A stretch of 64,000 nt of DNA, taken from contig NZ_JACJPL010000031.1 in NCBI RefSeq assembly GCF_014696065.1, forward strand, positions 434,001 to 498,000. Direction: 5' to 3'. This stretch comes from Leptolyngbya sp. FACHB-261 (GTDB lineage: Bacteria > Cyanobacteriota > Cyanobacteriia > FACHB-261). The notes beneath the pieces are model-generated. The model made no database searches and had not been told where the DNA came from. It was given only the letters and a program-made list of their open reading frames with translations. A program made the position numbers and the translations under genes. Positions 1-64,000 of the stretch are shown in pieces; within the stretch, counting starts at the first letter, position 1; the number at the start of each line of letters is the position of its first letter.

Positions 1-1
1 T

Positions 2-2557
2 TTTGGCAACCACGAATTTGATTTAGGAACGTCAACCATTCAGTCGCTAATCGTTCCTAGTGGCAGTTACGCTGGAGCCCGATTCCCCTATCTCAGCAGC
101 AATTTAGACTTCAGCGGTGATGCCAATTTGCGCAACCGTGTGGTTGTTGACGGCCAAGATTTCACCACCATTACTGCTGCCAATTCCGGTCGAATTTCTG
201 GCAGCGCTGTAATCACAGTCAACGGTCAGCGCATTGGTTTAGTGGGTGCAACTACACCGACCTTGCCCTCAATTTCGTCGCCCGGTCCCGGCGTTGGCGT
301 TACCCCTTCTCCATTTGCCAGCACACCAACACCGCAGCAACTGGATGCGCTGGCAGCTGAGATCCAATCTTCGGTCAATGCCTTAACAGCCACCGGCATC
401 AATAAAGTGATCGTGCTGGCTCACATGCAGCAACTCTTTATTGAACGGGAATTGGCAAAACGGCTGAGAGATGTCGATGTCGTGATTGCGGGAGGTTCAC
501 ACACCCTGCTACCCGACAGCACTGATCGGCTCAGACCTGGAGATACAGCTCCCGCTGGCATCGCTTATCCAATTGTCGAAACATCACCCACGGGTCCCGT
601 TTTAGTTGTCAATACAGCTGCCAATTACACCTATGTGGGTCGCCTAGTTGCTGAGTTTGATGATGCTGGACAGATCAATGTCAACAACTTGAATCCGGCA
701 ATTAATGGCGCCTATGCCACCGATGCTGCTAGCGTTGCAGCTCTGACTGCGCTTAACTTGGCTGGCGGTGCAACAGCAACCCCGGATCCAGAAGTCGTGG
801 CAATTACCAATGCCTTGCGGTCGGTCATTGTTGCTAAAGATAGCAATATTTTCGGCAGCACCAATGTTTTTCTTAATGGCACTCGTGATGATGTTCGCAC
901 CCAAGAAACCAACTTGGGTAACGTAACCGCAGACGCCAGTTTATTTGCCGCTCGACAAACCGATCCTAGCGTCGTCATTGCCCTCAAAAATGGTGGCGGT
1001 ATTCGCGATAATATTGGCACGGTACAAGCGGCTCCCGGCTCGACCAATCCCAATGACTTCATCAGGCTGCCTCCCCCTGCTAACCCATTAGCAGGCAAAA
1101 CAGAAGGACAGCTTTCTCAACTGGATATTGAGAACTCTTTGCGGTTCAACAACAGCTTGAGCTTGGTGACGGTTAGCGCGCAGCAGTTGCTGCAACTAAT
1201 TGAGCATGGCGTTGCAGATACAGGCCCCGGACGAACTCCTGGTCGGTTCCCGCAAGTGGGTGGCATGGCTTTTAGTTTCGATGCCAATCGGCCTGCTGGT
1301 GATCGAGTGTTGTCGCTCGCCATCAAAGACGAGAATGGCAGAACGTTGGATGTCGTCGCCGATGGCGGCGAGTTGCTGGGCGATCCGAACCGAACTTTCC
1401 GCATGGTCACCTTGGGCTTTTTGGCCAGTGGCGGCGATGGTTATCCATTTCCAACCACGGGTCTCAATCGGGTTGATTTAGGGCCTGCATCCGGGGGTAC
1501 TTTCACCACACCGGGAACCGAACAAAAGGCCTTTGCTGATTATGCAAGAGCCCGTTTCAACACCACATCATTTAATGTCGCTGATGTCGGTCCCGCTCAA
1601 GACACGCGTATTCAAAACCTGAGCGCCCGAACCGATACTGTCTTTAATGACGCTATCCGAGGCAATGCTGGCAATAACAATCTGTCTGGCAACGCTCGAA
1701 GCAACATCATTTTGGGGCGGGCAGGTAATGACCAACTGAATGGCTTGGCGGGGGACGACGACTTGTTTGGGGGTGCTGGCAATGACCGGCTATTTGCAGG
1801 AGCGGGCAGGGACCGTTTAAGCGGCGACATTGGCAACGACCGTTTGCTGGGTGATTTGGGCAACGACGTTCTTGAAGGTGGTCTGGGAGTTGACTTCTTG
1901 TTGGCTGGCGCTGGCAATGACCGGATAACTGGCGGTTCAGGCGCCGACAATTTGAATGGCGGTGCAGGATTTGATGTTGCCAGCTACCGCAATTCCAGCA
2001 CTAGGGTGAATGTCAATCTCTTCACGAGTCAAGGGACTGGCGGTGATGCGCAAGGCGACCAGTTGCAAGCCATCGAGTTTTTGGAAGGGTCTTTTCTTGC
2101 TGATACCTTAGTCGGCAGTGCGAGAGCGAATGTGCTCAGTGGCTTGGCTAGCGACGACCTGCTCAACGGGGGTGCTGGCATCGACCGCCTCATTGGTGGG
2201 GCTGGTAACGACCACCTGCTGGGTGGGACCGGTCGCGATGTGCTCTTCGGTGAGGCGGGGGACGATACGTTGGTCGGCGGTGCTGGTCCAGACCGGTTAG
2301 TGGGCGGATCGGGCAGCGATCGCTTTGTAGCTGCCCTTGGTGCTGGAGCGGACACAATCATAGACTTTACGGACGGCCAAGATCTCATTGCCTTATCTGC
2401 CGGTCTACAGTTTGGGCAATTGACGATCAGTCAGGGTACAGGAGCCACTCAGAACAACACGCTGATTCGGGCCAATGGTGCCAGCACCGAGCTGCTAGCA
2501 GTTTTAGTGGGAGTCCAGGCAAATCTAATTACCGCAGCTGACTTCGTTACTGCTTAA
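2..2557 (+). CDS. 5'-nucleotidase/metallophosphoesterase with C-terminal RTX calcium-binding repeats (5' partial)
   Basis: The reading frame is open to the left edge, so the N-terminus is missing. The first visible residues are FGNHEFDLG, the GNHE(F)D metal-binding motif of UshA/5'-nucleotidase-type metallophosphoesterases. A 5'-nucleotidase C-terminal domain follows at visible residues of about 270 to 490, with KNGGGIRDNI, an NSL/L.LVTVSAQQLLQ segment and a GGDGYPFP segment that fit the substrate-binding half. Two blocks of glycine/aspartate-rich nonapeptides (GGAGNDRL type) are encoded at about 1662-1980 and 2113-2325. These are typical calcium-binding RTX repeats of proteins exported by type I secretion. 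The last 70 or so residues (IIDFTDGQDLIAL) resemble the usual RTX tail. The role is probably extracellular release of phosphate from nucleotides or other organophosphates. The family assignment is firm; the substrate is inferred. Confidence 0.9.
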   Translation, partial: FGNHEFDLGTSTIQSLIVPSGSYAGARFPYLSSNLDFSGDANLRNRVVVDGQDFTTITAANSGRISGSAVITVNGQRIGLVGATTPTLPSISSPGPGVGVTPSPFASTPTPQQLDALAAEIQSSVNALTATGINKVIVLAHMQQLFIERELAKRLRDVDVVIAGGSHTLLPDSTDRLRPGDTAPAGIAYPIVETSPTGPVLVVNTAANYTYVGRLVAEFDDAGQINVNNLNPAINGAYATDAASVAALTALNLAGGATATPDPEVVAITNALRSVIVAKDSNIFGSTNVFLNGTRDDVRTQETNLGNVTADASLFAARQTDPSVVIALKNGGGIRDNIGTVQAAPGSTNPNDFIRLPPPANPLAGKTEGQLSQLDIENSLRFNNSLSLVTVSAQQLLQLIEHGVADTGPGRTPGRFPQVGGMAFSFDANRPAGDRVLSLAIKDENGRTLDVVADGGELLGDPNRTFRMVTLGFLASGGDGYPFPTTGLNRVDLGPASGGTFTTPGTEQKAFADYARARFNTTSFNVADVGPAQDTRIQNLSARTDTVFNDAIRGNAGNNNLSGNARSNIILGRAGNDQLNGLAGDDDLFGGAGNDRLFAGAGRDRLSGDIGNDRLLGDLGNDVLEGGLGVDFLLAGAGNDRITGGSGADNLNGGAGFDVASYRNSSTRVNVNLFTSQGTGGDAQGDQLQAIEFLEGSFLADTLVGSARANVLSGLASDDLLNGGAGIDRLIGGAGNDHLLGGTGRDVLFGEAGDDTLVGGAGPDRLVGGSGSDRFVAALGAGADTIIDFTDGQDLIALSAGLQFGQLTISQGTGATQNNTLIRANGASTELLAVLVGVQANLITAADFVTA
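1662..2325 (+). repeat. Coding repeats: two blocks of RTX nonapeptides
   Basis: Degenerate 27-base units encode GGxGxDxLx-type nonapeptides. A roughly 130-base non-repeat spacer (about 1981-2112) divides them into two blocks. They belong to the nucleotidase/RTX protein. Confidence 0.85.
2316..2323. repeat. HIP1 octamer GCGATCGC
   Basis: A perfect copy of the highly iterated palindrome typical of many cyanobacterial genomes, here inside a coding region. Confidence 0.8.
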
Positions 2558-2605
2558 CCGGCCTGCCAGAGTAGGGCGCCACTAAGGCTACAGTCAGGCA
2601 GACCT

Positions 2606-2644
2606 GCCTGTGCAGCTTCTGGAATTCCCAGAAGCTGCACAGGC
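2606..2644. terminator. Perfect 17-bp inverted repeat downstream of the RTX gene
   Basis: The arms 2606-2622 and 2628-2644 are exactly complementary around a 5-base loop, about 50 bases after the stop of the nucleotidase gene. The pairing would make a very stable hairpin. There is no clear T-run after it on the plus strand, so it may stabilise the 3' end of the mRNA or act as a weak terminator. Confidence 0.55.
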
Positions 2645-2908
2645 AAATTTACTTGAGTTCGAACTCAGATTCGCTCTTAAGTCGCATTTACAGTCACTCA
2701 AGAAGATGTATCTTCAGAAGCCAACCTCGGAGCCAGAGAGCCAGCTGGAGGCCATGAGCAAATACTTGAAGCACCTACCCAAACAGGTTAAGATGCGGTT
2801 AAGAAAAAATGCTAAGTGCGAACAGACCGTAGCGTACAGATCTCTGGGCAACTAGGACTCTGAGCTACCTGCTGCCGAGGCGATGCATAAAGTTTAAAGA
2901 GGGTTTCT
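2645..2908. other. Intergenic region
   Basis: Together with the hairpin this fills the gap 2558-2908. An open frame runs through it, but its only long form starts inside the hairpin and it has no recognisable domain. I see no convincing gene. Confidence 0.4.
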
Positions 2909-3151
2909 ATGAACGACCATTCTGACTTTTTGTGCCCCCGTAGCCGTTACTACGGTCAGGTCAAGGCCGAGAATTTGGTTTTCAATGCCAATCTGCAGGA
3001 GTTTTCCCATCGGGTGAGCATTATCTGCTCTCTAGAAACCGGTGGCAAAATCACACCAGAAGAGTCCTATCGGCAGATCAAGACGCTTTGGAAACAGCTA
3101 AAGCAGAGTAAGAAGCAACTGGGCATTGGCATATCTTCCGCCAACCCTTAA
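2909..3151 (+). CDS. Small conserved cyanobacterial protein (DUF7219-like)
   Basis: An 80-residue soluble protein. The ATG start is preceded by an AGAGGG ribosome binding site. The core, with PRSRYYGQVKAENLVFNANL followed by ETGGKI and YRQIKTLWKQLKQSKKQL, matches my memory of a short family found across cyanobacteria and annotated DUF7219; this was not checked. The C-terminal half is predicted to be helical and Lys-rich. No catalytic motif is visible. Its neighbours (an RTX enzyme upstream, membrane proteins on the other strand) give no functional hint, and the function is unknown. Confidence 0.7.
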   Translation: MNDHSDFLCPRSRYYGQVKAENLVFNANLQEFSHRVSIICSLETGGKITPEESYRQIKTLWKQLKQSKKQLGIGISSANP

Positions 3152-3174
3152 TCTAGACCAAGAATTTAGGCAAG

Positions 3175-3291
3175 CTAGAACAGCAGCGCCATACCTAAGC
3201 CAGCGAGTAGTAGCACGACTCCTAAAGGATCACTGGTCGTGGCCAGAAGATACGCCCCTAACGCCAACATGACCCAACCTGCTACCTTCAT
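3175..3291 (-). CDS. Short hydrophobic membrane peptide, 38 residues
   Basis: Starting from the ATG at 3291, which has a GGGGA-type ribosome binding site upstream, the product is 38 residues and almost entirely hydrophobic (VMLALGAYLLATT, then VVLLLAGLGMALLF). It could form a helical hairpin in the membrane. A longer frame exists upstream but its extra residues look non-coding. It precedes nothing obvious on the same strand, and no function can be assigned. It could be a chance ORF, but the two clean hydrophobic stretches and the ribosome binding site favour a real small gene. Confidence 0.45.
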   Translation of the reverse strand: MKVAGWVMLALGAYLLATTSDPLGVVLLLAGLGMALLF

Positions 3292-3430
3292 TGTTGATTC
3301 CCCAATTCCTCTAGTCACCCCTTGAGCGTTAAGCCTACTCCGCCAAGAGACACTTTGGTTCCCCCCCCTGGCTGAGCAGGTTTGGAGGCTTTGCCACATA
3401 GCAGACTACCCCTAACCAGGTTCTAGGCAG

Positions 3431-3856
3431 TTATGGGTGAGCAGTTGGCTTGCGTGGAGCTTCCAGTTTGGGTTGTGTGCTGTTTTTGCGCCAAAGCACC
3501 AGGGGCATAGTGAGAGTTCCTAACCCTATCACTACAGCTGTCACAATCCAGATCAACAAACGGCTGGGCTGGTAATCGCTACGCTCAATTTGCTCAAAAA
3601 CCTGGTTGTAGCGCCAAGCGGCTAGGGCAATTAAAGCAACTCCAGCAATAACCAGACTGATGCCGAGACCTCGCGCTCCCAAGGTATGCGAATTGCCATC
3701 ACTCGCGGTGGTCAGATTGACTTGCAGCTCCTGAAGGAACAGACCAAAGCGGGCAATGGCAAAGCCAAAACCGATCAGGGTAACTGAGGTCCGTAACCAA
3801 GCTAAGAAGGTACGCTCATTAGCTTGATGCTCGCGTTGACGGTCAATCTTAGTCAT
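3431..3856 (-). CDS. DUF202 family membrane protein (YidH-like)
   Basis: About 141 residues. The N-terminal signature QREHQANERTFLAWLRTSVTLIGFGFAIARFG is typical of the DUF202/YidH family of small inner-membrane proteins. Three membrane segments are visible: one in the signature, one at LGISLVIAGVALIALAAW and one at LLIWIVTAVVIGLGTLTMPLVLW. The ATG at 3856 was preferred to a GTG three codons upstream. The gene lies about 65 bases downstream of an MFS transporter gene on the same strand and may be co-transcribed with it. The physiological role of the family is not established. Confidence 0.85.
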   Translation of the reverse strand: MTKIDRQREHQANERTFLAWLRTSVTLIGFGFAIARFGLFLQELQVNLTTASDGNSHTLGARGLGISLVIAGVALIALAAWRYNQVFEQIERSDYQPSRLLIWIVTAVVIGLGTLTMPLVLWRKNSTQPKLEAPRKPTAHP

Positions 3857-3923
3857 GCTGCTCACCCTGTTCGGTTGTTAAGTTTTGCCGCTATCAGCCA
3901 TCACGGTAGTAGTCACGTAGGCT

Positions 3924-5138
3924 TCACTGCTGACCTACAGCAGGTCGAAACACCCAGAGCAGAACTGCTGCGGCTACTGCAAAAATGCTGCCAATGGCGA
4001 AGGTCGCACCTGAGCCAAAATGTTGCCACAAGCTACCTGCTAGCAAACTAGCTGGCAACAGGGCTACCCCAACTGCCAGGTTGAGAAAGCCCAAGGCCGT
4101 CCCTCGCAAGTCTCCAGGCACTCGATCTGCTACCAGTGCCAGCAGCACTCCCTGGCTCAAGCCTAAGTGCAAGCCGTAGAGCGCGAACAAGCCCCAAACT
4201 TGCCAGGGGCTTTGGGCTACAGCAAAGCCCAAATAAACCAAGGCGTAGAGGAGGAATCCGGCCACCAACAGCCCGACGCGTCCCAGGCGATCAGAGAGAA
4301 CTCCTACTGGATAAGCGCTAGCGGCATAGGCTAAGTTCACCACGACCAGCCCCAGAGGCACTAGGGGGGTTGCGATTCCAAGTTGTTCCGCCTTCAACAG
4401 CAAAAATGCATCACTGGAATTGCCTAGATTAAATAGAAGTGCCACCCCCAGTAGCAACCAGTAGGCTCCTTGCAAACGGCGCAAAGAATGCCAATGCAAA
4501 GGCTGAGTGCGCCGTTGCCCCGCTCCCGGCTCAAGTTGGTATTTCTGGTTCTGGGGCTCACGCACACCCGCTGCCAACAACACAACGGCCAAGACACCGG
4601 GAATCAAGGCAGCCCAGAACACCCAACGAAGTTTGCCACCCCAGGCCAGCATTAGAGCTGAAGCGATCAAAGGCCCTAAAAATGCCCCGATTGAATCCAG
4701 AGACTGACGCAGACCATAAGCTGCACCCCGCAAAGCAGGAGGTGTTGTATCAGCAACCAAGGCATCGCGGGGAGCAACTCGAATGCCTTTACCAACCCGA
4801 TCGCCAAAGCGAGCTGCTAAAACCCAGGCAGGAGTGGTAGCTAAAGCAAACAAGGGCTTGACCAGCGTAGACAGGCCATAGCCCAGCACAAGCAGGTTCT
4901 TGCGCTGTCCCAAATAGTCGCTCAAAGCGCCCGAGAAAATCTTCACCACCGAAGCAGTCGCCTCAGCCGTGCCCTCAATCAGTCCCACCGTCAGGGTCCC
5001 CGCCCCCAGGCTTGAGACCAGAAACAGCGGCAGTAAGGAGTGAATCATCTCCGAACTGATATCGTTCAGCAAACTGCCAAATCCAAGAACCCAGACATTC
5101 TGAGGAATTCCTTGGGGAACTTTCACAGGTCGCGCCAC
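3924..5138 (-). CDS. Major facilitator superfamily transporter
   Basis: A 404-residue, 12-helix membrane protein with a GTG start. The N-terminal half carries SEMIHSLLPLFLVSSLGAG, the loop DYLGQRKNLLVLGYGLS and RFGDRVGKGIRVAPRDALVAD. The central GKGIR.APRDAL motif is shared by a group of MFS proteins often found in bacteria and annotated only as MFS transporters; some relatives confer drug or metal tolerance. The second loop between helices 8 and 9 (GVLSDRLGRVGLLV) is the usual MFS motif. The gene is divergent from the lipoprotein-sppA pair with only about 40 bases between, so promoters must be compact there. Substrate unknown. Confidence 0.85.
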   Translation of the reverse strand: MARPVKVPQGIPQNVWVLGFGSLLNDISSEMIHSLLPLFLVSSLGAGTLTVGLIEGTAEATASVVKIFSGALSDYLGQRKNLLVLGYGLSTLVKPLFALATTPAWVLAARFGDRVGKGIRVAPRDALVADTTPPALRGAAYGLRQSLDSIGAFLGPLIASALMLAWGGKLRWVFWAALIPGVLAVVLLAAGVREPQNQKYQLEPGAGQRRTQPLHWHSLRRLQGAYWLLLGVALLFNLGNSSDAFLLLKAEQLGIATPLVPLGLVVVNLAYAASAYPVGVLSDRLGRVGLLVAGFLLYALVYLGFAVAQSPWQVWGLFALYGLHLGLSQGVLLALVADRVPGDLRGTALGFLNLAVGVALLPASLLAGSLWQHFGSGATFAIGSIFAVAAAVLLWVFRPAVGQQ

Positions 5139-5178
5139 AGTAGAATAGATTCAATCAGATTACAGATTGTTACAGCTC

Positions 5179-5595
5179 ATGGGGCAATTCCTTCGACCCT
5201 GGCGTTCCTGGCTCACCCGGTTACTGACCCTGATGGTGGTTGGGGTACTGTGTATGGGTTGCGCCTCAGACCGCAACCCGAGCGCTGTCCGTCGTCCTGT
5301 TCAGCCAGCCAATGGAGCAGCAATGCTCAGTGGCTCTAAGTTGGGTATCGACTGGTTGGAGGCGGCACCAGAGTCTAAGGTTGCCTTTTGCACTGAAGCG
5401 ATCAGTGCCTTCCGTGGGTCTGCTGCCCAAAGTTACATCATCAGTGCTGGCGTTCAGAGTCTAAATCCTGAAAGCTTCTGCTATCGCCTCGATCAGTATT
5501 TCGCAATCGAAGAAAACCAGGCGCAGCGATTAGAGTCTGCGGCGGCGATCGCCCCCATCCTGTTTGCGGATACTCCCAATCCTTTTACTTCCTGA
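5179..5595 (+). CDS. Putative lipoprotein of unknown function
   Basis: Starting from the ATG at 5179 (a TTG at 5167 is possible), the protein is about 138 residues. It begins with a basic-hydrophobic signal ending in the lipobox LCMGC, so the cysteine is expected to be lipidated. The mature part is unfamiliar: a Pro/Ala-rich linker, then a segment with two further cysteines (VAFCTEAI, ESFCYRLD) and an acidic tail. The stop is 12 bases before the sppA start, so the two genes are likely one operon. A link with SppA, which degrades signal peptides, is only suggested by proximity. A HIP1 palindrome lies inside the gene. Confidence 0.65.
   Translation: MGQFLRPWRSWLTRLLTLMVVGVLCMGCASDRNPSAVRRPVQPANGAAMLSGSKLGIDWLEAAPESKVAFCTEAISAFRGSAAQSYIISAGVQSLNPESFCYRLDQYFAIEENQAQRLESAAAIAPILFADTPNPFTS
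5545..5552. repeat. HIP1 octamer GCGATCGC
   Basis: Perfect copy inside the lipoprotein gene. Confidence 0.8.
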
Positions 5596-5607
5596 TGACC
5601 TGTTCCT

Positions 5608-6408
5608 ATGCCCTGGCCTTTTAACAAACGCCGCAACGCGATTGCTCGAATTGAAGTTTCGGGTGCCATTGGTGGCAAAACCCGCAAAGACGTGCTGGGA
5701 TTTCTAAAGTTGGTCGAAGAGCGCAAGTTCCCAGCCCTAGTACTGCGCATTGATAGCCCTGGTGGCACAGTGGGCGACTCTCAAGAGATCTATACTGCCT
5801 TTAAAAAGCTGCGAGATAAGGTCAAAATCGTCGCCAGTTTTGGCAATATTTCTGCTTCCGGTGGCGTTTACATCGGCATGGGAGCGCCGCATATCATAGC
5901 GAACCCCGGCACGATTACTGGCAGCATTGGCGTCATCTTACGGGGCAATAATATTGAACGATTATTAGATCGAGTCGGTGTATCGTTCAAGGTCATTAAA
6001 TCCGGTCCTTATAAAGACATCCTGGCCTTTGATCGAGAACTAACAGAACCGGAGAAGAATATCCTTCAAGATCTAATTGATGTCAGTTATCGCCAGTTTG
6101 TACGCACAGTTGCGGAGGCCCGAAACCTCACCGAAGATGCAGTCCGAGCCTTTGCCGATGGCCGCATCTTCACAGGCGAGCAAGCCCTGGACCTGGGTGT
6201 TGTCGATCGCCTCGGCACTGAAGAAGATGCTCGTCGCTGGGCAGCTGAGCTGGCCGGTTTAGACCCCGAAAAAGCCAAGTTTGTCGATCTTAGATCCCCC
6301 AAACCCTTTTTCTCCCGCTTAGTTCCTGGCTCTGCTGATGCCTTAATGAACTGGACCGAATTCGAACTGAGCACGAATGGTCAACCGCTGTGGATGTTCC
6401 GGCCCTAG
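5608..6408 (+). CDS. sppA: Signal peptide peptidase SppA, short form (peptidase family S49)
   Basis: A 266-residue protein with the S49 fold markers: LVLRIDSPGGTVGDSQE (residues 45-60), then GNISASGGVYIGMGA, where Ser84 of the ASGG motif is the expected nucleophile, ITGSIGVI at 103-110, and KSGPYKD at 131-137 carrying the expected general-base lysine. The length fits the single-domain (short) SppA form rather than the tandem long form. No convincing N-terminal membrane helix is seen, so membrane association is uncertain. SppA clears signal peptides and misfolded membrane fragments; in cyanobacteria, homologues have also been connected with acclimation of light harvesting. It follows a lipoprotein gene by 12 bases and ends before a bidirectional hairpin. 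Confidence 0.9.
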   Translation: MPWPFNKRRNAIARIEVSGAIGGKTRKDVLGFLKLVEERKFPALVLRIDSPGGTVGDSQEIYTAFKKLRDKVKIVASFGNISASGGVYIGMGAPHIIANPGTITGSIGVILRGNNIERLLDRVGVSFKVIKSGPYKDILAFDRELTEPEKNILQDLIDVSYRQFVRTVAEARNLTEDAVRAFADGRIFTGEQALDLGVVDRLGTEEDARRWAAELAGLDPEKAKFVDLRSPKPFFSRLVPGSADALMNWTEFELSTNGQPLWMFRP

Positions 6409-6461
6409 CGGCTAGTTAATGCACAGCAGGTTTCACTGTAAAGAGTGAGCATACATCATAA

Positions 6462-6496
6462 AAGGAGAGCTATCTCGATTTGGGATAGCTCTCCTT
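6462..6496. terminator. Bidirectional hairpin terminator between convergent genes
   Basis: 13-base arms at 6462-6474 and 6484-6496 are perfectly complementary. Read from the minus strand the stem is followed by TTTTATG, giving a short U-run. It lies between sppA (+) and a hypothetical gene (-). Confidence 0.75.
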
Positions 6497-6591
6497 CTAT
6501 GGATTAGCCTTATTTAAGATTTGTTTTGAATCGTGCAAATTAAGCTGCGCAAATTAAACCATCTACTGCCACTTCTACTGGCAGCTACTCT

Positions 6592-6882
6592 CTATCGTTT
6601 TAGAGCGGCTTGCAATCTTCGCGTTCCCATATCAAGCGACCTGGTCGCTGGTTGCTGGGAGCTTTCGGGCTCGCTTGAGTTCTGATGGGCAACAAAATAA
6701 GAACAGCCATCTTGAACACCAAGAGTGAACTCTCGGGAAATCATCATCCATTCAAATAAATTTTGATAATCTAAGCTGCTAGTGTCGTCAAGGCCGCAGA
6801 GTTTCTTGCCACAGTGATAACCTACGTTAAATCCTTGTTCGTAGATCTCTCTCTGACCTTGGGAAAATCTTGTCTTGTCCAT
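6592..6882 (-). CDS. Hypothetical protein, 96 residues
   Basis: ATG start at 6882. The protein is polar and mostly helical, with a middle section containing two cysteines (GYHCGKKLCGLDD), an aromatic stretch (NLFEWMMISREFTLGVQDGCSYF) and a charged, Ser-rich tail. No known domain is recognised. No good ribosome binding site is visible. It converges on sppA with a shared terminator between them. It may be lineage-restricted. The closed frame and natural composition support coding, but confidence is moderate. Confidence 0.5.
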   Translation of the reverse strand: MDKTRFSQGQREIYEQGFNVGYHCGKKLCGLDDTSSLDYQNLFEWMMISREFTLGVQDGCSYFVAHQNSSEPESSQQPATRSLDMGTRRLQAALKR

Positions 6883-6930
6883 GGTAAATCTATGGTTAGA
6901 GCAATAACTTTAAATACTTGGTTTTTAGCT

Positions 6931-7113
6931 TTATCTGACTGACGGGATAGCTGCTAGTTTTTGAATGCTAGAGTCAGACTCAGCCTTACCATTAATTGCT
7001 TGGGCTTGAACATTGCCTTGGCTCAACACAACCCAAAGTAGAAAATAAGAAACACCGACCGCATTCACTACAGCTAACAACGAGAGGCAACAAAAGAGAG
7101 TAATTCTTTTCAC
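6931..7113 (-). CDS. Hypothetical small exported or membrane protein, 60 residues
   Basis: GTG start at 7113. The N-terminus is a basic residue pair and a long hydrophobic segment (about residues 5-30, ending in LLWVVLSQGNVQAQA), which looks like a signal peptide with an AQA-type cleavage site or a signal anchor. Only about 25 polar residues follow. No domain recognised. It lies about 50 bases upstream of the 96-residue hypothetical on the same strand. Confidence 0.4.
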   Translation of the reverse strand: MKRITLFCCLSLLAVVNAVGVSYFLLWVVLSQGNVQAQAINGKAESDSSIQKLAAIPSVR

Positions 7114-7397
7114 GGCGATGCTTTCAATAACCTACTAATAAATAAGATGCCCCTGTGCCCAAGGTCTGTTCTAACTAGGAACCCAAGTTCATAGATCATT
7201 TATAGGATCATTTATAGAAGAAACATGTTTGAATGCCTTCAGCAACTGGAGTTAGCAATCGAGGCTGGCAGCTTAGGTTTGGTCTTTTGAGTTTGAGACT
7301 TGTTAACCTAGAGTTTGACCACCCGAAAACTACTTTAATTGAGGGCTAATCAAGCCCAAATTCAAGCTTGGCATCAGTAAATATTCGAATAGCAAAC

Positions 7398-8402
7398 ATG
7401 GCGACTGTCCGTCAACGCGTCGATTCAATGCCCGAAAGTCGCTCTGAACCAGAAACAGGGCATTTAGCTCAGATCCAGATCCCACCCGTAGCACCAGAGG
7501 ACTCGGGAGAACGTCTGGACCGTTGGCTCGCTGAGCAATTGCCTGATCTCTCTCGGTCCCGCATCCAGAAACTGATCGAGCAGGGGCAGGTCCGGCTCAA
7601 TGGGCAGGTCTGTAACAAAAAAGACTTGGTGCAGGTAGGCGATCAGGTTGACCTGAGCTTGCCTGAGCCTGAGCCTCTGGCAATTGAGCCAGAAACCATG
7701 CCTCTGAGTATTCTCTATGAAGATGATCAACTATTAGTAATCGATAAACCAGTGGGTCTCGTCGTTCATCCAGCACCTGGCCACAGCTCTGGCACGCTGG
7801 TCAACGGCCTGTTGGCTCACTGTCAAGATTCGCTCTCCGGCATTGGCGGGGTCCAGCGTCCCGGTATTGTGCATCGGTTAGATCGGGATACTACAGGTGT
7901 GATGGTGGTAGCTAAAACAGACGCAGCCCACCGCAGCCTCCAAGCTCAGATTCAGGCGAAAACAGCCCGGCGCGAGTATCTAGGTGTCATTTATGGCTGC
8001 CCCCGAACAGAAGCGGGCAGCGTGAGTGCTCCACTAGGCAGGCACCCTGTGGACCGTAAGAAAATGGCTGTGGTCCCTGAAGCGGAAGGCGGACGTCAGG
8101 CGGTGACCCACTGGCGAATTCAAGAACGGTTGGGGAACTACACGCTGCTGCACTTTGACTTGGAGACTGGTAGAACCCATCAAATTCGGGTTCACGCTGC
8201 TTATATGGGGCACCCGATTGTTGGTGACCCCGTTTACGCCTCCGGCAAAACGCTTGGCGTTAACCTGCCAGGTCAGGCCCTCCATGCTTGGCGCTTGAGC
8301 TTTCAACATCCCACTACTCGGGAGGCTCTGAGTTTTGAGGCTCCCTTACCAGGGCCATTTCTCACCCTGCTCCAAGTGCTTCGGCAGCGTTCAAGCTTCT
8401 AA
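7398..8402 (+). CDS. RluA/RluD-family 23S rRNA pseudouridine synthase
   Basis: About 334 residues from the ATG at 7398; TTG 7368 and ATG 7428 are alternative starts and no ribosome binding site decides. An S4 RNA-binding domain comes first (GERLDRWLAEQLPDLSRSRI, QVRLNGQVCNKKDLVQVGD), followed by the catalytic domain with ILYEDDQLLVIDKPVGLVVHP and the family motif HRLDRDTTG, whose aspartate attacks the target uridine. The later block GRTHQIRVHAAYMGHPIVGD is also characteristic. Domain order and length match RluD-type enzymes that modify helix 69 of 23S rRNA, although RluC-like specificity cannot be excluded. The gene stands alone upstream of the phycocyanin operon. Confidence 0.93.
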   Translation: MATVRQRVDSMPESRSEPETGHLAQIQIPPVAPEDSGERLDRWLAEQLPDLSRSRIQKLIEQGQVRLNGQVCNKKDLVQVGDQVDLSLPEPEPLAIEPETMPLSILYEDDQLLVIDKPVGLVVHPAPGHSSGTLVNGLLAHCQDSLSGIGGVQRPGIVHRLDRDTTGVMVVAKTDAAHRSLQAQIQAKTARREYLGVIYGCPRTEAGSVSAPLGRHPVDRKKMAVVPEAEGGRQAVTHWRIQERLGNYTLLHFDLETGRTHQIRVHAAYMGHPIVGDPVYASGKTLGVNLPGQALHAWRLSFQHPTTREALSFEAPLPGPFLTLLQVLRQRSSF

Positions 8403-8711
8403 ATCGAGGGGAAATTAGAAGTAGCTATGTAAAGTTGAGGCTGTCACGGTTATAAAACTTCAAGCAAACAGCCCAGTTCTTCAACCTCTCGGTGGAGAGC
8501 CAAAACGAGAGCATTAGGCGAATCGGCAGGATTCTTAAGAAAGCCTAAGCGTGGGCAAGCCTTCTTGATACGCTTTTACAAAGCTTAGTATTTAGACCTA
8601 AAACTGGGGTTCTAAAGCACTCAAAGCCTTGATTTGTACGGCCTCCGCTAAAAGTTTGCAACAGTCGACACCTTTTTACCATTCTTAATAAATAAATGCT
8701 TGAGGGCATTG

Positions 8712-8717
8712 TATAAA
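8712..8717 (+). promoter_or_regulatory. Candidate -10 element for the cpc operon
   Basis: TATAAA, with no matching TTGACA at normal spacing. If used, transcription would begin near 8725 and leave a leader of about 300 nt. This is inference only. Confidence 0.25.
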
Positions 8718-8721
8718 GAGA

Positions 8722-8774
8722 ACCTGAAGGCGGTGCTCACAGGCGCAAGCTGAGATGTACAAGGCCTTTCAGGT
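8722..8774 (+). promoter_or_regulatory. Imperfect stem-loop in the cpc leader
   Basis: ACCTGAAGGC at 8722-8731 pairs with GCCTTTCAGGT at 8764-8774 with one bulged base, enclosing a loop of about 30 bases. It would sit at the very 5' end of a leader transcribed from the candidate -10 element. Confidence 0.35.
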
Positions 8775-9027
8775 GTCGAGACGGTGTTTCAGGGGGAGCC
8801 AATGCCTTCTCATTCGGGCGTTAATATTTCTCAGTTTTCTCAGAGAACTGCTCTGGTTAACCGAGTTAGCGTCCAAGCGGAAGGATCACTTAGAGAGCGT
8901 TCCTCCTTAAGCTCGGCCTCGAAACTGGTCTACACTTTCAACGTTTCCAGCGTTGCATTTCTAAGCCATTTTCGGTTTTAGAGATGTTTGTGAAACTCAA
9001 CACGTTAACAGCAAGTAGGAGACAAAC

Positions 9028-9546
9028 ATGTTAGACGCATTCGCCAAGGTTGTTTCTCAGGCTGATGCCAAGGGCGAGTTCCTGAGCGGCGGCCAATTGG
9101 ATGCCCTGCAGCGCCTGGTCACAGATGGCAACAAGCGCTTGGACGTCGTCAACCGCATCACCGGCAACGCCTCGACCATCGTCGCTAACGCCGCCCGTGC
9201 TCTGTTTGCTGAGCAGCCTCAGCTGATCGCTCCTGGCGGTAATGCCTACACCAACCGCCGTGCGGCTGCTTGCTTGCGCGACATGGAAATCATCCTGCGC
9301 TACGTGACCTACGCAACGATCGCAGGTGATGCCAGTGTGCTGGATGATCGCTGCCTGAACGGTCTGCGTGAGACCTATCAAGCGCTGGGCGTACCCGGTG
9401 GTTCAGTGGCTGCTGGTGTGCAGAAGATGAAGGATGCTGCGATTGCCATCGCTAACGATCCCAACGGCATCACCAAGGGCGATTGCAACCAGTTGATGTC
9501 TGAAGTGGCTAGCTACTTCGATCGTGCTGCTGCCGCTGTTGCCTAA
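9028..9546 (+). CDS. cpcB: C-phycocyanin beta subunit
   Basis: 172 residues, the normal length of CpcB. It starts [19 protein letters not shown]. The two bilin-attachment cysteines are both present: the one in [14 protein letters not shown] (Cys-82/84 position) and the one in TKGDCNQLM (Cys-153/155 position). The conserved Asn that is methylated in beta subunits is in [10 protein letters not shown]. The protein forms alpha-beta hexamers that stack as phycobilisome rods and absorb red-orange light. The start has a clear TAGGAG site. Codon choice is strongly biased (CTG, CGC, GCT), as expected of a very highly expressed gene. The gene is first in the operon; cpcA follows after 52 bases. Confidence 0.98.
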
Positions 9547-9598
9547 CTTTTTTGACTGCCGTACAAGCGTACAAACTTGAAGGAAGATATCCAGCATT

Positions 9599-10087
9599 AT
9601 GAAGACCCCCATCACTGAAGCCATCGCAACCGCTGACACCCAGGGCCGTTTCCTCAGCAACGCTGAGCTGACCCAGGTCTATGGCCGCTACGAGCGTGCT
9701 GAAGCCGCTCTAGCTGCTGCTCGTCTGCTGACCGACAACGCTCAGCGCCTGATCGATGGTGCTGCCCAAGCTGTCTACCAAAAGTTCCCTTACACCACCC
9801 AGCAGCAAGGCTCTAACTTCGCCTCCAGCCCTGAAGGTAAGGCTAAGTGCGCTCGGGACATCGGTTACTACCTGCGGATCGTCACCTACAGCTTAGTTGC
9901 TGGTGGCACAGGTCCTCTGGATGAGTACCTGATCGCTGGTCTGTCTGAGATCAACCGCACCTTTGATCTATCCCCCAGCTGGTACATTGAAGCCCTCAAG
10001 TGGATCAAGGCCAACCACGGTGGTTCTGGTCAGCCTGCTGTTGAAGCCAACGCCTACATTGACTACGCAATCAACGCCCTGAGCTAG
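9599..10087 (+). CDS. cpcA: C-phycocyanin alpha subunit
   Basis: 162 residues, exactly the usual length. It begins [20 protein letters not shown]. The single chromophore cysteine lies in [19 protein letters not shown] (Cys-84). An AAGGAAG ribosome binding site lies about 12 bases upstream of the start codon. It pairs with CpcB. Its phycocyanobilin is expected to be attached by the CpcE/CpcF lyase encoded downstream. The distinct alpha subunit of phycoerythrocyanin cannot be told apart by one motif, but the presence of cpcEF and the absence of pecEF genes favour phycocyanin. A hairpin after the stop probably separates the abundant cpcBA message from the linker genes. Confidence 0.98.
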
Positions 10088-10103
10088 TCAAAAGTCCTTG
10101 GGG

Positions 10104-10167
10104 ATGCCTGGAGGGGTGAGCGAGGGTTGGCGATTCTCCGCTAACAGTTGTTTGCTTCTCCAGGCAT
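10104..10167 (+). terminator. Intercistronic stem-loop between cpcA and cpcC
   Basis: ATGCCTGGAG (10104-10113) and CTCCAGGCAT (10158-10167) are perfectly complementary. No T-run follows directly. It is likely an mRNA-stabilising or partial-termination structure that keeps cpcBA transcripts in excess over linker transcripts. Confidence 0.6.
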
Positions 10168-10217
10168 TGCGCTTGTTTGGTTAAAAAACTTCAGCGTTCC
10201 GCATAGGAGATTAAGGC

Positions 10218-11087
10218 ATGAGTGGTTTAGCATCAGCAAGTCGGCTGGGCATTTCCGCCTTTGATGAGACTCAGCGGGTCGAATTGCGGCCAAACCGGTC
10301 TGAAGAAAACGTTCAGGCTGTTATCTCGGCTGTGTATCGGCAGCTCTTAGGCAACGATTACGTTATGGCGAGTGAACGCCTAACCTATGCCGAGTCGCAA
10401 TTGCGTCAAGGCACAACTACGGTTCGGGAATTCGTGCGAACTGTTGCCAAATCAGAGCTTTACAAAACCAGATTTTTCTATCCCAACTCCAACAATCGCT
10501 TTACGGAGTTGAACTATAAGCACCTGCTCGGTCGTGCTCCCTACGACGAAGCAGAGCTGATCTTCCACTTCGGTCTATATAACGAGAAAGGCTACGACGC
10601 TGACATTGATGCCTTCATTGACAGTGAAGAGTACGTTACCAACTTTGGGGACAATGTTGTTCCCTTCTATCGGGGCTTTGGCTACTTTACGGGTGCACGG
10701 ACGGTTGGCTTCAACCGCATGTTCCGTCTCTACCGGGGTTATGCCAACAGCGACAGCTCCCAGGTTGAAGGTAAGAGCCCTCGCCTGACCCGTAACTTGG
10801 CGCAAAACAGCTCGAATACCATTGTTGGTCCCTCTGGCGGAGCTACGGGTTGGTCCTACCGCGCTTCTTCGGATTCTGCACCTCGCAATCGTCCCAACAC
10901 GGGTGCAGGCACAGCAGATGATCTGAACCGGCTGTACCGGCTAGAAGTGACCAGCATTCGGACCCCGGGCTATCCAGCCGTGCGCCGAAGCAGTACTGTA
11001 TTTATGGTGCCTCATCACCAACTCTTAGCGAAGATGCAGCAAATCCACCGCACTGGTGGCAAGATCGCTAGCATTACGCCAGTTTAG
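10218..11087 (+). CDS. cpcC: Phycocyanin-associated rod linker polypeptide
   Basis: 289 residues, in the size range of the 32-33 kDa rod linkers. The N-terminal PBS linker domain (about residues 20-180) contains [39 protein letters not shown] and [19 protein letters not shown], all hallmarks of the family. After a Gly/Ser-rich spacer, a CpcD-like domain occupies about 230-289 ([20 protein letters not shown], ending [16 protein letters not shown]). It sits inside the central cavity of phycocyanin hexamers and joins them, tuning energy transfer. A strong AGGAGA site precedes the ATG. It is the only two-domain rod linker in this operon. Confidence 0.95.
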
Positions 11088-11151
11088 AGATGAGCAGGGC
11101 CAAGCCCTGCTGATTCAGAAATTCGAAAACCTGCCCAAAGTTTTGAGTGTG

Positions 11152-11206
11152 AAGCGTGGAGAGTTGGGGGTGTAGACTCGCTCTTCACTCTCTGCCCCCC
11201 ACGCTT
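11152..11206 (+). terminator. Stem-loop between cpcC and cpcD
   Basis: AAGCGTGG (11152-11159) pairs with CCACGCTT (11199-11206); inner GAGAGT/ACTCTC segments can extend the stem. It is a probable processing or attenuation structure within the operon. Confidence 0.45.
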
Positions 11207-11255
11207 TACTCTCTATCCTTAAACCACTCAATTCAGTTTGGAGTTTCTAAAGACT

Positions 11256-11510
11256 ATGCTGGGTCAAACCGCCACTGGAACTGCCGCAACCACCGAAGCT
11301 GGACGCCGCATTTTCCGCATCGAGTACGAAGGACTGCGTCAGAACGAAGAAACGAACCGCAGTTCTTACTCCATCCGCCGCAGCGGCCCCAGTTCAGTCA
11401 CGGTGTCCTATGGCAAGCTAAACGAGGAAATGCAGCGCCTCAACCGACTAGGCGCTCGCATCCTGAAGGTGGAACCGTTGACAGCTGGCAAGGAATCTAA
11501 TCTCAGCTAA
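11256..11510 (+). CDS. cpcD: Rod-capping linker CpcD
   Basis: 84 residues from the ATG at 11256; a TTG further upstream is unlikely because homologues begin M(F/L)GQT as here. The CpcD fold is shown by RRIFRIEYEGLRQNEETN, SSYSIRRSGPSSVTVSYGKL and NEEMQRLNRLGARILKVEPL. It caps the core-distal end of phycocyanin rods and limits their length. A GGAG sequence lies upstream of the start at a somewhat long spacing. Next to it cpcE starts 25 bases after the stop. Confidence 0.95.
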   Translation: MLGQTATGTAATTEAGRRIFRIEYEGLRQNEETNRSSYSIRRSGPSSVTVSYGKLNEEMQRLNRLGARILKVEPLTAGKESNLS

Positions 11511-11535
11511 TCCCGGTTCTGACAGCAGGTCGACC

Positions 11536-12363
11536 ATGCAGGACAATGCCCTACCCGATCCCAGCCTCACTCGTGAGAAGGCGTTAGCCAATCTCGTGGG
11601 TGAGGATCTGAGTTTGCGCTACTACGCCGCCTGGTGGTTGGGCAGAATGCGTGTGAACGATCAGGAGGCTGTGGACGCTTTGATGGTTGCGCTAAGCGAT
11701 GAGGCAGACCGCACTGAACTAGGCGGTTATCCGCTGAGGCGCAATGCCGCCCGCGCCTTGGGCAAACTAGGAGACGTTCGGGCCGTGCCTGCGTTAATGG
11801 CTTGTCTGGAGTGCGAGGACTTTTACGTCCGCGAAGCGGCTGCACAATCACTGGCTGTATTAGGGGACAACCGTTGTGTCGCTGCCTTGCGCCAACTGCT
11901 TGCAGGTGGGGTGGAAGCGGCACAACAGATGCCCGGTCAGCCCCATCTGCGCCAACCCTACGAGGATGTTCTAGAGGCACTAGGAGCGCTCAAGGCTCAA
12001 GACGCAGTTGCAGAGGTCGCTCCTTTTTTGGAGCATCCGGTGCCTCGGGTGCGCTTGAGTGCTGCTCGGGCGATGTATAGCCTCACAGGTGAGCGTCAGT
12101 ACGCTGAGCAATTGGTGCGCGCCCTTGAAGATCCAGATATCAATCTGCGTCGAGTTGCGTTGAGTGACTTGGGCGCAGTGGGCTATTTGGAGGCAGCTCA
12201 GCCAATTGCTCGGGCTCGAACCGAAAACAGTTTTAAGCTGTTTGCCTTGAAGGGCCTGCTCGACGTGCATTTGAACGTAGCGCCCTCTGTGGCACTCGCC
12301 ATGGAACCTCATCCAGAAAATCCTCTTCCAGCCGTGCTGGATTTGATCGATAACTTGCTGTAG
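11536..12363 (+). CDS. cpcE: Phycocyanin alpha-subunit phycocyanobilin lyase, CpcE subunit
   Basis: 275 residues built from HEAT-like repeats: LSLRYYAAWWLGRMRVNDQE, NAARALGKLGDVRAVPALMA, REAAAQSLAVLGDNRCVAAL and further units to about residue 235. With CpcF it forms the heterodimeric lyase that attaches phycocyanobilin to Cys-84 of CpcA. Position in the operon directly after cpcD and length are both typical. The stop codon (12361-12363) is followed by cpcF after about 48 bases with a small hairpin between. Confidence 0.95.
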   Translation: MQDNALPDPSLTREKALANLVGEDLSLRYYAAWWLGRMRVNDQEAVDALMVALSDEADRTELGGYPLRRNAARALGKLGDVRAVPALMACLECEDFYVREAAAQSLAVLGDNRCVAALRQLLAGGVEAAQQMPGQPHLRQPYEDVLEALGALKAQDAVAEVAPFLEHPVPRVRLSAARAMYSLTGERQYAEQLVRALEDPDINLRRVALSDLGAVGYLEAAQPIARARTENSFKLFALKGLLDVHLNVAPSVALAMEPHPENPLPAVLDLIDNLL

Positions 12364-12372
12364 TTGCTGTGG

Positions 12373-12390
12373 GGACGATTTCAGTCGTCC
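12373..12390 (+). other. Small hairpin between cpcE and cpcF
   Basis: GGACGA (12373-12378) and TCGTCC (12385-12390) are complementary around a 6-base loop, about 20 bases upstream of the cpcF start codon. It might modulate cpcF translation. Confidence 0.35.
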
Positions 12391-12411
12391 TCTAGCCCTG
12401 AGGACTTGGAA

Positions 12412-13014
12412 ATGGATACTGGCACTCTCATCCAAAATGTGCAGCAGGCCGCCAGCCCAACCGAGCTGATTCAGGCCGTGCAAGCCCTAGCTGCGTCAAG
12501 CGAAGCTGAAGCGATTCCAGCGCTGATCGAAGTGCTGGGCTACAACAACCCAGCAGCAGCGATTACCGCAATGCAGGGTTTAGTTAGGTGGGGCGAAACA
12601 GCTGTGCCTTTGTTGATCGAGAAATTGGACGGCTACAACTACGGGGCACGGGCCTATGCAATTCGAGCATTGGCAACGCTGGGTGATGCTCGGGCCTTAG
12701 AAGTACTGGTGCAGGCTGCCGAGACTGATTTTGCTCCCAGCGTACGTCGGGCGGCGACAAAAGGTTTAGGCGGGATTTATCGGGCAGCACCGCAGCGTAT
12801 CCAAACCAGCTTGAGCCAACTGGTTCAGGACGAAGACTGGTCTATTCGCTATGCTGCCGTTGTTTCTCTAGAAGCGATTGCTCAAGCGGTTGATCATCCC
12901 AACGCAGAAGCTAGCCTCAAGCATCTTGCTGGGCAAGATGCAGAGCCAGTTGTACAGGCCCGAGCCCTGCTCGCTCTCCAACGCTTGCGACAGCTTATCC
13001 CGTCTGAGCTCTAG
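12412..13014 (+). CDS. cpcF: Phycocyanin alpha-subunit phycocyanobilin lyase, CpcF subunit
   Basis: 200 residues from the ATG at 12412; an upstream in-frame TTG adds a Ser-rich stretch not expected in the family. HEAT-like repeats are visible: AIPALIEVLGYNNPAAAITA, AVPLLIEKLDGYNYGARAYA, IRALATLGDARALEVLV and SIRYAAVVSLEAIAQA. The sequence YNYGARAYAIRALA is strongly conserved in CpcF. It works as the partner of CpcE. The order cpcE-cpcF is standard. Confidence 0.95.
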   Translation: MDTGTLIQNVQQAASPTELIQAVQALAASSEAEAIPALIEVLGYNNPAAAITAMQGLVRWGETAVPLLIEKLDGYNYGARAYAIRALATLGDARALEVLVQAAETDFAPSVRRAATKGLGGIYRAAPQRIQTSLSQLVQDEDWSIRYAAVVSLEAIAQAVDHPNAEASLKHLAGQDAEPVVQARALLALQRLRQLIPSEL

Positions 13015-13144
13015 ATATCTAAGCACACAGGCACCTAGGCGCTTAGTTCAAGTCTCCTCAACTGAGTCAAGCGACAGAACCTTAACCGGACCTCAGCCGT
13101 CGATCCCAAAATTCTAATTCCAAGACCTTTGTAAGGACTTTTTT

Positions 13145-13972
13145 ATGGCCCTACCCCTACTTGAAACTAAGCCCCGCAGTCAGAACTATCGAGTTCCTGG
13201 CTATGAAGTTGCTGATGAAGATGACCCTAAAGTTTACCGCCTCAGCGATGCGACTGAAGACGATGTGCAAGCTCTGATTTGGGTTGCCTATCGCCAAATT
13301 TTCAGCGAGCATTTGATTCTTGAAAGCTACCGCCAAAAATTTTTAGAGTCACAACTGAAGAACCGCAAAATCAGTGTGCGTGAGTTCATTCGCGGACTCG
13401 GCAAGTCAGAGGTCTATCGACAGTTGGTGATGGAAACCAACTCGAATTATCGCTTGGTCGATATTAGCTTCAAGCGCTTCTTGGGCCGTGCCACTCATGA
13501 TCAGGGTGAGCAAATCGCCCAGTCGATTGTCATCGCCAATCAGGGGCTAGGAGGCTTCATTGACTCTCTAGTCGATAGCGAGGAGTATTTGCAGGCCTTT
13601 GGTGAGGATGCTGTGCCTTACCAAAGGCGGCGGTTCGAAGGGCGACCCTTCAACCTGGTTAATCCCCGCTACAGCGATTACTGGCGCAATCGTCAAATTG
13701 AGTTGGATCTGGTAGGCCGGTCATTCTACAAAGTGCGTCGTTACAGCGCTGACGATCTGGATAAAACCGTGATTCGTCAGGCGATTCCACTCACCTTCTT
13801 GAAGATGGCTGAGAGTCTAAGCCCTGGCCAGGTGAATTATCAATCGACGCTGGCTAAGGCTAAGAGCGCCAAACGCACTGAAATTCCGGATATGACCCGG
13901 AGCGGCCAACCCCCTGCTCGTTTGACTCGCGGCGAGGTTGCGCTGCCTTACCGCTATCTGCCCAACTCGTGA
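13145..13972 (+). CDS. cpcG1: Phycobilisome rod-core linker CpcG (first copy)
   Basis: 275 residues. The start MALPLLETKPRSQNYRVPGY is typical of CpcG. The PBS linker domain (about residues 35-190) holds [40 protein letters not shown] and NYRLVDISFKRFLGRATHD. A C-terminal region of about 80 polar, basic residues follows and lacks a membrane helix, so this is a conventional linker joining rods to the allophycocyanin core. It is the longest of the four copies. TAAGGA precedes the ATG at a spacing of about 8 bases. Confidence 0.95.
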   Translation: MALPLLETKPRSQNYRVPGYEVADEDDPKVYRLSDATEDDVQALIWVAYRQIFSEHLILESYRQKFLESQLKNRKISVREFIRGLGKSEVYRQLVMETNSNYRLVDISFKRFLGRATHDQGEQIAQSIVIANQGLGGFIDSLVDSEEYLQAFGEDAVPYQRRRFEGRPFNLVNPRYSDYWRNRQIELDLVGRSFYKVRRYSADDLDKTVIRQAIPLTFLKMAESLSPGQVNYQSTLAKAKSAKRTEIPDMTRSGQPPARLTRGEVALPYRYLPNS

Positions 13973-13980
13973 TTAGGGAT

Positions 13981-14029
13981 TAGGGGATGGACTGAGTGAC
14001 AGCCCGCCCCCCCTAACCCCCATCCCCTA
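13981..14029 (+). other. Stem-loop between the first two cpcG genes
   Basis: TAGGGGATGG (13981-13990) pairs exactly with CCATCCCCTA (14020-14029). The loop and surroundings are C-rich. It probably sets relative amounts of the linker messages. Confidence 0.5.
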
Positions 14030-14062
14030 GCCCCCTTCCCTAGCATTCGGAGATTGCTGACT

Positions 14063-14800
14063 ATGTCCTTACCTCTGCTGAACTACAAGCCTGCCTCCCG
14101 AAACCACCGGGTCGCGGGTTATGAAGTTGCCAATGAAGAAACGCCGCGCACTTACCGCAAGGAAGATGTTACTAGCGCCACTGATTTTGACGAGCTGATC
14201 TGGGCGGCCTATCGTCAAATTTTCAGTGAGCACTTAATTCTACAAAGCAGCCGGCAAACCTTTTTGGAGTCCCAACTCAGGAATGGCGCAGTCAGTGTGC
14301 GTGACTTCATTCGTGGCCTGGGTAAATCAGAAGTGTTTTACCAGTTAGTCGTTGAAGCCAATAATAATTATCGACTGGTTGATATCTGCTTGAAGCGCTT
14401 TTTAGGGCGCGATGCTTACAACAAGGGCGAAGAGATTTCCTGGTCAATTTATATCGCCGAAAACGGAATTGGTGGCTTTGTTGACGCCCTAGTCGATAGC
14501 GAAGAATACGAGCAGAATTTTGGCGAAAACACTGTTCCCTATCAACGTCGGCGTTATGGTCAGCGTCCCTACAACTTAGTAACGCCTCGCTACGGCGACC
14601 AGTGGCGCGAAAAGCTGGATCGGGAGCGCCCCCGCACTGGCGATGTCAAGAACTTTTTGGAAATGGCTCGCGAACTCAAGCCCAAGGGCACAACGTTCAA
14701 CAAAGTGAGCGTCCAAAACATTCAGGTACCCAGCACGTCTCGGGAAACGCAAGCCCAAACGGGTAAAAACATCAATTCCAGCTTCAGCTTCCCCTTGTAG
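14063..14800 (+). CDS. cpcG2: Phycobilisome rod-core linker CpcG (second copy)
   Basis: 245 residues from the ATG at 14063, chosen because [20 protein letters not shown] aligns with the other copies. The linker domain shows [39 protein letters not shown] and [20 protein letters not shown]. The C-terminal tail is polar, with no membrane helix. It differs from the first copy mainly in the tail, which may choose a different binding site on the core. The symbol follows position in the operon only. The next copy starts 26 bases later. Confidence 0.93.
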
Positions 14801-14826
14801 TTTTCTAACTCTGGAGGATCATCCGT

Positions 14827-15540
14827 ATGGCTGCTGTGCCCCTACTGAGCTATCCGCTAACGGTACAAGACCAACGAGTTTCTGGCTTTGGTTTATCAGA
14901 CCAAAATGGCTCTGGATTTCGGGTTTATCGGTCTGAGAACACCCAATCCGATAGCGAACGCTCAGACTTGCTTTGGGCGACCTATCGCCAACTGTTCAGC
15001 GAGCATGAGATTTTAGAAAGCAATCGCCCCAAGGCGCTGGAATCTCAATTCAAGAACGGCTCCCTAAGCGTGCGCGACTTCGTACGCGCCCTGGGTAAGT
15101 CTGAGGCGTTCTACCGCTTATTGGTCGAAGCCAATAATAACTACCGTTTGGTTGATCTCTGCCTCAAGCGCTTCCTGGGCCGGGCCTCCTACAACGAGCA
15201 GGAGCGTATTGCTTGGTCGATTGTGATTGCTGAACAGGGCTTTAGTCGCTTTGTTGATGCCCTGATTGATTCTCAGGAATACGAGACTAGTTTTGGCGAG
15301 AATACAGTTCCCTACCAACGGAGTCGTCGGTCGGAGCGGCCCTTCAATCTAGTGACACCGCGTTATGGCGAGGACTACCGAGACAAGCAGCCCCCAGCCA
15401 AGCCCTACTGGCTTGTAAGAGTGGAGCAGTTTGTGCCCTTGGTCGCGCAAATGGGCTGGCAACCATTCCTGGCGTTGCTAGGTTCTGGCCTCGGTGTCAC
15501 TGTTGTTTTCTACCTACTAGCTCTCGCTCTAGCCCGCTAA
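14827..15540 (+). CDS. cpcL: Membrane-anchored linker CpcL (CpcG-type with C-terminal transmembrane helix)
   Basis: 237 residues. The first 195 match the other CpcG copies ([60 protein letters not shown]). Instead of a polar tail it ends with a hydrophobic helix, about residues 213-236 ([20 protein letters not shown]). This is the defining feature of CpcL, which forms rod-only phycobilisomes without a core that attach to photosystem I, as shown in Synechocystis and Anabaena. The third position among four tandem copies is the same as reported for Anabaena cpcG3. GGAGG precedes the ATG. Confidence 0.93.
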
Positions 15541-15625
15541 GTTAGGTGGCGATTTTGCCAGTCTTGATTCAGCGCCGCTGTTTTACGATAACTTTCTCTT
15601 ATACCCACGTCAGGAGCCTTGCTCA

Positions 15626-16402
15626 ATGCCTGCAGTGCCCTTACTCAATTACACCCCTTCGACCCAAAATCAGCGGGTTGCTAGCTTTGGAATTGCTGAT
15701 CGAGATGAGGACAGCTACCGCGCTTATCGTCTGGAAGATGTTTCTTCCCCTACCGAGATTGATGAGCTAATTTGGGCCAGCTATCGCCAAATCTTCAGTG
15801 AGCACCAGATTCTGGAGAGCAATCGGCAGAAAGCGCTGGAATCCCAGTTAAAAAATGGCTCCCTCAGCGTGCGCGACTTTGTGCGCGGCCTTGCGAAGTC
15901 TGAAGTGTTCTATGAGCGTGTAGTCTCAGTGAACAACAACTACCGACTCGTAAGCCTGCTGGTCCGTCGCCTTCTAGGCCGGGACAGTTATAACAAGGGT
16001 GAAGAAATCGCCTGGTCGATTGTTATTGGTGAGCAGGGCTACACCGCTTTTGTGGATGCCTTGGTCGATAGCGACGAATATGAGCAGAATTTTGGCGAAA
16101 ATACAGTCCCCTATCAGCGCAAGCGCTTCGGCAGCAACACTGAAGGCCGTCCGTTCAACCTAGTTACGCCCCGTTACGGTGAGGATTACCGTGAGAACTA
16201 CGGTGTTACCCAGAACGACTGGCGCTTCACCCTGGAGAAGTTCTACAGCAAGAAGTTCCAGCAGCGCTACATCCCCGAAGGCGACCCTCGCAAGTTCTTA
16301 GATGTGGCTCGCTCCATCAATCCCAAGGTGAACTATGCCCAGTCATTACGGGCAGCGGATATTGATTACCTAGCAGCAGTGCCCTATCGAGGCCGTCGCT
16401 AA
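15626..16402 (+). CDS. cpcG4: Phycobilisome rod-core linker CpcG (fourth copy)
   Basis: 258 residues, beginning [20 protein letters not shown]. The linker domain includes [40 protein letters not shown] and [20 protein letters not shown]; the usual [11 protein letters not shown] is changed to [11 protein letters not shown], making it the most divergent at that site. The tail contains [19 protein letters not shown] and no membrane helix. CAGGAG is upstream of the start. It is the last gene of the operon, followed after about 40 bases by a strong terminator. Confidence 0.93.
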
Positions 16403-16443
16403 GCCAATTCTTGCTTAGTAATCTCAGATGTAGGGTCTAATCC

Positions 16444-16476
16444 AGAGTGGGCCAGGGATATTCCCTGGCCCACTCT
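16444..16476 (+). terminator. Strong hairpin terminator ending the cpc operon
   Basis: Perfect 15-base arms (16444-16458 and 16462-16476) around a 3-base loop, followed by GTTT. It lies about 40 bases after the last cpcG stop. Confidence 0.85.
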
Positions 16477-16555
16477 GTTTGGGAGTTTACACTGGGATAG
16501 GCTCCCGAGCCTTTTCATCTCCTTTCCTCTGTCCCACTGTCTTCAGGCGGTCCCT

Positions 16556-16924
16556 ATGAGTTCCCTACACCCTCCCCTGACTCATCCAGATAGTGAACCT
16601 GAGCTGCTGGACTCTCCCGTGGAGCCTGAGCCCCATTCTCATAGCCATCCCCATGTCCATGACTCTGAGTCTGTGCGGCGCTTGAGCAATCGCCTCTCGC
16701 GCATCGAAGGCCATATTCGTGGCATCAAGCGGATGGTGCAAGAAAGTAGCCCTTGTCCAGATGTTCTGATCCAGGTGGCGGCGGTGCGAGGCGCGCTCGA
16801 CCGCGTCGCCCACAGCATCCTCGAAGAGCACCTCACGCAGTGCATTGCACGTGCGGCTCAGGAAGGCAATATCGAAACCGAGATTGCCGAACTGAAGGTA
16901 GCGCTTGACCGCTTCCTCAAATGA
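16556..16924 (+). CDS. CsoR-family metal-sensing repressor, InrS/RcnR-like (DUF156)
   Basis: 122 residues. A histidine-rich N-terminal arm (residues 27-35, HSHSHPHVH) precedes an all-helical DUF156 domain: LSNRLSRIEGHIRGIKRMVQ, then CPDVLIQVAAVRGALDRVAH and EEHLTQCI. Candidate metal ligands are Cys67, His92 and Cys96, the W-X-Y pattern of CsoR proteins, plus His53. This set and the His arm resemble the cyanobacterial nickel sensor InrS more than copper CsoR. No cognate exporter gene lies next to it in the window; in Synechocystis the InrS target is the nickel exporter gene nrsD. It would bind operator DNA as a tetramer and release on metal binding. Confidence 0.85.
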   Translation: MSSLHPPLTHPDSEPELLDSPVEPEPHSHSHPHVHDSESVRRLSNRLSRIEGHIRGIKRMVQESSPCPDVLIQVAAVRGALDRVAHSILEEHLTQCIARAAQEGNIETEIAELKVALDRFLK

Positions 16925-17009
16925 GTCCTAGCAAGGAGGCGGCAGACGCCAACATCCGGTTTACAATTGGTTGCGTTGTCAGACGCCTACAGGAGCGCGC
17001 TTGAGCAAA

Positions 17010-17972
17010 ATGAAGCGTGTATTGGCTCTAGTGCCTGGCGGGATTGGTGATCAAATTCTGTTCTTTCCCACCCTGGACGATCTCAAGCAGCAAATTCCTG
17101 ATGTCCGGATCGATGTGGTCACTGAGCCTCGCTCCGTGGGTGCCTATCGTCTTTGTAAATCAGTTACTCAGGTCATTCCCTTCGATTTCAAAGCCAACAA
17201 CAGTTTGGCGGACTGGGGCAACCTGCTCGGCGTGATTCGGGAGGTCGAGTACGATACTGTATTTTCTCTGGGCAAGCGGTTCGCGGTCGGCCTACTGCTT
17301 TGGCTTACAGGTATTCGGCAGCGGGTGGGCTACAGCGGCGATGGTCAATTATTTTTGACCGATTCAGTGCCCCTAAATCTGGATCAGTATGCGGCACAGA
17401 TGTACCACGACCTGCTCAAGGGTCTGGGGATTAATACTCCCTGCCCCGAGATCAGCATCAGCGTGCCTAAGAAAGATATTGAGTGGGCCGAGAGTGAGCA
17501 GGAGCGGCTGGCAATTAAAGACAGTGGCTATGTGTTGATCCACGGCGGCTCCAGCCAGCTTGCCAAGGAGAAGGGCATCAATAAGATCTACCCAGTGGAA
17601 AACTGGGTGAAGATCATCACTGACTTCAGAAGCCGCCAGCCCGACTTACCAGTGGTCGTGGTGCAGGGCCCGGAAGATGGCTCTCTAGTCAACGATCTGC
17701 GCCGAGCCCTGTCCGATCTCAAAATCACAGCTCCTCCTGACTTGGGCAAATTGGCAGCAATGATTGCAGGGGCAAATCTCATGCTCTGTACCGACAGTGC
17801 GCCCATGCATCTCGCCGTTGCGGTTCAGACTTACACCCTGGCCCTTTTTGGTCCTACAGACCCCGCCAAGTTGTTGCCCAAGAGCGAGAAGTTCTTACCA
17901 ATTCGCGCTGAGTCAGGGCTAATCAGTGATATTCCACCGAGCAGCATTTTGGAGCGTGTTTGGGGCAGCTAG
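17010..17972 (+). CDS. Glycosyltransferase family 9 (heptosyltransferase-like)
   Basis: 320 residues from the ATG at 17010. The N-terminus KRVLALVPGGIGDQILFFPT is the GT9 nucleotide-sugar fold start (GGIGD). The C-terminal domain shows YVLIHGGSSQLAKEKGINKI, VVVQGPEDGSLVNDL, AAMIAGANLMLCTDSAPMHL and ALFGPTDPAKLLP, characteristic of ADP-heptose:LPS heptosyltransferases (the D(S/T)G/AP.H motif). It probably adds a sugar to lipopolysaccharide or another surface glycan in the cytoplasm. Cyanobacterial LPS often lacks heptose, so the donor is uncertain. It follows the metal regulator by about 85 bases. Confidence 0.88.
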   Translation: MKRVLALVPGGIGDQILFFPTLDDLKQQIPDVRIDVVTEPRSVGAYRLCKSVTQVIPFDFKANNSLADWGNLLGVIREVEYDTVFSLGKRFAVGLLLWLTGIRQRVGYSGDGQLFLTDSVPLNLDQYAAQMYHDLLKGLGINTPCPEISISVPKKDIEWAESEQERLAIKDSGYVLIHGGSSQLAKEKGINKIYPVENWVKIITDFRSRQPDLPVVVVQGPEDGSLVNDLRRALSDLKITAPPDLGKLAAMIAGANLMLCTDSAPMHLAVAVQTYTLALFGPTDPAKLLPKSEKFLPIRAESGLISDIPPSSILERVWGS

Positions 17973-18055
17973 CTAAGAGGAAGCAGCTAAGGGATAGCTA
18001 ACCTGCTGTTTCCTCCAAAGCAAGCGTTCTTCACTGAGTGCTGGGTTAATGCCAG

Positions 18056-18097
18056 GCTTGCAGCAGAGCCAGCTCTTGGGCTAGCTCTACTGCAAGC
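18056..18097 (+). terminator. Long imperfect hairpin after the GT9 gene
   Basis: GCTTGCAG..GAGC.AGCTC and its near-complement extend from 18056 to 18097 with a short TTGG loop. It lies between two converging genes and probably terminates one or both. Confidence 0.55.
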
Positions 18098-18175
18098 CCA
18101 CTGGAGCTTGAGCCAAGGTTGAAGGCCCTTCTGAATTTCTCAGAAGCTACCGTTAGCTTGTTTAAGGTTTAGATC

Positions 18176-18871
18176 TTAAGCAGGACTAGAAGTAGAACTA
18201 TTCGTCACTGCTTCTCTGATAGCGTCCAAAACTTCTTTTGGATGAGAAATTATTGCGGCGTGGCTTGATTCTACAACAGTTGTTGTTGCGGCCATTCGTT
18301 TAGACAATTCACGCTGTAATTCAGGTGGAACAGCCTGGTCGTTGTTCGCAACAACATACCAGCTTGGCTTATTTCTCCAGGCTGGCGAATCTCCTTTTAC
18401 TTGCAGCAGTGATGTAGATGGCGCTGTTTGAGTCGCGTATATCAATGCGGATTGTTCTGCTGTCAGGTCACCCGCAAGAGTCTTTTGTACGCCTTCTTTT
18501 GAAATCCAAATAAAGCCTTCTTGTTCTTGAAAGTACTCCGCTTTGGGTTCATATTTACTCATTAGATCTATCATCGATTCGCCAGCATCAGGAGCAAGCG
18601 CAGCAATATAGACTAAGCCAGAGACTCGTTCGTCGTTGCCCGCTTGGGTAATGACCATACCACCCCAAGAATGACCAACCAAAATACATTGACCTTCGAT
18701 GCGAGCCAAAGCGCGTTTCGTTGCAGCAACATCATCCGCTAACGAAGTTAGTGGGTTTTGAACTGCAATAACCTCGTAGCCTTCTGCCAATAGTGTTGGA
18801 ATAACTTGACTGTAACTAGAGGCATCTGTCCAGAAGCCGTGAACCAAGACAATGCTCTTAACTTCACTCAT
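18176..18871 (-). CDS. Alpha/beta hydrolase
   Basis: 231 residues. Shows the oxyanion-region motif IVLVHGFWTDASSY, the nucleophile elbow GHSWGG (Ser68) and a C-terminal histidine (VESSHAAIISHP). This arrangement matches the salicylate-esterase or EstC-like branch of small alpha/beta hydrolases acting on esters or amides. No signal peptide, so it is cytosolic. It is encoded downstream of a clpP gene on the same strand, about 58 bases away, and might be co-transcribed. Substrate not predictable. Confidence 0.88.
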   Translation of the reverse strand: MSEVKSIVLVHGFWTDASSYSQVIPTLLAEGYEVIAVQNPLTSLADDVAATKRALARIEGQCILVGHSWGGMVITQAGNDERVSGLVYIAALAPDAGESMIDLMSKYEPKAEYFQEQEGFIWISKEGVQKTLAGDLTAEQSALIYATQTAPSTSLLQVKGDSPAWRNKPSWYVVANNDQAVPPELQRELSKRMAATTTVVESSHAAIISHPKEVLDAIREAVTNSSTSSPA

Positions 18872-18929
18872 GATTGTTTTTCCTTTTTGTCAACATCCTG
18901 TTGTTCACATCACAGATGCCGCAAATTCG

Positions 18930-19532
18930 TTAAACGGGTTTCTTCGCAATCGTGCTATCGATCAGACCATAAGCCTTAGCTTCCTCAGCACTCATATAAA
19001 AGTCTCGTTCAGAATCCTGTTCAATCCGCTCCTTGGTTTGGCCTGTATTTGCAGCCAGGATGCTGTTGATTATGTTTTTTAGATAGAGAATTTCGCGAGC
19101 AACGACTTCAATATCGCTGGCTGGTCCTTGCGCGCCACCGGAGGGCTGGTGGATCATAATCCGGGCATTGGGTAGTGCAAATCGTTTTCCTTTGGTGCCT
19201 GAAGACAGCAAGAATGAGCCCATTGAAGCTGCCATGCCTAAGCAGATCGTAGACACGTTGGCGCGAAGCTGGCTCATAGTGTCATAAATCGCCATGCCAG
19301 CCGTGACCGAACCACCAGGGCTGTTGATGTACAACAAGATGTCTTGTTCTGGATCTTCAGAGTCTAAGAACAGCAATTGCGCAACGATTGAGTTAGCACT
19401 TTCGTCTGTAACTTCTTTTCCTAGAAAAACAATTCGTTCTCTTAAGAGGCGCGAGTAAATATCAAAGGCTCGCTCTGTGGTGCCAGAAGATTGGATCACA
19501 GTTGGGATGCTTAGCTGATGGGAGCGTTCCAT
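18930..19532 (-). CDS. clpP: ATP-dependent Clp protease proteolytic subunit
   Basis: 200 residues from the ATG at 19532; a longer frame upstream adds residues not expected in ClpP. The start has an AGGAGA site. Catalytic residues: Ser103 in GMAASMGSF, His128 in IMIHQPSGG and the Asp in EQDSERD near 173. It forms a barrel with a Clp ATPase and degrades unfolded or tagged proteins. Cyanobacteria encode several ClpP paralogues plus ClpR; this one retains the triad. A second clpP lies 1.4 kb away on the other strand. Confidence 0.96.
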
Positions 19533-19797
19533 TATTTGCGTTCTCCTTTTTGCATTCTTTAAGATTGCTGCAATCACAAAACTGGGGCTCACTGTCCAGT
19601 TCCCTATCTAGTCACTTTCTACAAGGAACAAAAACACTATTGCCAACCAACTAACCAACTACTGCCGTTAGCCGAGGGTTGAGACAAGCATTATTGTTCT
19701 CCAGACAAGCAGCAATGGGCTTTATTTAAGCCCCGTTATTGCGAGTGTTATTGCGAGTGTTACTGTGTGCGCTATGACAGGTAGCTGATTCAGGAAA

Positions 19798-20376
19798 TTA
19801 ATCCTGCTCGGCGGCCATGCTATTAAGGACCGTGAGCAACCTGTGACGAAGCTTGTAGTTCCAATTCTCTTCAAGATAGAAATCACAGGAGGAATCAGTG
19901 TCTGACTTTCTATAGCTGAAGGGCTGTGTTCCTGAGGTGATTGGTTCTAGGGTCCGAATGTTCGCGTTTGAACTTGGAGACTGATACCAAGCTCGGCTTG
20001 CCTGACGACCAGGCAACCGCATCAACTCATCAAATGAGTTAGGCTCCGGCTTACAGCCTTGATGCTCCAATTGCAGCCGAGTTCCCCCGGCTACAGGCGT
20101 TAGCGTCCAAGTCACAACCGTAGGCTGACTCATTAGACTGTCTTGCCAGGTGTAGCTCAAGCGCTTAGGCATATCCAAAGCAATCACTTGACACTGGATA
20201 GCACCATCCAAGCCGGGTAGCGTATGACCTCGAAACCAGAACTTGTGACCTAAGCGGGGCTCAAAGTCATTGTCCATTAGCCAGTCGGCCAAGGCACGAC
20301 GGTCAGTAATCACCCGCCATACCCGCTCTGGCGTGTGTGGGTAGAAAACCTGAAGTTTTATGGCTTGTCGGCGCAT
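19798..20376 (-). CDS. SRPBCC/AHSA1-like domain protein
   Basis: 192 residues. The N-terminus LQVFYPHTPERVWRVITDRR, then LADWLMDN and WTLTPVAGGTRLQLEHQG are signatures of the AHA1/SRPBCC (START-like) fold, a hydrophobic-cavity domain. After residue 140 comes an atypical low-complexity tail of about 50 residues. The start overlaps the end of the ArsR-type gene by 19 bases, so translation is probably coupled. Such regulator-SRPBCC pairs are common in bacteria, though the ligand is generally unknown. Confidence 0.85.
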   Translation of the reverse strand: MRRQAIKLQVFYPHTPERVWRVITDRRALADWLMDNDFEPRLGHKFWFRGHTLPGLDGAIQCQVIALDMPKRLSYTWQDSLMSQPTVVTWTLTPVAGGTRLQLEHQGCKPEPNSFDELMRLPGRQASRAWYQSPSSNANIRTLEPITSGTQPFSYRKSDTDSSCDFYLEENWNYKLRHRLLTVLNSMAAEQD

Positions 20377-20705
20377 GGGGGGTCCTCCAATTCATCCAGA
20401 TAGGTGCCGAGGCGATCTAACTTCTGGGGCCAGAACTGCTCGTAGCGACTGAGCCAATCAGCTACTTCTTGGAGTGGCTCTGGATTGAGCCGGTAAAAGC
20501 GCTGCCTCCCTACCCGTCGCTGCGTGACCAAGCTCACCTCACAGAGGATGTGCAAATGCTGGGAGATCGCCGGTAGCGTCAGAGCAAAGGGCTCTGCCAA
20601 CTGTTTCACAGGCTGCTCTCCCTGGCGCAGACGATCGAGCAAGGCCCGTCGGGTCGGGTCTGCAATTGCCTGAAAAATATCTGCACTGGCAACCGGTCGG
20701 CTCAT
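20358..20705 (-). CDS. ArsR-family winged-helix transcriptional regulator
   Basis: 115 residues. DIFQAIADPTRRALLDRLRQ, then PVKQLAEPFALTLPAISQHL and VSLVTQRRVGRQRFYRLNPE form a classical ArsR helix-turn-helix and wing. The metal-binding ELCVC-type motif is absent: the corresponding region is HILCEVSLV with a single cysteine, so it may not sense metal. It precedes the SRPBCC gene with a 19-base overlap. A promoter and an operator could lie in 20706-20895, which also serves the divergent clpP gene; TAAGCATTC(A/G)CTTAA(C/T)TGTC occurs there twice, about 20 bases apart. Confidence 0.88.
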   Translation of the reverse strand: MSRPVASADIFQAIADPTRRALLDRLRQGEQPVKQLAEPFALTLPAISQHLHILCEVSLVTQRRVGRQRFYRLNPEPLQEVADWLSRYEQFWPQKLDRLGTYLDELEDPPCADKP

Positions 20706-20758
20706 GGCAGCGTCGGCTCAAAAACCTGCTCGAAAGCATAAAACAACCAAGAAACAAT

Positions 20759-20807
20759 TAAGCATTCACTTAACTGTCTTCAGGATAGATAAGCATTCGC
20801 TTAATTG
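20759..20807. promoter_or_regulatory. Direct repeat upstream of the ArsR gene (candidate operator)
   Basis: TAAGCATTCACTTAACTGTC begins at 20759 and TAAGCATTCGCTTAATTGTC at 20788, differing at only two positions. Each copy contains a short internal dyad (TTAAGC/GCTTAA-like). The pair lies about 55 bases upstream of the ArsR start codon and is a good candidate for its autoregulatory binding site. Inference. Confidence 0.5.
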
Positions 20808-20895
20808 TCAATGGGATTCCCTCGCTAGCGGCCCCTTTCAAGCAAGGAATTTATTACATTTGAAGACATAGCGTACCGAACCAGATCAGCGCCCC

Positions 20896-21507
20896 ATGAT
20901 ACCTACCGTTATTGAGCAGTCCGGACGCGGCGAACGCGCCTCTGACCTTTACTCCCGTCTATTGCGCGAGCGCATTATCTTCTTGGGTCAGCAAATTGAT
21001 GCCAACGTCTCCAATCTTGTGGTGGCGCAACTGCTGTTCCTAGAATCCGAGGATCCGGAGCGGGACATCTACCTTTACGTCAACTCTCCAGGTGGCTCGG
21101 TCACAGCTGGCATGGCTATCTACGACACCATCCAATGGATTAAGCCTGATGTTTGCACGATCTGTGTAGGTCTTGCTGCCAGTATGGGAGCTTTTCTGCT
21201 GACAGCAGGAGCCAAGGGCAAGCGTATGAGTCTGCCCCACTCGCGCATCATGATCCACCAACCTCTAGGTGGTGCTCAGGGTCAGGCTACAGACATTGAA
21301 ATTCAGGCCAAAGAAATCCTCTATCACAAGTCCCGTCTCAATGACTTGATGGCCTTCCATACCGGTCAACCTCTAGATCGCATTGAGCAGGACACGGAGC
21401 GCGATTTCTTCATGTCTGCCGAAGAATCGCGTGCCTATGGCCTGATCGACGAGGTCATTGTCAAGCGTCCTCGCCCTGAAGAGGCTGCCGTCCCTGTTAC
21501 CGTCTAG
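20896..21507 (+). CDS. clpP: ATP-dependent Clp protease proteolytic subunit (second copy)
   Basis: 203 residues, beginning [20 protein letters not shown]. Catalytic residues Ser96 (GLAASMGAF) and His121 (IMIHQPLGG) and the Asp in [10 protein letters not shown] are all present. It is a bona fide peptidase and not the inactive ClpR. Relative to the other copy it has a slightly shorter N-terminus and a different C-terminus ([14 protein letters not shown]). Which of the known cyanobacterial ClpP1-3 classes each belongs to cannot be settled by eye. A strong terminator lies about 90 bases after the stop. Confidence 0.96.
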
Positions 21508-21599
21508 TTTTAGCGTCCTGGTTGGCCAAGTTAGTTAACTCAAGCTGGTTAGCTGGATGGTTATCGTCTAGGCACGATTTTCTGAGGCGATTGGACCTC

Positions 21600-21682
21600 A
21601 AAAAATTGCCTCACCCCAGGTCTAAGCTGGTTTCTAGTGCTTAGAGGGCTTGCTTAAGATCGCTAGGGTGAGGCGATTTTTT
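21600..21682 (+). terminator. Long terminator downstream of the second clpP
   Basis: AAAAAATTGCCTCACC (21600-21615) pairs with GGTGAGGCGATTTTTT (21667-21682) with one mismatch; the arm ends in six Ts. Inner sequences may pair further. Confidence 0.75.
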
Positions 21683-21780
21683 GGTGGTAGCAGATCACAG
21701 ACCAAAATCAATCCGGGTGCTGCATTAGGGAAGCGGACAGATCAAAATACAGATCACCAACGGTCTTGGGCGCAGGACGC

Positions 21781-24700
21781 ATGCCTACTTCGCTTCCTAA
21801 CCGATTGCCAAAAGCTATTGGTGGCCAATCCATGATCCTCGATGCCCAGGCTACCCAGGCAGCGATTGCGGAGTTGCTGCAACGCTGTGCGGTCGGTGAG
21901 CACCCTTCCTTGGAGTGGCTCAGCGGTTGGTTAGCTTGCCTAGAACATTTAGGCGGACTCAGTGCCTTCGACAGCCAGCGAGAGCTCGAAGAACTGCTCA
22001 CTAGCGTGCCCGTCCACCCAGTGCCCCGCAAGCCTAGGTCAACCCTATACCCGGAAGGTGTGCAGCAGGTCCAGTGGGCGGTGCTACTCAGCCGCATTGC
22101 CAACCAGATCTGCAATTCGCAGGATTTAGAAGCAGTCGGCGCCTTTATTATTCACGAGTTGGGACAGGCCATGGAGGCCGACCAGGCAGCATTGGCAGTT
22201 TATGACCCCTATGCTGGCACGCTGGTTCTCAATGCGGAGTACCGTTCGCCCGGTAGTCCAGTTCGCCCATTGCAGGGGGCTCATCTTGAGCCGAAGGATT
22301 GGCCAAGCAGCACTTGGGCCTTTCGCAGTGGTCAACCCTGGGCCATTGCTGACATCAATATTGCCGATCTTGAGCCCACTGAGCGAATGCTGCTTAACCA
22401 GTACAGCTGGCGCTCAGTCCTCCAGGTACCGATGATCACGCGGGGAGGCTTAATTGGCGCAGTCCTGGTCAGCCAGTCCACGCCGCGTTGCTGGAGTGCG
22501 GCTGAGATCACGCTAGTGCAACAGGTGGCAGGGCAGGCGGCCATTGCTCTAACCCAGGCCCGACTTTATCAAGAAACGCGTGCCCAGGCTGAGCGGGAAG
22601 CTCTGCTGGGGCGCATCAACGATCGTATTCGCCAGTCGCTCGACATCGACACCATCCTGGATACTGCCTTAACCGAGCTGTTGGGGGTTGTGCAGGCCGA
22701 TGTCGTCAACTTTGGCAAACCGACTGGTGCCGAGGCTGACTGTCTCTACATCAGCCATGAAGTGCATCGAGTTGGCAGCCAGGAAGGGCGTTGGGGCGAG
22801 GACACACCCCTGCCGGTGCAGCTGCATCTGTCAGAAAACTCCCTATTTCTCAACCAGATTCGTAACCAGTATCCGGTGATGATCGAGGACACCCGTCACC
22901 ACCCAGGACTTAGCGAACTGGAACGGCAGACCTTTGAACTCAGACGGATGCGCTCGGTGCTGTCGCTGCCGCTGTGCTATCAAAACACACTGATTGGCAG
23001 TCTAACGGCCTACAACCACAGTCCTTATCCCTGGCAACCCGAAGAGATTGACGCTGCCCATGTAGTTGCCAACCAATTAGTCGTCGCGATTACCCACGCC
23101 CAGCTTTATGAAGTCTCCCGAGCCAGAGCTGAGCGGGAAATGCTGCTGAATCGGATCGCCAATCGCATTCGCGCCACGCTAGATCTGGACGACATCCTGC
23201 AAACCACCGTTGATGAAGTGCGCCAGTTGTTGCAGGTCCAGCGCTGTAACTTCTTTTGGTATCGACCTGAGCGGGGCTGCTTTGCTCTAACTCACGAATC
23301 GCGTGAGCCTGGGCTAGACAGCTTAATCGGTGAGTTCAATGTCGAAGAATTGGGCCAATTGGGGGAACATCTGCTGCGTCGAGAGCGCGTTCAGATCGAC
23401 TCGATTGCAACCCATCCCTTGCTTTGCAGCCAAAGCCGCACTCTGCTGCTGCAAACTGGCTTCCGCTCTGATTTAATTTTGCCGGTTGAGGCCTCGGATG
23501 CTCCACTGGACAGTGGGCTAGCCAGTACAACCTCGACTGCTGCCAATGGCGAACTGGGGTTTATCGAATGCGTCGAGTGCAGCACTGAGCGTCAGTGGAC
23601 CTCTGAAACGGTGGAACTGTTACAGGCCGTTGCCGATCAACTAGCTGTAGCCATTACCCAAGCCCAGCTCTACGCAGCCTCTCGTCGCCAAGCTGAGCGC
23701 GAAGCCCTCCTTAATCGCATTACTGCTGCTGCCCGCAGTTCCCTAGACCGAGATGCCATTCTGGAGACAATTGTCACCCAAGTGGGCGAAGGGCTGGGGG
23801 TTGAGCGCTGTCACTTGTACCAGCGCCACACCGATACCAACGGCAAGCCAGGGCTTTTGATTAGCCACAGCTATTGCAATGACCCCTGGGCCCCCAACCT
23901 GGTTAATACCCACTGGGCCGCAGATGACCTGGGAGAAATCTTTGAGGCGCTGCTGCGGCAGGAAACAGTGGTTATCCCAGATCGCTGCACAGACATCCGC
24001 TTCTCTGAGTTTTGCCGCCAGATGTGCTGCGATCTCGATCCAGGCTCAGGGCTGCTCGTGCCGATTGTGCAGTACGAGGATGATCCTGATCTGACTTCGA
24101 CCCGACGGGCCTGGACCTGGGGAGTTTTAGGCTTAACTCGCAAAGGGGGAAGCAACCAGCCAGCCAGCTTTGCCCCAGCCGATATCACCCTGGCACAGAC
24201 GGTGGGTGATCAGCTCTCGGTAGCGATTACCCAGGCCGAGCTGTATCAACAAACCCGCTACGCCGCTCAACAGGCGCAGATCCGAGCTCGACGCGAACAA
24301 GCCCTCAACGCTGTCGTGACTGCCATTCGCAGCTCGCTCGACCTTGACCAGATTTTGAACCAGGCAGTAAAGGGGCTGGCGCAGGCTTTACAGGCTGACC
24401 GCTGCTTACTGTTTATTCGGCCCGACTATAGCACTGGCTACTCCGAGTCAGACGGCTTCCAAATTACCCACGAATACCGGACGGGGCCCTCTCAATCTCT
24501 GCTGGGGTACACCTGGAGCGCTGAGGTCCTGGCTCAGGATTACCCAATTTGGTGGCACCTGCATAACAGCGATAGTCCCCATAGCAGCGATGATGTGACC
24601 CAAGACCCACTCCTGGGCGACGGCGGCGCGGGTCTGCTGGCGTTGGGTGTCAAGGCTCAGATCTTCGCGCTGATCCGCCGCAGCGATACGCGGGCAGTAA

Positions 24701-26352
24701 TCGGTGGGGTAATGCTGCACGATTGCAAGAGTCCGCGTCGCTGGCAGCTGGCAGACACCCGTACCGTCGTGACCATTACTGACCAGCTAGCCATCGCCAT
24801 TAACCAGGCGCGTCTATACAACGAGACTCGGGCTGCGGCTGAACGGGAGGCACTACTCAACCAGATCATTTCAGCCCTGCATCACAATTTGGAGCTGGGC
24901 ACGCTCACACGTCAGGTGGCACAGGGACTCACCGAGGCTCTGGACGTCACCCGTGTCTCCGTATGGCTTTTCTCGCCCGACTATCGCTTACTAGAGTGCT
25001 GCCACCTATTCAGCCGGGACCCCAATGAAGCAGGGGTGCTGCCCTGTCCGCCACCCTTGGAGGTAGCCGACTTTCCGGTCTACTTCGAAGCAATTTCGCA
25101 GTGGTTGCCGTTGGTGGTGGACAACACCCGCAGTGATCCCCATTTGAATGAGCTTTATCCTGCCTATCTGGAGCGGGCCCAGATTTTCTCTACCCTGGAC
25201 ATGCCCATCGTGCGGCCCGAGGCTGACGATGCACTATCGATGCTTGACAGTCCAGAGATACGGGCTAACGCCGAGGAGTCTCCGGTACCACCTGGTACCA
25301 GCGCTGGCCTGCAAGCCCTTTCTGGCATTCTCTGCATCGAGCAATGCAATGCTCCCCGGGTTTGGCAAGCAGATGAAGTCTCCCTAGTAGAAGCGGTAGC
25401 GGACCAGCTAGCCGTGGCAATTAACCAGGTACAACTCGTCCATCGCACACGCGAAGCCGCAGCTGATGCCCGTGCTCAGGCCGAGAATCTACGCTCAACT
25501 CTAGATGTGTTGCAGGCCACGCAAGCTCAGCTGGTTCAGACTGAGAAAATGTCCAGCCTGGGTCAGATGGTGGCGGGAGTAGCCCACGAGATCAACAACC
25601 CGATTAGTTTCATTCATGGCAACGTTCCTCACGCCACGACCTATATTCAGGACTGCCTAACGCTGCTGGATCTCTATCGGCAGCATATGCCCGAGCCACC
25701 AACGCAGATCCTTGAATTTCAAGAGCACATGGACCTGGACTTTGTGCGTGAGGACTTAACTGCGATTCTGCGCTCGATGCGTACGGGCACCGAACGGGTC
25801 CGCGAAATTGTCCTGACCCTGCGCAACTTCTCCCGGCTCGACGAAACTGACAAGAAGCCTGCTGATTTAAATGAAGGCATTGAGAGCACGCTGTTGCTGC
25901 TGCAAAACCGGCTCAAGCAAGGTGCTGATCGCAAAGCTCCCTACAAAGGCGGCATCGAAGTGATTCGGGACTACTCGGAGCTGCCACCCCTACTGTGCTA
26001 TCCCGGCCAGCTCAACCAAGTCTTTCTCAACCTGCTGAGCAATGCCGTTGATGCCCTGCGCAGTAGTGACCCGCGTGAACGAGGCAACGAGACCGCCTGC
26101 ATTACGATCAAGACCGGCTGCACTGGCGCTGCCATTCAGGTGCAGATCATCGACAATGGCCCTGGCATCCCGCCGCAAATTCAGCCGCGCCTATTCGATC
26201 CGTTTTTCACAACTAAGCCTGTAGGTGAGGGGACAGGCTTAGGGTTATCGATCTGCTATCGAATCGTGGTGGACCACCATCAGGGTTCGATTCGCTGTGA
26301 GAGCAAACCAGGTCAGGGAACGATTTTTGTGGTGGAAATTCCCTTGGGTTAG
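21781..26352 (+). CDS. Multi-GAF sensor histidine kinase (six GAF domains)
   Basis: About 1523 residues from the ATG at 21781. Counting from the upstream in-frame TTG at 21766, six GAF domains occupy about residues 105-1220. Each closes with a near-identical segment such as VADQLAVAITQAQLYAASRR followed by AEREALLNRI; these closings fall near 253, 433, 620, 811, 1003 and 1210, a period of 180-207 residues. A coiled linker leads to the HisKA domain with AGVAHEINNPISFIHGN (phospho-acceptor His about 1273), then the ATPase domain with NLLSNAVDAL and DNGPGIPP, RLFDPFFTTK and GTGLGLSI. No membrane helix, so it is cytosolic. GAF domains may bind bilins, cyclic nucleotides or redox cofactors; none is provable here. 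No receiver domain or partner regulator is adjacent. Confidence 0.93.
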   Translation: MPTSLPNRLPKAIGGQSMILDAQATQAAIAELLQRCAVGEHPSLEWLSGWLACLEHLGGLSAFDSQRELEELLTSVPVHPVPRKPRSTLYPEGVQQVQWAVLLSRIANQICNSQDLEAVGAFIIHELGQAMEADQAALAVYDPYAGTLVLNAEYRSPGSPVRPLQGAHLEPKDWPSSTWAFRSGQPWAIADINIADLEPTERMLLNQYSWRSVLQVPMITRGGLIGAVLVSQSTPRCWSAAEITLVQQVAGQAAIALTQARLYQETRAQAEREALLGRINDRIRQSLDIDTILDTALTELLGVVQADVVNFGKPTGAEADCLYISHEVHRVGSQEGRWGEDTPLPVQLHLSENSLFLNQIRNQYPVMIEDTRHHPGLSELERQTFELRRMRSVLSLPLCYQNTLIGSLTAYNHSPYPWQPEEIDAAHVVANQLVVAITHAQLYEVSRARAEREMLLNRIANRIRATLDLDDILQTTVDEVRQLLQVQRCNFFWYRPERGCFALTHESREPGLDSLIGEFNVEELGQLGEHLLRRERVQIDSIATHPLLCSQSRTLLLQTGFRSDLILPVEASDAPLDSGLASTTSTAANGELGFIECVECSTERQWTSETVELLQAVADQLAVAITQAQLYAASRRQAEREALLNRITAAARSSLDRDAILETIVTQVGEGLGVERCHLYQRHTDTNGKPGLLISHSYCNDPWAPNLVNTHWAADDLGEIFEALLRQETVVIPDRCTDIRFSEFCRQMCCDLDPGSGLLVPIVQYEDDPDLTSTRRAWTWGVLGLTRKGGSNQPASFAPADITLAQTVGDQLSVAITQAELYQQTRYAAQQAQIRARREQALNAVVTAIRSSLDLDQILNQAVKGLAQALQADRCLLFIRPDYSTGYSESDGFQITHEYRTGPSQSLLGYTWSAEVLAQDYPIWWHLHNSDSPHSSDDVTQDPLLGDGGAGLLALGVKAQIFALIRRSDTRAVIGGVMLHDCKSPRRWQLADTRTVVTITDQLAIAINQARLYNETRAAAEREALLNQIISALHHNLELGTLTRQVAQGLTEALDVTRVSVWLFSPDYRLLECCHLFSRDPNEAGVLPCPPPLEVADFPVYFEAISQWLPLVVDNTRSDPHLNELYPAYLERAQIFSTLDMPIVRPEADDALSMLDSPEIRANAEESPVPPGTSAGLQALSGILCIEQCNAPRVWQADEVSLVEAVADQLAVAINQVQLVHRTREAAADARAQAENLRSTLDVLQATQAQLVQTEKMSSLGQMVAGVAHEINNPISFIHGNVPHATTYIQDCLTLLDLYRQHMPEPPTQILEFQEHMDLDFVREDLTAILRSMRTGTERVREIVLTLRNFSRLDETDKKPADLNEGIESTLLLLQNRLKQGADRKAPYKGGIEVIRDYSELPPLLCYPGQLNQVFLNLLSNAVDALRSSDPRERGNETACITIKTGCTGAAIQVQIIDNGPGIPPQIQPRLFDPFFTTKPVGEGTGLGLSICYRIVVDHHQGSIRCESKPGQGTIFVVEIPLG

Positions 26353-26420
26353 GCTGAGGTCGGCGCTACAGCGTGTTTAATGAACTATTGCCTTAACCTC
26401 CTACCCAGTGGCTTAGGCCT

Positions 26421-28139
26421 GTGAGTCTGCCCCTTTCTCCTTTGCAAACTGCAAATCAGCGCCCAGCACACCGCCTTGATGTGCTTTGGATGAGCGGTTT
26501 ACTACTCGCTGCTCTGCTGCTCTATACTCTGGTGCTTGGGGAGGTGCCCCTGCGTGACTGGGATGAAGGCACCCATGCTCAAGTCGCACGTGAGATCTGG
26601 CAAGCTCCGCCTCACAGCCTGACCTGGCTCTACCCGACCCTTTCCGGTGAGCCTTATTTGAACAAGCCACCGTTGATGCACTGGCTGATGGCCTTGAGTT
26701 ACCGCCTCGGTGGTGTGCATGAATGGACTGCCCGCTTGCCGGGCACGTTACTCAGTGCCTTCTCGGTGCCCTTGCTTTACCTGTTAAGCCGTGAAGCGGT
26801 AGGGTCTCGCTTGCCAGCCCTAATGACGGCCCTGGTGTATCTAACTCTGCTGCCAGTGGTGCGGCATGGGCGCTTGGCCATGCTCGATGGCGCAGTGCTG
26901 TGCTTTTGGCTAATCATGGTCTGGTCAGCCTTGCGTGCCCGTCGCGATCTGCGTGCTTGCCTGGGGTTGGGGCTAGGGCTGGGCTTAATCTGCCTGACCA
27001 AAGGCTTACTGGGTCTGTTGTTGCTCAGCGTGGTCTTGGCCTTTCTCGCCTGGGACACCCCTCGTCTGCTGCGCTCAGGTTATCTGTGGGGCGGCCTGCT
27101 CCTGGGACTGGTGCCGATAGGAGCCTGGTCTGTGGCTCAGTGGCAGCACTACGGCGAGCAATTTGTGCAAACCACTATTTTGAGCCAATCTTTCAGCCGC
27201 ATTACTAGCGGTGTAGAAGGCAATGGGGGGCCGCCCTGGTACTATCTGCTGGAACTGCTCAAGTACACTTGGCCCTGGCTGATCTTCCTGCCCCGAGGGG
27301 TCAGTCTGGCTTGGGAGGACCGCAACCGCAGTTGGGGCAAGTTGGCCCTGGTTTGGTCGGCGCTGTATCTGCTGGCGATTTCGGTGATGGGCACCAAGCT
27401 ACCTTGGTACATTTTGCCTCTGGAGCCAGCCTTGGCCTTGCTAGTTGGGGTTGAGCTAAGCGCTCTGTGGCGAGGGCAACACCCGTTCCAAAAAGGCGGA
27501 GCCCTCATGCTGATGCTGGGGGCAAGCTTGCTCAGTTGCCTGTGCTTCTACGAGCTGTACACCCTGATTGCGGCTCCCGGTTCAGCAACGGATTCTTTGG
27601 CTCTGATCCTGACTTTGTCCGCAGCGGCTTTGACGCTGTGGGTTGGCGCGCGGCTGCTCTGGCAGCAGGATCGGCAGGCGATTCCGGTGCTGCTATGGGG
27701 CATGTATGTGTCATTACTGCTGCTCATCGGCTCTGGTTTCTGGCTTTGGGAGTTGAACGAGGCTTATCCGGTGCGCCCAGTGGCAAATCTATTGCGGCAA
27801 CATTTGCCAGCGACGGCAACCGCCTACACCTCGTTTGGGTCCTACCGACCTTCGCTCTACTTCTACAGCGAACGCCACGTCGAGCCGCATTCACTTGAGG
27901 AGTTACAGCGCATCTGGCAGCAAGACGCTCATCCGTTTCTGCTGCTAGATGCGCCTGCCCTCAAGAGGCTGTCGCTGCCTCAGGCCGACTCTTTAGGTCG
28001 TGCAGTGGGCTGGGTCTTGATAGAACGGACGCCTAAGTCTGGCCAACCAGAACTGGAGGTCCGTCAGCCTAGTGAGGTTAACCGCTTCAAAATTGCTGCC
28101 ACTGGCGCGCTTGTGCCACACCTGCCTAAACCTGCTTGA
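26421..28139 (+). CDS. GT39-family (ArnT/PMT-like) membrane glycosyltransferase
   Basis: 572 residues with a GTG start. The first helix is followed by VPLRDWDEGTHAQVAREIWQ, the acidic (D/E) loop found in GT-C enzymes of the ArnT/protein mannosyltransferase type, which uses a polyprenyl-phosphate-linked sugar. About a dozen hydrophobic segments follow to about residue 440, then a soluble C-terminal domain of about 110 residues. Typical ArnT proteins are about 550 residues. It probably transfers a sugar to a lipid or protein on the periplasmic side. No partner genes for the donor lie next to it. The lone gene sits 70 bases after the GAF kinase. Confidence 0.88.
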   Translation: MSLPLSPLQTANQRPAHRLDVLWMSGLLLAALLLYTLVLGEVPLRDWDEGTHAQVAREIWQAPPHSLTWLYPTLSGEPYLNKPPLMHWLMALSYRLGGVHEWTARLPGTLLSAFSVPLLYLLSREAVGSRLPALMTALVYLTLLPVVRHGRLAMLDGAVLCFWLIMVWSALRARRDLRACLGLGLGLGLICLTKGLLGLLLLSVVLAFLAWDTPRLLRSGYLWGGLLLGLVPIGAWSVAQWQHYGEQFVQTTILSQSFSRITSGVEGNGGPPWYYLLELLKYTWPWLIFLPRGVSLAWEDRNRSWGKLALVWSALYLLAISVMGTKLPWYILPLEPALALLVGVELSALWRGQHPFQKGGALMLMLGASLLSCLCFYELYTLIAAPGSATDSLALILTLSAAALTLWVGARLLWQQDRQAIPVLLWGMYVSLLLLIGSGFWLWELNEAYPVRPVANLLRQHLPATATAYTSFGSYRPSLYFYSERHVEPHSLEELQRIWQQDAHPFLLLDAPALKRLSLPQADSLGRAVGWVLIERTPKSGQPELEVRQPSEVNRFKIAATGALVPHLPKPA

Positions 28140-28286
28140 GTTAATCTGCTTGAATCGAGGTTGACCTGGGGGCTCGAACTCAGAGCTTGTACTACTTGAA
28201 CCTAAATTTCACTACGCTCTTGGGCAGATGAACCGGCTAGTGAGCTGATCCAGATTGAGTGAGGAACTCTTGTGGAGACTCAAGCA

Positions 28287-28520
28287 ATGACTCAGAGCCA
28301 AGGCACTCAAGCCATTAGCAACCTGGAGTACGATCTGCTGACCGTACTGCAAAATAAGTCTGAAGCCCTAAAGGCATATGACACCTACAAACAAGACGCT
28401 GAATCGCTGGGTTCTCAGCCCTGTGCAGAATTGTTTGAACGGCTAAAGCAAGCTGACCTGCAGCATGCGCAGGAAATCCGTCAGCACCTGCAACAAGTGA
28501 TGCAGAACGGCAAGATGTAG
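28287..28520 (+). CDS. Small conserved-looking protein, 77 residues
   Basis: Start ATG 28287, or GTG 28272, which adds five residues. GAGGAAC precedes the GTG and could serve either start. The sequence is wholly helical and polar: SNLEYDLLTVLQNKSEALKA, YDTYKQDAESLGSQPCAELF, ADLQHAQEIRQHLQQVMQNG. The spacing of Glu and His (E...H) recalls ferritin-like four-helix proteins, but only two helices are present, so a dimer would be needed. No firm family. A hairpin terminator follows. Confidence 0.6.
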   Translation: MTQSQGTQAISNLEYDLLTVLQNKSEALKAYDTYKQDAESLGSQPCAELFERLKQADLQHAQEIRQHLQQVMQNGKM

Positions 28521-28541
28521 TTCGGTTGTCGAAAGATGACT

Positions 28542-28588
28542 TAGGAGCCAGATAGAAGCCTGAACCAACGGCTTCCATCTGGCTCTTA
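28542..28588 (+). terminator. Hairpin terminator
   Basis: 19-base arms 28542-28560 and 28570-28588 pair with two mismatches. They follow the 77-residue gene by about 20 bases. Confidence 0.7.
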
Positions 28589-28763
28589 AATCTGTTTCGG
28601 CTTAAATCTATTTTGGCCCAGATTTGTTTTGGCTAGTCTGTAAATGATTTGAAATGGTTTGGCTAAGTAGCTGGCGAGCCAAGTCAGTGTTGCAGAAAAG
28701 TCTGAAAAAAGCAGGCTTAAAACTAATGAACCAAACCAGCAAGAAACTATCAAGCCAAACTAC

Positions 28764-30335
28764 TTAGGGAGTTGCTTTCACAGCTAGAGGGTTGGGCTGG
28801 CGATTAGCAACGGGCTCTTGAGCTATTACTGTGGGTCGGGGTTTCAGGGCAACGTCTTCTGCCCAAGCCGAGTGATAGCGCACCTCAATCGATTGCTCAT
28901 TGGCATTGAGCAGATCTAAATCACCGCGCATAGCGTTCCAGTTGTTTTGTTGCAAGAAGTTTGGCTCAGGCCCAACGCCACGAAAACCACCGCCAGAATA
29001 ATTGACTGGAACTTCGTCTAAGCTGCGAACAAACCGTTCGCCATTCCAGTGCCAGTCAGAAGCGGGCCAGTAAACAGCAGGCGTATCGGGGACACGAACT
29101 GCCTGCTCCGGCAGGGGTGAAATCCCCGTGTTGATGGTTGCCGTAAAGCCTGGCTCATAACGGATTTCGTAGCGGCCCGTGGGGTTAGCTTCAGTCAGGT
29201 TTAAGGGCATCCACCACAGAACTTCAACCGGACCGGCATCTGGCTGTAGCGTTGTGGTTCCTGGCTCTTTTTGAGTCAGACTCTTAAAGAGCGCCAAGCC
29301 GGATTGGGGTAGCTCGGCTGTGGCCGTAAACCGCCAGCAAGACCAGCTTTGAGTCACTTCGGGATTTGCCCATTGCAAGGCACAAACCCCGTTACCAGTG
29401 CTGACCCAGAGAGTATCTTGTTCAAGCTTCAATTTTTGCGGTATGGCACCAACTATGGGACTGTTGTTGACGTTGTAAGAGGTCATCGAACCCTGGTTAG
29501 GATCTTGCACTCCAGGGCGATAAGCGACTAGGCCCAAGCTGGAAAGAGACGGATTACCTTCGCCAGAGCGCATGGTGCCCAGCCAAAAGGTTGGTGCGGT
29601 TGGTTTGCCCGTAATTGCTAGATCAGTAATTTGCTGAATCTGTAAGGTCTTGGGTTTAACCAGTGTTAATTTCTGGGTTTTGGGGTCATAGTTGACCAGG
29701 GTAGCAATACCGGCATTCCCTTCCCCTTGTTGGGAGGTGACTGCCCACCAGAGCTGATTGTTATAGACGACTGGTGTGGTTGCTGAAGCAGAGCCCAAGC
29801 CCACTCCCACCCCCGCTTGTTTCACTTCCTCTAAGGTGTAGAGCACCTGCTGCTGGGGCGGGCTACTCTGAGCTTTACCTACCTCGAAAATGACTTTGTC
29901 ATCGCGAGTCAGGGCTCGATATTCGTAAGTTTGATCCTGGAATTCGACCCGGTTTAGAGGTGGATTGCTAGCTTGCTGATAACTTTCTGGTCTAGCAAGT
30001 TCTGCGGGTAAAGTACCCGGTTGAACCGTCCAGGATTGGTTGGCTCGACAATAAACGAAATCGTATTCCCGAGCTTGAAACTTGATTGTGTCGCTATCAC
30101 TAACAATGTTGCGAGGGCGATAGTCAAAGCGGTCATTAGCATTCACGAAGTTGACAGTGGCTTTGGAACCATCCGCTTCATAGAATGAGGTGCTAGGCGT
30201 AGGCAAGTCGCTAACTGGGGCAGGACAATTGGCCGGCGGTTCAGTTGCAGTGGGACTGCCAGAGACAAGATTCGGTGCAGACCTTGCACAAGCACCGAGC
30301 AAACAGGCCAGACCAAGTAGCGAGGCGACTCTCAT
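28764..30335 (-). CDS. Large lipoprotein of unknown function
   Basis: 523 residues from the ATG at 30335. Signal MRVASLLGLACLLGAC ends in a lipobox with lipidation cysteine. After a Pro/Thr linker, the mature part is rich in aromatic and beta-type segments (FKAREYDFVYCRANQSWTV-like, VVYNNQLWWAVTSQ, TLWVSTGNGVCALQW), suggesting a beta-propeller-like or sandwich domain. Four cysteines outside the signal could form disulfides. I do not recognise a family. It stands alone, with a 430-base upstream region shared with the divergent amidase gene. Confidence 0.75.
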   Translation of the reverse strand: MRVASLLGLACLLGACARSAPNLVSGSPTATEPPANCPAPVSDLPTPSTSFYEADGSKATVNFVNANDRFDYRPRNIVSDSDTIKFQAREYDFVYCRANQSWTVQPGTLPAELARPESYQQASNPPLNRVEFQDQTYEYRALTRDDKVIFEVGKAQSSPPQQQVLYTLEEVKQAGVGVGLGSASATTPVVYNNQLWWAVTSQQGEGNAGIATLVNYDPKTQKLTLVKPKTLQIQQITDLAITGKPTAPTFWLGTMRSGEGNPSLSSLGLVAYRPGVQDPNQGSMTSYNVNNSPIVGAIPQKLKLEQDTLWVSTGNGVCALQWANPEVTQSWSCWRFTATAELPQSGLALFKSLTQKEPGTTTLQPDAGPVEVLWWMPLNLTEANPTGRYEIRYEPGFTATINTGISPLPEQAVRVPDTPAVYWPASDWHWNGERFVRSLDEVPVNYSGGGFRGVGPEPNFLQQNNWNAMRGDLDLLNANEQSIEVRYHSAWAEDVALKPRPTVIAQEPVANRQPNPLAVKATP

Positions 30336-30760
30336 GAGCAATTTCGGATCCAGAGGCAGGGACTAAACGAAGGTAGCGACCAAAATCAAGGCTCGGAATT
30401 GAGCTGACCTAGTTGGGGAGCAGGAAGTTCCCAGGCTTAGGCTCACACCGTCCAGGCGCTTTTGCCCTCATCCAATGGATTCACCTAGTCGAGTGATTTT
30501 TGCGCCCCAAAACAGTTTGTTTGGCAGCAAAGGGGCAATCAGAGCATAGAATCAACTCTTAAAACATTACGAGCAAACTGAATTCAAAGCTCTGTTTGTG
30601 CATTTTCAACCGCAGTTGACACCGTTTTTTTGCTTTTTTTACTTTAGGTTTTTAATTTATGTTGAGCCTCAAGTCTTCGTGTTTAAGAATACAAAAAACA
30701 GCGTTCTAGCTCTCTAAAATCCGGGCTGATGTTGCAGGCCTTTAGAGGCATGGAGAATGA
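30336..30760. other. Divergent intergenic region
   Basis: About 425 bases between the lipoprotein (-) and the amidase gene (+). The middle section (about 30600-30670) is strikingly T-rich, with runs of six to seven Ts. It should hold promoters for both directions, but I see no clear consensus pair. Confidence 0.4.
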
Positions 30761-30763
30761 TTG

Positions 30764-32074
30764 ATGGCGCAACATGAGCACGATTCCGAGCAAAATCCTC
30801 GATCGGATCATGGAGTAGGTCATGACTGTAATGATCACACGCATGGCTTAGCAAATCTTGATTCGGAAGTGAGTGAACCGGATCCCCCAGCGCAATTTTT
30901 ATCGAAGCAGTCGCGGCGGGCCTTTTTAGTTTCTAGCGGGGCCGCCGCAGCGTTAGGTGCAGATTACGCAGTTGGTTTCTTACGCAACCCAGAACAAGCC
31001 CAGGCAGAAACCGTTGCAGCCGCTGATTCAATTCGCGATGCTGGTAATATTCACATCCTCAAAGCCACACCACAGACTTGCTTTTGGGGCTTTTTTGATA
31101 AAACTCTGCCTCCCGTTTTGACGATTGACTCTGGCGATATTGTCTATGTCGAAGCCCTCACACATCACGCAGGGGATGCTCCCGATTTACTGATGGATAC
31201 GGGGGTCAAAGAAGTCTATGACAAGGTAACTGACCGGGGCCCAGGCGTGCATGTGATGACTGGCCCGATTGCCGTCCGAGGCGCGGAGCCAGGCGATACG
31301 CTGATGGTCCGAATTCTGAAAACTCAGCCACGGCTGCCCTATGGCAGTAACATTGCTGCCCACTGGGGCTACCTCTACGACGCCTTCAAAAAAGAGCGCA
31401 TTACTATCTATAAACTCGACTTTGAGGCGGGTCTAGCTCAACCAGCATTTGCCTATGATTTCAAAGGGCGACCGCTGTATGACAAAGCCGGTTTTGTAAC
31501 TGCTCCTGATGCTGCTAGCCGTCAACCTTTCAAAACCAAAGTTGCGATTCCTATGCGTCCTCACTTCGGCGTTATGGGTGTAGCGCCAGGTGAAAGTGGG
31601 CGGATTAACAGTATCCCACCGGGTCCTTTTGGCGGCAATATTGACAACTGGCGCATCGGCGCTGGAGCCACGATGTATTACCCGGTTTTCAATAGAGGAG
31701 CCAATTTCTTTATCGGTGATCCGCACATGGCTCAAGGTGATGCCGAACTGGCTGGCACTGCAATTGAAGCTTCGCTCAATGGCTATCTTCAGATCTTTGT
31801 GATCAAAGATTTCCCCATTACCAATCCCATTCTGGAAACTGATACCCATTGGATTACCCACGGCTTCAATGAAGACCTCAACAAGGCCATGCGTCAATCA
31901 GCGGATCAAATGTTGAAGTTTCTACAAACGAAGCGAGCCATGAGCGCTGATGAAGCCTACACCTTGATGTCTGTTGCGGTAGATTTTGGCGTGACACAGG
32001 TGGTGGATATGCGCCAGGGCTGTCATGCGGCGCTGCCCAAGAGCCTGTTCTTGCCCACACCCTATTCAAGCTAA
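30764..32074 (+). CDS. Acetamidase/formamidase family protein with Tat-type signal
   Basis: 436 residues from the ATG at 30764. An unusual His/Asp-rich leader of about 45 residues precedes a twin-arginine-like signal (SRRAFLVSSGAAAALGADYAV). The enzyme domain begins near 85 and shows the FmdA_AmdA features: GDIVYVEALTHHAGD, GPIAVRGAEPGDTLMVRIL, PHFGVMGVAPGESGRINSI and GGNIDNWRIGAGATMYYPV. These enzymes hydrolyse formamide or short amides to ammonia; in cyanobacteria, the members have not been studied much. Export through Tat would make it periplasmic. The His-rich leader might bind metal. The C-terminal MRQGCHAALPKSLFL is also conserved. Confidence 0.88.
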   Translation: MAQHEHDSEQNPRSDHGVGHDCNDHTHGLANLDSEVSEPDPPAQFLSKQSRRAFLVSSGAAAALGADYAVGFLRNPEQAQAETVAAADSIRDAGNIHILKATPQTCFWGFFDKTLPPVLTIDSGDIVYVEALTHHAGDAPDLLMDTGVKEVYDKVTDRGPGVHVMTGPIAVRGAEPGDTLMVRILKTQPRLPYGSNIAAHWGYLYDAFKKERITIYKLDFEAGLAQPAFAYDFKGRPLYDKAGFVTAPDAASRQPFKTKVAIPMRPHFGVMGVAPGESGRINSIPPGPFGGNIDNWRIGAGATMYYPVFNRGANFFIGDPHMAQGDAELAGTAIEASLNGYLQIFVIKDFPITNPILETDTHWITHGFNEDLNKAMRQSADQMLKFLQTKRAMSADEAYTLMSVAVDFGVTQVVDMRQGCHAALPKSLFLPTPYSS

Positions 32075-32087
32075 GGCTGCATGAGTT

Positions 32088-32132
32088 CTAGGGGTAGTCT
32101 CACCACTCAATCCACCTGCAAGCTGCCCCTAG
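32088..32132 (+). terminator. Hairpin downstream of the amidase gene
   Basis: CTAGGGGTAG (32088-32097) pairs with CTGCCCCTAG (32123-32132) with one G-U pair. Confidence 0.55.
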
Positions 32133-32269
32133 TCATACTCAAACCGTTTAGCTCAGGCAATACTTCTTAACGCTTCACCCCTCTCAAACGCTCGTTGCAA
32201 GCCGAGGGCACTGGTAGACTGATGACACTAATCCTCAGTTAGCAAGCGTTCAGGTCAAAGCAAGAGACG

Positions 32270-33349
32270 ATGGTAGATTCCCTTCATAAAGCAGACTCGC
32301 TCCAAGAGCAGCGCCCCGGCGTGAAGGTTCCGTCTAAGGACACGATCCTGACGCCCCGCTTCTACACCACCAACTTCGAGGAGATGGCTGAGCTGGATAT
32401 CTCCAGCCGAGAAGCTGACTTTCAGGCACTCCTAGATGAGTTCCGCACGGACTACAATCGTCACCATTTCGTGCGTGGGGATGCCTTCAATCAGTCGCTG
32501 GATCACCTCGACCCGGAAGCCCGCCGCTTGTTTGTCGAGTTTCTAGAGCGTTCTTGTACTGCTGAATTTTCAGGCTTTCTGCTTTATAAGGAACTCTCAC
32601 GCAAGCTCAAAGACAGCAGCCCTGTTTTGGCGGAATGCTTCAACTTGATGAGCCGTGACGAGGCGCGTCATGCAGGTTTCCTCAACAAGGCCATGTCAGA
32701 CTTCAATCTGGCGCTGGACCTGTCATTCTTAACCAAGAGTAAGAGCTACACCTATTTCGCACCCAAGTTTATTTTCTACGCGACTTATCTGTCCGAGAAA
32801 ATTGGCTACTGGCGCTACATCAAAATCTATCGCCACCTGGAAGCGCATCCCGAAAATCGCATCTACCCCATCTTCCAATTCTTCGAGAATTGGTGCCAGG
32901 ATGAAAGCCGCCACGGTGACTTCTTCGCGCTGTTGATGAAGTCGCAGCCCCAGTTTTTGAATGACTGGAAAGCGAAGTTGTGGTGCCGCTTCTTCCTGTT
33001 GTCGGTGTTCGCCACCATGTACATGAACGATGTGGCTCTCCGTCCTGAGTTTTATCAACTCCTGGGCATGAATCCTCGCGATTATGACTTGGATGTGATC
33101 GAGAAGACTAACCGTGATGCCGCTAAGGTTTTCCCAGTTGTTCTCGATACGGCCAATCCGGAGTTCACCGCTCGCCTGGATAATTGCGTGGACAAGGCTC
33201 GTAGACTGTCTGCCATTGGCAAATCTAATGCTCCGGCACTGATCCAGTCCTTGCAAAAGGTACCTCCGATTCTGGGCATCGGCTGGCAATTGATCCGCCT
33301 GTATTTTATGAAGCCAGTGCCTGCTGCGGCACCGGGAACTGTCCGTTAA
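32270..33349 (+). CDS. acsF: Magnesium-protoporphyrin IX monomethyl ester (oxidative) cyclase, aerobic
   Basis: 359 residues, the normal size. It carries the diiron ligand motifs of the rubrerythrin-like cyclase: Glu99 in [17 protein letters not shown] (Glu131, His134) and DESRHGDFF (Glu212, His215). The N-terminus [20 protein letters not shown] is typical of AcsF/ChlAI. The enzyme forms the isocyclic ring E of chlorophyll using oxygen, next to the thylakoid or plasma membrane. It works with a small Ycf54 protein, not encoded here. AcsF functions only with O2, in contrast to BchE. No other chlorophyll gene is adjacent. A secreted protein gene follows after only 8 bases. Confidence 0.98.
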
Positions 33350-33357
33350 TTCAAGGC

Positions 33358-34098
33358 ATGAAGCAATTAAATTGGGGCGGATCTGAAAGTCAGGTCCGCT
33401 TTCTTTTGGGATTCACCCTCGCGTGCGGGATTGGCTGTAGTGTTGGTGGCTGGCAAGCCCCTCTGCTGGCCCAAACCGCTACGCCGACCCCACAAGCCAG
33501 CCCCTCACCGAACCCCGATCTCGATTTGCCCGCAGGCACTCTAGAGCAAAGCCCGGTACTGCGACGTTGGCTAGAAAAGCCGCCGGATGTGCTGGATGAT
33601 ATTCGGCGCGACCCTAGTTTTCCAACCCGGATTCAAGTGGGGCCGACTCGTTCTCTCGAAGATGAGCGTGGCGGTTTTGCTGTGGGCGTAGAAGATGTGT
33701 TTGTGGGGCGCACAGGTCTCACTTTCAGCAGCCAATATCAGCAGACGGGCGATGATAGCCGCTTGCAGGCGCATGCTCGTTACTACCTATTGCCGTTGGG
33801 TTCTCGCTTCAATTTCGCACCGCAAGTTGGCTACGGTCAGGCGTATTTGCAGGGGGACCGCACGAGCGGCGTGGACATAGGTTACAAGGTGATTTTGGTG
33901 TTGTCGCGCGGCAGTTCGGATATCAACTTCAGTCAGTCCTGGATTAAGCCAGGGAGCGATAACGAAACGCGATTGACTCGCGTGGGGGTGGGCTATGCGC
34001 TCACGCGTGATCTGCGTCTGGCTACCGATTTCCAGTGGCAGCGCACGGGCGAACGTAGCGACCGTCGCGCTGGTTTGCTCCTGGAGTGGACACCTTAA
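33358..34098 (+). CDS. Exported beta-rich protein of unknown function
   Basis: 246 residues. The N-terminus has a hydrophobic signal (FLLGFTLACGIGCSVGGW, cleavage probably after LLAQ), then a Thr/Pro-rich linker. The mature part has alternating strands typical of small beta-barrels or outer-membrane-facing proteins (GLTFSSQYQQTGDDS, LQAHARYYLLPLG, FNFAPQVGYGQAYLQGD, VGVGYALTRDLRLATDFQW, ending RAGLLLEWTP). Alternation to the very last residues is compatible with an outer-membrane barrel. It begins 8 bases after acsF, so co-transcription is likely although a functional tie is unknown. Confidence 0.75.
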   Translation: MKQLNWGGSESQVRFLLGFTLACGIGCSVGGWQAPLLAQTATPTPQASPSPNPDLDLPAGTLEQSPVLRRWLEKPPDVLDDIRRDPSFPTRIQVGPTRSLEDERGGFAVGVEDVFVGRTGLTFSSQYQQTGDDSRLQAHARYYLLPLGSRFNFAPQVGYGQAYLQGDRTSGVDIGYKVILVLSRGSSDINFSQSWIKPGSDNETRLTRVGVGYALTRDLRLATDFQWQRTGERSDRRAGLLLEWTP

Positions 34099-34156
34099 TT
34101 AACATCTGAGTCCAACTCCCAGTTGTAGGCTGAGGGAAAACGGCAGGGTGAAAGAG

Positions 34157-35287
34157 ATGACCCACGTTCCCAAGAATCGCCTAAGAGTTGCTCGGCGTTG
34201 GCTGCTGCTTACCTGCGGTGCCGCTGCTGGCATGAGTATTGTTGGCATGAGCAGTGCTGGCATGAGTGCTATATCTCAAGCTCCAGCTTCAAGCCCAACT
34301 TGGTTTAGGCCACAAGCTGGGCTTGAAACAGGAGGGCCCATGCAAGTCGCGGTAAACCCGCCCCCACCAACGGGCGCTCAGATTGTGTTCAACAGTGAAG
34401 ATTTTTATAATCTCAATGGCTGGACCGACTTGAGCCAAGCGGTGACTTGGGGCAACAGCACGGTGGCCCGCTCGGCCTTCACGACGGGCAGCTATGTTCA
34501 GCTCACTCGGACCGGCAGCAACAACACGGTGGGCTTGACTGGCTACAGCACCCCTAGTAGCCTGCGCACTTTTACGGCCCTCGACCACCGCTTCGCGACG
34601 CCAATTAACCACGCCACCAACATTGTCACCATTGACTTTCGCGCGGCTTGGACCAAACTCGATACCAGTGGGGCGGGCGAGAACGGGCGTTTCATGGTGG
34701 TGTTGACCCACAGTTATCCGACTAGCGGCTTGGATACGACGCTCAATAAACGTTTGAATGATTTTTCGACGACCTGGTGGGCGCGTCCGGCCTATCATCT
34801 GCGCATTCGCTCTGGCAACAATACCAGTGCCACGGCTTTGTTGCAGTACGGCGGCGGTCGCAGTAACTTGGGCGAGTTTGAAACCTATGATGCCAACCGA
34901 GATGGCAGGCCCGATTGGTGGCTTCCCGGTTTTATTTCGGGAGCCAATGGCGTCTCACCGGGTACAGCTGCGGATTTCCCCAGCAATAGCTGGGTGCGCA
35001 CGCCTCAGGGTATTGCTTCAACCTCATTCCGCAACTACCGCTATGTGGTGAAACCGGATGCGCAAGAGGTCTGGTACGACGCCAATGACAACGGCACTTT
35101 TGAAAGCACCGAACTAAAAGCCCGGATGCCGCTGCCTCAAAGCTCGACGGCTCCGCTCTATTACTACTTCCCTAGGTTTGAGGGCATTCGGCTATATTGG
35201 CGCGGGGCGGGTGGTCCCGATGCTTTGGGCAGTGACCCAGGCCAGGTATTGGTGGATCGCCTGGTGGTCTCGGTCAGACCGCTTTAG
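34157..35287 (+). CDS. Exported protein of unknown function with Asp-rich calcium-type loops
   Basis: 376 residues from the ATG at 34157 (GTG 34148 is also possible). The signal segment WLLLTCGAAAGMSIVGMSSA contains three copies of a GMS pentapeptide unit. The mature region reads like a beta-sandwich: QIVFNSEDFYNLNGWTD, NIVTIDFRAAWTKLD, AYHLRIRSG. Two loops resemble EF-hand-type or dockerin-type calcium sites, DANRDGRPDW and DANDNGTFES. The last stretch VLVDRLVVSVRPL ends like a lectin or carbohydrate-binding fold, but I cannot name a family. It is 58 bases after the beta-rich exported gene. Confidence 0.7.
   Translation: MTHVPKNRLRVARRWLLLTCGAAAGMSIVGMSSAGMSAISQAPASSPTWFRPQAGLETGGPMQVAVNPPPPTGAQIVFNSEDFYNLNGWTDLSQAVTWGNSTVARSAFTTGSYVQLTRTGSNNTVGLTGYSTPSSLRTFTALDHRFATPINHATNIVTIDFRAAWTKLDTSGAGENGRFMVVLTHSYPTSGLDTTLNKRLNDFSTTWWARPAYHLRIRSGNNTSATALLQYGGGRSNLGEFETYDANRDGRPDWWLPGFISGANGVSPGTAADFPSNSWVRTPQGIASTSFRNYRYVVKPDAQEVWYDANDNGTFESTELKARMPLPQSSTAPLYYYFPRFEGIRLYWRGAGGPDALGSDPGQVLVDRLVVSVRPL
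34229..34273 (+). repeat. Three 15-base tandem repeats in a signal sequence
   Basis: GGCATGAG followed by seven variable bases, at 34229-34243, 34244-34258 and 34259-34273. They encode the GMS units. Confidence 0.7.
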
Positions 35288-35451
35288 GCGGCGGACTCAA
35301 GTTGCTAGGAGGCGAAGCCAAGTGAGTGGGGAGGCAGCTCGCCTTGCGATCAGCGCGTCCTTACTTGCGTGAAGGCGGACCTCGGTTACGCGCGGGCAAG
35401 TGTTGCTTGCTGGGGACCGGGCCTTGAGCGCGATGAATGGGTTCAGCAGCG

Positions 35452-35802
35452 CTAAGGTCGCGTAGTTCGCAACTGGTAGTGCTGTTGTCGCCACAATTGA
35501 CGCCAGGTTTCCAGCACGGCTTCGGGATAGCGAAACTGCTGACACTCGCGTTTGATAATTTCCCCTAGCCAATCGAGCATGGGTAGATCGGCACAAGCCT
35601 GGATGCTCTTGGCACAGGCTTCGGCCCACTCAGCAAAGGCGCGGTAACTGACGAACTGACCGCCGCGATCGGTACGATGCACAAAGAGTTGATGCGGCCA
35701 ATGTTCGATGCGATGAATCATCGATTCGGGAATTCCTAAATAGCGAGCGACTTTGCTAAACGAAAGACAAAGTTGCGGCTGCAAAACCTGCGTTAGGCGC
35801 AT
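35452..35802 (-). CDS. Hypothetical helical protein, 116 residues
   Basis: Start taken as the ATG at 35802, with TTGGAG about 10 bases upstream; an in-frame TTG at 35883 would add 27 residues including a CLNC pair. FSKVARYLGIPESMIHRIEH looks like a helix-turn-helix. A Trp-rich section follows (EWAEACAKSIQACADLPMLD, then AVLETWRQLWRQQHYQL). No family recognised. It may be a small DNA-binding protein. The gene upstream is unrelated and faces the other way. Confidence 0.5.
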   Translation of the reverse strand: MRLTQVLQPQLCLSFSKVARYLGIPESMIHRIEHWPHQLFVHRTDRGGQFVSYRAFAEWAEACAKSIQACADLPMLDWLGEIIKRECQQFRYPEAVLETWRQLWRQQHYQLRTTRP

Positions 35803-36152
35803 GGAAAAGAGGCTCCAAAACTTGGGTCCAAAAATGCTGGCAAGGGGATGGAAAGGGCAATTCAGACAATTGAACTGCCCCAACGATTCAGGTGAAGACC
35901 AAGCACAGAGCGATTGCTCAGCGTACCTGCGCCTGCCTTGGCGGGTGAATCACAAGTGATACACTCTCCTCAGCCTCCAAACCTTAAGTAAGTTTGGGGG
36001 TCAGCTATCTAGGGCTGGTTGCTACAGTTCCTAGGTAGCGTTCATCAACTGAACTGAGATTGCAATCTACAGCAGTTAAAGCCAATTGGCAAGTAGGGCT
36101 TGCAAAATTCTTTGAAGAAGATTCTGTTTCAGTGTGGGTAGTTGCTGAGTGC
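35803..36152. other. Gene-poor stretch before the toxin-antitoxin pair
   Basis: About 350 bases. It contains a small inverted repeat CAAAC...GTTTG near 35980 and otherwise no recognisable gene. Confidence 0.35.
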
Positions 36153-36380
36153 CTAATAGACAAAAACGTCAATACTCATCGACCTCTCCGGTGCAACCTC
36201 TCCATGAACCATCCGCCTGATTCTTTCTGTGGTTTCGCGGCTGAAAACAAGTTCACCGCAACGTGCACACACTTTTGCAGGAATGTTTTCAACCAAGACA
36301 GGTTTGCTGTCAATCTGAAACACTTCACTGACAAGTTCCTCATGGAACTCTACTGAGCCGCAGACATCACATTGAGACAT
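36153..36380 (-). CDS. YgiT-type zinc-finger protein (probable antitoxin)
   Basis: 75 residues. Two CxxC pairs, MSQCDVCGSVEF and VCARCGELVFS, form the zinc site of the YgiT/MqsA N-terminal domain. The typical downstream phrase ETTERIRRMVHGE follows. Full MqsA has a C-terminal HTH, which is absent here; this short form is common in DUF4258-YgiT pairs. A perfect GGAGG ribosome binding site overlaps the end of the upstream gene, whose TAG is two bases before this ATG, so translation is coupled. It probably neutralises the neighbouring toxin. Confidence 0.82.
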   Translation of the reverse strand: MSQCDVCGSVEFHEELVSEVFQIDSKPVLVENIPAKVCARCGELVFSRETTERIRRMVHGEVAPERSMSIDVFVY

Positions 36381-36382
36381 CC

Positions 36383-36745
36383 CTACCTCCGTCTTGAATA
36401 ATCAATCCACTGGATTGGGTCAGGCTCGTAAATCGTAATGATCTTAACTAACTCTGCATCAATGACTGAGACCTGAAGATGTAGAGGTCGGCCTGCACTC
36501 GTAAAACCCAGCAACAGACAGCTCAGAGAGTATTTATCATCCGGATAATCCTCAATTAAGATTGCATCCTTTCCAACCTCTCTGATTTCATATTCACTGA
36601 TATTGCGCTCAACTGTCCGCCTGAACGCGTGACGGCTAAACTCAAATTGCCCAGAGCAAAGCTGGCCTCGAATCTCTTCAATTGATTTCACAAGGGATTG
36701 TACCGCGTCATCTAAGCCCACAGCCTCTTTAGATACTTCTGGCAT
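36383..36745 (-). CDS. DUF4258 protein (probable toxin of a type II toxin-antitoxin-like pair)
   Basis: 120 residues from the ATG at 36745 (an in-frame start at 36778 adds 11 residues, LWLYWLYK, that look non-coding). The DUF4258 core is visible: FEFSRHAFRRTVERNISEYE, then ILIEDYPDDKYSLSCLLLGF and RPLHLQVSVIDAELVKIITI. The family has a small BrnT/RelE-like fold and is encoded beside YgiT antitoxins. A nuclease role is inferred. The toxin is encoded first, as is usual for MqsR-type systems. Confidence 0.78.
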   Translation of the reverse strand: MPEVSKEAVGLDDAVQSLVKSIEEIRGQLCSGQFEFSRHAFRRTVERNISEYEIREVGKDAILIEDYPDDKYSLSCLLLGFTSAGRPLHLQVSVIDAELVKIITIYEPDPIQWIDYSRRR

Positions 36746-36853
36746 CTTATACAGCCAGTACAGCCAGAGAGGTCCCACCCTAGTTTCTAAGACAAATCTG
36801 CAACACTAAAGAGTAAGGAAAGCGTAAGGGCAACTCATCTGAGGACTAAGGCA

Positions 36854-37465
36854 ATGGTTCAAGCGCTACAGACCGGACTAGACACCCTCAAAAACGCGAA
36901 GCTGCTTAGCCCCAAGCTCCGCACGCGCCGACTGGTCAATCATTTGCTACCGATCCCCGCCACACCAATCTTGCGCATCGGTCAGATCCCGCCTGATTTT
37001 GAATTGCCTCTGATCGAACCTGATCCCCAACCCGATAGCGAGCCAGCCAAGATTCGCCGCTCAGAGTTTTGCAAAACTCACCGCTTCACCGTGCTCTCGT
37101 TCACGCGCATCTTCTCCGATGAGCACTACTGCCCCCTGTGCTTCCCCCATCAAATCGCCCTGCGAGACAACATCAAACAGATCCGGGATCTAGGCGCTGA
37201 GGTATTGATGGTGGCGGGCATCCCGAGCGATCAAGGTCGCAAAGTCATCTCAGACTTACACCTCAATTACCCCGTTCTGTCTGACCCCAACTGCGGCACT
37301 TTTCGGCTCTACCACACCGGCCAAGCTCTAGGCGCACCACTCCCTGCCACATTCATCCTCGATAACCACGGGCGTCTGCGCTACCAATATCTTTTCCGCT
37401 TCCAAGAAGCAAATCCACCAATTAATGAAATCTTGCAAACATTGATCTCCTTGCAAGTGCCCTAG
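36854..37465 (+). CDS. Peroxiredoxin-like (AhpC/TSA, redoxin) protein
   Basis: 203 residues. An extra N-terminal segment of about 40 residues precedes the thioredoxin-fold domain, which starts at RIGQIPPDFELPLIEP. The active-site area is unusual: RIFSDEHYCPLCFPHQIALR has Cys93 and Cys96 in a CPLC arrangement, where the peroxiredoxin norm is PxxxTxxC. A further Cys73 lies upstream. Then LGAEVLMVAGIPSDQGRKVI and YPVLSDPNCGTFRLYHTG are typical of the family. It resembles the atypical DUF953/AhpC-TSA proteins found in cyanobacteria, and the CxxC suggests thiol-disulfide exchange. Divergent from the toxin pair. Confidence 0.78.
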   Translation: MVQALQTGLDTLKNAKLLSPKLRTRRLVNHLLPIPATPILRIGQIPPDFELPLIEPDPQPDSEPAKIRRSEFCKTHRFTVLSFTRIFSDEHYCPLCFPHQIALRDNIKQIRDLGAEVLMVAGIPSDQGRKVISDLHLNYPVLSDPNCGTFRLYHTGQALGAPLPATFILDNHGRLRYQYLFRFQEANPPINEILQTLISLQVP

Positions 37466-37684
37466 GGTAGGAACTACCTACCTGGGTGATGTGGTTTGTA
37501 GTGCACCCGTTTTGAATAAAACCTGGGGTGTTAGGGCCTCATGCAACCAAGCCCAGCGTGGCAGGGATAGCCCTACCGATCAGCTGACAGGCGGATATTG
37601 TTCGCGTTAAAGCGCGGCCTCAATCCGGTGCGTCTGCCCCCGCAACTGAACACTGATTTTTTAGAATCCGGGAGAGCTAAACGA

Positions 37685-39667
37685 ATGCCTGCAGACCTTT
37701 TAACTCGCAAGCGGACTCATTTTGTACTGTGGCGGCCCAGAGTGACCGAGCCTCAACCGACGCTCTACATCGGTCGCGCTCCCCAGGATCGCCGAGACTT
37801 TCGGGAAATCCCCCTCCAACCTGACGAGTCGTTTCGCGACCTATGGCAAGTCGCCGCTCAAGATTGCGGCCTAGCCGAGGGGCAGGTTTACTTCTACTGG
37901 TTCAAAGTCTGCGACACCAACGCCTACAGCAGTGGCTATCGCGTTCTCTACTGCACTGATCCCCTGGCCTACACCGTTGATCGGCGCTTTCTGGCTCCCG
38001 CCCCAGGCGAGGTGGGAGGAGCCGAGAGCGGTGATCCGGCTGGCGTCGTCCTCTATCAGCAAGGCCAACTCATCCCCTGCGATCCCCAAGGTCAAACTGT
38101 CAACTGGGAAGGAGAGCCCGATCTCTCAACCCTACCCACCAATAACCAGCTAGTTATCTACGAATTGCCAACTCGCTGGGCACAGAGCGCTTCCGATGGC
38201 CATGTCGTCTTCGGCAATGGCACCTTCCGCGATGCCCTAGCTCTACTGGAGCACGAAACGACAGCACCAGATTTCGCAACCGTGGCCGCGCTCGACCGAG
38301 GCCACGCCCATCTAGTCGAGCTGGGAGTGAATGCCCTGGAACTTCTGCCAGCCAGCGATAGCGATGACAAGCGCGAATGGGGATATGGCACCGCTAATTA
38401 TTTCGCTGCTGACTTCGATTTAGGCAGTCCCGATTCCCAAAAAGCCCCAACAGCCTCGACCGATTTAAGCCACCTGATTAAAACTTGCCACCGCCAGGGT
38501 CTGCGCTTCTTCTGCGATATGGTGATGGCGTTTTCGCGCAATAACCCCTACAGCAACATCAATTTCTTAGACTTCTACGTCAAACATGCCAGTGGCGATC
38601 CCGAACAGGGCAGCCGCGATGGTTTCGGTGGCGATCTATTCAAATACAACTACTGGGTTGAAGGCTATCACCCAATCACGGGCCAAAAAGCCTGGTTTGT
38701 GCCTGCACGGGAATATTTAAAAGCCCATGTTGCTCATTGGCTGGAATATTACCGAGTTGATGGCTTGCGTTTGGACAGTGTCAACAACATTGCCAGCTAC
38801 GACTTTCTGCAAGAATTCAAAGACTTTGCGCGACTTCTATGGGACAAGCGGGGCGGCAGTGGCGACCGCTTTTTGGTCGTGGGTGAAGACCTCAGTGTGC
38901 CATTGAGTTGGATCCAGCAAAATCGACTGGATGGACTGTGGAATGAGAAATTTAAGCAGATTGTGCGCCAGGTGATCTTAGGGCGCAATTGGTCAGATGA
39001 ACCCAGCTTTGAGTGGAGCGTGCGCAAGCTAATCGATTGCCGCTTGTTGGGTTTTAGCGATGGCTCTCAAGCGGTTAATTACCTGACCTCTCACGATATC
39101 GGTGGCCTCGGTAATGAGCGCTTCTACAACTGGTTAGCCAATAATGGCGTCTACGAGACTGAGGAACGGATCAAATTAGCTTTCGTCTGTTTGCTCACCG
39201 CCGTGGGAACGCCCATGATTCTGGCAGGCGATGAATTTGCCGACCAGCAAGATCTAGACCTCAACAACGAACACGGCAGCAACAAACAAGTTGATCCCGT
39301 CAATTACAGTCGTGTCAGTGAAGATTGGCGGCAGCGTATTTTCCAATATGTGGCTCGGCTCACCCGCTTCCGCACCACCTCGCCAGCCTTAGCTGTCAAT
39401 GACACTCAGTTTTTGCACTCTGATTTTTCTGAGGGCAAGCGGGTACTAGTCTGGAAACGCGGTCAGGGCGATCAAATTGCCGTTGTCGTTGCCAACTTCT
39501 CTGATTACGGCACACCACCCAATTCAGACTACAAAGTCCCCAACTGGCCTGGCATTTCTGCTGGCAAAACCTGGCGCGAAATCACTCAAGATCGGGCTGT
39601 ACCGCAGGAGTGGGTTGGCCGCGAACCGGTTTATCCCTGGGAAGCCAAAGTGTATGTCCCGGTTTAG
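37685..39667 (+). CDS. Divergent glycoside hydrolase family 13 protein
   Basis: 660 residues from the ATG at 37685, chosen because GGGAGAG lies just upstream; a TTG at 37598 opens the same frame. An N-terminal beta-sandwich region (about residues 1-170) precedes the GH13 barrel. Region II is VDGLRLDSVNN with the likely nucleophile Asp364, region III VGED with the likely acid Glu401, and region IV TSHDIGG with Asp471. Region I reads CDMVMAFSRNNPY instead of the usual DVVxNH, so the conserved Asn-His is missing. This may change substrate binding. It could be an oligosaccharide debranching or trehalose-forming enzyme, or a glucosylglycerol hydrolase, which is known in cyanobacteria; I cannot choose. 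Confidence 0.83.
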   Translation: MPADLLTRKRTHFVLWRPRVTEPQPTLYIGRAPQDRRDFREIPLQPDESFRDLWQVAAQDCGLAEGQVYFYWFKVCDTNAYSSGYRVLYCTDPLAYTVDRRFLAPAPGEVGGAESGDPAGVVLYQQGQLIPCDPQGQTVNWEGEPDLSTLPTNNQLVIYELPTRWAQSASDGHVVFGNGTFRDALALLEHETTAPDFATVAALDRGHAHLVELGVNALELLPASDSDDKREWGYGTANYFAADFDLGSPDSQKAPTASTDLSHLIKTCHRQGLRFFCDMVMAFSRNNPYSNINFLDFYVKHASGDPEQGSRDGFGGDLFKYNYWVEGYHPITGQKAWFVPAREYLKAHVAHWLEYYRVDGLRLDSVNNIASYDFLQEFKDFARLLWDKRGGSGDRFLVVGEDLSVPLSWIQQNRLDGLWNEKFKQIVRQVILGRNWSDEPSFEWSVRKLIDCRLLGFSDGSQAVNYLTSHDIGGLGNERFYNWLANNGVYETEERIKLAFVCLLTAVGTPMILAGDEFADQQDLDLNNEHGSNKQVDPVNYSRVSEDWRQRIFQYVARLTRFRTTSPALAVNDTQFLHSDFSEGKRVLVWKRGQGDQIAVVVANFSDYGTPPNSDYKVPNWPGISAGKTWREITQDRAVPQEWVGREPVYPWEAKVYVPV

Positions 39668-39741
39668 AACTCATTCAGTTAGAAGTGAGCCCATGCAGCT
39701 CGCTCGTTGCTAAAGACTAACTCGTGGCTAAAGACTAATAA

Positions 39742-39766
39742 GAGGGGCTGGATCACCCAGCCCCTC
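39742..39766. terminator. Bidirectional terminator between convergent genes
   Basis: GAGGGGCTGG (39742-39751) and CCAGCCCCTC (39757-39766), perfect 10-base arms. They separate the GH13 gene (+) from the WGxxGxxG gene (-). Confidence 0.75.
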
Positions 39767-39813
39767 CAAACATGACAGCCAGTAGATGGCTCTCTTACTG
39801 AGTCGCGAGACTC

Positions 39814-40494
39814 CTAGTAGCGAGACTCAGTACGGCTCACTTCGTTGGGATCGCGATAACGTGCTGGCTCCTCAGGACGACGGAGCAGACCAGCCAAACC
39901 GGACAGACCCAGCAAGCCTAGCCAACCCCAATCGAAGTCGCGGTCGCCTTCAGTGTTCGCGGTGGTGGGCGCAGGGGCAGGGCTAGCAGTGGTATCCGCC
40001 GCATCAGGGGAAGCAGTCGTGCCACCCGTGGTGTCTGGAGCCGTCGTGGTGCCTGTGGTGCCAGGAGCGGTCGTGGTGTCTGCGCCAGTTCCAGTTGTGC
40101 CCGGTGCCCCAGTCGAACCAGGGAAAGTCGTGCCTGTGCCTGTGCCTGTGCTGCCAGTACCGGTGCCGGTATCCGCGCCAGTGCCCGCACCCGTACCACC
40201 AGGAACCGTGGTGCCCGTGCTACCCGTACCACCCGGTGCAGTCGTGGTGCCAGTGCCGCCGGGAGCGGTAGTCGTGCCAGTGCCAGCGCCGGTGCCAGTA
40301 CCTGCACCAGTACCACCCGGAGCGGTAGTACCGGAGGTACCCGTGCCACCAGGTGCAGTGGTCGTGCCTGTGCCACCCGTGCCACCTGTACCGCCCGAAG
40401 ACTGAGCAGAAGCAGGCAGGGTTGAAGTCATAACACCCAAGCTTAAGGCAAGGACACTAGCCCCAAGCAATCTTGACCAGCCATAAATTTTCAT
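39814..40494 (-). CDS. WGxxGxxG-tail protein with Gly/Thr/Pro low-complexity repeats
   Basis: 226 residues from the ATG at 40494. A signal peptide (SVLALSLGVMTSTLPASAQ) is followed by about 110 residues of repeats such as TTAPGGTGTTTAPGGTGSTG. After a short acidic segment, the C-terminus has DFDWGWLGLLGLSGLAGLLRRPEEP, the W-G-x-x-G-x-x-G anchor typical of a cyanobacterial family, followed by an RYRDPNEVSRTE tail. It is probably attached to the membrane or outer layer by that helix and exposes the flexible repeats. A Ser/Thr kinase gene on the same strand begins about 2.3 kb away. Confidence 0.8.
   Translation of the reverse strand: MKIYGWSRLLGASVLALSLGVMTSTLPASAQSSGGTGGTGGTGTTTAPGGTGTSGTTAPGGTGAGTGTGAGTGTTTAPGGTGTTTAPGGTGSTGTTVPGGTGAGTGADTGTGTGSTGTGTGTTFPGSTGAPGTTGTGADTTTAPGTTGTTTAPDTTGGTTASPDAADTTASPAPAPTTANTEGDRDFDWGWLGLLGLSGLAGLLRRPEEPARYRDPNEVSRTESRY
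39990..40395 (-). repeat. Coding tandem repeats (Gly-Thr/Ala-Pro rich)
   Basis: GGTGCGGGT- and ACGACTGCA-like units repeat across this section. They encode T-A-P-G-G-T-G modules of the WGxxGxxG protein. Confidence 0.75.
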
Positions 40495-40839
40495 CGTCGA
40501 ACTTCCTCTCTGAGTTGAATGATTTAGAAAATCTCTAAGGTAGACACGCGCTTCTGAAAATTGCGCGTCACTTTTAGCAGCGCATATCGCTACCAAGCTA
40601 AAGATTTACTGCAACAGCAGAATCAATCTAGGGAAGTAAAGCGTATCTAAAGAGGCTCTATCAAAGGGGAGACTAAAAAATTAGAGCAAATGTGATCAGG
40701 AACGCGCTCATTTTTTCAGCTATTGCTGAGCAGAACCCTTGCATAAACATTCGATTAACGAATCCCAATATTAAAGGATATTCAGTTGCGACGGCTCGGC
40801 CCAACTACAGTCAAACGCTACAGCTGTTCTTCGCGGTTC

Positions 40840-42798
40840 TCACAGGCGTTGTAGTAGCGAAGTCAGCTGATTGCGCAGTTCGCTGTTATCAGCAGGGGTC
40901 AAATCGAGTGCTTTTTGCAAATCAGAACGGGCGCTTTGGTTATCACCCAACTTGTTGTAAATCAAACCGCGATTGGCAAACGCAACCGGATCTTGGCTGC
41001 CCAATTCAATAGCTCGATTGTAATGTCCGAGTGCCGCATTCCAGGCGCCCAAACTCCCTTGGATATTGCCACAAGTATTGTAAGCATCCAGATAGCGAGG
41101 GCTCAATTCAATCGCCTTTTGGCAAGATTGCAACGCCTCTCTAGATTTCTTCTGCGATTGCAAAGCAGCAGCCCGAATGTTGTAGGCTGCTGCATAACTG
41201 GGGTTGAGTTGAATTGCTCGATTTAGATCTTGAAGGGCAGGTCCCATTTTGCCCTGAAAGTAGTAAGCAGAGCCTCGATTGTTGTAGGCAACAGCTTGCT
41301 TGGGGTCTAGCTTTAGAGCGGCATTGGCCCGGTCGATCGCTGCTTGCCATTGTTTGGCTTGCACTGCTAGAAAGCTGGCACAGGTTTGCCCTAAAGCTGA
41401 TTCTGGGTCCTGAGCAGTGACGGCTTCGCAATCAGCTTTGGCTCCAGCGTTGTCACCCTCAGCCGCCTTGATCAAGCTGTCTCGGAATTTAGCCTGGAGA
41501 TCAGCGTTTGGTGCAGCCTGGGCTGTGTCAGTCGCCACGGGCGTGGCCGTGGCTGTAATGGGAGCTTTGGGCTTGCTATTGAAGGCACTCAAAAGCCCAA
41601 ACCCCAGCACTAACACACCTACCCCCACCCCACCCCACAGCAGCCGACGGTCGGGGAGGCGGAGGGGTTGAGTAGGCGCAGGCGTGAGCGAGGTTTTGGT
41701 TCCGGATTCGGTTGTAGTTTTAGCTTTAGCCTTAGGTTTCTGGGGCTCGTTCAGCTTCGCTGGCGCGACCACCTCAGTGTCAGCTCTGCTGATTGAGGCT
41801 GTCTCTGAGGCAGCCGGGGCTGACCCCACGCGAATGGTTGCTCCCAGGTCTGGACTTGAAGATTGGTTGACTTGGCCTAACGCCTTCAAGAGTTCATCAA
41901 CTGTCTGCGGACGATCGGCTGGTTGCTTCGCCAGACAGGACATGACGAGGTCATTGACTGCCGCTGGCAAAGCGGCAGTCCCACCAATCGCCTTGAGGGA
42001 CCGGGGCTGTTCCTGGTTGTGAACTCGATACCAATGGGCAAAAGAGTCTGAGTTGCTCGGGATTGAAGTAGCGTTGCTCCTGAGTGGATGCGTCCCAGAC
42101 AGCATCTCGTACATGATCAGACCCAAGCTGTAGATGTCCGAGCGGGCATCCAATTCCCGACCTTCCATCTGCTCTGGCGAGGCATATGCCAGGGTGCCAA
42201 TGAAAGCTTGCGTTTGCACTGAGAGCGTTCCCTGTTCGCCCAAAAACTTGGCAATGCCAAAGTCTAGTACCTTCACCAGCTCGCCCATGCTGGCATCCTC
42301 TTGCACCAAAATATTGCTGGGTTTGAGGTCGCGGTGCACCAGGTTTTGATGTCGCCCCTCAATTACCAGCCCTTCATGCACTTGTCGCAGACCCAAGCAA
42401 ATCTGTCGGACCAACGACAAAAAGCGGTGCAAGGCCACAGGACCTGGCTGCATGATTTCCCGCAGCGTCCGGCCTTCTAGATACTCCATCACGTAGAAGG
42501 GTAGCCCATCGGCGGTAAAGCCATAATCACTCACCCGCACCACGTGGAGGCTGCGCTGACTAAGCAAAGCACAGGCTTGAGCTTCCCGTTCAAAGCGACG
42601 ACGCGTTAAGTCGTCGGGCAGCGTCTGAGTCAGCGTCTTGAGCGCAACCAACATGCCACCGAGCACGCTGTCTTGGGCTAAGTAGACTCGCCCCATACCG
42701 CCTTGGCCTAGCAATCGGACCAAGTCGTAGCGGCCTGCAATCTGGGTGCCTAGCAAAGGATCGGGAGGTGGATCGAAGTTTCGCAAGGGTGACGTCAC
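40840..42798 (-). CDS. Serine/threonine protein kinase with C-terminal TPR repeats
   Basis: 652 residues with a GTG start. The kinase domain has the glycine loop LLGQGGMGRVYLA (residues 29-41), the ATP lysine in VALKTL (Lys54), the catalytic loop HRDLKPSN (Asp157) and DFGIAKF (Asp179). The sequence MELLSG-like YEMLSGTHPLRS fits the C lobe. After a linker of about 90 residues comes a membrane helix (LLWGGVGVGVLVLGFGLLSA, about 385-405). The outer part consists of at least five TPR motifs (for example AVAYNNRGSAYYFQGKMGPA). This is the eukaryotic-like Spk form found in cyanobacteria. Its targets are unknown. Confidence 0.93.
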   Translation of the reverse strand: MTSPLRNFDPPPDPLLGTQIAGRYDLVRLLGQGGMGRVYLAQDSVLGGMLVALKTLTQTLPDDLTRRRFEREAQACALLSQRSLHVVRVSDYGFTADGLPFYVMEYLEGRTLREIMQPGPVALHRFLSLVRQICLGLRQVHEGLVIEGRHQNLVHRDLKPSNILVQEDASMGELVKVLDFGIAKFLGEQGTLSVQTQAFIGTLAYASPEQMEGRELDARSDIYSLGLIMYEMLSGTHPLRSNATSIPSNSDSFAHWYRVHNQEQPRSLKAIGGTAALPAAVNDLVMSCLAKQPADRPQTVDELLKALGQVNQSSSPDLGATIRVGSAPAASETASISRADTEVVAPAKLNEPQKPKAKAKTTTESGTKTSLTPAPTQPLRLPDRRLLWGGVGVGVLVLGFGLLSAFNSKPKAPITATATPVATDTAQAAPNADLQAKFRDSLIKAAEGDNAGAKADCEAVTAQDPESALGQTCASFLAVQAKQWQAAIDRANAALKLDPKQAVAYNNRGSAYYFQGKMGPALQDLNRAIQLNPSYAAAYNIRAAALQSQKKSREALQSCQKAIELSPRYLDAYNTCGNIQGSLGAWNAALGHYNRAIELGSQDPVAFANRGLIYNKLGDNQSARSDLQKALDLTPADNSELRNQLTSLLQRL

Positions 42799-42979
42799 AG
42801 AGAAAACCTGCTGCTACATCTTAATATTCAGACTTCACTCACTCCTATCAGGTTTCAGGAAACCCCTGATTGCCTGTTCTTGGTTGCGGAAACTGCAACA
42901 CTGCGCACATAGGCACTAGAGAAGTGCCAAAGTACCCCTAGAACCGAAGCTGATTATCTTAACCGTGAGGAAGAACTGC

Positions 42980-43729
42980 ATGAGCGCTCTACTAAAGCCC
43001 ATCTCATCCAAAACAAAGCTACTGGGCTTACCGATTTTGCTAGCTATGGTTAGCCTCAACTGGCTACCGCCAGCACCCGCCTTCGCTGCTGATGAAACGC
43101 CCAAACAACGCATCATAACCGTCACAGGTCGAGGCGAAGAACCAGTCCAAACCACTAAGGCGGAAGTTCAATTAGGCGTTCAGATCCAAGGCCAAACTGC
43201 ACAAGAAGTGCAACGTCAGGTTGCCGAGCGTTCGGCTGCGGTAGTGCGCTTTCTGCAGGGACAACAAGTGGAGCGGTTACAAACCACTGGCATCAACCTG
43301 TCTCCCACCTACGACTATTCCAATAATCGTCAGCGCCTAGTGGGTTACACCGGTCAGAACACTGTGAGCTTCCGAGTGCCTGTCGAAAAGGCTGGACCAT
43401 TGCTAGACCGAGCAGTATCTGCAGGGGCAACCCGGATTGACTCGGTCAACTTTGTTGCACCAGAAGCTGGCATTCGCGAGGCACGAGCAACGGCCCTACG
43501 CGAAGCGGTTGAAGATGCCCGCGCTCAAGCCAACGCCGTATTGGCTACGCTCGGTCATACCGCACAAGTTGTGCAAACGATTCAAGTCGATGGCGGTAAC
43601 GTGTCGCCCCCAGTCCCCTACCTCATGAACCGAGCTGAGCTGAGTCAGGCCGCCGATAAGGCGCCAACCCCTGTCGTAGGTGGTCAACAGCAAGTTCAAG
43701 CCGCCGTCACGCTGCAAATCACTTACTAG
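42980..43729 (+). CDS. SIMPL domain (DUF541) periplasmic protein
   Basis: 249 residues from the ATG at 42980, with GAGGAAG just upstream. A signal peptide (LPILLAMVSLNWLPPAPAFAA) is followed by the SIMPL domain: ITVTGRGEEPVQTTKAEVQL, VQRQVAERSAAVVRFLQ, SPTYDYSNNRQRLVGYTGQN and ADKAPTPVVGGQQQVQAAVT. The family includes the outer-membrane-linked protein BP26 and can form channels or oligomers; no enzymatic role is known. It is about 180 bases from the STK gene, which is divergent, and 285 bases upstream of the rhodopsin gene. Confidence 0.85.
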   Translation: MSALLKPISSKTKLLGLPILLAMVSLNWLPPAPAFAADETPKQRIITVTGRGEEPVQTTKAEVQLGVQIQGQTAQEVQRQVAERSAAVVRFLQGQQVERLQTTGINLSPTYDYSNNRQRLVGYTGQNTVSFRVPVEKAGPLLDRAVSAGATRIDSVNFVAPEAGIREARATALREAVEDARAQANAVLATLGHTAQVVQTIQVDGGNVSPPVPYLMNRAELSQAADKAPTPVVGGQQQVQAAVTLQITY

Positions 43730-44013
43730 AATCACTCCTCAGCCAGCAACTTCTCAGCAAGCAACACAAGCCGCTCAAAAACCTCCATATATATCCCTTT
43801 CCTACTCAGCTCGACTTGATGGGGAAGGGATGTGTTTTGTATGGAATTCCAGTTTAGGGATCAAGTCAGTCATACTCGGTCATCGGATAGATCCCAGACA
43901 CCATAAGTACATTGTAAAGTTCTGTTAAGCGCGAAGTGCCAACTTGCTTTGGGCTTAAAAATCTGCGTATCCAAGAACTTACGAACTCAAATTAATTCGT
44001 CTGGAGATTTGCT

Positions 44014-44703
44014 GTGACACAATTCTGGCTCTGGATAGGGGTCATCGGTATGGCCTCAGGATCCATCTTCTTTGGCGTTGGTGCCCACAACGCCAAGAAA
44101 GAATCTTGGAGGGCGATTTTTATTCTTAACTTCTTCATCACTGCCATCGCTTCTGCACTCTATTTAGCGATGGCCCTAGGACAGGGGGTTAATGTTATTC
44201 AAGATCGCACAACCTATTGGGTTCGCTATGTCACCTGGTTCTTATCAACACCATTGCTACTTTTAGATCTTGCTTATCTGGGACGCACGAGCGTGCCCCT
44301 TGTAGGCAGCCTGCTGGGTGCCAATGCTTACATGATTGCGACCGGTTTTGTGGCAACTATTTCACCAAAACCGATTAATTACATCTGGTACCTGGTTAGC
44401 TGCGGCGCTTACTTAGCGATTATTTATCTACTGGTTAAACCCTATCGCTTAGAAGCTGAACGGAAACTGCCGGGAATGGCGGGTGCCTTTCGTCGGTTGG
44501 TCACAGTCCATCTTGTGCTTTGGACTGGCTATCCTCTAGTTTGGATTCTGGGCAACACTGGCTTTAACCTGATCAGTGGTGGGGTTGAGACCATGCTTTA
44601 CACGTCGCTCGACCTCGCATCTAAAGTTGGCTTTGGTTTACTCTCGCTTAACACGCTGCACACACTAGAGCAGGTGCGTGAACCTCAATTGGTTAGGAGA
44701 TAA
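44014..44703 (+). CDS. Microbial rhodopsin with TSD motif, cyanobacterial halorhodopsin-type anion pump
   Basis: 229 residues with a GTG start and CTGGAG site 7 bases upstream. Seven helices are visible. The helix-C phrase VRYVTWFLSTPLLLLDLAYL aligns with bacteriorhodopsin RYADWLFTTPLLLLDLALL. Bacteriorhodopsin Asp85, Thr89 and Asp96 thus become Thr74, Ser78 and Asp85, the TSD motif. Arg71, Asp200 and the retinal Lys204 (SLDLASKVGFG) are retained, and helix F has WTGYPLVWILG. TSD is known from the cyanobacterial chloride pump of Mastigocladopsis repens (MrHR) and from SyHR, which also moves sulfate. Prediction: light-driven inward Cl- transport. The loss of the Asp85 proton acceptor argues against a proton pump. 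No retinal-synthesis gene is adjacent. Confidence 0.93.
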   Translation: MTQFWLWIGVIGMASGSIFFGVGAHNAKKESWRAIFILNFFITAIASALYLAMALGQGVNVIQDRTTYWVRYVTWFLSTPLLLLDLAYLGRTSVPLVGSLLGANAYMIATGFVATISPKPINYIWYLVSCGAYLAIIYLLVKPYRLEAERKLPGMAGAFRRLVTVHLVLWTGYPLVWILGNTGFNLISGGVETMLYTSLDLASKVGFGLLSLNTLHTLEQVREPQLVRR

Positions 44704-44838
44704 GTTCAAGCCTGTCTGGCCAGTTTCTTTAGCTCATCCGGAGCCAACTTTATGGACTAAGCTTGCAAGGGTCGAGTAGCTTGTTGTAGTAGAGGCTCGA
44801 TTTGAGACTGGTTTAATCCTGATCATGGGCAGATTGGC

Positions 44839-45396
44839 ATGCCAACAACATTGAGTAAGGTTGCTTGGTTGCACCAGAAGCGGTTGCACCATCAATCAAA
44901 ATACCGATTGAGCATTTGGCTTGCACTCAGCACCACGCTAGTGCTTTTGCCCTTATTAGGAGCTCAACCAGGGCAGGCTCAGTCCGTTGCTTTTGAAGGC
45001 TGTAAGGTTGGGACTGTGCCAGTAGCAACCCTTGAAGATCCCTCACTCAACGATTTAGCCGTCGCCGTTCGCAACCCAGCGACTGGTTACCCAGAAATTC
45101 GTTATAACCGCGCTGTGGCAGCAAACATTCGCTATCGTACGCGGCTATTTTTTTACGCCCACGAGTGTGCTCACCATGTCCTAGGTCACACAGTCGGACG
45201 TGGTCGTGCCTATCCACGCGCCACTGAGCAGGAGGCTGATTGCTGGGCCATCCGCCAGCTTTACGGCTCCTATTTCAACAATGCTGACCTCAGAGTCCTA
45301 CAGCAAGATCTCACGCGCTTAGGTCGGGCATCGCGAACTCATTTTGGTGGCGCACAACGGGCCAGGAACCTCAACACTTGTCTACGCCGCCGCTAA
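44839..45396 (+). CDS. Exported protein with HExxH motif (putative metallopeptidase)
   Basis: 185 residues. A signal or anchor segment (LSIWLALSTTLVLLPLLGAQ, ending GQAQS) precedes the domain. The segment FFYAHECAHHVLGHTVGRGR contains HECAH, a zinc-binding HExxH, followed by EQEADCWAIRQLYGSYF, where the Glu could be the third ligand as in M48-like enzymes. Three cysteines occur in the mature part. The length is short for M48 proteases and no other family mark is seen, so peptidase activity is inferred only. It lies 135 bases downstream of the rhodopsin on the same strand, but no functional link is evident. Confidence 0.7.
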   Translation: MPTTLSKVAWLHQKRLHHQSKYRLSIWLALSTTLVLLPLLGAQPGQAQSVAFEGCKVGTVPVATLEDPSLNDLAVAVRNPATGYPEIRYNRAVAANIRYRTRLFFYAHECAHHVLGHTVGRGRAYPRATEQEADCWAIRQLYGSYFNNADLRVLQQDLTRLGRASRTHFGGAQRARNLNTCLRRR

Positions 45397-45492
45397 TTCC
45401 TAAAGTCCCCCGAACAGGTCAGGACAGCAGTAAGTACAAATACTAAGATCTACAGGGGGAAGTTTATTGCTCACCAGAGGCTTGGCTCGCTC

Positions 45493-46779
45493 TTGAATAT
45501 TTTCACTACGCTCGATCGTCGCCAGCGTCGGAACCTGGGAGTTCTGTTTACTGCAGGTTTATTGTTCTGGTCTAGCCTAGCTTCGCTACTGCCGGTCTTG
45601 CCGCTTTACCTTCGGGATTTAGGTGGTTCTGAGCAGCAAATTGGTCTAGTTATGGGGGCTTTTGCAGTCGGCGTCCTGCTCTGCCGCGCCTGGGTGGGCC
45701 GGTTGGCCGATCAGCGCAGTCGCAAACTGGCTCTGCTCCTGGGACTGCTAGCGGCCACCATCGCGCCCCTGTGCTACATCGTGGTCAAGACGATGCCATT
45801 GATGGGGTTGAGCCGTGCCCTACATGGCATTAGCATTGCCGCTTTCACAACCGGCTACAGCGCGCTGGTGGTGGACCTCTCACCGGAGCGCAACCGAGGT
45901 GAATTGATCGGCTATATGAGCTTAGTCAATCCTTTAGGCATGGCTATTGGTCCAGCGTTGGGTGGATTTTTGGAAGCCTGGACAGGCTACACACCACTGT
46001 TTCTGCTGTCGGCAGGTTTGGGCTTGGTAGGGCTAGTATGTACCTGGCAGGTTGAGGAGCAACCTCTAGCGCCTAGCATCGCTTTAGATTCAGCCGCAAC
46101 CTCAAGCAAACAGTTTTGGCGGTTGCTGACTAGTCCTCGCGTTCGGATTCCCGCTCTGGTCATGCTCATGGTTGGGCTTGTTTTTGGAGCCCTGAGCACC
46201 TATGTCCCGCTGTTTATTGAGCAGGAACAAGTGAGTTTGAATGCAGGGCTGTTCTACACAGCTATCGCCATTGGTAGCTTTGTAGTGCGTTTTATCACGG
46301 GTCGAGCCTCCGACCGTCATGGGCGTGGGCTGTTTATCAGCCTCAGTTTGGTGTGTTATGCCCTGTCTATGCTGCTGCTCTCACTGGCTAACAGTGCCGA
46401 GGCTTTTCTAATCGCGGGGACTGTGGAAGGGTTAGGGGCAGGTATCCTGTTGCCGACTATGAGCGCTCTAGTCGCTGACCGGGCTAGTCCTTTGGAGCGG
46501 GCGCGGCTGTTCAGTTTGTGTATTGGTGGCTTTGACTTAGGCATTGCGCTCGCTGGACCCTTGTTGGGGACCGTGGCCGCGCAGGCCAGCTTCCGAGCCA
46601 TGTTCGCTTTGGCAGCGACCCTAGCGGGGGCAGCTCTGCTGATCTTCATGACTCAGGCGGGCAAGGATCTGCGCCATTCGCTCCGGTTTGCACTGGGTCG
46701 CGGCCAAGATGTCTATGCTTACCAAGCGCCTGAACCTGAATTGGTACTGGGGCAGTCTCAACCATTGAGCCGCCATTGA
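45493..46779 (+). CDS. Major facilitator superfamily transporter
   Basis: 428 residues with a TTG start. MFS marks are VLPLYLRDLGGSEQQIGLV, the loop GRLADQRSRKLALLLGL and RALHGISIAAFTTGYSALVV in the N-half, and GRASDRHGRGLFISLSLVCY in the C-half. Twelve helices are likely. Its type is that of multidrug or sugar efflux transporters of unknown substrate. The stop is about 55 bases before the egtC start, so the two may be in one transcript. Confidence 0.88.
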   Translation: MNIFTTLDRRQRRNLGVLFTAGLLFWSSLASLLPVLPLYLRDLGGSEQQIGLVMGAFAVGVLLCRAWVGRLADQRSRKLALLLGLLAATIAPLCYIVVKTMPLMGLSRALHGISIAAFTTGYSALVVDLSPERNRGELIGYMSLVNPLGMAIGPALGGFLEAWTGYTPLFLLSAGLGLVGLVCTWQVEEQPLAPSIALDSAATSSKQFWRLLTSPRVRIPALVMLMVGLVFGALSTYVPLFIEQEQVSLNAGLFYTAIAIGSFVVRFITGRASDRHGRGLFISLSLVCYALSMLLLSLANSAEAFLIAGTVEGLGAGILLPTMSALVADRASPLERARLFSLCIGGFDLGIALAGPLLGTVAAQASFRAMFALAATLAGAALLIFMTQAGKDLRHSLRFALGRGQDVYAYQAPEPELVLGQSQPLSRH

Positions 46780-46832
46780 CTTTTGATAGTCTTCAGTTTG
46801 CTCGGCTGTCCAATTTATTTTTTAGGCTTTTT

Positions 46833-47603
46833 ATGTGTCGTCTGACTGCCTATCTAGGGCCCGCGGTTTCGCTGGGAAAACTTTTGTTGGAGCCGGAGCA
46901 TTCGCTATTGGTTCAGAGCTACAAACCGCAAGAAATGGCCAATGCTGTGGTCAATGCAGATGGTTTTGGTGTGGGCTGGTATCACCCTCAACGGCAAATA
47001 CCTCCCTGTGTCTACACCAACATCATACCCATGTGGAATGACATCAACTTCCCCAATCTAGGAACTTACCTGGAGTCTAGCTGTATCTTGGCCAACGTGC
47101 GCAGTGCTACCACGGGCATCGCTGTTGACCAGAGCAATTGCCAGCCGTTTCGCTATGACAATCTGCTGTTTACTCACAATGGCTACATTACCAACTTTCG
47201 CAAGACATTAATGCGGCCTATCCGTGACAGTCTGAGCGACGAATACTACCAAGCCATTCAAGGCACCAGCGATTCAGAACATATCTTTGCGCTGTTTTTG
47301 AATTATTGGCAACAGTCGCAACTGAGTTTGGTCGAAGCCCTGGATAAAACGGTACAGCAGCTAGTGGCTTGGGCAGGAGATTCGGTAGGTCTGGCTCTCA
47401 ACTTGCTGGTCACTGATGGCAACCAGGTGGCAGGGGTTCGGACCAACCATCAGGCCAGCAGTCCCTCCCTGTATTGGCAGCAGGGAGAAGCGGCATTGAT
47501 TGCCTCAGAACCTCTGTCTCCAGAGCAAGCTTGGTCCCCTTGCCCAGACCATCATTTGTTGAGTGTTAATCGCTCAGGTCAATTTCAGTTTGAAGCACTC
47601 TGA
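46833..47603 (+). CDS. egtC: Ergothioneine biosynthesis amidohydrolase EgtC (class II glutamine amidotransferase fold)
   Basis: 256 residues from the ATG at 46833, because maturation would expose Cys2 (MCRLTAYLG) as the N-terminal nucleophile. NADGFGVGWYHPQRQ, NVRSATTGIAV and FTHNGYITNFRKT are typical of EgtC and not of Gln-dependent synthases. It removes the gamma-glutamyl group from gamma-glutamyl-hercynylcysteine sulfoxide. It therefore implies an EgtB that uses gamma-glutamylcysteine, and an EgtB-like gene does follow downstream. A hairpin terminator stands between the two genes. Confidence 0.87.
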   Translation: MCRLTAYLGPAVSLGKLLLEPEHSLLVQSYKPQEMANAVVNADGFGVGWYHPQRQIPPCVYTNIIPMWNDINFPNLGTYLESSCILANVRSATTGIAVDQSNCQPFRYDNLLFTHNGYITNFRKTLMRPIRDSLSDEYYQAIQGTSDSEHIFALFLNYWQQSQLSLVEALDKTVQQLVAWAGDSVGLALNLLVTDGNQVAGVRTNHQASSPSLYWQQGEAALIASEPLSPEQAWSPCPDHHLLSVNRSGQFQFEAL

Positions 47604-47643
47604 TTTAGGTGCTTCAGCTACGGGTTAGCTAAAAACTTTACAA

Positions 47644-47670
47644 CTCAGGGGCGGTGGACCAGCCCCTGAG
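47644..47670 (+). terminator. Hairpin terminator after egtC
   Basis: CTCAGGGGC (47644-47652) pairs with GCCCCTGAG (47662-47670), followed by CTGTTT. It stands about 40 bases after the egtC stop. Confidence 0.7.
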
Positions 47671-47988
47671 CTGTTTCACCCATAAGAAAATTAAATTAGA
47701 GGTTTGAGCTAATTTCTCATCTATTTCTAAGCTTTTCATCCAATGTTTTTAGGTAGTCTGAGTTCAATACCAATGGAGCAGAGAGCTTAAGTTCCCATAT
47801 CGCCAGTTTTGCCTTCTAGAAAACCCAGTAATCCTAGGGGGATTGCAGAGTTTTCTTTGATATAGAAGATTCTGATTATGAAGCGATAGTCAGTACAAAA
47901 TTAGGGTTTACAGTAGAATTTTTTAAGTAAGGCAGGCGTGACTTAATGCTCATGCTTGCTTAATCTCTATCAAGTTATACCCCCGCTG
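47671..47988. promoter_or_regulatory. Upstream region of egtB
   Basis: About 320 bases without a gene between the egtC terminator and egtB. A-T rich runs near 47880-47920 (TTAGGGTTTACAGTAGAATTTTTTAAG) may hold the egtB promoter. I see no clean -35/-10 pair. Confidence 0.35.
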
Positions 47989-49158
47989 ATGAATCACACC
48001 CTGAGCCCTAATGCTCCGCCACTCTCAGCCCAGCAATCGCATCTGAAAGCGGCAATTCAGGCAGAGCTAACCCAGACCCGAGTCCATACTTTAAGCCTGT
48101 TTGACGCTATTGATGAGCAAGATTTTTGCAGACAATTTCACCCAGATTTCAGTCCCGTGGGTTGGCATCTAGGCCACATTGGTTATACCGAAGCTTTTTG
48201 GCTGCTAGGGCAATGCCAGGGCGAAACAGCATTGGTTCAGGAGTACGAACCAATCTTTTCGGCGGTGCAATCAGTCAAGCATGAGCGAATCTATTTGCCG
48301 CCCCGCTCAGACATTCTGGACTATCTCAGCCGAGTGCAAGAGGCTAGCTTGCAGTTATTGCACAGCACTAACTTCGATCCTGAGCACTGGTTGTTGCGCC
48401 GAGCCCAGGTGTTTTACCAGGTTTTGCAGCACGAATACCAGCACAGCGAAACGGTTGTGATTGTGCAGCGCTTGATGGGTCAGCGAGGGCTAGGGCCTCA
48501 GTTTGTGTCCCCAAGTGCGCCTGCCGCACCCCTACACATCCCTGCTGGGACCCTAGAAATGGGCGATGAAGGTCCTAGAGCTTACGACAACGAGCATCCT
48601 ATTCACCCGGTGTCCGTCAAAGAGTTCTGGATTGACGCGGCACCTGTGAGCGTTGAACAATATGCTTGCTTCATTAAGGCCGGGGGATACCAGCAGCCTT
48701 GGCTATGGTCCGAGGATGGCTGGGCCTGGCGGGAAGCACACAGCATTCAGGCGCCGCTGTGCTGGTCTGAGCAGAAATTAGAGGCACCCCTCTGCCATGT
48801 CAGCGCCTATGAGGCAGAAGCCTATGCTCGCTGGGTGGGCAAACGCTTACCGACTGAAGCAGAGTGGGAGCAAGCCGCGCGGACTGGCTTACAGGATATC
48901 GGTGCGGTTTGGGAATGGACCGCGAGCACCTTCACCCCCTATCCTGGTTTCCGGCCCTATCCCTACGCTGGCTACTCAGCTGCTTACTTTGATGGACAGC
49001 ATCGCGTATTACGCGGCGGATCTTGGGCTACGGCTCGGCCCTTGGTCCGGGCCTCATTCCGTAACTGGTATCACCCTTGGGTTAGGCAAATTTTTGCAGG
49101 CTTTCGCTGTGTCTCGTCTAGTTGCCCTGATTCTGAGGGGCAATGTTCCAAACAGTGA
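47989..49158 (+). CDS. egtB: Ergothioneine-type sulfoxide synthase EgtB-like (DinB_2 plus FGE-sulfatase domains)
   Basis: 389 residues from the ATG at 47989 (the frame is open 11 codons further). The N-terminal DinB-like domain holds the iron ligand motif: His60 and His63 in GWHLGHI, and HEYQHSE with His148, His152 and Glu154 (HX3HXE). The C-terminal formylglycine-generating-enzyme-like domain (about 185-380) shows RLPTEAEWEQAART, GAVWEWTAST, RVLRGGSWAT and RNWYHPWVRQIFAGFRC. EgtB oxidatively couples hercynine with a thiol. The thiol here would be gamma-glutamylcysteine, given EgtC. The methyltransferase EgtD is not in this window. Some cyanobacterial homologues have OvoA-like activity, so regiochemistry is not certain. 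Confidence 0.87.
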   Translation: MNHTLSPNAPPLSAQQSHLKAAIQAELTQTRVHTLSLFDAIDEQDFCRQFHPDFSPVGWHLGHIGYTEAFWLLGQCQGETALVQEYEPIFSAVQSVKHERIYLPPRSDILDYLSRVQEASLQLLHSTNFDPEHWLLRRAQVFYQVLQHEYQHSETVVIVQRLMGQRGLGPQFVSPSAPAAPLHIPAGTLEMGDEGPRAYDNEHPIHPVSVKEFWIDAAPVSVEQYACFIKAGGYQQPWLWSEDGWAWREAHSIQAPLCWSEQKLEAPLCHVSAYEAEAYARWVGKRLPTEAEWEQAARTGLQDIGAVWEWTASTFTPYPGFRPYPYAGYSAAYFDGQHRVLRGGSWATARPLVRASFRNWYHPWVRQIFAGFRCVSSSCPDSEGQCSKQ

Positions 49159-49200
49159 AACTGGGTTCAGCGTTTGCTAAGTAGAGCAGGCAGAACAGGC

Positions 49201-49986
49201 ATGGGTATTGCAGAAGCCAGACTTCCCAATGGCTTAAAAGTTGCTTATCTAAATCAATTGGAGCTGAATTTTCTTTACCGCGAGATTTTTGAGCAGCAGG
49301 TTTATTTGCGTCATGGCATCACGGTCAAGCCTGGAGACTGTGTGTTCGATGTGGGTGCCAATATCGGCCTATTCTCACTGTTACTGAGTCAAGCGTCTCC
49401 AGAGTTAAATCTTTACTGTTTCGAGCCCATCCCAGCCGTATTCAAGGCATTGCAGCGCAATAGTTTCCTGCATTTTTCCAACGCTACGCTCTTGAATCTC
49501 GGCTTGTCTCAAAGCTCTGGAGCAGCAAGTCTAACCTATTACCAGAAATGCAGTGGTTGGTCTACGCTCTATCCTGATCCAGAGGAAGTTACAGAGTCAC
49601 TGCGCACCTATGCCGGCAACTCGGGCAGCCTGTTGCCCTGGCTCCGGCGGCTTATTGCCACGCGGCTAGCCAAGCGCCTGCTGTCAGAGCAGCAGACTAT
49701 AACTTGTCAACTCAAAACGCTCTCTGAAGTCATTCAAGATCAGAACATCAGCCAAATTAATTTGCTCAAAATTGATGCTGAAAGAAGTGAATTAGATATT
49801 CTGCTGGGCATTCAGCCGCGTGACTGGCCTAAAATCCAACAGCTTGTGCTCGAAGTTCAGGATCTTGAAAACAGAGTTGTGAGCATTGAAACCATGCTCA
49901 AACAACAGGGTTTTACAGTGACCGCTGAACAGCAGCCAGAGCTGAAAGATACCGTTTACTACAACGTCTACGCAACCAGGCTTTAG
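49201..49986 (+). CDS. FkbM-family methyltransferase
   Basis: 261 residues from the ATG at 49201. SAM-binding motif VFDVGANIGLFSLLLSQ, then FEPIPAVFKALQRNS, LNLGLSQSSGAAS and INLLKIDAERSELDILLGIQ, all standard for the FkbM group. The substrate is usually an O- or N-position on a sugar or a natural product. It lies 42 bases downstream of egtB and in the same direction. It is not EgtD: it lacks the EgtD fold, and the FkbM C-terminal elements are clear. It may be in the same transcript as egtB without being part of its pathway. Confidence 0.85.
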   Translation: MGIAEARLPNGLKVAYLNQLELNFLYREIFEQQVYLRHGITVKPGDCVFDVGANIGLFSLLLSQASPELNLYCFEPIPAVFKALQRNSFLHFSNATLLNLGLSQSSGAASLTYYQKCSGWSTLYPDPEEVTESLRTYAGNSGSLLPWLRRLIATRLAKRLLSEQQTITCQLKTLSEVIQDQNISQINLLKIDAERSELDILLGIQPRDWPKIQQLVLEVQDLENRVVSIETMLKQQGFTVTAEQQPELKDTVYYNVYATRL

Positions 49987-50086
49987 GGCTTAGCTTCAGA
50001 AGCCGGTATCCTCAAGCAGTCGTAGAACAAAGGGTTGGTCTATCTTTGAAGCCATAGAAGCCCTATGCCCTAGTTAGCCAGCCCCC

Positions 50087-50827
50087 ATGCCTGAAGTTCA
50101 ACAAGTGTCCATTGTGATTCCGGCTCTGAATGAAGCAGCCTGTTTGGGACAAACCTTACGTCAACTTAGCATTCTAGATCCTCCCGCTTGGGAGGTACTT
50201 GTGGTAGACGGAGGCAGTGAAGATGAGACTGTAGCGATTGCTGAGAGCTTGGGCGTTAAAGTGCTCTACTCCTGCAAACAGGGACGTTCAGTTCAAATGA
50301 ATCAAGGGGCCCAAGCGGCTAGTGGCGACATTCTCTGCTTTCTACATGCAGATACTGTCGTGCCTAGTGATCTGATCGCTGTGATCCGACAAGCACTTGC
50401 CAATCCGACTGTTTCCTGCGGTGGCTTCATCACCTTGATTGCAGGTTCAACCCATACTCATTGGGGTGTTTCACTACATAACTATCTCAAAACTTTCTAC
50501 GCACCACTACTATTTCGACCCCATCTATTTTTTAAGGGATTACGGTTGTTGTTTGGCGATCAGGTAATGTTCTGCCGTCGTGAAGACTTTCAGGCCTGTG
50601 GTGGTTTTGATCCGACTCTGCCCATTATGGAAGAAGCTGATTTATGCATTAAATTAGTCCAGCGGGGCCGGATTCGCTTAATCAATCGAACAGTATTAAC
50701 CTCTGATCGTCGTATTGCTCGTTGGGGGCCTTGGAAAGCAACTGCACTCCACTTGATGATCGGCTTTCTCTGGGGGTTTGGCGTGGATGCAGCCTACCTC
50801 AAACGCTTCTATCAAGACTTCCGCTGA
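50087..50827 (+). CDS. TIGR04283-type family 2 glycosyltransferase (arsenosugar-pathway-like)
   Basis: 246 residues. VSIVIPALNEAACLGQTLRQ, EVLVVDGGSEDETVAIAESL, GRSVQMNQGAQAASGDILCF, LHADTVVP and LFGDQVMFCRREDFQACGGF, then LPIMEEADLCIKL make up the recognised pattern of the TIGR04283 group. That group is often linked to arsenosugar synthesis. No ArsM or ArsS (radical SAM) gene is in the window, so the pathway assignment is uncertain and any hydrophilic glycosylation is possible. It ends by overlapping the convergent DUF547 gene by 16 bases. Confidence 0.8.
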   Translation: MPEVQQVSIVIPALNEAACLGQTLRQLSILDPPAWEVLVVDGGSEDETVAIAESLGVKVLYSCKQGRSVQMNQGAQAASGDILCFLHADTVVPSDLIAVIRQALANPTVSCGGFITLIAGSTHTHWGVSLHNYLKTFYAPLLFRPHLFFKGLRLLFGDQVMFCRREDFQACGGFDPTLPIMEEADLCIKLVQRGRIRLINRTVLTSDRRIARWGPWKATALHLMIGFLWGFGVDAAYLKRFYQDFR

Positions 50828-51513
50828 TTGAGGCTCCAATCATAAGGCAGGTAGCGAATCTGCGGCAAAGGCTCAGTCGAAAAATCTGTTTTGAGATAGC
50901 GGCGAATGTAGTCTGGTGCAGAAGGTGCGACCCGGCAAAAGTCATCCCGGTACCATTTTAAAATTTGGCTGCAATGCAGTGTATTGGTTTCAGGTTCGTA
51001 GTGAACTTTCTCAGGATTATTAATAAAGCGGCTCGCATCTTCCTCTAGTTGCTGCCGGACCTGCTCTGGCCAGTAAGCACCAGCCCTTAATAATGGACAA
51101 CCAACCGATGCACAAACCAGAGCAAAATGAATCCGAGGTTCAGCAAAATCACGACGCAGAATATTATGTTCAATCTGATTTAAACTCAACCGTCTCTTAG
51201 CTACAACATAAGTAGGCTTCAGAAAAAACCATAAAAAAGCAGGCCAATTGGGAACACCTAAAATCCTTGGCCGAATTGAATCAATCGGATAACGGCTTAA
51301 GACATCGGAAATTGCGCAAGCATTGTAGGCATTCACCCAGAAAGCCAACTGGAAATCGGTATCTGGTTGAGTCTGTAGGTCGAAGCTGGCCAACTCCGCC
51401 AGCCATGGTGTCAAAGCGTCCGGCTGCTCATTTTGCCAGGCCCCATAATCTACCCGGCCCTGATCATCCACGTATTGCCGGAGCAGCGAATCCCAGACAG
51501 AGAAGTTCAGCAT
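50812..51513 (-). CDS. DUF547 domain protein
   Basis: 233 residues. NFSVWDSLLRQYVDDQGRVD, then FQLAFWVNAYNACAISDVLS, YVVAKRRLSLNQIEHNILRR and RIHFALVCASVGCPLLRAGA form the DUF547 core. The central NAYNA and CAS.GCP motifs are conserved, with a papain-like architecture suspected but no proven activity. It begins with no signal peptide, so it is likely cytosolic or peripheral. It is convergent with the glycosyltransferase gene and overlaps it by 16 bases. Confidence 0.87.
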   Translation of the reverse strand: MLNFSVWDSLLRQYVDDQGRVDYGAWQNEQPDALTPWLAELASFDLQTQPDTDFQLAFWVNAYNACAISDVLSRYPIDSIRPRILGVPNWPAFLWFFLKPTYVVAKRRLSLNQIEHNILRRDFAEPRIHFALVCASVGCPLLRAGAYWPEQVRQQLEEDASRFINNPEKVHYEPETNTLHCSQILKWYRDDFCRVAPSAPDYIRRYLKTDFSTEPLPQIRYLPYDWSLNQRKS

Positions 51514-51692
51514 GTTTTTAGCTTACGCAATCCGTTGAATGTGTGGGCCTAACTATCGTGACTTAAGTATCGCGGCCTAAGTATCCTGGCCCGAGTATAT
51601 TGGTCTACCGGGATAATGCGACAGGCATATTAGTACGCTAAGGTGCTTGCCGCTCTGGTCTGAGCCTTGTTGTCCCTACTCCGAGATCCATC

Positions 51693-52544
51693 ATGGTGCG
51701 TCTATCTCAGAAGGCTCTGCGTACTCAGGGTGTTGCCCTACTGGTTGCGATCACAGTGGTCTGGGGAACCACGTTTCCCCTGCTGAAAGGTGCAGTTGAA
51801 AGTCTTTCCCCTGCGGTTCTAATTGGCAGCCGCTTTGTGATTGCGGCCTTAGCTTTGGCACCATTCGTGCGTCTGAATATAACCCTGCTGCGAGATGGCC
51901 TCTTGCTGGGGCTGCTACTCTTTGCTGCGTTTGCGACCCAGGTGCTTGGTCTCGAAACCACCTCAGCTAACCGGGCAGCCTTTATCACCGCTCTGAACGT
52001 CATTCTGGTGCCTTTGTTGGAACCACTGCTGGGCCGACGTCTGCCCCATGTAGCTCTCGTAGCAGCAGGGCTGGCTCTTACTGGGATTGGCATTATGTCT
52101 TGGGAGGGGGGAAGCTGGGTGGTGGGTGATTTCTGGATGCTCGGCTGTGCCCTGAGCTACGCGCTCTACATCCTCCTGCTGGAAGCAGTAACACCGCAGC
52201 ATGCACCACTCAGCCTGAGTGCGGTTCAACTCGCTGTAGTCGCCCTATTAGGTCTAGGCTGGTCAGCCCCAGCGCTGCTAGAGCAATGGCCTGCCGTAAG
52301 GGCCAACTTCACTGCGGTGCTCTACCTGGGACTGATTGCTACTGCCATCGCTACCTGGGTGCAGGCCGTGGCTCAACGTTGGCTCTCAGCCTCAGAAACA
52401 GCATTGATTTACGCCCTAGAGCCGGTATTTGCGGCTGTGTTCTCCTTTTGGTTGCTCGGCGAGAGTTTGGGAGTGCGTGGGCTACTGGGGGCTGGCTTAG
52501 TCTTGGGCGCAACTGTTTTAAGTCAGGTGCGCCGCGAGAGCTAG
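51693..52544 (+). CDS. EamA/DMT-family transporter
   Basis: 283 residues. Two EamA repeats are clear: VALLVAITVVWGTTFPLLKG in the first half and WLSASETALIYALEPVFAAV in the second, with about ten membrane helices. The drug/metabolite transporters of this type export or import amino acids, nucleotide sugars or toxins. The substrate cannot be predicted. The gene begins a short block with the NAD(P)-binding gene, 51 bases apart. Confidence 0.88.
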   Translation: MVRLSQKALRTQGVALLVAITVVWGTTFPLLKGAVESLSPAVLIGSRFVIAALALAPFVRLNITLLRDGLLLGLLLFAAFATQVLGLETTSANRAAFITALNVILVPLLEPLLGRRLPHVALVAAGLALTGIGIMSWEGGSWVVGDFWMLGCALSYALYILLLEAVTPQHAPLSLSAVQLAVVALLGLGWSAPALLEQWPAVRANFTAVLYLGLIATAIATWVQAVAQRWLSASETALIYALEPVFAAVFSFWLLGESLGVRGLLGAGLVLGATVLSQVRRES

Positions 52545-52595
52545 AAGCTTACAATCGCTGGAGCAACTCTCTTGCGTCGAAGGGTTTTGAGAATT

Positions 52596-53270
52596 ATGGG
52601 TGCTCCTTACATTTTTCTAGCCGGGGCGAGCCGAGGCGTTGGCCTAGAGATTGCTCGCTGTTTGAGCCAGCAGCAATACGGGGTCAAAGCGCTTCTGCGC
52701 CACGAGGCAGCTCGTACTCAGCTGGAAGCTTTGGGCATAACGGTTGCGATCGGTGATGCACTTGATGTGCCTGCGGTCGAGCAAGCAATGCTGGGTGATA
52801 CCCCTATCGAAACCGTGATCAGTACGATTGGCGGTTTGCCCCAAGATGGGAAGCGAGCAGATTATTTGGGCAACAGGAATCTGATCGATGCGGCCCGCAA
52901 AGTCGGTGCCAAAAGATTCATCTTGATTTCTTCAATTGGCGCTGGCAATAGCGCCATTGCGATCGCGCCTCATGTTTTAGAAACCTTAGCCACTGTATTG
53001 GCAGAAAAGGAAAAAGCAGAAAACCATTTGATTGCTAGTGGCTTGGTTTATACCATCATCCGCCCTGGTGGTCTGCAATCAGGACCTGCTACCGGCAACG
53101 GTTTGTTGACCGAAGATCCTGCGGTGGCAGGCAGCATTTACCGGGCCGATGTCGCCCAGTTAGTTTGCCAGTGCCTCACCTCAGAACGGGCCAACAACAA
53201 AGTTCTCTCAGCCGTTGATCGACAGATGCTCTATGGCCAACCGGTCTTTGAGGAATTTCAGTTGAGTTAG
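52596..53270 (+). CDS. NAD(P)-binding SDR-like (NmrA/atypical) protein
   Basis: 224 residues from the ATG at 52596. A Rossmann start, YIFLAGASRGVGLEIARCLS, is followed by VIGDAL-type AIGDALDVPAVEQAM, VISTIGGLPQDGK and FILISSIGAGNSA. YTIIRPGGLQSGPATG and IYRADVAQLVCQCLTS are typical of NmrA/ycf39-like atypical short-chain dehydrogenases. A catalytic YxxxK is absent, so it may be a redox sensor or a divergent reductase. It contains a HIP1 site at 52959-52966. Confidence 0.85.
   Translation: MGAPYIFLAGASRGVGLEIARCLSQQQYGVKALLRHEAARTQLEALGITVAIGDALDVPAVEQAMLGDTPIETVISTIGGLPQDGKRADYLGNRNLIDAARKVGAKRFILISSIGAGNSAIAIAPHVLETLATVLAEKEKAENHLIASGLVYTIIRPGGLQSGPATGNGLLTEDPAVAGSIYRADVAQLVCQCLTSERANNKVLSAVDRQMLYGQPVFEEFQLS
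52959..52966. repeat. HIP1 octamer GCGATCGC
   Basis: Perfect copy inside the SDR-like gene. Confidence 0.8.
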
Positions 53271-53387
53271 GCCCGTGTGGGGAGTGGTTTTAGGTTTTCA
53301 CTGCACACTGATACACTAATTTTGCAGCCTGCAAACTGGCTTCCCGAAGCTTTTGTGATCTCCCAACCTTTTCCAATCAATTAGGCT

Positions 53388-53672
53388 ATGTCTGAACCTT
53401 TTTCAACTGAAATTAGTCAACGCATCTGCGCGCACATGAATCAGGACCATACAGATGCCATCGCCCTTTACGCCAAAACCTTTGGTGGGGCACCAGAAGT
53501 GACAGTTGCAGAAATGGTTTCCATTGATGCTCAAGGTATGAACTTGATGACTGAACTCAAGGGCGCTGTCGTCCCCCTGCGCATTAACTTTGACCATGTG
53601 CTCAAAGATGCTGAGGATGCTCACCACACCCTGATCGCAATGCTGAAGCAGGCACAAACCCAGCTTCGCTAG
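53388..53672 (+). CDS. DUF2470 domain protein
   Basis: 94 residues. ICAHMNQDHTDAIALYAKTF and EMVSIDAQGMNLMT, then VVPLRINFDHVLKDAEDAHH form the DUF2470 pattern, with a conserved HMN.DH motif. In other proteins the domain accompanies pyridoxamine-oxidase-like heme-degrading or heme-binding folds (HugZ), and in plants it is linked to tetrapyrrole regulation. Alone here, its role is unknown. It is 118 bases after the SDR-like gene. Confidence 0.86.
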   Translation: MSEPFSTEISQRICAHMNQDHTDAIALYAKTFGGAPEVTVAEMVSIDAQGMNLMTELKGAVVPLRINFDHVLKDAEDAHHTLIAMLKQAQTQLR

Positions 53673-53790
53673 TTCAGTAGACGTTTAAGGTAGCTCTGAG
53701 GCAGCTCTAAAGGCAGCAAAAAGTTGAGATCGCTGAGGTATCCCAAGCCAGGTATCGCTAAGCTGGGAAGTAAGGATTGAGAGGTGTACG

Positions 53791-53994
53791 ATGACCGTAA
53801 ACTGTGCTGAAGCTTGCGTCAACGGCTGTATTTTGGGAGAGAAGTGCCCTCACCGCGAGCATGTTGCAGCCGCCTCGAAGTTTCTGCAGGAAACTTCCAT
53901 GGACGAAATTTTAGAGATCGCTCAAAAGAGCGTTGAGAAAAAGTTTACTCAAGCGATGAGTCAAGAAGCCGAGAAATACTTTTCTGATCAGTAG
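53791..53994 (+). CDS. Small cysteine-rich protein of unknown function
   Basis: 67 residues. Four cysteines sit in the first 20 residues: VNCAEACVNGCILGEKCPHR, spaced C-x3-C-x3-C-x5-C, followed by a His. The rest is one long amphipathic helix with a run of basic and acidic residues (DEILEIAQKSVEKKFTQAMS). GAGAGG lies about 9 bases upstream. The Cys cluster could bind a metal or an iron-sulfur cluster. No family recognised. Confidence 0.65.
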   Translation: MTVNCAEACVNGCILGEKCPHREHVAAASKFLQETSMDEILEIAQKSVEKKFTQAMSQEAEKYFSDQ

Positions 53995-54049
53995 ATTCAA
54001 TAGCTAGGCCAGTCGCTAGCTAGTCTGTCGCTAATCAGTTACTAGTTCA

Positions 54050-54078
54050 CTAGGGCTTGCAGGTGCTGCGAGCCCTAG
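54050..54078. terminator. Bidirectional hairpin
   Basis: CTAGGGCT (54050-54057) pairs with AGCCCTAG (54071-54078), between the Cys-rich gene (+) and a convergent hypothetical gene (-). Confidence 0.6.
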
Positions 54079-54086
54079 AGTTCAAC

Positions 54087-54497
54087 CTACACCTGGCTTA
54101 GTAAACGAGGCTCTTTCGTAAGAATTGCTTCTCCTTTAGTGAGCCGATCGTCACGATCATTGGCTGGACGTCTAGAGCTGATTAGGTCTAGACCTCGGCC
54201 ATCTTTGAACAAGACTGTCTTACGAATTGCATTGGCTGGAGTTTTGTAGACCGAGCCTAAGCTGGCGTATTGATAAGGCCTCTGGCGGTAGTGATGCCAG
54301 AAGATAGAGGCCGCACGACTGCAAAGAATAGTCGAGTCGCTTAGGTCAAGGCTGGCATCTGACTCCACTAAGACCACAGCTTCAAACCCGTGGGGAGAGC
54401 CATCCTGGATCCAACAGCGAACCAAATGACCAATTGGAGCTTTTTTGCGAGTAAATGAATTGAAGATTTGCTTAAACAACTTCAATATTCTCAACAT
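54087..54497 (-). CDS. Hypothetical protein, 136 residues
   Basis: ATG start at 54497. An N-terminal basic-hydrophobic segment (ILKLFKQIFNSFTRKK) is followed by VRCWIQDGSPHGFEAVVLV and SDASLDLSDSTILCSRAASI, then an aromatic stretch and a charged C-terminus (SRRPANDRDDRLTKG). No known family. The stop is 9 bases from the shared hairpin terminator. The composition looks coding. Confidence 0.5.
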   Translation of the reverse strand: MLRILKLFKQIFNSFTRKKAPIGHLVRCWIQDGSPHGFEAVVLVESDASLDLSDSTILCSRAASIFWHHYRQRPYQYASLGSVYKTPANAIRKTVLFKDGRGLDLISSRRPANDRDDRLTKGEAILTKEPRLLSQV

Positions 54498-54824
54498 AAA
54501 CCTACGTTTCCTCAGGTCCTTACTGCTCCTACTTTGTAGTTTGCATGCTGTTGAAGGATCTGCGGGGAGGTCTTAGCTTTATTTCATGCTTTCGCTTTAG
54601 ATTTCTCAACATTACACCAGCACTGTCGGCTGCATCAGTGTGTGCTGTCTAACTCAGCAGCTTTAAATTTCGGCAATTTATCCAGGTTCTACAGGGCTTA
54701 CAAGCAGTTGACTTCAGTCTAGAGGGATACGCTTTGACTTTCTTAAGAGCTTGCGCAACCTCAAGCTGCTAAACACTGCTTAACATTCCGCTTCTTAATA
54801 TTACTTAAACAATAGCTCCCTCCC
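54498..54824. other. Intergenic region
   Basis: About 330 bases between two minus-strand genes, before the terminator of the FinO-like gene. It contains T-rich and A-rich stretches but no gene I can support. An open frame within it (54761-54955) is a shadow of neighbouring sequence. Confidence 0.35.
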
Positions 54825-54869
54825 ACAGCTCTCTCGAAACGTTTTGAGAAAGCCTTGGAAGAGAGCTGT
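54825..54869 (-). terminator. Hairpin terminator of the FinO-like gene
   Basis: ACAGCTCTCT (54825-54834) pairs exactly with AGAGAGCTGT (54860-54869); it begins about 30 bases after the stop of the next gene, read on the minus strand. Confidence 0.65.
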
Positions 54870-54899
54870 CCGGAGACTATTGCAGGTTTCGGGCTGGGC

Positions 54900-55214
54900 T
54901 CAGTTAGCGTCAGCCTGACTAGCTGCCGCAACCTCAGGTCTGGGCTTACGCTCAAAGACTTGAAGGTTGGGCTCTAAAAGGATAAATCCTTTAGGCGTAT
55001 TGGGTCCCATCTGGCCTGCAATTGAGGCGATCCACTCTGGATACTCAGCCTTGGCTTTCTCTAGCTTGTTGAACATCCTGGGCCGCATTTTGATCGTGAT
55101 TTCTTTGCCCCCCACCTCCACCTGGATCTGCTTCCAACCGTTTTCTACGGTTTTGAAATTTTCGGGAAACTGGCTGATTTTAACGGTCAGCTCCATCCTG
55201 CCTGGAATTGTCAT
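54900..55214 (-). CDS. Small cyanobacterial protein (FinO-like annotated family)
   Basis: 104 residues. GGAGGAG is 4 bases before the ATG, an ideal site. The core GWKQIQVEVGGKEITIKMRP, then MFNKLEKAKAEYPEWIASIA and GQMGPNTPKGFILLEPNLQV recalls a short cyanobacterial family annotated as 'fertility inhibition FinO-like', although RNA-chaperone activity is unproven for it. It is basic, with beta-strands followed by helices, and could bind RNA. No partner is next to it. Confidence 0.65.
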   Translation of the reverse strand: MTIPGRMELTVKISQFPENFKTVENGWKQIQVEVGGKEITIKMRPRMFNKLEKAKAEYPEWIASIAGQMGPNTPKGFILLEPNLQVFERKPRPEVAAASQADAN

Positions 55215-55382
55215 GCGCTCCTCCTCTAGTCCTGCTGCGTTTTTTCAGGCTTTACCTCTCACACTGGTTTTGCTGGGCTGTTTTGCTGTGAATCGCTAGC
55301 CTCGTCTGTATTCAAGCCATCACTGTCCTATTAAGCCATAGCTGCTGTTATGACTAAATAGCCAAGGCCAAGCTGACGGGCC

Positions 55383-56573
55383 TCAGTCGGGCGAAACTGG
55401 AGCTAAGTCACGTCGCTGGCGTAACCAGAGCACAGCAGCTATCGCTAGGGCATTCATTGGAATACCTGCGTAGTTCACCATATCCCAACCGAAGTCGTAC
55501 AGCAGCCTTCCCGATAGAAACGTGGCGAAGGCAACGAACCCGAACATCAAAAAGTCGTGCATGGCTTGGCTCTTTGCCCGCTCAGCAGGAGCATAGGCTT
55601 CAGTTAATAGAGTGGTGGAACCGACAAACATGAAGTTCCAACCAATGCCTAACAGCAGCAGGGCAGCCCAGAACTCGAGAAAACCGGTGCCAAGCAGGTT
55701 GATAGCAATACAAAATGCATTCAGTACGCCGCCACACAGAATGATGTTGAGTACACCAAACCGAGCAATTAGAAAACCGGTCACGAACGATGGTGCAAAC
55801 ATGCCCAGCACATGCCACTGAATTACAGAGGCCGCAGCATCGAATGGGTGAGACGCGGCAACCATAGCTAAAGGCGTAGCAGTCATGACCAGCGCCATCG
55901 TGCCATATCCCAACATGCTGCCCAAGACAGCTACGATGAATTTAGGCTGACGTGCAATCACCATTAGAGGCCGTACGGGTTCTGTCTGTTGCACAACTGA
56001 GGCGCGGGGCATTGCCACCCAGGTCAGTAGCAGAAGAGCAACCAGTTGCAGCGTAATGATCACCACCAGAGAGCCCGCATATTGAGCCTCCATCAGCACT
56101 CTGGACCAGGTTGCTAAAGCAGGACCCACCAGTGCAGCAATGACTCCACCCGCAATGACCAGGGAAATCGCCTGGCTGCGAAACTGTTCGTGAGCTGCTT
56201 CAGCCGCCGCAAACCGGTAGAAGCCAGCAAAGCCGTTAAAGCTACCGAACAGAATCGTCGCCAGACAAAAGAGAGGGAAGCTTTGGCTCGAAATTGCGTA
56301 AACGCCTAAGACTGAACCAGCCATGCCAACTAGCACCCCAATCTGAAATCCAACCCGACGTCCCAAGCGTTGCATGAGCAGGGAGGCAGGAATGGTTGCC
56401 CCCATCGTTGCCAACTGCTGTAGAGCCAGAGGAAAAGTGGCCAAGGATTTATCGTCGGCTAAGGCTTGACCAATGAGCGCTGCCACGGTAGCCAGGACCG
56501 TATTCCCAGTCATCCCCAGTGCTTGGCACAACGCAAGTAGCAGAACATTTTTCCTGGCTGGATCAAGAGTCAT
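55383..56573 (-). CDS. Major facilitator superfamily transporter
   Basis: 396 residues from the ATG at 56573. The N-half contains LGRRVGFQIGVLVGMAGSVL as the MFS loop and FNGFAGFYRFAAAEAAHEQF. Twelve helices are probable. It belongs to the general MFS-1 group of transporters with unassigned substrate. It is divergent from the CHASE-type kinase gene, leaving about 160 bases for both promoters. Confidence 0.86.
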   Translation of the reverse strand: MTLDPARKNVLLLALCQALGMTGNTVLATVAALIGQALADDKSLATFPLALQQLATMGATIPASLLMQRLGRRVGFQIGVLVGMAGSVLGVYAISSQSFPLFCLATILFGSFNGFAGFYRFAAAEAAHEQFRSQAISLVIAGGVIAALVGPALATWSRVLMEAQYAGSLVVIITLQLVALLLLTWVAMPRASVVQQTEPVRPLMVIARQPKFIVAVLGSMLGYGTMALVMTATPLAMVAASHPFDAAASVIQWHVLGMFAPSFVTGFLIARFGVLNIILCGGVLNAFCIAINLLGTGFLEFWAALLLLGIGWNFMFVGSTTLLTEAYAPAERAKSQAMHDFLMFGFVAFATFLSGRLLYDFGWDMVNYAGIPMNALAIAAVLWLRQRRDLAPVSPD

Positions 56574-56733
56574 CAAGGCAAATCACTCGGAGTCAAAACA
56601 CCCTTAATTAGGACACAACTAGAGAAAGCATCAAAATTAGACATTGATGATATCAGGTTGTGTTTGCCATAAACCTCAACGACTGCCCCAATAATGCCAG
56701 GATTAAACCTGAGTCCGTCTGGGGCAACGACCA

Positions 56734-59034
56734 ATGAAAACAGAACTGCAAGAGCGTGCGGATATCTTGGCGGTCAACTTACAAAGAAGTGTAGACGCTT
56801 GTCTTGAAGTGCTTCGCTCCATTAGCCAGTTCTATGCTTCGTCTAAGCAAGTCAGAAGACAGGACTTTAAATCTTTCGTTCAACCAACATTGTCCCGTCA
56901 CCCTAGTATTTATGCTTTGGAATGGTTACCTCGCATTCGAGACTCCGAGCGTTCAGGCTTAGAACAAGCGGTACAAGCTGAAGGTTATCCAGTTTTTGAA
57001 ATCACAGAGCGAACCGCAGAGGGCAAGGCACTGAGAGCAACACAGCGCTCTGAATATTTTCCCGTTCTCTATGTGGAACCCTTCACAGAAAATCGACCAG
57101 CCCTTGGTTTTGATTTGGCCTCTGATCCCACCCGTTGGTCTGCCATGCAAAAAGCTCGGGATACGGGGAGCACAGTTGCGAGTGGCCGCATCAAACTCGT
57201 CCAAGAAACCCATGCTACTTTTGGCTTTTTGGTGATTTTGCCGATTTACCAAAGTGGAGTTGTGCCTGAGAGTTTAGCGATGCGACCCGAGGCTCTGCAA
57301 GGATTTGTGATTGGTGTCTTCCGTATCGCTGATATTGTGAAGGCCGCTTTGCCGGGCTTAGATCTCGATCAGATTAACCTGTATCTTTATGATAAATCGG
57401 GTAGAACGGGCCAAGGTTTTTTGGCCTACTACGAAGCTGAAACTAAGCAAATTCTTTCTAACCCTCAATACGAGAGAAATATTGAGGCGGCGGGGGAATC
57501 GCTGTACCGCAACCGCAATATTTGCACTCGAAATTTTCAAGTCACTGACCGTCAATGGTCACTGCTAGCCCTGCCAACCTCTGACTATGTCGACCGGGCT
57601 GAACTCTATAACCAAAGCCGCATGACGGCAGATACTGCCACCGCCCAAGCTCAACAACTCCGGCAAGCGCTTTACAGTTTGCATCAAACTCAGGGGCGAT
57701 GGTTTTTTGAGAAGAAATTAATTGCAGGCGCGGTCGGTCTTGTGTTGCTGATTTTGTGCAGCATCAGCTTTGTCTCCTATCGCAGCATGACTCTGCTGAT
57801 CAAGAGTACAGAACATGTTGAAAGCTCCCACCAGATGCTTGTCAGCCTTGCCAAAATTCTGTTCATCGTTTCAGGCAACGAGGCCGATAGAATTGGTCGC
57901 CCTGCTGAGCAACAGGCTCTTAGGCAAGAGGTGGAGACTCTTCAAAAGCTAACGACTGATGCTCAAACTCAGCAGCGACTCGCAGACTTGCAAGTGCTAA
58001 TTGCTCGAAGCGGAGAGCCGCTGGCCTCACCAGAGCCAAGCTTCCAGGCTGAGCTGCAACGCGAAGTTGTAGCCCTGCAACAGGCGGAGCAATCCCGGTT
58101 GCAAGCGGCAAGAGGGGCAGCTGAAGCCAGCGTCCGCGACACAGTGGTCGTGGACATGATTGGGGTTTGCCTATGTTTTGCGTTGCTAGTTGGCATTTAC
58201 TACCTACTGCATCGGCAAATTACTGAACGGTCTTCGGCAGAAGCTGCCCTCTGTCTGGCAAATGATGAATTAGAAACTAGAATCCAAGAGCAAACGGCGG
58301 AGCTAGATAGCACTCGTGAAATCAGTGATCTCAAACTGCGTTTTTTCTCGATGGCCTCCCATGAGTTCCGCACGCCGCTGAGCATTATTTTAGTTTCAGT
58401 GCAGGGTTTGGAGAATAACAGCCACGAGTGGACGGAAGAGCGTAAACACCGCAATTTCCGACGCATTCGCTCAGCCGCTAGAATGATGGCTCAATTACTA
58501 TCCGATATTCTCACGCTCACTAGAGCAGAGGTTGGCAAGCTAGAGTACAGACCTGAACTCTTGAATTTAGACCAATTTTGCCAGCGTTTAATTGAAGAAG
58601 TTCAACTCAGTAGGCATGGCTATGGCGAAGGACATAGCGGCAATGGCTCTGCTGAGCGCAGTATCCGCTTTACCAATCACTCTGGCTGCATCCAAGCTTA
58701 CCTAGATGAAAAACTTCTGCACTCAATTCTGACGAATCTGCTGTCTAACGCCTTGAAGTACTCAGCTCCAGAGAGCCAAATCCATCTGGAACTGACCCAC
58801 GGTGAAAATATCATCTTCAAGGTCAGGGATCAGGGCATCGGTATCCCACCCGAAGATCAGCAACAGCTGTATGAGGCCTTCTATCGTGGTCAAAATGTTG
58901 GCGATATCACCGGTACCGGTTTAGGCTTAGCCGTGGTTAAAACCTGTGTAGATCTGCATGGAGGCCAGATCTCCTTTGAGAGCAAAGTGGGATTGGGAAC
59001 AACTTTCACCCTTACCTTACCGCAGCGCTCTTAA
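56734..59034 (+). CDS. CHASE-type sensor histidine kinase, apparently without an N-terminal membrane helix
   Basis: 766 residues. A CHASE domain fills about residues 30-230 ([45 protein letters not shown]-like FLVILPIYQ). One membrane helix lies at about 329-350 and another at 471-493. Between them is a 120-residue CHASE3-like helical section. A coiled linker and HisKA follow ([18 protein letters not shown], His about 542), then HATPase ([26 protein letters not shown]). A CHASE domain is normally flanked by two membrane helices, but here nothing hydrophobic precedes it. Upstream in-frame stops rule out a longer start, so the gene may be 5' truncated. No response regulator adjacent. Confidence 0.9.
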
Positions 59035-59698
59035 CACCACCCAACCCTTGTAAAACAGCTGCTGCCGATGCAGTCCAGCCCACAATTCCACTTTGAGCAC
59101 GCACCATTGCCAGAGTTGCTTGCTTAAATTCTGGAAAGTAGCTTTCCGTTGCATCCTCAACCATAAGACATTCGTAACCACGATCATTGGCCTCACGCAT
59201 TGTGGTTTGGACGCAGACCTCTGTTGTCACCCCTGTAATTAATAAATGGGTGATTTCCCGTTCATTCAGAAGCACTTCTAGATTGGTACGACAGAAGGCT
59301 CCTTTGCCCGGTTTGTGGATTACAATTTCACTCGGCAAAGGAGCCAGTTCTGAAATAATGTCGTTGCCAGGTTCTCCTTTGATCAGAATTCGACCCATTG
59401 GCCCCAGATCGCCAATATTGAGTGTCCCTCGGCCTCGTTTCTGCTTCGAAACAGGGCAGTCAGACAAATCAGGAAGATGGCATTCAATCGTGTGAATAAT
59501 CGTTAGGTTCTGCGCTCGGAAGCTGTCTAGAAGCAGTTTGACCGTTGGCACAATCGCTTGTAAGCGATGAACATCATTGCCCAGGGCTTCACCAAAACCG
59601 CCAGGTTCCAGAAAATCTCGCTGCATGTCGATAATCACCAAAGCGACCTGACTGAGGTTTGGCAGCTCATAATCGTAGGGCTGGGCGTCAATTCGCAT
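59012..59698 (-). CDS. Isochorismatase-family cysteine hydrolase
   Basis: 228 residues. The catalytic triad is visible: Asp24 in [13 protein letters not shown], Lys129 or Lys132 in [10 protein letters not shown] and Cys162 in [11 protein letters not shown]. The family includes biuret hydrolase, ureidoacrylate and N-carbamoylsarcosine amidohydrolases and nicotinamidases. Its start codon overlaps the stop of an ABC ATPase gene by one base (TAATG), so it is translationally coupled and probably acts on the imported compound. It is convergent with and overlaps the kinase gene by 23 bases. Whether the amidase is still expressed from the decayed operon is not known. Confidence 0.9.
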
Positions 59699-61244
59699 TA
59701 TTCATGTCCTGCCATGCGTTCCCCAATTGTTGCAAAATCGGCATCTGCAATTGGGCTTTCGTACACTAACTTACCTTCACTAATCACTGCAATTCGATCG
59801 GCAAGAGCTAGCAATTCATCGAGGTCTTCACTCACCAGCAAGACAGCAACGCCTCGGTTGCGCGCCTCAACAATCTGCGAATGAATAAATTCCACCGCAG
59901 CAAAATCGAGGCCAAAGCAGGGATTGCTGCAATTAGAACTTTAATATTGTGTGCAGAAAGCTCACGCGCTAGTACAGTACGCTGAACATTACCGCCCGAC
60001 AGATTGCCAACGGGGGTATCGGCCGACGGTGTTTTGATTTCGAATTGGCTAATCAAACCCTGAGCAAACTGAAGTGTTGCCTGCTTAATCAGCAACCAGC
60101 CGCCCTTGGCTTGGGGCTCACGGTCAAAGGTGCGCAGGGCTAAATTCTCCGCCACGCTCATGTGGGGTACGCAGGCATTGCGCAACGGTTCCTCGGGTAG
60201 GGCGAAAATCTTATGTCGATACATTTCGCCACGCGTGGCCCTGTAGACCTCGCCATTGACGATCACCTGGCCCGCGGTTGCGGTTCGCTGACCTGCCAAA
60301 ACTTCGACTAACTCCCGCTGACCATTGCCACAGACACCAGCAATACCGACAATTTCGCCGGCATGAACCGTCAAATTAACTCCTAAGACAGCCTCTAGGC
60401 CATTGTCTTTGTTCGCCCTTAAACCTCTAACCTCCAAAATGGGTGTGGTCGAGGGCGGAGCATTTTTTTCAACGGGTTTGACTTCCCTCTGTTCACCCAA
60501 CATCATTTGAGCCATGTCAGAGGTTGAGAGATCACGCACTAAGCCATGACCAGCAAATTTGCCTCGTCTTAGCACTGTGACTTCATCCACAAAAGCCATG
60601 ACCTCGCGGAATTTATGGGTGATCATCAAGACACTAAGATGTCCTCCCGAAGCCTGTTCTCGTAACAAGCCCAAAACTTCATCAGCTTCGTTGGGGGTGA
60701 GTACCGAGGTCGGCTCATCCAGAATCAGAATGCGGCTCTTGAGATAGAGTTGCTTGAGAATTTCTAGCTTCTGTTTTTCACCCGCTGCCAGTTGAGCAAT
60801 AGGCGTGTCTAAATTAACCTGGAAAGGCGCATCGGCCATAAACTCACGCAGCTGCTCATACTCTTCTTTCCAGCTGATAATATTGGGACTGTTGAATCGA
60901 GACAGCACTAAATTCTCGGCCACACTCATCGCTGGCACCGAGGTAAAGTGCTGGTAGACCATGCTAATGCCAAACTGCTGAGCATCGCGAGGGCTGGCGA
61001 TCGTAGAGGGCTGCTTGTCAATCAAGACTTCACCACTGGTCGGCGTGTAGAAGCCCATAATGCACTTTACAAACGTGCTTTTGCCCGCACCGTTTTCCCC
61101 CAAGAGAGCATGAAAGCTCCCCGGCCTAAGCGTCATGGAGACATTGTCTAGTGCGATCATCGAGCCAAACTGCTTGGTCATATTGACCACTTCTAATTCT
61201 GGTGGTCTGGCTATTTCTACAACTACACTCGCTATTGATGTCAT
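59698..61244 (-). pseudogene. BMP-type ABC importer ATPase, frameshifted
   Basis: An ATPase of the BMP/purine-type sugar family with two nucleotide-binding domains. The first has Walker A LLGENGAGKSTFVK and the signature LAAGEKQKLEILKQ with LILDEPTSVLTP. The second has a degenerate Walker A and LSGGNVQRTVLARELS. After ANP-type LIAAIP the frame runs into nonsense; the remaining 65 residues (AVEFIHSQIVEARNRG through MAGHE) lie in a second frame. Inserting one T near 59923-59925 restores one continuous protein. This could be a real loss or a sequencing or assembly error. Confidence 0.85.
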
Positions 61245-61326
61245 AGGGCTTCGCCTTGTCAGGATTCCATTTTGAGGGGCTATTTTCAGGTGGGAATTTA
61301 GCTAGGTTCGGGCTTGTTCTTTGCTG

Positions 61327-61352
61327 TTTTGCTCTTAGGTTTTGCTCTTAGG
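61327..61352. repeat. 13-base tandem repeat
   Basis: TTTTGCTCTTAGG occurs at 61327-61339 and again at 61340-61352. It lies directly after the truncated BMP gene, 8 bases beyond its stop. Confidence 0.8.
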
Positions 61353-61360
61353 TTTTGACC

Positions 61361-62059
61361 TTAATTATTCGTGCCCAGCGCCCCTGTCGCGGGATCAACG
61401 CTGCGAGCACCTAGCGTAAAGCCATTGATGTTGCGCAGCACAGGGTTAATTGGCTTGGCCGCGATAAAGCCTAATTTCTTAGTTTTAAAAGTACTTGCTG
61501 CAACTACGCCAGCAATATATTGTGACTCATCGACATCGCCAAAATAGCTGCCGACATTTTTGGGTGAAACTCCTTCCTGGTACAAGCTGCCGCAGTGAAA
61601 GAATTGGACTTCAGGATATTCTTTGGCAACTTTTAGAATGTAGGGATCGAAATAGCCATAAGAGGTAGGAAATAGGGCGGTAATGCCATCCTGATTGATC
61701 ATATTCAGCATGGTTTCTTCAACCGCTGTGGTTTCAGGCACGCTGGCCTCTTCCACGGTCTTGGCCCAGGTTAGCTCTTTAGAAACTCCTGCTGCGCCTT
61801 CGTGATGAGCTTGGTTCCAACCATAGTCATCTTTGGCTCCTACATAGATGAAGCCCATATTGGCTGCGCCAGCGCCAGTGGTAGAACTAGTGGTCGCTGC
61901 TGGCGCAGGGGTGCAACCCGTTCCGAAGCGGGCTGTGATGCCAAAGGCACCAGTGGCCAATAAGCCTCGAACGACCTGGGGACGGGATAGAAATAACGGG
62001 GGTCGGCTGTTCACGTCTTCGGTTCCTCCAAGCCAAGGTCTAGTGCTCAACTTGAACAC
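61361..62059 (-). pseudogene. BMP-family substrate-binding protein, truncated
   Basis: 232 residues, where intact family members are about 330-380. An N-terminal signal (VVRGLLATGAFGITARFGTGC, possibly a lipoprotein) precedes MGFIYVGAKDDYGWNQAHHE, the family start. FFHCGSLYQEGVSPKNVGSY and YIAGVVAA are typical. The protein stops just after GFTLGARSVDP, where homologues continue for about 130 residues to complete the second lobe. The remaining bases to the ATPase are not coding, so the ligand cleft cannot form. A GTG at 62014 may be the true start. Confidence 0.85.
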
Positions 62060-62530
62060 GCAACTTACGGTATAGACGTGAAAAAGCTGGGAGAAATTTG
62101 GGAGAAGTTAGAGAGAAATCGGGAAGAAATCGGGAAGAAGTTTAAGCGTTTCCCGTGGCGTCAGGCTTACAGGTTTATCTAAGATAGCTGACAGTTGGTC
62201 AACTCAATTGAGGCAAGCTCAACTGCCCTTTTAGGCTTTTTTTCTACAGTAGCAGAAGCTACCAGTTCTATTTAAATTCAACTAAATTCAAGCAAAAGCT
62301 AACAGGCAGTAATATCAATTCTCTAAACGAGAGCTACCCATCAAAATCCCACTGCTTACGGCTCCTCTGCTTGGCAAGGGGAGGTTGGGAGGGGTCAATC
62401 TGTAGCGGTTAAAAAGTGAGTTGGTATAACAGGAGTAGACAGGTCAAGGTTCGGCTTTTCGCTCAGAGGAACAAAGCCATCTGTTCCTAATCGGTGATCT
62501 GAGCAGCCCAGCTTGAATTTCAGATTTAAT
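62060..62530. promoter_or_regulatory. Intergenic region upstream of the BMP operon
   Basis: About 470 bases with no gene I can support. It holds an 11-base tandem repeat and AT-rich sequence near 62220-62340. It must contain the promoter for the BMP operon. Confidence 0.4.
62115..62136. repeat. 11-base tandem repeat GAAATCGGGAA
   Basis: Two perfect copies at 62115-62125 and 62126-62136. Confidence 0.7.
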
Positions 62531-63208
62531 TTATGAGGCTTGTCTGAGACGGTAGCCGATGCCGTGGACCGTTTCGATGAAATCCTCTGGTGCCCCTGCG
62601 GCTTTCAATTTGGCTCGTAGGGTTTTGATATGAGCTTTAACAGCATCCTCCTCAGGCGAATCTTCTAAGGGCCAGATGCGCTCAATCATGACTGCGCGGC
62701 TGAGCACCCGTCGGCCATTGGCCATCAGCAGTTCTAGCAGTGAGAATTCCTTGGGCGTCAAACGCAAAGCCCGACTGCTATAAGTGACTTCGTAAGTATT
62801 GGGATCTAGACACAGATTGCCCCAAGTCAAAAGCGGGGGCAGCGTCGTACTGCCCCGACGTAATAAAGCGCGAACCCGCGCTAGCAACTCCTGTAAATCG
62901 AATGGCTTGACGACATAATCATCGGCACCTGCATCCAAACCTGTGATCTTATCGCTGCTGGTATCGCGGGCGGTCAGCATCAGAAGCGGTAGATGATAGC
63001 CGCTCATGCGTAAGCGCTGACAAAGACTGATGCCGTCAAGCTTGGGCAGGGTCACATCCAGCAAGAGCAGATCGTAGGTCAAAGCTTTCACCTGAGCCCA
63101 ACCCGCTTCTCCGTCCTTGGCAACGTCCACCACATAGCGCTCGTCCACCAGAGCGTCGGACAGGGCTTCCGCCAGAGTTATATCATCTTCGACCAGCAGG
63201 ATTCGCAT
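62531..63208 (-). CDS. OmpR/PhoB-family response regulator
   Basis: 225 residues. A receiver domain comes first with acidic pocket LLVEDD, phosphorylation site Asp51 in LLLLDVTLPKLDG and KPFDLQELLARVRALLRR. A winged-helix DNA-binding domain follows (LRLTPKEFSLLELLMANGRR, SRAVMIERIW, KAHIKTLRAKLKAAG, VHGIGYRLR). It probably binds tandem sites as a dimer. Its closest cyanobacterial relatives include RppA-type regulators. No partner kinase lies next to it inside the window; the gene continues towards the partial gene on the right. Confidence 0.93.
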   Translation of the reverse strand: MRILLVEDDITLAEALSDALVDERYVVDVAKDGEAGWAQVKALTYDLLLLDVTLPKLDGISLCQRLRMSGYHLPLLMLTARDTSSDKITGLDAGADDYVVKPFDLQELLARVRALLRRGSTTLPPLLTWGNLCLDPNTYEVTYSSRALRLTPKEFSLLELLMANGRRVLSRAVMIERIWPLEDSPEEDAVKAHIKTLRAKLKAAGAPEDFIETVHGIGYRLRQAS

Positions 63209-63399
63209 AATCAGAATGACCTTGCGTCAAGACAGCAGGCAGGCCTTCAGCAAACAGTTCTGCTGCCAAGAGATTCGCCCGAAGTTCAGATCCAGAGTTG
63301 TATTGCCAAATACATTTATCAGTTGAGGACCTGAAAAGGCATGGAGTCCGAGCAAGGCTCAGGCAATAGTCCAGTTACGACCAGCAAAGTATTTAGAAT

Positions 63400-63999
63400 C
63401 TAGCGAGACTCAAGACGCAAATCCATCCGAAGCCTCATGCTAATGGGGGTCCCCTCAGAGCTACCAGGATTGAGCGCACTGCCCTCTTGGTTAGAGTCGA
63501 GCACTAAACTGGAGCGCAAGGGCATGACTTGGTCTAACCGGAAGACCGACTGTCCTTGTCCCTGAGAGGTCAGCGACTTTAGGGCAAATGTGACGCCATC
63601 CGACAAGCTACTGAGGGAGAGCGTTTGCGCTTCGGCGCTGTGCACCAGATTCACATTGAGGGTGGCCGTTCCCTCACGCAGATTGGTCAATTCATAAGTG
63701 GCATTTTGAGTGAGGTTCAAACCGCCAAGCCTCAATGGAGAGGTCACCTGCCAACGAGCTCCCTGACCAACGGCGGCTTCAGGCAAGGGCAACGAGAATT
63801 GCTCAGGCGACTGCGCTATTTGCTCTAAAGTCTGTCGAGTGCTCTGGTCCACTGCTTGAGGAAAGGTCAAGTTTGTTGATTTCACTTGCCCTCGCGAGTC
63901 GGTGACAATAGCACCACCGGCACCAACAATTTTTTGAATCTGCGAGCGAATTGAATTGACAACTTCTCGCGGGACCGTCGCATCAGCAACGACATTGGC
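63400..63999 (-). CDS. Protein of unknown function, DUF6263-like (5' partial)
   Basis: The frame stays open to the right edge of the window, so the N-terminus is outside it; about 200 residues are visible. They include AVGQGARWQVTSPLRLGGLN, ATYELTNLREGTATLNVNLV and GTPISMRLRMDLRLES, resembling DUF6263 proteins, in which a beta-sandwich recognises something unknown. The GTG at 63885 in the middle is an internal start only. Same strand as the response regulator, about 190 bases downstream of which no pairing is evident. Confidence 0.6.
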   Translation of the reverse strand, partial: ANVVADATVPREVVNSIRSQIQKIVGAGGAIVTDSRGQVKSTNLTFPQAVDQSTRQTLEQIAQSPEQFSLPLPEAAVGQGARWQVTSPLRLGGLNLTQNATYELTNLREGTATLNVNLVHSAEAQTLSLSSLSDGVTFALKSLTSQGQGQSVFRLDQVMPLRSSLVLDSNQEGSALNPGSSEGTPISMRLRMDLRLESR

Positions 64000-64000
64000 C

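Follow-up and report, generated by a model that had tools for sequence, protein, structure and literature searches.

A cyanobacterial halorhodopsin in Leptolyngbya sp. FACHB-261: a predicted light-driven anion pump with threonine at residue 182

The genome of Leptolyngbya sp. FACHB-261 carries a gene that, judged from its sequence, is a further member of the known cyanobacterial halorhodopsins (CyHRs), which take up chloride with the energy of light, and ordinary within that family. It lies on the forward strand of the window, i.e., the whole stretch of 64,000 nucleotides that was analysed. We put the probability that the encoded protein is a light-driven inward anion pump at about 0.93, a figure that does not extend to sulfate. 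The sequence-only reading had proposed an anion-pumping halorhodopsin of the TSD type, and this interpretation is supported here, with anion transport predicted from family membership.

Gene and coding sequence

The open reading frame comprises 229 codons from a GTG start to a TAA stop. The features of the gene are the following (positions in the window):

44014..44703, + strand: CyHR gene, type-1 rhodopsin of 229 amino acids (PF01036, 1.3e-52; 72% identity to MrHR)
44003..44007, + strand: GGAGA, resembling a ribosome-binding site, 6 bases 5' of the GTG (read directly)
44224..44226, + strand: Arg71 codon (bacteriorhodopsin Arg82), the anion-site arginine, also present in the CyHR alignment rows
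44233..44268, + strand: helix-C motif Thr74-Ser78-Asp85 (TSD), found in 24 of 50 CyHR rows
44509..44511, + strand: His166 codon, the family-specific histidine on the cytoplasmic release path (role: PMC9617919, PMC11995866)
44557..44559, + strand: Thr182 codon, anion entrance (SyHR Thr183, MrHR Glu182; role: PMC9525653, PMC9617919)
44611..44613, + strand: Asp200 codon (bacteriorhodopsin Asp212), from the alignment
44623..44625, + strand: Lys204 codon, retinal Schiff-base lysine (bacteriorhodopsin Lys216), from the alignment

Arg71, Thr74, Ser78, Asp85, Asp200 and Lys204 all stand at the numbers that the sequence-only reading had assigned to them. Thr182, the residue bearing on sulfate, had been overlooked. 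The Pfam profile PF01036 (Bac_rhodopsin) matches residues 2-217. In comparisons with two relatives, changes affect 33-34 of the 210 second codon positions, against 134-137 third positions. Since the changes concentrate at third positions, the reading frame is under purifying selection at the protein level.

Family membership and predicted structure

By phmmer, the protein matches MrHR of Mastigocladopsis repens with an E-value of about 1e-106 (72% identity, gapless alignment) and SyHR of Synechocystis sp. PCC 7509 with 2.6e-99 (68% identity, near-gapless alignment), while the match to cyanorhodopsin 6lm0 is far weaker (5.6e-54). The E-values to MrHR and SyHR, together with the codon-position pattern, exclude a chance resemblance. 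In a tree of 81 opsins, the protein falls into one clade with MrHR and SyHR (support 100/99), apart from the cyanorhodopsins, the ASR-type xenorhodopsins and the xanthorhodopsin-like proteins. A narrower tree, with 50 CyHRs and six cyanorhodopsins, supports the CyHR clade that includes it at 100/100; placement outside this clade was the outcome that had been named in advance as fatal to the halorhodopsin proposal. The characters of the family are likewise present: the helix-C motif TS(D/V/L/I) as T74-S78-D85, the clade-specific helix-F histidine (H166/H167) as H166, and the retinal lysine and Schiff-base aspartate of helix G as K204 and D200. The alignment also shows that N39, the partner of D85, and E192 are kept. 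The protein does not qualify as a cyanorhodopsin, with Thr74 at the acceptor position and a placement outside the cyanorhodopsin clade in both trees.

The AlphaFold2 model (pLDDT 83.2, pTM 0.80) predicts the seven-helix fold of MrHR and SyHR, with a BC hairpin. Its six best PDB matches are all MrHR or SyHR entries (TM 0.92-0.95, rmsd 1.0-1.2), among them MrHR 6xl3 (TM 0.95, rmsd 1.1) and SyHR 7zoy (TM 0.95, rmsd 1.0).

Comparison with characterized rhodopsins and proposed mechanism

MrHR (PDB 6k6i, 6xl3) has the TSD motif, R71, H166, E192, D200, K204, I136, P118 and V59 in common with the FACHB-261 protein, but carries Glu182 and N63-G64 instead of Thr182 and Q63-D64. SyHR (PDB 7zou, 7zoy) shares the TSD motif, the threonine at the 182/183 gate and the LGNTGFN segment, whereas it has R59, A63, G64, A118 and T137 in place of V59, Q63, D64, P118 and I136, and a more basic cytoplasmic end of helix F. 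Cyanorhodopsins (PDB 6lm0, 6lm1), which are outward proton pumps, form a related cyanobacterial family whose fold aligns with the model at TM 0.85-0.90, yet they are only about 40% identical, and rows of this type carry Asp for Thr74 and Leu for His166. According to their description in the literature, the archaeal halorhodopsins HsHR and NpHR (TSA) also have Thr-Ser at the Schiff base and pump chloride inward, but differ in Ala for Asp85 (PMC9617919) and Thr for His166 (PMC11995866).

In MrHR and SyHR, the anion resides beside T74, S78 and R71 near the protonated Schiff base; upon isomerization it shifts to the helix-F histidine, which provides a transient site, and is then released to the cytoplasm, while another anion comes in from outside (PMC9617919, PMC11995866). 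The residues of this path are all conserved in the FACHB-261 protein. Because all the mechanistic residues tested are present, inward light-driven pumping with chloride as the main substrate is the best reading of the sequence. Chloride would be held by Arg71, Thr74 and Ser78 near the protonated Schiff base, with Thr74 taking the place of the proton-accepting Asp of bacteriorhodopsin. Light would isomerize the retinal bound to Lys204, upon which chloride would pass the Schiff base towards the region of His166 and on to the cytoplasm, while a fresh anion would enter from outside past the gate at residue 182. The net result would be anion import driven by light and a cell interior that becomes more negative.

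Retinal supply, host genome and gene neighbourhood

That retinal-synthesis genes are not adjacent to the opsin had been noted before and agrees with the genome, in which contig C15 carries the carotenoid oxygenase genes and contig C31 the window. The genome search for a carotenoid oxygenase that the sequence-only reading had suggested yielded a retinal-forming enzyme, namely an ortholog of the Synechocystis apocarotenoid-15,15'-oxygenase (ACO/Diox1; PDB 2biw, 7.6e-179), which is the predicted retinal source; a second, more distant carotenoid oxygenase is found on the same contig. An ACO/Diox1 in the host is expected, as diox1 was found in 152 of the 154 cyanobacterial genomes examined in PMC7541481. 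Searches for a retinal enzyme of the Blh/BCD type gave zero matches in the host genome and likewise zero in the control genomes, so that they do not establish its absence, a question that the ACO/Diox1 ortholog makes moot. The phycobilisome background presumed earlier is borne out by many proteins of phycobilisome families in the genome, two of which are encoded within the window, near 9046-10081.

The host encodes a second opsin (G000:C28:92215-92904; L001 1441-2163, - strand), which is of the type of Anabaena sensory rhodopsin (ASR), being very close to it (ASR match 3.7e-111), and has a DTS motif and Pro replacing bacteriorhodopsin Asp212. A response-regulator gene lies near it. The host represents an isolated cyanobacterial lineage, as no other genome in the set compared belongs to its order. 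Most of its nearest relatives in that set lack an opsin, which occurs in six of these 39 genomes, the host counted.

The CyHR gene stands alone. Its neighbours encode a SIMPL/DUF541 protein, a 185-aa protein without a family match, an MFS transporter, EgtC and an EgtB-like protein. None of these genes has a counterpart near ten other CyHR loci, so that an operon or genomic-island context was rejected and the neighbours are uninformative on the function of the opsin. Carriage by phages was also rejected, with no match among 50,697 phage records. Downstream, at 46776-49158 in the window, the ergothioneine genes comprise an EgtC above its curated cut-off and the EgtB-like protein, which reaches neither the cut-off of EgtB nor that of the selenoneine synthase SenA. 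Elsewhere in the window (39814-40596, - strand), a gene adjoining a Ser/Thr kinase-TPR gene encodes a protein in which Gly, Thr and Pro make up a long low-complexity repeat (GTGTTTAPGGTG) and arginines follow a hydrophobic stretch at the C-terminus.

Relatives on plasmids are all less than 45% identical to the FACHB-261 protein. The opsin of the Deinococcus aetherius plasmid pDAETH-2 (L112 583-1320; 44.5% identity) combines the helix-C motif T-T-Q with Asn at the position of His166 and Ser at 182; with the acceptor Asp thus lost outside the cyanobacteria too, it is possibly another type of anion pump. Unusual helix-C motifs (TTG, TTV and SSI) also occur in cyanobacterial opsins: L102 (G745:C383:2819-3490), L053 (G556:C58) and L051/L052 (G467, G479).

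Diversity at residue 182

Mutagenesis has identified residue 182 as a sulfate switch, with the Glu of MrHR blocking and the Thr of SyHR permitting (PMC9525653, PMC9617919), and a non-acidic residue at this position as a prerequisite for sulfate pumping by MrHR (PMC9525653). One of these two mutagenesis papers (PMC9525653, PMC9617919) states that Thr at the gate is found in SyHR only. In the FACHB-261 protein, Thr182 lies within LGNTGFN, a string identical to that of SyHR. Relatives were gathered from one contig scan, three whole-genome sets and extra stretches, and 50 distinct CyHR sequences were chosen by the helix-F histidine of the family. Residue 182 is Thr in 35 of them, Ser in two, Ala in two and Glu in 11, i.e., neutral in 39 of 50, a ratio that does not equal a frequency of independent events, several rows being closely related. 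A neutral residue is thus the usual state of CyHRs, and the SyHR-only statement on Thr fails for the family at large.

The 11 Glu182 rows are MrHR, the genes of Scytonema, Hassallia and Spirirestis, and the genes of family f7. In a tree built without column 182, a single branch (support 86/82) sets them apart, which amounts to one change, and Glu182 is confined to one Nostocales-type group among the 50 CyHRs. The CyHR tree lacks a resolved backbone: an alternative in which the neutral-182 rows all form a single clade is not rejected (p-AU 0.49), and the tree therefore gives no order for Glu and Thr. Joining the FACHB-261 protein to the MrHR group (p-AU 0.49) or to the SyHR group (p-AU 0.37) is not rejected either, so that its selectivity does not follow from its position in the tree.

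Alternative functions and anion selectivity

A proton pump directed outward, as in the cyanorhodopsins, would fit the retention of Asp85 at the position of bacteriorhodopsin Asp96, and the T74D mutation turns MrHR into a proton pump according to earlier work cited in PMC9617919; given Thr instead of Asp at the acceptor position and a placement outside the cyanorhodopsins with full support, however, we consider its probability next to negligible. Hardly more credible is a light sensor, a role proposed for other cyanobacterial opsins of the ASR type, one of which the host carries: the pump residues are retained, no transducer gene adjoins the CyHR gene, and a search of the host genome for the ASR transducer (ASRT) found none, while one control genome was positive. 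A decaying or unexpressed gene would fit an orphan that shares no neighbours with other CyHR loci, and a promoter scan that gave no convincing site on the + strand. Broken CyHR-like copies do exist in other genomes, interrupted by stops or frame changes (G508:C1:2030796-2031427, G544:C125:2255-2912 and G489:C1:5303756-5304455), which suggests that cells can do without the pump and that its gene decays at times. Nevertheless, the intact frame, the ribosome-binding site, the preserved key residues and the strong bias of changes to third positions make a decaying or unexpressed state very unlikely for the present gene.

Within the favoured reading of an inward anion pump, it is our judgement, not a computed value, that the odds of sulfate being carried as well are about even; it may be carried because residue 182 is Thr. 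The competing view, which concerns sulfate only, is that the protein transports halides alone like MrHR and that Thr182 has no practical effect on sulfate. It comes just short of an even chance. By identity (72%), MrHR is the closest characterized relative, and the E182T mutation alone raised the relative sulfate activity of MrHR only modestly, to 0.092 of that for chloride (PMC9525653). Apart from the non-acidic gate, the features of SyHR-like sulfate pumpers (Ala63, Ala118, a basic helix-F end and Thr at 136/137) are absent, the protein having Q63, P118, I136 and G157. Positions 59/63/118/136 read V/Q/P/I, compared with R/A/A/T in SyHR and V/N/P/I in MrHR, and the cytoplasmic start of helix F (AERKLPGMAGAFRR) contains fewer basic residues than in SyHR. 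Asp64 places an extra negative charge in the BC loop adjoining position 63; it occurs in 32 of 50 CyHRs, together with Thr182 as well as with Glu182. Against a halide-only pump speak the absence at 182 of the negative charge that has been identified as the block to sulfate, and the LGNTGFN segment, which is the same as in SyHR.

Implications for the family

The gene adds one CyHR to the several dozen already known, 31 of which are tabulated in PMC11528372. Since residue 182 is neutral in most CyHRs surveyed, sulfate pumping may be widespread among them. A more far-reaching and tentative proposal, which we consider possible but rather less probable than not, is that import of sulfate or other polyatomic anions is common and perhaps ancestral in CyHRs, that Glu182, as seen in MrHR, marks one Nostocales-type group, and that the FACHB-261 protein naturally pumps both chloride and sulfate, its gate being MrHR-like in other respects. 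The survey makes the rarity or generality of sulfate pumping testable with a few wild-type CyHR genes. The FACHB-261 protein, with the Thr gate of SyHR in largely MrHR-like surroundings, resembles the E182T mutant of MrHR and is as such a natural test object.
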